Positions 1 through 35,006 of a stretch of 35,006 nt of DNA are shown one piece after another. Position 1 is the stretch's first letter; each line of letters starts with the position of its first letter. This DNA is from Actinomycetota bacterium (GTDB taxonomy: Bacteria > Actinomycetota > Acidimicrobiia > Spongiisociales > UBA5794): contig JASJXX010000022.1 of assembly GCA_030123765.1 (NCBI GenBank), positions 1 to 35,006 on the forward strand, given 5' to 3'. A model generated the notes under the pieces. That model was not told the DNA's origin, did not search any database, and saw only the letters and a list, made by a program, of their open reading frames with translations. A program made the position numbers and the translations under genes.

Positions 1-1
1 G

Positions 2-52
2 AAGGCGACAGTGAAGAAGGCGCCGGTCAAGAAGGCGACAGCGACGAAGTAG
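2..52 (+). CDS. C-terminal tail of a Lys/Ala-rich (histone-like) protein, 5' partial
   Basis: Reading from base 2 gives a 16-residue tail made of Lys, Ala, Thr, Pro and Val (KATVKKAPVKKATATK) and then a TAG stop. Lys-Lys-Ala repeats of this kind are typical of the basic C-terminal tails of actinobacterial HU/histone-like and other nucleic-acid-binding proteins. Only the tail lies in the window, so the protein itself cannot be named. A strong hairpin followed by a T-rich stretch begins 22 nt after the stop, which supports a gene ending here on this strand. The complementary strand can be read as a hydrophobic stretch, but that is what the antisense of Lys-Lys-Ala repeats gives. Confidence 0.5.
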   Translation, partial: KATVKKAPVKKATATK

Positions 53-73
53 CGTCCGGAGACTTCAGCAGCG

Positions 74-110
74 ATGCGGGCCCGATTGACGCGGGTCCGC
101 ATTCGTGTTT
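74..110 (+). terminator. Rho-independent terminator-like hairpin
   Basis: An 11-bp stem (arms 74-84 and 92-102, one G-T pair) with a 7-nt loop is followed by TCGTGTTT. It lies between the converging ends of the Lys-rich gene (stop at 52) and the DUF4332 gene (stop at 123), and the T-rich side faces the + strand gene. A second small inverted repeat, AGCACC-G-GGTGCT at 112-124, overlaps the DUF4332 stop codon. Confidence 0.6.
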
Positions 111-122
111 CAGCACCGGGTG

Positions 123-527
123 CTAGCTCGTGACGATCGGATCTGTCTCGCCAGCGGCATCGATCCAGCCCTGCACCATCTCAACGGTCGGGAGCCGCTG
201 GACGAGCCTTCGGCGGGTATTGATGTGAGTCATCACCCCTATGAGGTTCTCCGCGTTACGTCTCCGCAAGAGTTTCATCGTGTCAACGCCCACCGCCGCG
301 AGGAGATCCGCGTACTCCGAGCCGATACCCCTTACCCGCATCAGGTCAGCTTGGTGAGCCCATCTGAGCAAGTCCGCGGTGGGGATACCCGTCCGCTCGG
401 AGACCCCGCTCCTGCCCTTGCGGGTCGATGCCTGCTCGAGTAACGACTCTGTCGTCCTGACCTTCGACTTGCGCAGCTTTGTTGCATGGCGATGACTGAT
501 TGACCGAATCGATGAGATCGATGCCAT
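123..527 (-). CDS. DUF4332 domain protein (helix-hairpin-helix fold)
   Basis: This 134-residue protein carries the DUF4332 pattern: two consecutive helix-hairpin-helix-like units in which a 'gI...ya.kL...gv.t...LL' motif recurs (roughly residues 5-35 and 60-90, the second containing VRGIGSEYADLLAAVGVDT). Such units resemble non-specific DNA-binding helix-hairpin-helix modules, but the biochemical role of the family is not established. The ATG at 527 is preceded by GGGGAGAACGTAA, giving a reasonable ribosome binding site. It converges with a Lys/Ala-rich tail gene; both may be nucleic-acid associated, which is only an inference from composition and position. Confidence 0.8.
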   Translation of the reverse strand: MASISSIRSISHRHATKLRKSKVRTTESLLEQASTRKGRSGVSERTGIPTADLLRWAHQADLMRVRGIGSEYADLLAAVGVDTMKLLRRRNAENLIGVMTHINTRRRLVQRLPTVEMVQGWIDAAGETDPIVTS

Positions 528-600
528 TTACGTTCTCCCCGAGACGTCCACTCGACAACGCATCAGCCGAGACTACCCAACTCTTGGTTCGCGTGTGGCG

Positions 601-1185
601 TCATCGTCTCGCTCTCGGAATGTCGTCGAACGAGTCGTAGATCGATGGAGGGAGATGATCGAACCAGACTTCACTCACCTCTAGTGAGCGGGAGGCGATC
701 ACGCTGTGCAGGTTGAGGGACCCTTCATCGCCAAGCAGGTGCTCCCAGACGGAGTGATCCAGGACGACCGGCCAGTCGATGATGTATCGATACTTGGGAA
801 CGGCGACATCTATCGACGGGTTCGACGCAGCATCGATCAGGGAGCCAACGATCGTGCTGTCGATCCCGGGCTGATCGCCACGAGCGACCACGCAGAGGTC
901 GATGGCCCGATCGCGAGATGCGAGGTCGAGTGCAGAGCGCAGAGGCGCGGCGCTCCCGTCGGACCACTCGGGATCGATGATGATCGTCGACCCTCCGAGG
1001 TCGATGGTCTCAATGATCTCTTCGGCGCCGTAGCCAAGCACAACCACAGCATCGTCAACGGGCCAGGTCGCAACGTCGTTCAATACCTTCTGCAACAGCG
1101 GCTCCCCGCCCACCTCAGCGAGGTACTTGGGTCCTGAGAACCCCGAGCCGGGATCGGCTGCGAGGATGATGGCGAGTGTCGACAT
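601..1185 (-). CDS. MobA/MocA-like nucleotidyltransferase domain protein
   Basis: The 194-residue protein has a Rossmann-type NTP-transferase fold: an N-terminal LAA...GPKYLAEVGGEPLL signature (residues 8-31), a VVVLGYGAEEI strand-helix at about 47-57, and a VVARGDQPGID metal-binding segment at about 99-109 matching the 'GDqP' motif of molybdopterin cytidylyl/guanylyl transferases and CoxI-type proteins. The glycine-rich loop is altered: the usual LAAGxSxRMGxPK has become LAADPGSGFSGPK, losing the conserved Arg, so activity or substrate may differ. No molybdenum-enzyme gene lies nearby. Its ATG at 1185, preceded by CGGGGGCA, lies 71 nt inside the 3' end of the upstream acyltransferase gene, so the two are probably translationally coupled. 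Confidence 0.75.
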   Translation of the reverse strand: MSTLAIILAADPGSGFSGPKYLAEVGGEPLLQKVLNDVATWPVDDAVVVLGYGAEEIIETIDLGGSTIIIDPEWSDGSAAPLRSALDLASRDRAIDLCVVARGDQPGIDSTIVGSLIDAASNPSIDVAVPKYRYIIDWPVVLDHSVWEHLLGDEGSLNLHSVIASRSLEVSEVWFDHLPPSIYDSFDDIPRARR

Positions 1186-2026
1186 TGCCCCCGAGGCTAA
1201 TAGAGGATGTAACGCGTGTGGGAACGGCGTCGCTGGTCGATTGTCTGTGCCTCGCCACGCGTTCGGCCAGATCCGGAAAGTTCGGGTCGATCTCGTATGG
1301 GTAGCCGTCCCACCACCCGTCGCGTTCGGGGACGAAATTTCGCGGTCGCGGGTGAGCAGCCAGAGCCCGTGCCTTCATCTCGGCTTCAACGCTCGGAGCG
1401 CACGCCAGAATGTCGACGGCATTGATCGGCTTGAGGACCTCGAGACGGATGGTCTGGCCGAAGTTGAGGGTCGGGGAGAATGGGTGTTCCCACACTGTCG
1501 CCCCTCCGGTCAGGACGATAGGCAGCAGTGGCAGACCCGACGCTGCGGCGAGTCGGAAGGCGCCCTGGTGGAAGGCGACCTCGATCCCGAGGATCGAACC
1601 CTGCGGAAATACGACGTAGCTCTCCCCACGGGCGGCAGCGGTCCTGACTGCTCCGAGCATCTCACGGTACGCAGAGGCGCCGTTGCTGATTGAGAGGGAA
1701 CTCTGCGCCGAGTCAGTCAGGTATCGGCCGAGGAAGCGCCACTCGAAGAGTTCCTCGGTCGCCGAGTAGGCGAGGTCGAGGGGGAGGCGGATCAACGCGA
1801 GCACATCGGCGAATCCCTCGTGAAGGGATGCGACGACGTACTGCTCGGCAGGGTCGATGTGACGGATTCCGTGTAGCTCGATCGTGAGCTCGAGAGCCCG
1901 TGTTGCCTGGGTTGCCCACCGGCGTTCCTCGATATGGAGCCGTCTGCGGTCACCCGATCGAGCGGCACTGAGCAGCCGCAGATAACTCGGGCCGAAGAGG
2001 GACGCACCGCGCGCGAGGGCGTGCAT
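1115..2026 (-). CDS. 1-acylglycerol-3-phosphate acyltransferase-like (PlsC family) protein
   Basis: A 303-residue member of the PlsC/lysophospholipid acyltransferase superfamily, which transfers acyl groups to glycerophospholipids at the membrane. Visible motifs are HEGFAD (HX4D, His69 and Asp74), FPQGS at 140-144 (usually FPEGT, here with Gln for Glu), and LPLLPIVLTGG just after it (motif IV). The C-terminal 60 residues are Arg/Ser-rich and poorly conserved-looking. I chose the ATG at 2026 because GGAGG stands 6 nt upstream; ATGs at 2056 and 2095 are possible, and the frame stays open to 2233, inside the VanW gene. The 3' end overlaps the nucleotidyltransferase gene by 71 nt, in an apparent minus-strand operon. 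Confidence 0.75.
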   Translation of the reverse strand: MHALARGASLFGPSYLRLLSAARSGDRRRLHIEERRWATQATRALELTIELHGIRHIDPAEQYVVASLHEGFADVLALIRLPLDLAYSATEELFEWRFLGRYLTDSAQSSLSISNGASAYREMLGAVRTAAARGESYVVFPQGSILGIEVAFHQGAFRLAAASGLPLLPIVLTGGATVWEHPFSPTLNFGQTIRLEVLKPINAVDILACAPSVEAEMKARALAAHPRPRNFVPERDGWWDGYPYEIDPNFPDLAERVARHRQSTSDAVPTRVTSSISLGGNVDTRHHPRSRSRLGVLRTQVPR

Positions 2027-2136
2027 CCGGGCCCTCCGGGACGCGACTGATGCCATCCCTCCCGGCAGGAGATATCGGTGTGAGTCCCTTGCCATCACAG
2101 AGGAGAACCACACGGTGGTGCATTCCCTTCCCGGCG

Positions 2137-3831
2137 TCAGCCGCTGGTGACTGTTGTTGTCGTTGGCGGGACTGTGGTTGTGGTGGTCGTGGTGTTGGGT
2201 GCTGGCCTCGGCCTGCGGTACCGCCAGGACCACTCCTGGGTGGTCACCGATCCGTCGGCGTGCTCCATGACGCGAGTGACCGTGTTGCCGGCACGTCGGG
2301 AGGTGCAGGTCCGGCCTCCGTTATTCCCGAAGAAGGTGACGGTTATCGACGTCGGTGTGTACTCGGTGTGGATGTACACGACCGCCTGAGAGTCGTTACG
2401 GAATCTGACGTCTGGAGCCGGCCAGCCGAGAGTCGCTTCGCGCACGAATGGGTAGCGGCTGAAGTAGAGGCTGTGGGGTTGATGGAACACATCTTCGTAA
2501 CACCCGAAGAAGACCGCGTTGTAGAACGTCGTCGCGAACTGGCTCGTCCCTCCGCCGATGTTGATGGCGCTGTCACAGCACCGGACCCGGCCGTTGATGA
2601 TCGCTCCTGCTCTCAAATAGCCCTCGGCCACGGTGCGTTCGCCTGCGTGTTCGTTGATCGAGAACTCTTCGCCTGGCATGACGATTGCACCGCGGATCTC
2701 GTCAGCGAGAAGCTGGATGTTCGTTACTCTCGCCTGGCAGCATCGATGGGCCGTCGTGAAGGACGACACCTCTCCAAGGGGCCCCATGTCCTGAGCCATG
2801 ATGGTTGTGAACTCAGCTACGTCTCCGTCCATCATCGGAATCGTCCCTCTGTGGGAGCCTCTGGCCGCACTCTCGACCACTTCCGGTATCTTCTCGAGGT
2901 CGACCTTCTGTCCGATGATCGACGGCACTATCGAGAGTTCGCGGGTTCCTTCGTCAAACGTGAAAGTGGCGTTCACCGGGGGAACGGTGAATCGGTCGAC
3001 GGATCGCGACGCGATCTTGCGCAAGGTGTCGTAGTCGAGCGCTACTTCGAGCGTCGCGGGGGAGGTGCGGGTTACGTTGCTTCTCAGGGCAGTGGCGAGG
3101 TCGGCGGAGGTGAAGACGATCGCGCCGGGTCGAGTGGCGGAGGCAAGGACCACCCGCGAACCGATCAGAAGGGAAGCCCGCTCGACCGCGGCGTCAACGA
3201 CGCCATTCGTGATCATTGGCTCGAGAGGGATGAGGGGGAGGAGGAGCGGCGCCCGGTTCTCCGACGCGAGATACTTGACCATGAGCGCGAGCGCGGCGTC
3301 AACGTCGATCCTGAGGCCCGCCCGGGGATACTCGGGGACCGCGGCACCGTCTGCAACCCGCACGGCGCCCTCGTGCGCGGGAGTGTCGAGCACGGTAGCT
3401 GTCCACCTGTCGAGGATCGCTCTGAGGGCCTCCTCGTCGACCGTGGACGGGACCTCGATCTCGACTCGTGTAGTGAACGTGGTTAGCCATCGGGCGAAGT
3501 TCGATAAAAGACCGGAAGGTCGACGGACGGTCATCGCCGCCTTGGCGACCGATCGTTCGTCGATGGAGAATCCGGCGTCGGAAGGGTTGAGCGCGAGTTC
3601 GTCGCCTTCGACGATCACGATTGCGACCGTAGCGAGAAGCGACGCCTCGTACGCGCCGACACGGGTCGCGGCTTCGTCCTCGGTGAGGCCAGAGAGGTCC
3701 ACTCCCGCGGCGGTTACACCCCTGCTGACGCGGTCGGCGGAGATCGCTTCCTCACTGACGTAACCAATCGCCAAGGTCGTGACGAGGAGCATCGGAATGG
3801 CGATCAGCGCGGTGACGAGGTGCTGGCGCAT
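2137..3831 (-). CDS. VanW family cell-envelope protein
   Basis: A 564-residue protein with an N-terminal membrane anchor (about residues 5-25), two PG_binding_4-like repeats (about 40-330; the pattern 'V...G.DLSGLTEDEAATRV' is visible near the start) and a C-terminal VanW domain (about 345-520) with the characteristic EFSINEHAGERTVAEGY, GGGTSQFATTFYNAVFF and DVRFRNDSQAVVYI segments. The extreme C-terminus is a Thr/Pro-rich tail. The family is associated with the outer face of the membrane and with peptidoglycan, but the reaction is unknown. The ATG at 3831 is preceded by AGGAGG with a 3-nt gap, which decides it over the in-frame start at 3873. No van resistance genes are present, so a resistance role is not implied. 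Confidence 0.9.
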   Translation of the reverse strand: MRQHLVTALIAIPMLLVTTLAIGYVSEEAISADRVSRGVTAAGVDLSGLTEDEAATRVGAYEASLLATVAIVIVEGDELALNPSDAGFSIDERSVAKAAMTVRRPSGLLSNFARWLTTFTTRVEIEVPSTVDEEALRAILDRWTATVLDTPAHEGAVRVADGAAVPEYPRAGLRIDVDAALALMVKYLASENRAPLLLPLIPLEPMITNGVVDAAVERASLLIGSRVVLASATRPGAIVFTSADLATALRSNVTRTSPATLEVALDYDTLRKIASRSVDRFTVPPVNATFTFDEGTRELSIVPSIIGQKVDLEKIPEVVESAARGSHRGTIPMMDGDVAEFTTIMAQDMGPLGEVSSFTTAHRCCQARVTNIQLLADEIRGAIVMPGEEFSINEHAGERTVAEGYLRAGAIINGRVRCCDSAINIGGGTSQFATTFYNAVFFGCYEDVFHQPHSLYFSRYPFVREATLGWPAPDVRFRNDSQAVVYIHTEYTPTSITVTFFGNNGGRTCTSRRAGNTVTRVMEHADGSVTTQEWSWRYRRPRPAPNTTTTTTTVPPTTTTVTSG

Positions 3832-3893
3832 CTCCCTCCTCGTTGCCGCCCGTGCGGCGATTGTATGCGGCAATCAGCGCAATGGAGAGCGAT

Positions 3894-3909
3894 GCCCCGG
3901 CTGCGGGGC
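3894..3909 (-). terminator. GC-rich hairpin between two minus-strand genes
   Basis: GCCCC and GGGGC arms flank a 6-nt loop, extended by a GAGA/TCTC outer stem with a bulge. It sits between the small protein gene (stop at 3928) and the VanW start (3831). There is no clear U-tract, so it may be an attenuator or simply an intercistronic structure. Confidence 0.3.
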
Positions 3910-3927
3910 TCTCGTGTCGTGCGCCCC

Positions 3928-4245
3928 TTAGATGCGCTTGTCGTCTGTCATGAGTTCCCAGAACTCGATCGTGGATCCAACGGCGATCTCCCTGAGTTGC
4001 ACGGCGATCTCCTTGACCCCTTCGACGGGAGCGCGGTCGTCGCGGTACGGCGTACGCAGAGTCTCGTCTGTCCACTCCATGACAACCTGGTCGCGTTCTC
4101 CCGGCGTTGTGCCGCTGTTGAAGTACACCCTGCTCTCTGAGCGCGTACCTGCGTTCTGATAGGTCTTACCGATCGAGTCGATGAGAGACGCTGCCCTGCG
4201 GGCTTCGCCCGGCTTCACGGTGTAAATCCGACGGATGAGATACAT
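3928..4245 (-). CDS. Small protein with a dimeric alpha/beta-barrel-like pattern
   Basis: A 105-residue soluble protein that I do not recognise with certainty. It begins MYLIRRIYTVKPGEARRA and ends with a strand rich in hydrophobic residues (STIEFWELM). The 'I.RiY.v.pGea...a..li...g' opening resembles NIPSNAP/antibiotic-monooxygenase-type ferredoxin-like domains, which dimerise into alpha/beta barrels. No catalytic residues can be picked out. AGGGA lies 7 nt before the ATG. It is 56 nt downstream of the cysteine-desulfurase-like gene on the same strand and probably cotranscribed with it. Confidence 0.65.
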   Translation of the reverse strand: MYLIRRIYTVKPGEARRAASLIDSIGKTYQNAGTRSESRVYFNSGTTPGERDQVVMEWTDETLRTPYRDDRAPVEGVKEIAVQLREIAVGSTIEFWELMTDDKRI

Positions 4246-4301
4246 GATGTCCCTTCGATTGCTCAGAGAATGCGACGGTAGTCGATCCCCTGATCGTCCG
4301 T

Positions 4302-5519
4302 CTACGAGAGTGCTTCGATCTCGGCCAATACTCGATCGATCTCCGCGATCGTGTTGTAGTGAACGAACCCGACACGCACAAGGCCGTCCTCAGAACGGTC
4401 AAGTCGCTGCATGACTTCATAGGCGTAATAGTTCCCGGCCCACACAAAACATCCCAGGTCGCCGAGCCTTGTAGCAACATCGTCAGGGGTGATCCCCTCG
4501 ATGTCGATCGCGAATGTTGGCGTCCGACTCGTGGGTGTCGTGTGACCGAGAAGGGTCACTCGTGGCATCGTCGCGATTCCTGAGAGGAAGCGTTCCGCGA
4601 GCTCTGCCTCGTAGACGCTGATCGCCTCGTACGCCGAGATGATCCGCTCTCGGCGGGTGGCCCCGGAGCCGAGCGAGGCGAGGTAGTTGACCGCCGCTGT
4701 CACGCCTGCGAGGGACTCGAACGACTGAGTGCCTGTCTCCCATCGGTCGGGGGACGTCTCGGGCGCGGGCCGGAGCTTGTACGGCTCGATGGCTGAGAGC
4801 AGATCCTCTTTGCCGTACATGCATCCCGTGTGGGGACCGAACCACTTGTACGCCGAGACTACGAGGAAGTCCGTATCGGAGGCGGTGACATCTATGCGTC
4901 CATGGGGCGCGTAGTGCACGGCGTCGACGTAGGTGAGCGCACCAACGCTGTGCGCCCGCTCCACGATCTCGTCAACAGGTGTGACCGTGCCGACGGCGTT
5001 CGACGCGTAGGTGAAGGCGACCAGGCGGGTCCGGTCGTCAAGGGCAGCGTCGAGGGTGTCAAGGTCGAGGTCGCAACCACGTTCCGGGTCGAAGTCCACG
5101 AACCGGACGGCAACGCCCGCAGCATCGGCGGCTTGCATCCATGGCGATACGTTCGCATCGTGATCGAGCTTCGTGAGCACGATGTTGTCACCGACGCTCC
5201 ACGTCCGAGACAGTGCCCGCGAGAGGGAGAAGGTCAACGACGTCATGTTCTGTCCGAAGACGATCTCATGTGGACGTGCGCCGAACAGGTCAGCGAGTGC
5301 CGCCCGCGCGTCGGCAACGACGGCACCGGTTTCGTGCGACGTTGCGAACGGGCCGCCCAGGTTGCTCCCGCCCCGAGCCATGAACCCGGCCATGGCGTCG
5401 ATCACCGACGCGTGGACTTGAGTACCTCCGGGCCCGTCGAGGTAGGCCGCTGCTCTCCCGTCGACAGAGCGCGTGAGCGAGGGGAACCCGGATCGAACGG
5501 ATGTGGCATCGATTTTCAC
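4302..5519 (-). CDS. Cysteine desulfurase-like, class V PLP-dependent aminotransferase
   Basis: A 405-residue fold-type I PLP enzyme of the SufS/CsdA-like superfamily. The PLP Lys is in SAYKWFGPHTG (Lys225), Asp199 with the neighbouring His202 is in YVDAVHYAPHG, and TKLDHDANVSPW at 116-127 is the signature of the 'cysteine desulfurase-like' subgroup (TIGR01976 type) rather than of housekeeping IscS/SufS. The substrate of this subgroup is uncertain. No suf or isc genes are adjacent. I place the start at the GTG at 5519 because a TATACG box lies 8 nt upstream, fitting a leaderless transcript; the frame stays open upstream and an ATG at 5564 is the alternative. Divergent from the acyltransferase gene at 5587. 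Confidence 0.85.
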   Translation of the reverse strand: MKIDATSVRSGFPSLTRSVDGRAAAYLDGPGGTQVHASVIDAMAGFMARGGSNLGGPFATSHETGAVVADARAALADLFGARPHEIVFGQNMTSLTFSLSRALSRTWSVGDNIVLTKLDHDANVSPWMQAADAAGVAVRFVDFDPERGCDLDLDTLDAALDDRTRLVAFTYASNAVGTVTPVDEIVERAHSVGALTYVDAVHYAPHGRIDVTASDTDFLVVSAYKWFGPHTGCMYGKEDLLSAIEPYKLRPAPETSPDRWETGTQSFESLAGVTAAVNYLASLGSGATRRERIISAYEAISVYEAELAERFLSGIATMPRVTLLGHTTPTSRTPTFAIDIEGITPDDVATRLGDLGCFVWAGNYYAYEVMQRLDRSEDGLVRVGFVHYNTIAEIDRVLAEIEALS

Positions 5520-5527
5520 GACCTGAG

Positions 5528-5535
5528 CGTATACC
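5528..5535. promoter_or_regulatory. Candidate shared -10 element in a divergent intergenic region
   Basis: GTATAC at 5529-5534 is palindromic. Read on the minus strand it gives TATACG ending 8 nt before the GTG at 5519, matching a leaderless promoter; on the plus strand it gives TATACC upstream of the acyltransferase gene at 5587. No good -35 is visible in either direction. Confidence 0.4.
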
Positions 5536-5586
5536 GATGTGCCCCCGAAAGGCAGCTTCTCCATGCACGCATGTAGCGTTCGAGGA

Positions 5587-6135
5587 ATGCAGTGGTTGTC
5601 AGAGAAGATCCTTGTGCTCATGGGTTGGGAGATCGTCGGGCAGCGCCCCGACGAACCGAAGCTGGTGATGGTGGGATACCCGCACACTTCCAACTGGGAC
5701 TTATTCCTTCTTCTAGCCCTCGCGAGCCACTTTGATCTCAAGGTGCGGTTCCTCGCCAAGGCCGCGCTGTTTCGCGGGCCGCTGGGGTACTTCATGCGCC
5801 GGTGGGGCGGGGTTCCTGTTGATCGGTCGGGAGCCCACTCCCTGGTCGATGCGGCCGTAGCCGCTTTCTCCACGCATGACGAGCTGATCCTGGTCATAGC
5901 TCCAGAGGGGACGCGGTCGAAATCGTCGAGGTGGAAGTCCGGTTTCTGGCGGATAGCGGAGGCCGCAGAAGTCCCCGTGGTGATGGCGTTCATTGATGGC
6001 AGGACGAAGCGGATCGGACTGAGTGCCGTTGCGAAGAGCGGCGGCGACCTGGACGCGTGGATGCGAGTTGCCGCCGAATTCTACGCCGACAAGAACGGTC
6101 TGAGATCAGCAAATCGCGGGCCGGTCGCACTCTGA
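5587..6135 (+). CDS. Lysophospholipid acyltransferase family protein (short PlsC type)
   Basis: A 182-residue PlsC-superfamily acyltransferase with HTSNWD (HX4D, His33 and Asp38) and IAPEGTRSK (Glu107, Gly108) motifs, followed by VPVVMAFIDG. The short length and the N-terminus starting almost directly before the HX4D block match the small bacterial 1-acylglycerol-3-phosphate acyltransferase family; the acceptor is not evident from sequence. This protein and the PlsC-like protein at 1115-2026 are clearly different subfamilies. The ATG at 5587 has only a close GAGGA next to it; the frame is open from 5539, so the start is moderately certain. It ends 75 nt before the large oxidoreductase gene and may be cotranscribed with it. 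Confidence 0.8.
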   Translation: MQWLSEKILVLMGWEIVGQRPDEPKLVMVGYPHTSNWDLFLLLALASHFDLKVRFLAKAALFRGPLGYFMRRWGGVPVDRSGAHSLVDAAVAAFSTHDELILVIAPEGTRSKSSRWKSGFWRIAEAAEVPVVMAFIDGRTKRIGLSAVAKSGGDLDAWMRVAAEFYADKNGLRSANRGPVAL

Positions 6136-6210
6136 CCCGGGTAGGTGAAGGCTCACGAAACAACTAGACTTAGGGCAAGAAACGCGAAATTTATCCTCCG
6201 GAGGCGCACG

Positions 6211-9200
6211 GTGTCGAGGGCACATCCCAAGTACCCAGGTATCCGAATCACCACCAACGGGAATCAGCTCGTCTCGTATCACACCGAGGCCCGCATTACC
6301 CAGGCAGGCGTCTTCTACCCGATCACCCCGTCGACCGAGATGGGGGAGAGCTACCAGCTCGCCTACGCAGAGGGCGTTCTCGATGTGTTCGGCAACTCGA
6401 AGATCGCGATCGAGACCGAGGGAGAGCACTCAGCCCAGGGCGGGGCCATCACCTGTTCACTCACGGGTCGCCGCACGGTCAACTTCACCTCCGGCCAGGG
6501 CATCGTCTACGGCCTCGAGCAGTACTATCACGCTCCGGGGAAGCTCTCGACGATGGTCCTCGAGGTAGCGGCGAGAGCGCTCACCAAGCATGCACTCAAC
6601 GTTCACTGCGGCCACGACGACGTATATGCAGCTCTCGACTCGGGCTGGATCATGCTCTTCGCGAAGGACAGCCAGCAGGCGGCGGACCAGGCGCTGATCT
6701 GCCGCAAGGTCGCCGAGCTCTCGCTCAATCCCGCCATGAACGTTCAGGACGGGTTCCTCACCTCGCATCTCGAGCGCACCTTCTTCATGCATGAAGCCGA
6801 TCTACTGCGTGAGTTCCTTGGAGCCCACGACGAGATCATCGAGACGCCAACCGACGCTCAACGTGAGCTCTTCGGACCTACTCGTCGACGCGTCCCGATC
6901 ATGATGGACCTCAAGAATCCGATGCTCCTCGGACCGGTCCAGAACCAGGAGCATTACATGAACGGCGTCCTCGCGCGCCGGAACAACTTCACCGAAGAGA
7001 TTCTCCCCATGCTCGAAGCTGCGTACGATGAGTTCGCAGAGCTGACAGGCAGGCAGTACGGCCTGGTCAGCGAGTATCGCAACGACGATGCCGAGGTCAC
7101 CTTCGTCTCGCTCGGGTCCGCGGCGGAGAACATCGAGGCGGCGGTCGACTACCTGCGCGAGCACGACGGTGCCAGGGTCGGTTCGGTTCACATCAATGTG
7201 CTCCGCCCTCTTCCGGAAGCAGCGATCGTGAAAGCGATCCAAGGCAAGAAGATGATCATCGTCCTCGAGCGGGCGGATGACGGCCTCTCGGGCGACAACC
7301 AGATAACCAGGGAGATTCGCGCGGTCCTCTCCAAGGCGTACGAGATTCACAGCGTCGGGTACAAGTCGGACATTCCCGGTGTCGCGTACGACGAGATGCC
7401 GATCATCTTGTCCGGGTCGTATGGCCTGGGTTCTCGTGACTTCCGGCCAGAGGCCATCATCGGCGCCTACGAGTACGCCATGGGACGCAGCGCTCGCCAG
7501 GACGGAGCAACCCTCGCGGACGGCGCCACCTACTTCACGCTCGGAATCGACCACCCCTACGCCGTGATCTCTGACCGTACTCCGTCGCTTCTCCCAGAGG
7601 GTTCGATCGCGGTCCGGTTCCACTCCATAGGCGGCTGGGGGATGATCACCACGGGCAAGAATCTTTCGGAGGTGATCGGGGCGATCGGTGACGACCTCAT
7701 CAAGCGCGAGCACCAGGTGGACGAGTTCGGTCGACCCCGAGAAGTCATCCACGTGTCCGCCAACCCGAAGTACGGGTCAGAGAAGAAGGGTTCCCCAACC
7801 CAGTACTTCCTTGTTGCAGCACCCGAACGGATCCGTGTCAACTGCGATCTCCATCACGTCGACGTTGTTCTGTGCCCCGACCCGAAGATCTTCACGCACA
7901 CGAATCCGTTGCTGGGCTTGAACCCCGGCGGAACGTTCGTGTGGGAGTCAGAAGAAGACCCGGGGACGGTGTGGGAGCGGATCCCGCGTGAGTACCGCCA
8001 GGAGATCATTGAGAAGAAGATCCGTATCGTCACCCTTCCCGGCTTCAGGATCGCTCGCGAGGCGACCGATCGACCCGAACTCCAGCTCCGGATGCAGGGG
8101 AACGCGTTCCTGGGCGCGTTCTTCGCCGTATCAGGGATGCTTGAGGAGTACGACGTCACAGAGGAGCGCTACCGCGAGATAGTGAACGCCCAGTACCACA
8201 AGAAGTTCGGGCGATTCGGGGACGCCGTCGTAGCGTCGAACATGGAGGTGATGACGAAGGGGCAGGAGCTCATCACCGAGATTCCGCACGGCCCGGTCGA
8301 TGGACCGGACCGCTCGAGCATGCGACTCCCCGCGCTCGAGGCGTGCGGCACGTGCGCTATCGAGGTGCCATCTACCGAGCCCGCAGCTCAACAGGAGGTG
8401 CGGATCCCGCTCACGATGATCTCGACCTTCAACAAGGAGTACAAGGCCGGTCTCGGGTATGACCAGCCAGCGACACCGCTGGCTTCGGTCTCGATGATGG
8501 CAGCGGGAACCGGCCGGGCCGCATCGAAGTACGTGTCTCGCCGCGAGACGCCGGTGTGGATTGCTGAGAACTGCACTGGATGCATGGATTGCATCATTGC
8601 TTGCCCCGACACGGCGATGCCGAACGTCGCCCAGGACATGGACGTCGTGCTCGCAACCGCAGCGAAGGGCTACATCCTCGACGAGGCCGAACGAGCGAAG
8701 ATGGTCGAGGCACTGCCAGCGCTCGAGGAGCGGCTCCGCGTCCGGATGCTCGCAGCCGTAGGAGCGAAGGAGTCGGTTCCCTTCAACGACGTCCTCGGTG
8801 AGGAGGTCGCGACGATCGACACGGTCTCGGAGGTCGCCAGGTCCGAATTCATGGAGCTCTTCGACCGGGTGCCGTTCGCCTACACCAGGACGTCGCATCT
8901 CTTCCGCTCACTCGAGCGGAAGGAGTCCGGGTCGGGCGGGCTCTTCTCGATCATGGTGTCTGACCTGTGTAAAGGCTGCGCCGAGTGCGTATTCGAGTGC
9001 CCGTACGAGGCGCTCGAGATGGAGCAGGAGACACCCGAGATCAACGCTGACCACATGTCTGGCGTGAACTTCCTCGACCTCCTCCCCGATACGCCATCGA
9101 AGTACCTCGGCCGGTTCGATCCGCAGGACGCGGCGGGGTCTGCAGCGGCGCACCTGAAGAACCACCTCATGGTGCGTACGAATTATGAGGCGCTCGTCAG

Positions 9201-10857
9201 CGGCGACGGCGCGTGCGCTGGGTGTGGCGAGAAGAGCGTGCTGCATGCCGTTGCTTCTCTCACCGAGGCCTACATGCGGCCTCTGTATCACGCGAAGGCG
9301 GATCGCCTCGACGAGAAGGCTCTTCAGCTCGAGGAGTACGGACTCAAGATGCTCGGGGAGATCAAGACGCTCGATGAGGACGGTTACCGCCGTTTCCACA
9401 GACTCGTTGCGCACTCCATATTCGGACTCGGTGGCGAGACGGAGACGGACACAGATGCGAGACTCAGCGCGCATGGTCACATCGCCGATGAAGAGATCAT
9501 TGAGGCCCTCATTGCCACGATGCGCCAGGACGCGTTCAACCACCGCGACCTTCAGGCGCTCGACGGAACGGTTCCCAACGGCATGGCGGTCATGGCGATG
9601 GGGGCGCACACCGGTTGCAACACCGTGTACGGGTCGACGCCGCCGAATAACCCGCATCCGTATCCGTGGATGAATTCGCTCTTCCAGGATGGTGCGACTG
9701 TGACATGGCTCCTTGGTGAGAGTTTCATCCAGGACCACGCGAGACGGTCGGTGATCCCGGAGCGGCTCGCAGACCAGTTGATGCTGGGAGCCGGTGTGAC
9801 CGAGGACGAGTACTTCGAGATGACTCGCATGACCGACGCAACCATGACGGCGCGTGAGATCAACGAGCTCCCCAAGGCGTGGGCGATCGGAGGCGACGGC
9901 GGAATGGGAGACATCGGTTATCAGAACGTGTCGAAGGTCGTGCTCCAGAACCGCCCGAATGTGAAGCTTCTGATGCTCGATACCCAGGTGTATTCGAACA
10001 CGGGTGGGCAGAACTCGGATTCGTCACCGATGCCAGGCGGCGGCGACATGAACCAGTTCGGTCCGGCCTCTGAAGGGAAGCTGACTGAGAAGAAGGGAGT
10101 CGCCGAGACGTTCATCTCCGGGCACGGGTCACCTTTCGTGGCCCAGGTGTCGCTCGCAAACGCGGCCCAGTTCTATAAGGCGATCATTGACGCCATCAGT
10201 TACAGGGGCACCGCGTTCATCCAGAGCTACACGACATGCCAGCCTGAACACGGTGTCGCGGACAACCTCTCCTCGCATCAGGCGGCTCTTGTGCGAGACG
10301 CGCGGTCCATGCCTCAGTTCGTGTTCAACCCGCAGCTCGGCGAGACGTACCAGGAGGCGCTCGACATCGCGGGGAACCCCAACCGCGACCGTGACTGGAC
10401 CCAGATCACGTCGAAGCAGACCGACCGCACGTATCAGCTGACGGTGGCGCACTTCGCTGCGACGGAGGCGAGGTTCCGGCGTCATCTCCGACCGGTCAAG
10501 GACACCGAAGGGCTTGTACACCTCGACGACATGCTGCTCCTGGTGCAACAGAGCGATGTCGTCCGTCGAAGCGTGCTTGACCCGACGCACCGTTCCTATG
10601 TCCCCGACTTCGGTGTGTACATCGAGGTTGAGGACGCGAAAGGGAACGTCAAGGCGATGGAGATCTCCCGGCAGCTCGTGCTCTTCGCTGTCGAGCGCCG
10701 CAAGTCGTGGCGGATGCTCCAGTCCAAGGCTGGAATAGAGAACCTCGACTACATTGCACAGAAGGAGGCGCTCGTGTCCTTCGAGGAAGACGGCGTCCCG
10801 ATGGCTGACCGCATCACGGAGATCCGCAGACGTTTCGACGAAGCCTTCGAGGGCTAG
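6211..10857 (+). CDS. Large single-chain pyruvate:ferredoxin oxidoreductase-like 2-oxoacid oxidoreductase
   Basis: A 1548-residue TPP- and FeS-dependent enzyme that oxidatively decarboxylates a 2-oxoacid to acyl-CoA with reduction of ferredoxin or flavodoxin. Order of domains: pyrimidine-binding alpha domain (YPITPSTEMGE, then VAARALTKHALNV at about 125-140), domain II, a gamma domain starting near residue 465 with RFHSIGGWGMITTGKN, two 4Fe-4S motifs (CTGCMDCIIACP from Cys788, CKGCAECVFECP from Cys920), and a TPP domain with CAGCGEK (from Cys1002) and GGDGGMGDIGYQ (about 1225) to YSNTGGQ. It is about 350 residues longer than classical NifJ (about 1190). The start is GTG 6211, with CGGAGG 6 nt before it. 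Pyruvate is the likely substrate, but this is not shown. Confidence 0.85.
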   Translation: MSRAHPKYPGIRITTNGNQLVSYHTEARITQAGVFYPITPSTEMGESYQLAYAEGVLDVFGNSKIAIETEGEHSAQGGAITCSLTGRRTVNFTSGQGIVYGLEQYYHAPGKLSTMVLEVAARALTKHALNVHCGHDDVYAALDSGWIMLFAKDSQQAADQALICRKVAELSLNPAMNVQDGFLTSHLERTFFMHEADLLREFLGAHDEIIETPTDAQRELFGPTRRRVPIMMDLKNPMLLGPVQNQEHYMNGVLARRNNFTEEILPMLEAAYDEFAELTGRQYGLVSEYRNDDAEVTFVSLGSAAENIEAAVDYLREHDGARVGSVHINVLRPLPEAAIVKAIQGKKMIIVLERADDGLSGDNQITREIRAVLSKAYEIHSVGYKSDIPGVAYDEMPIILSGSYGLGSRDFRPEAIIGAYEYAMGRSARQDGATLADGATYFTLGIDHPYAVISDRTPSLLPEGSIAVRFHSIGGWGMITTGKNLSEVIGAIGDDLIKREHQVDEFGRPREVIHVSANPKYGSEKKGSPTQYFLVAAPERIRVNCDLHHVDVVLCPDPKIFTHTNPLLGLNPGGTFVWESEEDPGTVWERIPREYRQEIIEKKIRIVTLPGFRIAREATDRPELQLRMQGNAFLGAFFAVSGMLEEYDVTEERYREIVNAQYHKKFGRFGDAVVASNMEVMTKGQELITEIPHGPVDGPDRSSMRLPALEACGTCAIEVPSTEPAAQQEVRIPLTMISTFNKEYKAGLGYDQPATPLASVSMMAAGTGRAASKYVSRRETPVWIAENCTGCMDCIIACPDTAMPNVAQDMDVVLATAAKGYILDEAERAKMVEALPALEERLRVRMLAAVGAKESVPFNDVLGEEVATIDTVSEVARSEFMELFDRVPFAYTRTSHLFRSLERKESGSGGLFSIMVSDLCKGCAECVFECPYEALEMEQETPEINADHMSGVNFLDLLPDTPSKYLGRFDPQDAAGSAAAHLKNHLMVRTNYEALVSGDGACAGCGEKSVLHAVASLTEAYMRPLYHAKADRLDEKALQLEEYGLKMLGEIKTLDEDGYRRFHRLVAHSIFGLGGETETDTDARLSAHGHIADEEIIEALIATMRQDAFNHRDLQALDGTVPNGMAVMAMGAHTGCNTVYGSTPPNNPHPYPWMNSLFQDGATVTWLLGESFIQDHARRSVIPERLADQLMLGAGVTEDEYFEMTRMTDATMTAREINELPKAWAIGGDGGMGDIGYQNVSKVVLQNRPNVKLLMLDTQVYSNTGGQNSDSSPMPGGGDMNQFGPASEGKLTEKKGVAETFISGHGSPFVAQVSLANAAQFYKAIIDAISYRGTAFIQSYTTCQPEHGVADNLSSHQAALVRDARSMPQFVFNPQLGETYQEALDIAGNPNRDRDWTQITSKQTDRTYQLTVAHFAATEARFRRHLRPVKDTEGLVHLDDMLLLVQQSDVVRRSVLDPTHRSYVPDFGVYIEVEDAKGNVKAMEISRQLVLFAVERRKSWRMLQSKAGIENLDYIAQKEALVSFEEDGVPMADRITEIRRRFDEAFEG

Positions 10858-10863
10858 ATCCTC

Positions 10864-10901
10864 CTCTTCTCTCCCGCCGAAGAGCGGGGGAGAGAGAAGA
10901 G
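10864..10901 (+). terminator. Terminator-like hairpin after the oxidoreductase gene
   Basis: Arms CTCTTCTCTCCCGC (10864-10877) and 10884-10901 pair over 14 bp with a 4-nt bulge and a 6-nt loop, starting 7 nt after the TAG stop. No U-tract follows, as is common in GC-rich actinobacteria. It separates the oxidoreductase from the crotonase/acyl-CoA ligase unit. Confidence 0.6.
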
Positions 10902-11038
10902 TGGGTTCTCTGACGTCGCCGCGCTCGGCCGTCTCTCGCTCTATGTCATGCTGTGATGGGGAGCCGGCGTCTGGGGCGCGGCTCACTCTCTCCTGCGCCC
11001 GCCAGGACGAGCTACGCTCTCGTCGCAGGAAGGAAATC

Positions 11039-11296
11039 ATGGAACAGGAACACGTCCACCTGGACCTCAACGGACCGATTGCCACGGTCACTCTCGCACG
11101 CCCCGAGAAGCGCAATGCCCTGGGCCTCGACGTGATGCGATCGGTGGTCGAGAACCTTGAACGTCTACCGTCGGACATCGGAGTCGTCATCACTGCAGCG
11201 GAGGGCAAGGCATTCTCCGCAGGCCACGACCTCTCGGAGATGATCGGCAGGCCCGACGACTACTACGCCGAACTCTCAGCACGTGCGGCCAGATGA
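11039..11296 (+). CDS. Enoyl-CoA hydratase/isomerase (crotonase) family, N-terminal part of a split gene
   Basis: This frame encodes residues 1-85 of a crotonase fold: the N-terminal strands and the first oxyanion-hole segment GKAFSAGHDLSEM. It ends at a TGA (11294-11296) that overlaps the ATG of the frame carrying the rest of the domain (11293). Family members are a single chain of about 255-260 residues with no break at this point, so the gene is either frameshifted (a one-base deletion or two-base insertion, real or from sequencing) or made as two coupled chains. AAGGAA lies 4 nt before the ATG at 11039. The overall sequence is closest in pattern to ECHDC3-type proteins. Confidence 0.75.
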   Translation: MEQEHVHLDLNGPIATVTLARPEKRNALGLDVMRSVVENLERLPSDIGVVITAAEGKAFSAGHDLSEMIGRPDDYYAELSARAAR

Positions 11297-11808
11297 TGAA
11301 GACCGTCCGTGCACTGCGCCAACCGGTCATAGCGAAGGCCCGGGGCATCGCTACCGCCGCAGGGTGCCGACTCGTTGCTAGCTGCGACCTTGCCATCGCT
11401 GCCGACACCGCGTGGTTCGCTACTCCAGGGGTCAAGATCGGGCTCTTCCGCCACACACCGATGGTGCCCATGAGCCGGGCCGTTGGCCACAAACGGGCGA
11501 TGCAGATGCTGCTCACCGGTGAGCCGATCAGCGCCGCTACCGCTGCTGACTGGGGCCTCATCAATACCGTAGTGAGTTCTGACGAACTCGATGACGCTGT
11601 CATGGAGATGGCCGAGAAGATCCTGGTCTACTCCAAGAGCACGATCGCTCTCGGAGAGTCGACTCACTACGCTCAGGCCGAGATGAACGAAGACGCCGCG
11701 TACGAGATCGTGACGCGGGTGATGCCAGCGAACGCAGCCGGCGTGGACGCCCAGGACGGCATGGGAGCGTTCCTCGAGAAGCGTGAGGCGCAGTGGATCG
11801 ACCAGTAA
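11293..11808 (+). CDS. Crotonase family (ECHDC3-like), C-terminal part of a split gene
   Basis: This frame supplies the other two thirds of the crotonase: QPVIAKARGIATAAGCRLVASCDLAIAAD (second oxyanion-hole glycine in AAGC), TPGVKIGLF, SRAVGHKRAMQMLLTGEPISA and the C-terminal helices. The two catalytic Glu positions of classical enoyl-CoA hydratase (in GGGCE and QPE) are Arg (GCR) and Gly (TPGV), as in ECHDC3-type members, so simple hydratase activity is doubtful. The first ATG overlaps the upstream stop as ATGA and has no ribosome binding site of its own. The stop at 11808 overlaps the start of the acyl-CoA ligase gene, so all three frames form one operon. Confidence 0.75.
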   Translation: MMKTVRALRQPVIAKARGIATAAGCRLVASCDLAIAADTAWFATPGVKIGLFRHTPMVPMSRAVGHKRAMQMLLTGEPISAATAADWGLINTVVSSDELDDAVMEMAEKILVYSKSTIALGESTHYAQAEMNEDAAYEIVTRVMPANAAGVDAQDGMGAFLEKREAQWIDQ

Positions 11809-13403
11809 CGCCCGTATTTCGCACGGAGCTGACGCCGCTCTCCTTCCTGGAGCGCTCCATGATCGTCTATCCCGACAAGATCGCCATGGTCTACGGTGAC
11901 AGAGGGGTCAGCTACCGCGAGATGGCAGACCACGCCACCCGTCTCGCTCAGGCACTGCGGGCATCAGGCATCGTGGCCGGTGACCGGGTGGCTTACCTCT
12001 GCCCCAACGTCCCCGAGATGCTCATCGGACACTTCGCCGTGCCGCTCATCGAGGCAGTTCTCGTCGCGATCAACACGCGGTTGTCACCCCACGAGATCCA
12101 CCAGATTCTCGATCACTCGGGAGCGAAGATACTCATCGGAGACACCGCCCTCCTAGCCGGCCTGGCGCCGGTCGTTGCCGGCTTCCTCTCGGTCCAAGAG
12201 ATCGTCGCGATCGATGAGACCGGCACAGACGTGAGCTACGACACGACAACCTACGACGAATTCATGAGCCGCGGCACGAACGATCCCCTCCCGTGGACCG
12301 TCGACAACGAGGAACGAACGATCTCGATCAACTACACGTCGGGCACCACCGGGCGGCCCAAGGGTGTGATGTACACACACCGCGGTGCCTACCTCAACGC
12401 CCTCGCCGAGATCATCCACTCGAACCACTCGCCGGAGTCCGTGTACCTCTGGACACTCCCGATGTTCCACTGCAACGGTTGGTGCACCACGTGGGGAGTC
12501 ACCGCCATCGGCGGTACCCACATCTGTCTCCGCGAGGTTGATCCTGCCAGGATCTGGTCACTCATCGACAGCGAGGGAGTGACCCACCTCAACGCGGCGC
12601 CGACCGTGCTCATCGGCCTGGCCAACGCTCCCGAGGCCCGCCGGTTCAGCCGGCCGGTGACGATCACGACGGCGGGAGCGCCCCCAAGCCCCACGATCAT
12701 CGAGGCGATGGAGGGCCTGGGGGCGAGAATCGTGCACGTCTATGGCCTCACCGAGACGTACGGTCCACACACGGTGTGTGAGCTGCAGCCCGGGGTTGCC
12801 GACCTCGATGTCGCTGAGAGGGCGAAGTTTCTGGCTCGCCAGGGCGTCTCGCTCATCACCGCCGACCCAACACGGGTGGTCGACGATGACATGAACGACG
12901 TCGCCAGGGATGCAGCCGCCTTCGGCGAGGTCGTGATGGTTGGCAACAACGTCATGAAGGGGTACTTCGATGACCCGGAGGCCACCGAGGAGGCCTTCCG
13001 AGGCGGCGTATTCCACTCTGGTGATGTGGCGGTGTGGCATCCGGACAACTACATCGACCTGAGGGACCGCTCGAAGGACATCGTCATCTCTGGAGGCGAG
13101 AACATCTCCACCATCGAGGTCGAGAGCGTGATCGCGTCCCACCCCGCCGTGTTGGAGTGCGCGGTAGTGGCAGTGCCGCATGAGAAGTGGGGGGAGCGGC
13201 CCAAGGGCTTCGTCGTCCTCAAGGATGGCCACGAGGCCAGCGGACAGGAGATCATCGACCACGTCAGGGAGAGGTTGGCGCACTTCAAGGCTCCCGATAC
13301 TGTCGACATCGTGCCCGAACTGCCGAAGACGTCAACGGGCAAGATCCAGAAGTACGTGCTGCGTGATCAGGAGTGGGTCGGCCACGAGCGGCGGATTCAC
13401 TGA
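11793..13403 (+). CDS. AMP-forming fatty acyl-CoA synthetase (acyl-CoA ligase)
   Basis: A 536-residue ANL-superfamily enzyme that activates a carboxylate to an acyl-CoA through an acyl-adenylate. Motifs: the P-loop YTSGTTGRPKG at 181-191, PMFHCNGWC shortly after, the adenylate-binding YGLTETYG at about 315, the hinge-region RSKDIVISGGENIS at about 428-441, and the C-terminal catalytic Lys in PKTSTGKIQKY at about 515-525. The pattern fits the medium/long-chain group; the true acid is unknown. The start is a GTG lying within the last codons of the crotonase gene, with GAGG 4 nt upstream, giving a 16-nt overlap. Together with the crotonase it looks like an acyl-CoA catabolic or activation pair separate from the paa operon. 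Confidence 0.88.
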   Translation: MDRPVTPVFRTELTPLSFLERSMIVYPDKIAMVYGDRGVSYREMADHATRLAQALRASGIVAGDRVAYLCPNVPEMLIGHFAVPLIEAVLVAINTRLSPHEIHQILDHSGAKILIGDTALLAGLAPVVAGFLSVQEIVAIDETGTDVSYDTTTYDEFMSRGTNDPLPWTVDNEERTISINYTSGTTGRPKGVMYTHRGAYLNALAEIIHSNHSPESVYLWTLPMFHCNGWCTTWGVTAIGGTHICLREVDPARIWSLIDSEGVTHLNAAPTVLIGLANAPEARRFSRPVTITTAGAPPSPTIIEAMEGLGARIVHVYGLTETYGPHTVCELQPGVADLDVAERAKFLARQGVSLITADPTRVVDDDMNDVARDAAAFGEVVMVGNNVMKGYFDDPEATEEAFRGGVFHSGDVAVWHPDNYIDLRDRSKDIVISGGENISTIEVESVIASHPAVLECAVVAVPHEKWGERPKGFVVLKDGHEASGQEIIDHVRERLAHFKAPDTVDIVPELPKTSTGKIQKYVLRDQEWVGHERRIH

Positions 13404-13410
13404 CAGGAGT

Positions 13411-13438
13411 CCTCAGTTCTCACGACGCATGACTGAGG
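13411..13438 (+). terminator. Hairpin after the acyl-CoA ligase gene
   Basis: A perfect 7-bp stem, CCTCAGT (13411-13417) and ACTGAGG (13432-13438), with a 14-nt loop begins 8 nt after the ligase stop. No U-tract follows, so termination is plausible but not proven. Confidence 0.35.
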
Positions 13439-13516
13439 GGTGATCGGCGTCAAACGTTGTCGCGGCATCGGGTGGGCTACGATCGGCGACATCCACCGAT
13501 TTACCGGAGCACACGC

Positions 13517-14803
13517 ATGACCGAAGATGGCCACCAGTACGGCTTCTCGACGCGATCGATCCACGCTGGCCAGCGGCCCGACCCCGAGACCGGTGCCCGG
13601 GCGATGCCCATATACGCAACGACATCGTACGTCTTTGACGACCCGCAGCATGCAGCGGACCTCTTCGCGCTCCAGACGTTCGGCAACATCTACACCCGCA
13701 TCGGGAATCCGACATCGGCGGCATTCGAGGAGCGGATGGCGTCGCTCGAGGGCGGTGTCGGAGCGCTCGCAACGGCGTCAGGCCAGGCGGCGCAACTGAT
13801 CAGCATCCTCACCCTGGCCCAGAAAGGGGACGAGATCGTTGCGTCTCGTTCGCTGTACGGCGGCACCTACACACAGTTCGATGTAACGTTGCGCCGGATG
13901 GGTATCGACGTCACTTTCGTCGACATCCACGATTCCGACGCAATCGAAAAGGCGATCACCCCGCGCACGAAGGCCGTGTATGCCGAGACGATCGGGAACC
14001 CGAGAGCCGACGTCCTTGACTTCGATGCTGTCTCGAGCATCGCGCACAGCCATGGCCTCCCCCTCATCGTTGACAACACGTTCGCGACCCCGTACCTGTG
14101 CAGGCCACTGGAACATGGCGCCGACATCGTGACGCACTCGGCCACCAAGTTCATTGGTGGCCACGGCGCCGTGATTGCAGGCTGCATCGTTGAGAGCGGT
14201 AAATTCGCGTGGGACAACGGAAACTTCCCGCTCCTCACCGAACCTTCGCCTGCGTATCACGACCTCGAGTTCTGGGAGAACTTCCGCGAGTACGCCTACC
14301 TGATGAAGGCCCGCACCGAGCTGCTGCGCGACATTGGGGCGTCGCTCTCTCCATTCAACTCGTTCCTGCTGCTCTTAGGCCTTGAGACGTTGTCGCTGCG
14401 GATGAACCAGCACGTCGCGAACGCCAAGCAGGCCGCTGAGTTCCTCCGCGAACATCCCAAGGTTGCCTGGGTCGGCTACCCCGTGTTTGACGACAACGAA
14501 TGGTTCGAGAATGCTCAACGCTACCTACCGAAGGGTCCGGGGGCCGTCTTCACATTCGGTCTGGTCGGCGGTCTGGCCGCCGGGGTCACGTTCATCGAGA
14601 ATGTCGACCTTGCCTCCCACGTTGCAAACGTCGGTGACGCAAAGACGCTGGTGATCCACCCGGCGTCGACGACCCATCAGCAGATACCCGTAGCGGAACG
14701 GGCGGCCGCGGGGGTGAGCGATAACATGATCCGGATATCCGTGGGGATCGAGGACATCGAGGATATCTTGTGGGACCTCGGACGAGCCCTGGAGGCGACA
14801 TGA
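13517..14803 (+). CDS. metY: O-acetylhomoserine sulfhydrylase (aminocarboxypropyltransferase)
   Basis: A 428-residue Cys/Met-metabolism PLP enzyme. It exchanges the acetyl group of O-acetylhomoserine for sulfide, giving homocysteine in direct-sulfhydrylation methionine synthesis. The PLP Lys is Lys211 in [20 protein letters not shown] at 59-66, the ASGQAA segment at 87-92 and the [12 protein letters not shown] block at 186-197 are typical of the MetY group, and the full length (about 430) also fits MetY rather than the shorter MetB/MetZ. The ATG at 13517 has GGAG 7 nt upstream; the frame is open further 5' without a better start. No S-adenosylmethionine riboswitch can be seen in the short leader. 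It overlaps the CoA-binding gene by ATGA. Confidence 0.9.
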
Positions 14804-15285
14804 CGACAGCTACCGTTCCTGACGCGACCTCCGCCGAGCGCCTCGACATCATCCGCAGTGCGCGAACGGTCGCCCTTGTGGGTGTCTCTGCCAACCCGCT
14901 CCGCTCCTCGAATTTCGTCGCTGCGTACCTTGTGCGTACCGCGATGCGCGTCTACCCCGTCAATCCGGCCTACGACGAGGTGCTCGGCGAGAAGTGCTAC
15001 CCGTCCCTGGCCGATCTCCCTCAGGTCCCTGACGTGGTCACGGTCTTCCGACGGCCGGACGCCATACCGCAGGTAGTTGAGGAGGCGATCGAGGTCGGAG
15101 CGAAGGTGGTGTGGTTCCAACTCGGGTTGCGCCACGACGAGGCGGCACGACGGGCGCTCGACGCCGGCCTGAAGGTCGTCCAGAACCGGTGCCTCAAGAT
15201 CGAGCACGCCCGGTGGCACGGCGGACTCCACCTCGCAGGGTTCGACACCGGCGTCATCTCAAGCAAGCGGCACCGCCCCATCTGA
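14800..15285 (+). CDS. CoA-binding domain protein (YccU family)
   Basis: A 161-residue protein made of a single Rossmann-like CoA_binding_2 domain: [15 protein letters not shown] at about 23-37 is the nucleotide-loop region, followed by [23 protein letters not shown] and [31 protein letters not shown]. This pattern is that of YccU-type proteins related to the CoA-binding half of succinyl-CoA synthetase; their cellular role is unclear. The ATG at 14800 overlaps the metY stop (ATGA) and has GGAGG 6 nt upstream, so the two are translationally coupled, a pairing that hints at sulfur or thioester metabolism without proving it. Confidence 0.85.
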
Positions 15286-15297
15286 CCCAGCGATCGG

Positions 15298-15474
15298 TCA
15301 CATTCCGGCCTGCCGATTATGCGTCGGTGTAGTAGCTCGCGGTGAGTGGCGACGTTGGGCCGTTGGTCTCGGCGTGTGCTCTGGGGCATCAACCATCTTG
15401 AACTCCTGGATCGCTGCGTCCTGTTCCTGAGTCGGGCTCTCGGGTTGGGGGATCGACTCAAGGGGTGAGACCAT
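15298..15474 (-). CDS. Possible small ORF downstream of the SOS-boxed gene
   Basis: A 58-residue frame, rich in Pro, Gln, Glu and Thr, starts at an ATG only 2 nt after the stop of the coiled-coil protein gene. The spacing fits translational coupling, but there is no separate ribosome binding site, no recognisable domain, and the second half looks like low-complexity random sequence. It may be non-coding. If expressed it would share the LexA-controlled promoter at 16566-16595. Confidence 0.25.
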   Translation of the reverse strand: MVSPLESIPQPESPTQEQDAAIQEFKMVDAPEHTPRPTAQRRHSPRATTPTHNRQAGM

Positions 15475-15476
15475 GA

Positions 15477-16538
15477 TTACTCGTTGTTGTTTCCCGATGT
15501 CCACGTCTGGTACCTCCGTGCTCTCTCATCTAGATATTCCTGAACCGCGGCCTGCATCGTGCTGTTGTCGTGTGGTCCCGGCAGAGATGGCGCTCCAATG
15601 GTGGAACGTACTTTCTGGTCTCCGAATAGGTGCTGAAGCTTCTCAGCGGCGTCGATTGTCTGAAGCACCCCCCGGTTGATGATGGCGACAGCGAGGACTG
15701 TTGCTCTCTGAGCGCGATAGCCGCGGTGGTGCTCGACGACTCTGCCCTCGAGCCCGACGAGACCAACTACAAACGTCTTGCCAAGGGTGCTTCCGAGTTC
15801 ACCCATCAGGGCTTCGACGGTCTTCGCGGCGTAGATGCCGCAGCCGAACGCGACGTCAGCGCATCGCCCATCGGTGTGGGGAATCTCCCCATCCCAGGAA
15901 CACTCGGCCGAGAGGACGGTCGACCGCCACCGTCGCCGTGCACCGTAGAGACCATCCTTCTCGATGCTCCATACGCGGTAGCCGTGTACCGCGGTTGGTG
16001 ACCACATGGTCGCCCCCTCGGTGTCGCCCATCTCGACACGGAGCGCAGCGAGCCGCTTTCTTCGAGCGAGATCCACCGCACGTGCCCGCTGCTCCGTGTC
16101 TTGGACACAGTGACGCAGCATCTCGACGAGCTCCGCGCTCAATGCAAGACGGAGCGCGTCAAGGTGATCGATGCGCTGTTGAAACTCCTCGATCTCTTCG
16201 GTCAACTCGAGTGTCCGTGCGACCCGAGACTCGAGTTTCGTGCGAAGCCGCTGAGCGCTCCTGGCACCGTCCGGGCCCGGCGCGCCATCAGGGGGACCGA
16301 CGAGAACGAGAGCCCGCTGGAAGCCGTGCACATCAGACGCGATCCACCTGCGTTCTTCCTTGAGTTCGTCTCGGCGGTATTCAGCCGACGCCAGCGGCCC
16401 CGCCCGACCGCTGATCTCTTGTCGCAGTGCAGAGATTTGACTGGCGAGGGAGGGGTCACACATGGCGCTGGGGAGCCTCGTGAGGTCAGCGAGCAGCACC
16501 CGGATCTCCGCTCCGTATGTATCGTTTGTGTGACTCAT
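15477..16538 (-). CDS. Unrecognised coiled-coil protein with a C-terminal Cys/His 'CGIYA' domain; LexA-box promoter
   Basis: A 353-residue soluble protein that I cannot assign to a named family. Residues about 31-170 are charged and heptad-like (for example LELTEEIEEFQQRIDHLDALR), suggesting a long coiled coil with a Gly/Pro break at 81-91. Residues about 185-285 form a compact domain with GYRVW, a possible metal site (Cys213, His221, Cys226, Cys233), the CGIYA string at 233-237, and GRVVEHHRGYRAQ at 265-277. I recall a similar 'C-x(n)-H-x(n)-C.CGIYA ... G.V.EH..GYRA' pattern in uncharacterised actinobacterial proteins, but cannot check it. The start is the ATG at 16538 (GGGGG just upstream); 16547 is possible. 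A LexA box lies inside its predicted promoter, so it should be DNA-damage induced. Confidence 0.75.
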   Translation of the reverse strand: MSHTNDTYGAEIRVLLADLTRLPSAMCDPSLASQISALRQEISGRAGPLASAEYRRDELKEERRWIASDVHGFQRALVLVGPPDGAPGPDGARSAQRLRTKLESRVARTLELTEEIEEFQQRIDHLDALRLALSAELVEMLRHCVQDTEQRARAVDLARRKRLAALRVEMGDTEGATMWSPTAVHGYRVWSIEKDGLYGARRRWRSTVLSAECSWDGEIPHTDGRCADVAFGCGIYAAKTVEALMGELGSTLGKTFVVGLVGLEGRVVEHHRGYRAQRATVLAVAIINRGVLQTIDAAEKLQHLFGDQKVRSTIGAPSLPGPHDNSTMQAAVQEYLDERARRYQTWTSGNNNE

Positions 16539-16565
16539 CGCCCCCATTTGACCGACCGATCCACC

Positions 16566-16595
16566 AACATAGCGTGATCGAACATGTGTTCGCAA
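16566..16595 (-). promoter_or_regulatory. Predicted promoter of the coiled-coil gene
   Basis: On the minus strand TTGCGA (16595-16590) and TATGTT (16571-16566) are separated by 18 bp, each matching 4 of 6 consensus bases. Transcription would start near 16559, about 20 nt before the ATG at 16538. The LexA box at 16579-16592 covers the spacer and the 3' half of the -35. Confidence 0.5.
16579..16592. promoter_or_regulatory. LexA-binding site (SOS box) 1
   Basis: CGAACATGTGTTCG fits every position of the Gram-positive/actinobacterial SOS consensus CGAACRNRYGTTYG. It lies 41 nt upstream of the coiled-coil gene start and between its predicted -35 and -10, the usual position for LexA repression. 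Confidence 0.8.
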
Positions 16596-16760
16596 ATTGA
16601 GCTGTGATCGTGTTCCCCCGGTCCGTCTCGAGAACTGTCGCGCAAGGCCAGCCGGTCTCTCGCGAGCTAGTCACTCATGCTCCGGCGACGCCGTAGCGCT
16701 CGAGCGCGGCTGATCCGATGGTTGCTGCTGCGTCCGATTCGAGGAGCATGGCGATCCATC

Positions 16761-27382: not shown

Positions 27383-28146
27383 GCACGGTCACGACCCGGA
27401 ACCCTCTGGCGGCCTACATTGTTCGCCACGCGGATGACAACATGGTGATCGGTCAGCGTCTCGCGCAGTACATCTCGCGTGCCCCCGAACTCGAAGAAGA
27501 GCTCGCCGTCGCGAATATCGCCCTCGACCACATCGGTGTAGCGGACCATCTCTTCACCTACGCTGCCAAAGTAGAGGGCGGGGGTCGTACCGGGGACGAC
27601 CTCGCGATGCTCCGGACGGAGCGTGAGTACACGAACCTGCTCCTGGTCGAACAGGAACACGACGGATTCGGCGAGCTCATAGCGAGGCAGTTCTTCTTCG
27701 ACGCGTATCAGGCCCTCCTCTGGGAAGCCCTCGCAGACTCGACAGATGACACCCTCTCCGGCGTTGCGCAGCGAGCGGCAAAAGAAGCGACCTACCACCT
27801 TCGACACTCGTCGGCATGGGTCATCCGCCTTGGCGATGGAACGCACGAGAGCCACCGTCGCATCCAGAGAGCTACCGATCGCCTGTGGCGATTCACCGCA
27901 GAGATGTTCGAAGCAGACGACCTTGACAGGCAGATGGCAGCCGACGGTATCGGTGTCGACCCGTCGACCCTCAGAGATGCATGGGAGTCAACGGTTGACT
28001 CGGTGCTCGAAGAGGCGACGCTGACCCGCCCCGAAGACTCCTTCCAGACGTCGGGTGGCCGCACGGGCGTCCACACCGAGCTTCTCGGCCCGATGCTCGC
28101 CGAGATGCAGTGGCTCCAGCGGTCCTATCCGGGTCTCTCATGGTGA
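27379..28146 (+). CDS. paaC: Phenylacetyl-CoA epoxidase subunit C
   Basis: A 255-residue ferritin-like helical subunit, structurally related to PaaA but without a working iron site in the family; it partners PaaA in the catalytic heterodimer. Typical stretches are MVIGQRLAQYISRAPELEEELAVANIALDHIGVA, EREYTNLLLVEQEHDGFGELIARQFFFDAYQ and EATYHLRHSSAWVIRLGDGTHESHRR. The start is the GTG at 27379, overlapping the paaB stop, with AGGAGG 10 nt upstream. The frame remains open to 27256, but that reading overlaps paaB. Its 3' end overlaps paaD by 7 nt. Confidence 0.93.
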   Translation: MSTVTTRNPLAAYIVRHADDNMVIGQRLAQYISRAPELEEELAVANIALDHIGVADHLFTYAAKVEGGGRTGDDLAMLRTEREYTNLLLVEQEHDGFGELIARQFFFDAYQALLWEALADSTDDTLSGVAQRAAKEATYHLRHSSAWVIRLGDGTHESHRRIQRATDRLWRFTAEMFEADDLDRQMAADGIGVDPSTLRDAWESTVDSVLEEATLTRPEDSFQTSGGRTGVHTELLGPMLAEMQWLQRSYPGLSW

Positions 28147-28622
28147 TCACCGCGATCTCTCTCGCCGAGCGTGCCCGCGTGCTTCTCGAGCGCGTCGTCG
28201 ACCCCGACATCCCCTACCTGACGATCGACGACATCGCGATCTTGCGCGGCGTCGAAGTCGCCGATGACGGCTCCGTCACGGTGACGGTCACGCCGACCTA
28301 TTCGGGGTGCCCTGCATTGGGGGTGATCACCTCTGACATCGAGTCTGTCCTCAGCGAAGGAGGCTTCGCTGACGTCCGCGTCGAGATCGTGTACAAGCCT
28401 GCCTGGACGACGGAGTGGATGTCAGACGCAGCAAAGGCGAAGCTGGCGGAGAACCACATCGCCCCACCAGCGTCCGTCCTCGACATCGTGCCTGAGGTGC
28501 TCTGCCCGATGTGTTCGTCGGGTGAGGTGAGGACCGTCTCAGAATTCGGATCGACAGCGTGCAAGTCGCTGATGGTGTGCACCCAGTGCGGAGAGCCGTT
28601 CGACTATTTCAAGGCGATCTGA
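28140..28622 (+). CDS. paaD: Phenylacetate pathway protein PaaD (MIP18-type FeS assembly factor)
   Basis: A 160-residue protein with an N-terminal DUF59/MIP18 domain (about 1-100; VVDPDIPYLTIDDIAILRGVEV and VTVTPTYSGCPALGVI) and a C-terminal zinc-ribbon-like segment with CPMC, a lone Cys in TACK, and CTQC. In the family it is thought to help mature the [2Fe-2S] cluster of the reductase PaaE rather than take part in catalysis. The ATG at 28140 lies inside the end of paaC, without its own strong ribosome binding site, so translation is probably coupled; a GTG at 28143 is an alternative. It overlaps paaE by one base (TGATG). Confidence 0.93.
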   Translation: MVITAISLAERARVLLERVVDPDIPYLTIDDIAILRGVEVADDGSVTVTVTPTYSGCPALGVITSDIESVLSEGGFADVRVEIVYKPAWTTEWMSDAAKAKLAENHIAPPASVLDIVPEVLCPMCSSGEVRTVSEFGSTACKSLMVCTQCGEPFDYFKAI

Positions 28623-29686
28623 TGGAGGTAGCTGAATTCCACAAGCTTGCAGTGCGATCCGTCGAGCCGATAACGGCGGTGTCGGTACGGGTGGTCTTCG
28701 AAGTTCCGGCGCATCTCTCCGACGCTTTCGCGCACATCCCGGGCCAGCACGTGATCGTGCGGGCGACCATTGACGGAGCCGACGTTCGGCGGAGCTACTC
28801 GATCTGTTCGCCTGCGACATCGGGCAGGCTCGAAGTCGGAATCAAGCGCCTCCCCGGAGGGGTGTTCTCTTCGTACGTGAACGACGAGTTGAGCGTAGGC
28901 GACATCATCGACGTGACTCCTCCGATCGGTGACTTCACGATCGTGACAAACGAAGCGAACAGGAACCACTACATAGCGATCGCAGCCGGGAGCGGCATCA
29001 CACCTGTGCTCTCGATGATCGAGACTGTGCTCGCCAGTGAGCCACAGAGCCGCTTCACGCTCGTATACGGCAACAGAGACGGCCGCTCGATCATGTTCCT
29101 CGACGAGCTTGACGCGGTGAAGAACCGACACACGGAACGGTTCGCGCTCTTCCACATACTGAGCAGAGAGGCGAACGCCGTCCCGATCCTGGAGGGCAGG
29201 CTCGATGAGCAGAAGCTCACGAAGCTCTTCACGACAGTGGTGGATGCGGGTTCGGCGACCGGCTGGTACCTGTGTGGTCCTGCGAGCGTCGTGCACGCGG
29301 CCCGCGCAGTGCTGACAAGAGGGGGGGTTCCACAAGGGGCCATCCACGAGGAGCTCTTCTACGCCGGTGGCGATGCACCCCCCAGAGTGGCAGCCAATGA
29401 TGAAATCGGATCGACGGTCAGGTTGACTCTTGGCGGTCGCACGTCAACCCTGGTCGTTGACCCTGCCGGTACTCCGATCCTGGACCACGTCCTCGCGGTA
29501 CGCCCCGAAGCGCCCTTCTCGTGCCGCAGCGGCGCGTGCGCGTCGTGCCGTGCACAGGTCACCGCCGGTGAAGTTCGGATGGATCGCAACTGGGCTCTCG
29601 ACGAGAGTGAGATCGCAGCGGGTCAGGTGCTGACCTGTCAAGCACACCCCGTGAGCGACGTCGTCGAACTGACGTACGACCTATGA
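28622..29686 (+). CDS. paaE: Phenylacetyl-CoA epoxidase reductase subunit E
   Basis: A 354-residue FAD- and [2Fe-2S]-dependent reductase that passes electrons from NAD(P)H to the PaaA di-iron centre. Order of domains: FAD-binding ferredoxin reductase barrel with RRSYS (57-61), NAD-binding fold with AAGSGITPVLSMI at about 121-133, and a plant-type ferredoxin domain at the C-terminus with cluster ligands Cys301, Cys306, Cys309 and Cys339. Length agrees with PaaE. The ATG at 28622 overlaps the paaD stop. The last bases (ATGA) overlap the regulator gene, showing that the repressor is cotranslated with the enzyme it controls. Confidence 0.95.
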   Translation: MEVAEFHKLAVRSVEPITAVSVRVVFEVPAHLSDAFAHIPGQHVIVRATIDGADVRRSYSICSPATSGRLEVGIKRLPGGVFSSYVNDELSVGDIIDVTPPIGDFTIVTNEANRNHYIAIAAGSGITPVLSMIETVLASEPQSRFTLVYGNRDGRSIMFLDELDAVKNRHTERFALFHILSREANAVPILEGRLDEQKLTKLFTTVVDAGSATGWYLCGPASVVHAARAVLTRGGVPQGAIHEELFYAGGDAPPRVAANDEIGSTVRLTLGGRTSTLVVDPAGTPILDHVLAVRPEAPFSCRSGACASCRAQVTAGEVRMDRNWALDESEIAAGQVLTCQAHPVSDVVELTYDL

Positions 29687-30252
29687 GCAGGCTCACACGC
29701 GACGACATCGTCGTAGGTGCAGGCAGGCGCTTCGCCACCTACGGCTACCACGGAACATCGATGCGTGACCTCGGCGAGGATCTCGGGATCCTCGGCTCTT
29801 CGATCTACTCCCACATTGGCGGCAAACAGGAGCTGCTCGTCGCGGTTGTCGAACGTGGAGCGGCGTTCTTCGAGGAGGCTGCGAGCACGGTACTCGCTAT
29901 CGAAGCTCCCCCGGAAGAACAGATGCGGGGCCTCATCGCCGGCCACATCGGGGTGCTGCTCGACCAGCGTCCCGAGGCGCGAACGTATCTGACACAAGTC
30001 GACTGTCTTGACAAGGACGAAGCCGAGCGGATCAACAAGATGCGAGATGAGTACGAGGGGGCCTTCTACTCGACGATTGTCGCAGGCATCGACGAGGGCG
30101 TGTTTCGCGAGGACTGCGACCCACGCCTCGCAGCAATCTACGTTCTCAGCATCCTCAATGCGCTCGAACGTTGGTATGACGAGCAGGGCCGTCTGAGCCG
30201 TTCGGAGATCGTCGAGGACATGTACCGATTCGTGATCGGGGCGTTGACCTGA
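29683..30252 (+). CDS. TetR family repressor of the paa operon (candidate)
   Basis: A 189-residue TetR/AcrR protein. The N-terminal helix-turn-helix spans about residues 6-55 (RRFATYGYHGTSMRDLGEDLGILGSSIYSHIGGKQELL); the C-terminal ligand domain has the KstR2-like arrangement of acyl-CoA-responsive regulators (EEQMRGLIAGHIGVLLDQRPEARTYLTQ). Its ATG overlaps the paaE stop (ATGA), so it is the last gene of the operon. It most likely binds the palindrome at 26028-26045 and represses its own operon until a CoA thioester builds up, comparable to PaaR in other bacteria; the binding partner is inferred from position. Confidence 0.9.
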   Translation: MSRLTRDDIVVGAGRRFATYGYHGTSMRDLGEDLGILGSSIYSHIGGKQELLVAVVERGAAFFEEAASTVLAIEAPPEEQMRGLIAGHIGVLLDQRPEARTYLTQVDCLDKDEAERINKMRDEYEGAFYSTIVAGIDEGVFREDCDPRLAAIYVLSILNALERWYDEQGRLSRSEIVEDMYRFVIGALT

Positions 30253-30413
30253 CACCTCGCCGGTCGTGTGAAGAGAGACAGAGTGTGCCGGCTCGCCTGA
30301 CAACCGGTCACGAACTCGGAATCTGATTGAACGCATCACTGGCACGTACGTGACCGATGGGGAATTGCAAGGCGATCCGCTCCGTTGATGACCACAGCGA
30401 GAAAGGAGACCCA

Positions 30414-30920
30414 TTGGAGCCACTCGACTCTGCATCGCTTGTCCTGCGTCTCGTACTCGGAGGAGTGATGCTTGCGCACGGCGTCAAGCACCTGCGAGGG
30501 AGGCAGAGAACAACGAACTGGTTTCGTTCGATCGGTTTCCGTGCCCCGGCTGTGCAGTGGTTCGCCTCCACAGCGACGGAGATTGGCGTCGGTGTGCTGC
30601 TCATCGTCGGATTTCTCACGCAAGCGGCAGCGGCAGGCGTCATAGGCGTGATGGTGGTGGCATATGTAGCCGTTCACCGCAGGGTCGGATTCTGGGTCAC
30701 GGCGAGGCCGGATGAGGGCTGGGAGTACGTTCTCGTCCTCGGGGTGGTCGCGGTCTCCGTCGCGATCAGTGGGCCGGGCGCCGTCTCGCTCGATGCTGCG
30801 CTCGGCATCGCAGACTTCCTCAACGGGTGGGTTGGGGTAGGAGCAGTAGCCCTGGGAATACTCGCTGCCGCGGCACAGATCAAGTTGTTCTATCACCCGG
30901 ACGATGTGGAGCACTCGTGA
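30414..30920 (+). CDS. DoxX family membrane protein
   Basis: A 168-residue integral membrane protein with four predicted hydrophobic segments, starting DSASLVLRLVLGGVMLAHGVKHLRG and followed by FASTATEIGVGVLLIVGFLTQAAAAGVIGVMV, as in DoxX/DoxD-type proteins. Members have been linked to quinone-dependent oxidation of sulfur compounds and to oxidative-stress complexes; no specific role follows here. I chose a TTG start at 30414 because AAAGGAG ends 5 nt before it and the sequence then begins as in other DoxX proteins; an ATG at 30357 without a ribosome binding site is the alternative. It is separated from the paa operon by 161 nt in which I see no gene. Confidence 0.8.
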   Translation: MEPLDSASLVLRLVLGGVMLAHGVKHLRGRQRTTNWFRSIGFRAPAVQWFASTATEIGVGVLLIVGFLTQAAAAGVIGVMVVAYVAVHRRVGFWVTARPDEGWEYVLVLGVVAVSVAISGPGAVSLDAALGIADFLNGWVGVGAVALGILAAAAQIKLFYHPDDVEHS

Positions 30921-30968
30921 TCGTCGCAGTGAGGCGTATCTAGCTGAGAACCGCTACCGGGTCCCGAC

Positions 30969-31139
30969 CTACTGCTTGTGAGATCCGCAAGCCATGTTGC
31001 GGAGACGAGTCTCGACCGTCTGAGCATCGTCCTGGTATGTCGTATGTGTGAGCATGTACTGCATTCGTCGACTGGCGGCCTCGGCGTAAGCAAGATCCTC
31101 GCGCCTGGATGCGGTGATGCCTCTCTTGAACAGCTTCAT
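30969..31139 (-). CDS. Candidate 56-residue protein of unknown function
   Basis: In the 291-nt gap between the DoxX and M20 peptidase genes, the minus strand holds a frame of 56 residues from an ATG at 31139: basic start (MKLFKRG), then a charged helical stretch with Glu/Arg/Asp and ending MACGSHKQ. Codon use is moderately GC-rich at third positions and the composition looks like a real helical protein. There is no strong ribosome binding site, though TACCGA lies 9 nt upstream and would suit a leaderless gene. No family is recognised; conservation in relatives would be needed to accept it. Confidence 0.4.
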   Translation of the reverse strand: MKLFKRGITASRREDLAYAEAASRRMQYMLTHTTYQDDAQTVETRLRNMACGSHKQ

Positions 31140-31211
31140 AGGTTCGTATCGGTACCCCGGGCAAGTTTCTTGAGCGGAGGATTACGATCTCCGTGGGAAG
31201 AGGAGGAACAC

Positions 31212-32702
31212 GTGAGCAAGAAGGTTGTAGTCGCAGCGGCAGGTGCTGTCGCTGCCGTGGGCGTCGCGATCGGGTGGAAGGCATCAAGAGGCCGGCCCAG
31301 GAGCACTGCAGAACAAGGGTCCGAGACGAGGAAGCCGTTCCTCATCGACGACATTGATGAGGAACGGTTCCTTGCATCGCTTCGTGAGGCGATCAGATGT
31401 CGAACGGTCGTGTTCGATGATGGAACCTACGACTCCGATGCGTTCGACGCATTGGGAGAGATGCTCGTCGAACGGTATCCACGGGTCCACGCCGAGCTCG
31501 ACCGGGAGACGTTCAACGGACACAGCCTTCTCTACACCTGGGTTGGATCCGATCCTCGTCTCGATCCGATCGTGTTGATGGCACATCAGGATGTCGTACC
31601 CGTGGAGGAGGACACCGAGACGCAGTGGGCGGCGCCGCCATTCGCGGGAGCGACACTCGAGGGCCGGATCTACGGTCGTGGGTCATTGGACTGTAAAGGT
31701 CCGCTCATCGCCATCTTTGAGGCGGTTGAGTTCCTACTCGAACAAGGTGCCGAACCGGTGCGTACCGTGTACATCGTCTCGGGCCACGACGAGGAGGTGG
31801 GAGGGGAGAACGGTGCTCGAGTCATCGCTGAGGAACTGAGCAGCCGAGGTGTGTCTCCCTGGTTCGTGCTCGACGAAGGAGGAGCTGTTGCTGACGGCGT
31901 CCTCCCCGCGGTAGTCGCGCCGATCGCTCTCGTCGGCATTGCAGAGAAGGGGTCGATGAGCCTCAAGCTCACGGCCCACGGGGAGGGCGGACACTCGTCG
32001 ATACCCCCCAGGGGCTCAGCGATCGTGCGACTTGCCGGCGCGATAGCTGCCCTCGACGCGAGTCCGGTCCCCGCGAGGATTGACGCTCTCACTCCGCTGC
32101 TCGACGCCCTCTCGGACCATCTTCCCGGAGTCCTCGGCGTGCTTGCTGCGAAGCCGAGAGCGGCTGCATCGCTGCTGTCACGAGTGTTCACAAGAGATGT
32201 TCAGATGGATGCGCTTCAGAGAACAACGATGGTGCCGACGATCATCGAAGGTGGTGTGAAAGCGAATGTCGTGCCTCAGGCCGCGTCTGTCACTCTGAAC
32301 GTTCGGATCATCCCTGGCGATACTTCCCAATCCGTTATCGAACATGTGCGGTCTGTCGTCGGCGAAGAGATCGATGTTGAAGTACTCGCGGGCTCTTCGA
32401 CGGAGGCGAGCGGATTCTCAAGCATTGACTCGGAGGGGTGGGAGACGTTGACCGGGGTTATCGGAGAGGTGTTCCCTGACGCGATCGTGGCGCCGTATGT
32501 GCTTACCGTGGCGACGGATTCGCGATTCTTCGAAGGGCTCTCAGATGACGTGTACCGATTCTCACCGTTCGTAGTCGACGCAGCGGCGCTGAGGGGACTC
32601 CACGGAACGGACGAATTCATCCGCACCGGTGACGCCAGGCGAGCGGTTACGTTCTTCTCGCGGCTTATCGCTGTGGCAGCCAGGATGGGCGATTCACCCT
32701 GA
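31212..32702 (+). CDS. Membrane-anchored M20 family metallopeptidase (carboxypeptidase/PM20D1-like)
   Basis: A 496-residue M20 peptidase with one N-terminal hydrophobic anchor (about residues 4-22). Metal and catalytic motifs: MAHQDVVP (His125, Asp127), YGRGSLDCKG (Asp160), GHDEEVGG (Glu194 as general base, Glu195 as metal ligand), DEGG shortly after, and the dimerisation domain from about residue 265 (KLTAHGEGGHSSIPP). The pattern is that of the yeast Cps1/mammalian PM20D1 group, which hydrolyse dipeptides or N-acyl amino acids. The start is a GTG at 31212, with AGGAGG 5 nt upstream. It would act outside the membrane. An upstream extension of the frame covers the small minus-strand ORF and is not used. 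Confidence 0.88.
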   Translation: MSKKVVVAAAGAVAAVGVAIGWKASRGRPRSTAEQGSETRKPFLIDDIDEERFLASLREAIRCRTVVFDDGTYDSDAFDALGEMLVERYPRVHAELDRETFNGHSLLYTWVGSDPRLDPIVLMAHQDVVPVEEDTETQWAAPPFAGATLEGRIYGRGSLDCKGPLIAIFEAVEFLLEQGAEPVRTVYIVSGHDEEVGGENGARVIAEELSSRGVSPWFVLDEGGAVADGVLPAVVAPIALVGIAEKGSMSLKLTAHGEGGHSSIPPRGSAIVRLAGAIAALDASPVPARIDALTPLLDALSDHLPGVLGVLAAKPRAAASLLSRVFTRDVQMDALQRTTMVPTIIEGGVKANVVPQAASVTLNVRIIPGDTSQSVIEHVRSVVGEEIDVEVLAGSSTEASGFSSIDSEGWETLTGVIGEVFPDAIVAPYVLTVATDSRFFEGLSDDVYRFSPFVVDAAALRGLHGTDEFIRTGDARRAVTFFSRLIAVAARMGDSP

Positions 32703-32928
32703 GGCACTCCATGACCCGCGTCCTCATGTTCGTGGTCTCGGGTGCCACCGGGGTGGGGAGCGAGGAACGGGTGTAACGTGCCTCCGTTCCGCTTCCAAGG
32801 CGAGGGAGAGCTCCACTGCGCCGCTGGTAGTACGTGTCCGGTTCACTCGGCCGAAGTTGGATCACCTCGGCGAGTCGGTCGGATGTCGTCAGATCGACGA
32901 CCGATTCAGCGTATCTCTCAAGTGACAT
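32665..32928 (-). CDS. Candidate 87-residue protein of unknown function
   Basis: The start is well supported: GGAGGT stands 6 nt before the ATG at 32928, and TAACAT (32978-32973 on the minus strand) with TCGACG 16 bp further upstream could serve as promoter. The first 30 residues (MSLERYAESVVDLTTSDRLAE...) look like a normal helical start; the remainder is Arg/Ser/Thr/Pro-rich and resembles antisense or decayed sequence. The 3' end runs 38 nt into the M20 gene on the opposite strand. It may be a real small gene, a remnant of a longer one, or chance. Confidence 0.4.
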   Translation of the reverse strand: MSLERYAESVVDLTTSDRLAEVIQLRPSEPDTYYQRRSGALPRLGSGTEARYTRSSLPTPVAPETTNMRTRVMECLRVNRPSWLPQR

Positions 32929-33187
32929 TGGTTACCTCCCTGTGCGCGGCCCCTGCCTGCACTGCCACCGTAATGTTACACGGTCACTCCGATGCGTCGA
33001 GGGTAGTTTCAACGACCACTCAGATGTCTAGTCACTGATCGGACGTTGCGCCTCCCTCGATGGCGGGGGCCTTTCGTCGTGGGCTAGGTGGTGCACGCTT
33101 CGATCGGCGGTGCAGAGTCTCGGATCTGTGACCGTCACGGATCGCGTGGCTTCCCGGGTACGCTGGCTTGAACGAAGGAGGCAGGGC
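32929..33187. other. Intergenic stretch before the dehalogenase gene
   Basis: Apart from the possible minus-strand promoter at 32973-33000 and a weak G/C-rich hairpin followed by CCTTTCG near 33045-33075, I see no gene here. The sequence is less GC-rich around 32971-33036. A tRNA-like fold was looked for between 32780 and 32860 and not found. Confidence 0.4.
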
Positions 33188-34048
33188 ATGGAGAAGCAGT
33201 CGTGTGTGATCAACGGACTCAAGATGGCCTACGTCGACGTCGGGAGCGGATCGTCCATGGTCTTTCTCCACGGAAACCCGACGTCTTCCTACCTGTGGAG
33301 GAACGTCATTCCGCACCTCTCAGACGGCTACCGCTGCATCGCTCCCGATCTCATCGGTATGGGCGACTCCGGCAAGCTCCCGAACAGCGGCCCGGATTCG
33401 TACACCTTCGTTGAACATCGGGCCTATCTCGACGAGCTTCTCGAAACCCTTGATCTCGGAGACGACGTCACGTTGGTGCTCCACGACTGGGGGTCAGGCC
33501 TCGGCTTCGACTGGGCGAACCGTAACCGCGACCGGGTTGCAGGCATCGCTTACATGGAAGCGATCGTTAGGCCAGTCTCGTGGAGCGAGTGGCCCGACGA
33601 CGCGAAGCCGATCTTTGAGGCGATGCGGGGAGCCGCAGGAGAAGAGATCGTCCTCGCCAAGAACGTGTTCATCGACCGGATTCTCCCGGCTTCCATCCTC
33701 CGGGATCTCAGAGACGATGAGATGGCCGAGTATCGCCGTCCGTACCTTGAACCCGGAGAGTCACGCCGTCCAACTCTGACGTGGCCCCGCCAGATCCCGT
33801 TTGATGGGTTGCCTGAGGACGTCCATAAAATCGTTGCGGACTATTCGGAGTGGATGGCACACAACGTGATTCCCAAGTTGTTCATCAACGCCGATCCTGG
33901 CAGCATTCTGCGAGGCGGGCCCCGCAGGTTCTGCCGTACATGGCAGAACCAGACCGAGGTGACCGTCACGGGCATCCACTTCATACAGGAGGACTCGCCC
34001 GACGAGATCGGTCGGGCCATCCGAGACTGGCGAGTCAGTCTCGAGTGA
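33188..34048 (+). CDS. Haloalkane dehalogenase (HLD-II, LinB/DhaA-like)
   Basis: A 286-residue alpha/beta hydrolase that cleaves carbon-halogen bonds to give an alcohol and halide. Catalytic pentad residues of the HLD-II subfamily are all visible: nucleophile Asp100 and halide-binding Trp101 in LVLHDWGSGLG, catalytic acid Glu124 in AYMEAI, base His264 in GIHFIQEDSPDEIG, and halide-binding Asn30 in FLHGNPTSSYLW. The match to LinB-type enzymes is close along the whole chain (e.g. RRPTLTWPRQIP, PKLFINADPG, FCRTWQNQTEV). The ATG at 33188 has GGAGG 6-7 nt upstream. Natural substrate unknown; no transport or mobile genes accompany it. It is followed 25 nt later by a membrane protein gene. Confidence 0.93.
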   Translation: MEKQSCVINGLKMAYVDVGSGSSMVFLHGNPTSSYLWRNVIPHLSDGYRCIAPDLIGMGDSGKLPNSGPDSYTFVEHRAYLDELLETLDLGDDVTLVLHDWGSGLGFDWANRNRDRVAGIAYMEAIVRPVSWSEWPDDAKPIFEAMRGAAGEEIVLAKNVFIDRILPASILRDLRDDEMAEYRRPYLEPGESRRPTLTWPRQIPFDGLPEDVHKIVADYSEWMAHNVIPKLFINADPGSILRGGPRRFCRTWQNQTEVTVTGIHFIQEDSPDEIGRAIRDWRVSLE

Positions 34049-34073
34049 CGAGACCGCGCTGAGGAGCCCGGAC

Positions 34074-34583
34074 GTGATCCGCAACATGGGGAGAGCGTTG
34101 ATGCTCGACGTCGACTTCTACAGCCACGTGGCCAGGACACCGGTTCTGTTCTGGCAGGCCGCGGCGGTCGTCACGTTCGCGAACATGTTCGCCGGCATCG
34201 GTTCGTCCATCGCCACAGGGTCTGATCCTCTCGTTGGTGGAGCGGTGGGTGTGGCGACCGGTGTCTCCGGCTGGGTCGTGTGGTCCGGGGTTGCGTACCT
34301 TGTCGGTGTCCGCGTATTTGGTGGTGACACGTCGTACCGCGCGATGCTTCGCGTGGTAGGTTTCGCCTACGCGCCGCTCACCTTCGGAGTGGTCCCCTGG
34401 TTGGGGTTCGTCGGTGCAGCATGGGCGCTGCTCGCCGCCGTGGTCGCTATCCACGAGAGCATGGCGTTCTCTACACGGCGATCCTTCGCGACGATGGCGC
34501 CCGGATGGGTGGTCTGGCTCGGTCTCGCTGTCGGAATCAACGTCGCACTCGGATGGGACTTCTTCTCCACCTGGCGGGTCTGA
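34074..34583 (+). CDS. Yip1-like multi-pass membrane protein
   Basis: A 169-residue protein with about five hydrophobic segments: VLFWQAAAVVTFANMFAGIG, VGGAVGVATGVSGWVVWSGVAYLVG, AMLRVVGFAYAPLTFGVVPWL, FVGAAWALLAAVVAIHE and APGWVVWLGLAVGINVAL. The motif 'GG..sy....vvGyA..P......p' between segments is that of the Yip1 domain; bacterial members have no defined role. GTG 34074 is chosen for the GGAG 7 nt upstream; an ATG at 34086 is possible. It follows the dehalogenase gene by 25 nt and could be cotranscribed. Confidence 0.75.
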   Translation: MIRNMGRALMLDVDFYSHVARTPVLFWQAAAVVTFANMFAGIGSSIATGSDPLVGGAVGVATGVSGWVVWSGVAYLVGVRVFGGDTSYRAMLRVVGFAYAPLTFGVVPWLGFVGAAWALLAAVVAIHESMAFSTRRSFATMAPGWVVWLGLAVGINVALGWDFFSTWRV

Positions 34584-34693
34584 CACGTGCTGAGCGTCCC
34601 AGAGTGCGTCGCGGTACCGATGCTCGCTGGCTCGTTGGCTCATCAGCCGTCCGGGCATCATCCAGATTCGCACTGTGGAGTCAGGAATTTCGG

Positions 34694-35006
34694 ATGGAGA
34701 GGACTGGACTGTTCGCTCTCGCTCGGGGAGGGCTCACTCTTGTGCGAGAAGACCCGAAGTTGTACGTATTCGGGCTGGTTGTCGGCGGTTTGATCGCCTT
34801 CTCTGCCGCGTTCGTGAAACAGGCGATGTCGGACATCATCTCGGACTCCTTAGACGCCGAGATCCTGGCTGCCGTGGGTGACGGACTGATCGTCCTTCCG
34901 GTGTTCGGGCCCCTCACCCTTGTCGCGAACGCCGCCCTCGTGACGTACGCGGTGCGTGTAGCCCAGGGGCACCCGTCGGTGGGAGATGCTGTCGATCGCG
35001 TGCGTC
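34694..35006 (+). CDS. Membrane protein, possibly DUF6159-like, 3' partial
   Basis: The first 104 residues of a membrane protein whose gene runs off the window. It begins MERTGLFALARGGLTLVREDPKLYVFGLVVGG, with one hydrophobic segment at about 22-40 and another at about 65-88 (LIVLPVFGPLTLVANAALVTYAV). The opening 'L..a...l..dp.L..fp...g' followed by 'fa.aAlv..a......g..ps..da' resembles DUF6159-type proteins. AGGA lies 7 nt before the ATG at 34694. It may continue an operon with the Yip1-like gene 110 nt upstream. Confidence 0.65.
   Translation, partial: MERTGLFALARGGLTLVREDPKLYVFGLVVGGLIAFSAAFVKQAMSDIISDSLDAEILAAVGDGLIVLPVFGPLTLVANAALVTYAVRVAQGHPSVGDAVDRVR

What the first reader, a model, noticed from the sequence alone, without database searches (positions are those of the whole stretch)
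15477..16538. Uncharacterised coiled-coil 'CGIYA' protein as a candidate new SOS-response effector
The gene has its own LexA-box promoter and is head-to-head with a repair helicase, yet I cannot assign it to any known SOS family (RecA, ImuA/B, DnaE2, RecN, SulA/ChiZ-like). It has a long N-terminal coiled coil (about 31-170) and a C-terminal domain with Cys213, His221, Cys226 and Cys233 as a possible metal site, then GRVVEHHRGYRAQ. This suggests a DNA- or protein-binding damage effector, or a checkpoint factor. Function is inference; architecture and promoter are seen.
Basis: partly seen in the sequence, partly recalled or inferred. Interest (0 to 1): 0.8.

Follow-up and report, generated by a model that had tools for sequence, protein, structure and literature searches.

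The report
Damage-induced protein and partner-peptide gene pair

Summary
The gene is real (15477-16538, -, 353 aa) and carries a LexA box: exact CGAACN4GTTCG 40 bp upstream, the same palindrome that precedes lexA, recA, dnaE2, ruvC and imuA' in this genome. Of 32 non-redundant homologues of this type, all have the box with at most one mismatch (27 exact), against 0 of 32 exact for relatives sharing only the C-terminal domain. No Pfam, NCBIfam, PHROGs, PADLOC or PDB family matches. A variable helical arm precedes a conserved, probably zinc-binding beta domain. The helicase neighbour is genus-specific.

New here: an overlapping small ORF (15301-15504, -), (M/V)DIGxxxRVIxVEP plus a Pro/acidic tail. 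It co-occurs almost perfectly with the gene, is swapped in order in one genome and unlinked with its own LexA-like box in another. Similar peptides flank the domain in other Actinomycetota and in phages, including Streptomyces phage BRock gp216/gp215. Domain Glu269 and peptide Arg8 are lost together, suggesting a binding interface. I propose a SOS-induced protein-peptide complex. Its biochemical output is unknown; controlled effector, repair or checkpoint adaptor, and toxin-inhibitor readings remain open.

The parts
15477..16538 (-). CGIYA gene, 353 aa plus stop
   Evidence: open frame, homologues, aligned start
15298..15504 (-). MDIG partner-peptide gene, 68 aa plus stop, GTG start, overlaps the 3' end of the CGIYA gene
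16579..16592 (.). LexA box CGAACATGTGTTCG of the cassette, 40 bp upstream of the ATG
16786..16799 (.). second LexA box CGAACGTATGTTCG, overlapping the helicase start codon
16793..18847 (+). divergent UvrD/PcrA-like helicase; linkage only in this genus
16029..16454 (-). helical arm, residues 29-170 (helices 29-80 and 89-170)
15654..16010 (-). CGIYA beta domain, residues 177-295
15840..15902 (-). stretch with the four putative metal ligands C213, H221, C226, C233
   Evidence: sequence pattern only; metal not shown
15711..15746 (-). GRVVEHHRGYRA hairpin, residues 265-276, with Glu269 that covaries with peptide Arg8

Best explanation
The locus is a LexA-repressed two-gene cassette. DNA damage removes LexA from the box at 16579-16592, and one transcript makes a 353-aa protein (helical arm plus a zinc-stapled beta domain) and, through an overlapping start, a small Pro/acidic peptide. 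The N-terminal segment of the peptide (IGxxxRVIxVEP) docks on the hairpin of the domain (GRVVEHxxGYRA) with Arg8 against Glu269, so the two work as a complex. The pair is broader than its SOS use: phages and other Actinomycetota carry it without the box. I think it most likely acts as a damage-induced effector whose activity or targeting the peptide controls. Shown: operator, its conservation in this subfamily, the second ORF, its overlap and co-occurrence, conserved residues. Inferred: induction, one transcript, zinc, physical binding, effector role.
For: Box exact in 27 of 32 homologues and within one mismatch in 32 of 32, 0 of 32 exact in domain-only relatives; the same palindrome at lexA, recA, dnaE2, ruvC and imuA'. 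Peptide ORF in the SOS-type loci of the coiled-coil group with readable 3' flanks, overlap of 7 or 25 nt in nearly all; synonymous variation at its invariant residues. Co-occurrence 21 of 22 against 2 of 38 genomes in the order sample and 4 of 4 against 1 of 392 in the phylum sample. Order swapped in L035 and unlinked with its own one-mismatch box in L115. Enrichment of such peptides near the domain about 30-fold per base. Pair found in BRock gp216/gp215 and three related phages. Glu269-Arg8 covariation. His/Cys interchange at the four ligand positions.
Against: No expression, binding or metal data. The covariation rests on perhaps three independent changes, and L142 is an exception. The cassette is patchy (absent from most family members sampled), so it is not an essential checkpoint. 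Some CGIYA loci show no recognisable peptide nearby (L034, L051, L059, L067).
Confidence: 0.55

Rival explanations
1. A toxin-inhibitor pair resembling toxin-antitoxin systems: the CGIYA domain arrests growth, perhaps as an enzyme with an ADP-ribosyltransferase-like fold, and the small disordered acidic peptide is its inhibitor; damage releases both.
For: Small Pro/acidic partner, often encoded upstream in non-SOS loci; patchy distribution; conserved Arg188, Tyr236, Glu269; the highest TM-scores of the domain in PDB are ADP-ribosyltransferase toxins.
Against: Those fold matches are not significant (E 2 to 3.4); Glu269 is absent in some lineages; the peptide gene can be unlinked; no PADLOC match; no match of the window protein in phages or plasmids.
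Confidence: 0.2
2. A repair or checkpoint adaptor: the helical arm and beta domain form a scaffold that recruits repair or division proteins after damage; the peptide is a structural subunit and nothing is inhibited.
For: SOS control; long helical arm; divergent helicase with its own box in this genus.
Against: Arm is variable or replaced; helicase linkage not conserved; arm and domain have near-zero net charge, so no hint of DNA binding; the domain and peptide also occur as a pair without SOS control.
Confidence: 0.17
3. A phage-derived or anti-phage module placed under LexA so that it acts when prophages are induced.
For: Domain on 40 viral contigs, about a dozen with the peptide nearby; Streptomyces phages carry the pair beside a ribbon-helix-helix gene.
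Against: No defence-family match; no recurrent neighbours besides the peptide; the viral loci examined lack the box.
Confidence: 0.08

Closest known systems
LexA/SOS regulon of Actinomycetota (S. venezuelae motif tCGAAC-N4-GNNCGa, PMC9380542)
   Same: Operator of the same sequence class, shared with recA, lexA, dnaE2, ruvC and imuA' in this genome
   Different: Product is in none of the known SOS families; induction not measured
Streptomyces phage BRock gp216/gp215 and the GiJojo, LuckySocke and pSt2308 homologues (all annotated hypothetical)
   Same: CGIYA domain gene directly followed by an M(D/N)IG...EP peptide gene, overlapping by a few bases
   Different: Domain is N-terminal without the helical arm; Glu269 and Arg8 both replaced; a ribbon-helix-helix gene follows
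DUF7666 (PF24703), phage and giant-virus proteins
   Same: Weak fold similarity of members in the viral structure library (E 0.03 to 0.045)
   Different: No profile support in a test with one member; function unknown
ADP-ribosyltransferase toxins
   Same: Highest TM-scores in the PDB list for the domain (0.34 to 0.43)
   Different: E-values 2 to 3.4; Glu not universal; no sequence match

Membership tests
LexA (SOS) regulon | LexA operator near the promoter | tested here: met
   exact box 40 bp upstream; 32 of 32 homologues within one mismatch
LexA (SOS) regulon | LexA binding and induction by DNA damage | not testable with these tools
   needs gel shift and RNA-seq
Known SOS effectors (RecA, LexA, ImuA', DnaE2, RuvC, UvrD) | sequence match to the family model | tested here: not met
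   no family match for P0001; the models do recognise the other regulon genes
SMC/RecN-type proteins | ATPase head domains flanking the coiled coil | tested here: not met
   weak coiled-coil similarity only, 16.4 bits against a cut-off of 300; no ATPase domain
DUF7666 (PF24703) | profile match | tested here: not met
   no Pfam match in any of 54 members; no hit in own genome; profile comparison E 0.66
ADP-ribosyltransferase | significant fold or sequence match | tested here: not met
   E 2 to 3.4; no sequence match in PDB
ADP-ribosyltransferase | catalytic triad with conserved Glu | tested here: inconclusive
   Arg188, Tyr236 and Glu269 conserved in the SOS type, Glu absent in other lineages
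Toxin-antitoxin system | toxic alone, neutralised by the partner | not testable with these tools
   needs expression experiments
Toxin-antitoxin system | two adjacent genes, one small | tested here: met
   exception: unlinked in L115
Known anti-phage defence (PADLOC) | family match | tested here: not met
   best E 0.083, coiled-coil region
Zinc-binding domain | four Cys/His ligands, interchangeable between homologues | tested here: met
   C-H-C-C in 55 of 62, other seven swap His and Cys; metal itself not shown

The most novel reading that the evidence does not exclude
CGIYA-MDIG is an unrecognised two-protein system shared by phages and Actinomycetota, a zinc beta domain with an obligate docking peptide, which Acidimicrobiia have wired into the SOS response as a damage effector with an activity unlike any known SOS function.
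Probability: 0.4. Interest if true: 0.8.

Novelty: categorically new. Interest (0 to 1): 0.66.

Why it matters
SOS regulons outside model bacteria contain many genes without function. Here a whole subfamily is tied to LexA across an order, with a built-in control group of relatives that are not. The partner peptide and the Glu269-Arg8 pair turn an orphan into a system with a precise, cheap test (binding and charge swap). Cultivable Streptomyces phages carry the same pair, so the biochemistry need not wait for cultivation of Acidimicrobiia. If the complex proves to be a checkpoint, repair adaptor or inhibitor-controlled enzyme, it would add a new kind of SOS output; Streptomyces are said to lack clear homologues of known SOS division regulators (PMC9380542).

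Tried and rejected
PARP/ADP-ribosyltransferase homology, first suspected from GIYxAK...VALxGKVxE: the fold search of the domain alone gave such toxins the highest TM-scores but with E above 1, so it is kept only inside a rival. DUF7666: weak fold hits, no profile support (family searches). The fold search of the full-length model in PDB found mostly coiled coils and no E at or below 0.001. Conserved neighbourhood: none beyond the peptide; helicase only in the genus. TAG stops 'inside' homologues looked like readthrough but are the overlap with the peptide start: ATGGACATAGG reads W-T-stop in one frame and M-D-I-G in the other. Annotated phage and plasmid records: the window protein has no match (a domain query at E up to 10 gave only chance-level Vibrio phage hits); phage-type queries do match some. 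Literature searches found nothing on the family or on DUF7666.

Full report
Observation. The ORF at 15477-16538 on the minus strand encodes 353 aa. An exact LexA-type palindrome lies 40 bp upstream of its ATG, and a second overlaps the start codon of the divergent helicase. In this 2.2-Mb genome (98.6% complete) the palindrome occurs 13 times, the reversed control once. Other sites stand before lexA (two boxes), recA, dnaE2, ruvC and an imuA'-like gene; the names come from NCBIfam matches, the imuA' match being below its curated cut-off. The palindrome agrees with the Streptomyces venezuelae motif tCGAAC-N4-GNNCGa (PMC9380542).

Homologues. In 60 relatives 25 have a match. All 21 members of this type with an intact 5' region carry an exact box, most of them 34-47 bp upstream of the likely start. 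With further MAG loci the count is 27 of 32 exact and 32 of 32 with at most one mismatch, against 0 of 32 exact (4 of 32 with at most one mismatch) for relatives that share only the C-terminal domain. The box therefore belongs to this subfamily, not to the domain as such. The helicase neighbour was found only in the same genus, and no other neighbour recurs widely. In a tree of 21 members the host families f3, f4 and f8 each form one group and f1 does not; the distribution is patchy, so loss or transfer has occurred.

Protein. No Pfam, NCBIfam, PADLOC or PHROGs family matches, Pfam recognises the domain in none of 54 homologues, and a PDB profile search with the domain is empty. The AlphaFold2 model (pLDDT 89) shows helices 29-80 and 89-170 and a beta domain 177-295; the domain alone models at pLDDT 90, pTM 0.85. 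Some SOS members have shorter helices or a Pro/Ala-rich stretch in their place, so the domain is the core. Four Cys/His positions are kept as C-H-C-C in 55 of 62 domains, and the remaining seven interchange His and Cys, the usual signature of a zinc site (inference; metal not shown). Some phage copies lack these residues altogether.

Partner peptide. Several homologues seemed to contain a TAG near the end. The cause is an overlapping ORF: ATGGACATAGG reads W-T-stop in the CGIYA frame and M-D-I-G in the other. The small ORF encodes (M/V)DIGxxxRVIxVEP and a Pro/acidic tail, 31-92 aa in all; in the window it is 15301-15504 (-) plus its stop, with a GTG start. The overlap is 7 or 25 nt in nearly all loci. 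Its invariant residues use several synonymous codons (Ile3 three, Gly4 four, Arg8 four, Val9 four), so the protein is what is conserved.

Co-occurrence. A search for the peptide alone rings in 21 of the 22 SOS-type genomes of the order sample (the missing one ends at a contig edge) and in two others, both with a membrane-type CGIYA gene (Fisher tests, which ignore relatedness). In 396 genomes of the phylum it rings in the four SOS-type genomes and in one more, beside a CGIYA-like gene. In one genome the order is box-peptide-CGIYA (L035). In another the peptide gene lies about 196 kb away, with a one-mismatch box 69 bp upstream (L115). With a looser pattern, peptides of the same kind flank the domain in many non-SOS Actinomycetota and in about a dozen of 40 viral contigs; the enrichment near the domain is about 30-fold per base.

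Independent check. The viral fold search pointed to Streptomyces phage BRock. A profile search of that genome found gp216 at 1e-19, and the next gene, gp215, reads MDIGKVVSVVQAEPL. Three related phages have MNIGNIVSTVQ(A/S)EPL in the same place. The pairing was thus predicted and then found in annotated phages where both genes are 'hypothetical'.

Interface. Across 54 loci, Glu269 of the domain goes with Arg or Lys at peptide position 8 in 44 cases. The six loci that lack Glu (Pro or Met instead) all lack Arg (Pro or Ser); none combines non-Glu with Arg. Of the four Glu/non-Arg cases, L142 is a true exception; L029 and L049 are pattern mis-hits whose real peptides carry Arg, and the L067 hit does not look like an MDIG peptide; the Lys case L157 also looks like a mis-hit. 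The changes represent perhaps three independent events (four of the six are one phage group), so this suggests a direct contact but does not prove it.

Function. The best-supported account is a LexA-repressed protein-peptide complex made after DNA damage. What it does is open: a damage effector controlled by the peptide (preferred), a toxin-inhibitor pair, a repair or checkpoint adaptor, or a phage-related module. The ADP-ribosyltransferase lead is not significant. Whether phages or bacteria had the pair first was not tested.

Limits. All evidence is computational and largely from MAGs. Only PDB and viral structure libraries were available, and no complex could be modelled. The peptide pattern was refined on the loci where it was found, although the phylum search and the BRock case were not used to define it. 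'Categorically new' refers to the protein-peptide module, which matched no family in the libraries searched; as a LexA-controlled gene it is a new member of a well-known regulon.

Noticed in passing
16786-16799 and 16793-18847 (+): The helicase has a LexA box overlapping its start codon and scores far below the curated cut-offs for PcrA, UvrD and Rep, so it is a UvrD-like helicase rather than a clear orthologue.
   Followed up: partly
L011 (own genome C127:3031-6044): Exact LexA box between a 391-aa ORF with an HNH-like C-terminus and a divergent ATPase-like ORF; neither matches NCBIfam.
   Followed up: partly
L036, L037, L039: CGIYA domain behind predicted-looking hydrophobic segments, without LexA box; two of the three are followed by an MDIG-like peptide.
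   Followed up: partly
L127 1500-1730 (G141 C64): An MDIG peptide reads in frame into a CGFYA stretch, then the frame breaks before the GKVIEHETGYRA part: a fusion, a frameshift or a decayed gene.
   Followed up: no
L168 4001-4354 (Bradyrhizobium elkanii plasmid pUSDA76): A phage-type CGIYA domain without a listed gene, on a conjugative plasmid; no MDIG-like peptide was found in the stretch.
   Followed up: partly
L171 29795-30016, L172 1913-2122, L173 1927-2136, L174 1907-2116: A small gene, annotated ribbon-helix-helix in three of the four Streptomyces phages, follows the CGIYA-MDIG pair.
   Followed up: no
L059 3547, L061 3490, L063 3691, L065 2492, L115 (- strand): A shared one-base variant of the LexA box, CAAACN4GTTCG, replaces CGAACN4GTTCG in several loci, including the unlinked peptide gene.
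   Followed up: no
15477-15504: The conserved C-terminal W-T or W-I of CGIYA proteins is the out-of-frame reading of the M-D-I-G start of the partner peptide.
   Followed up: yes
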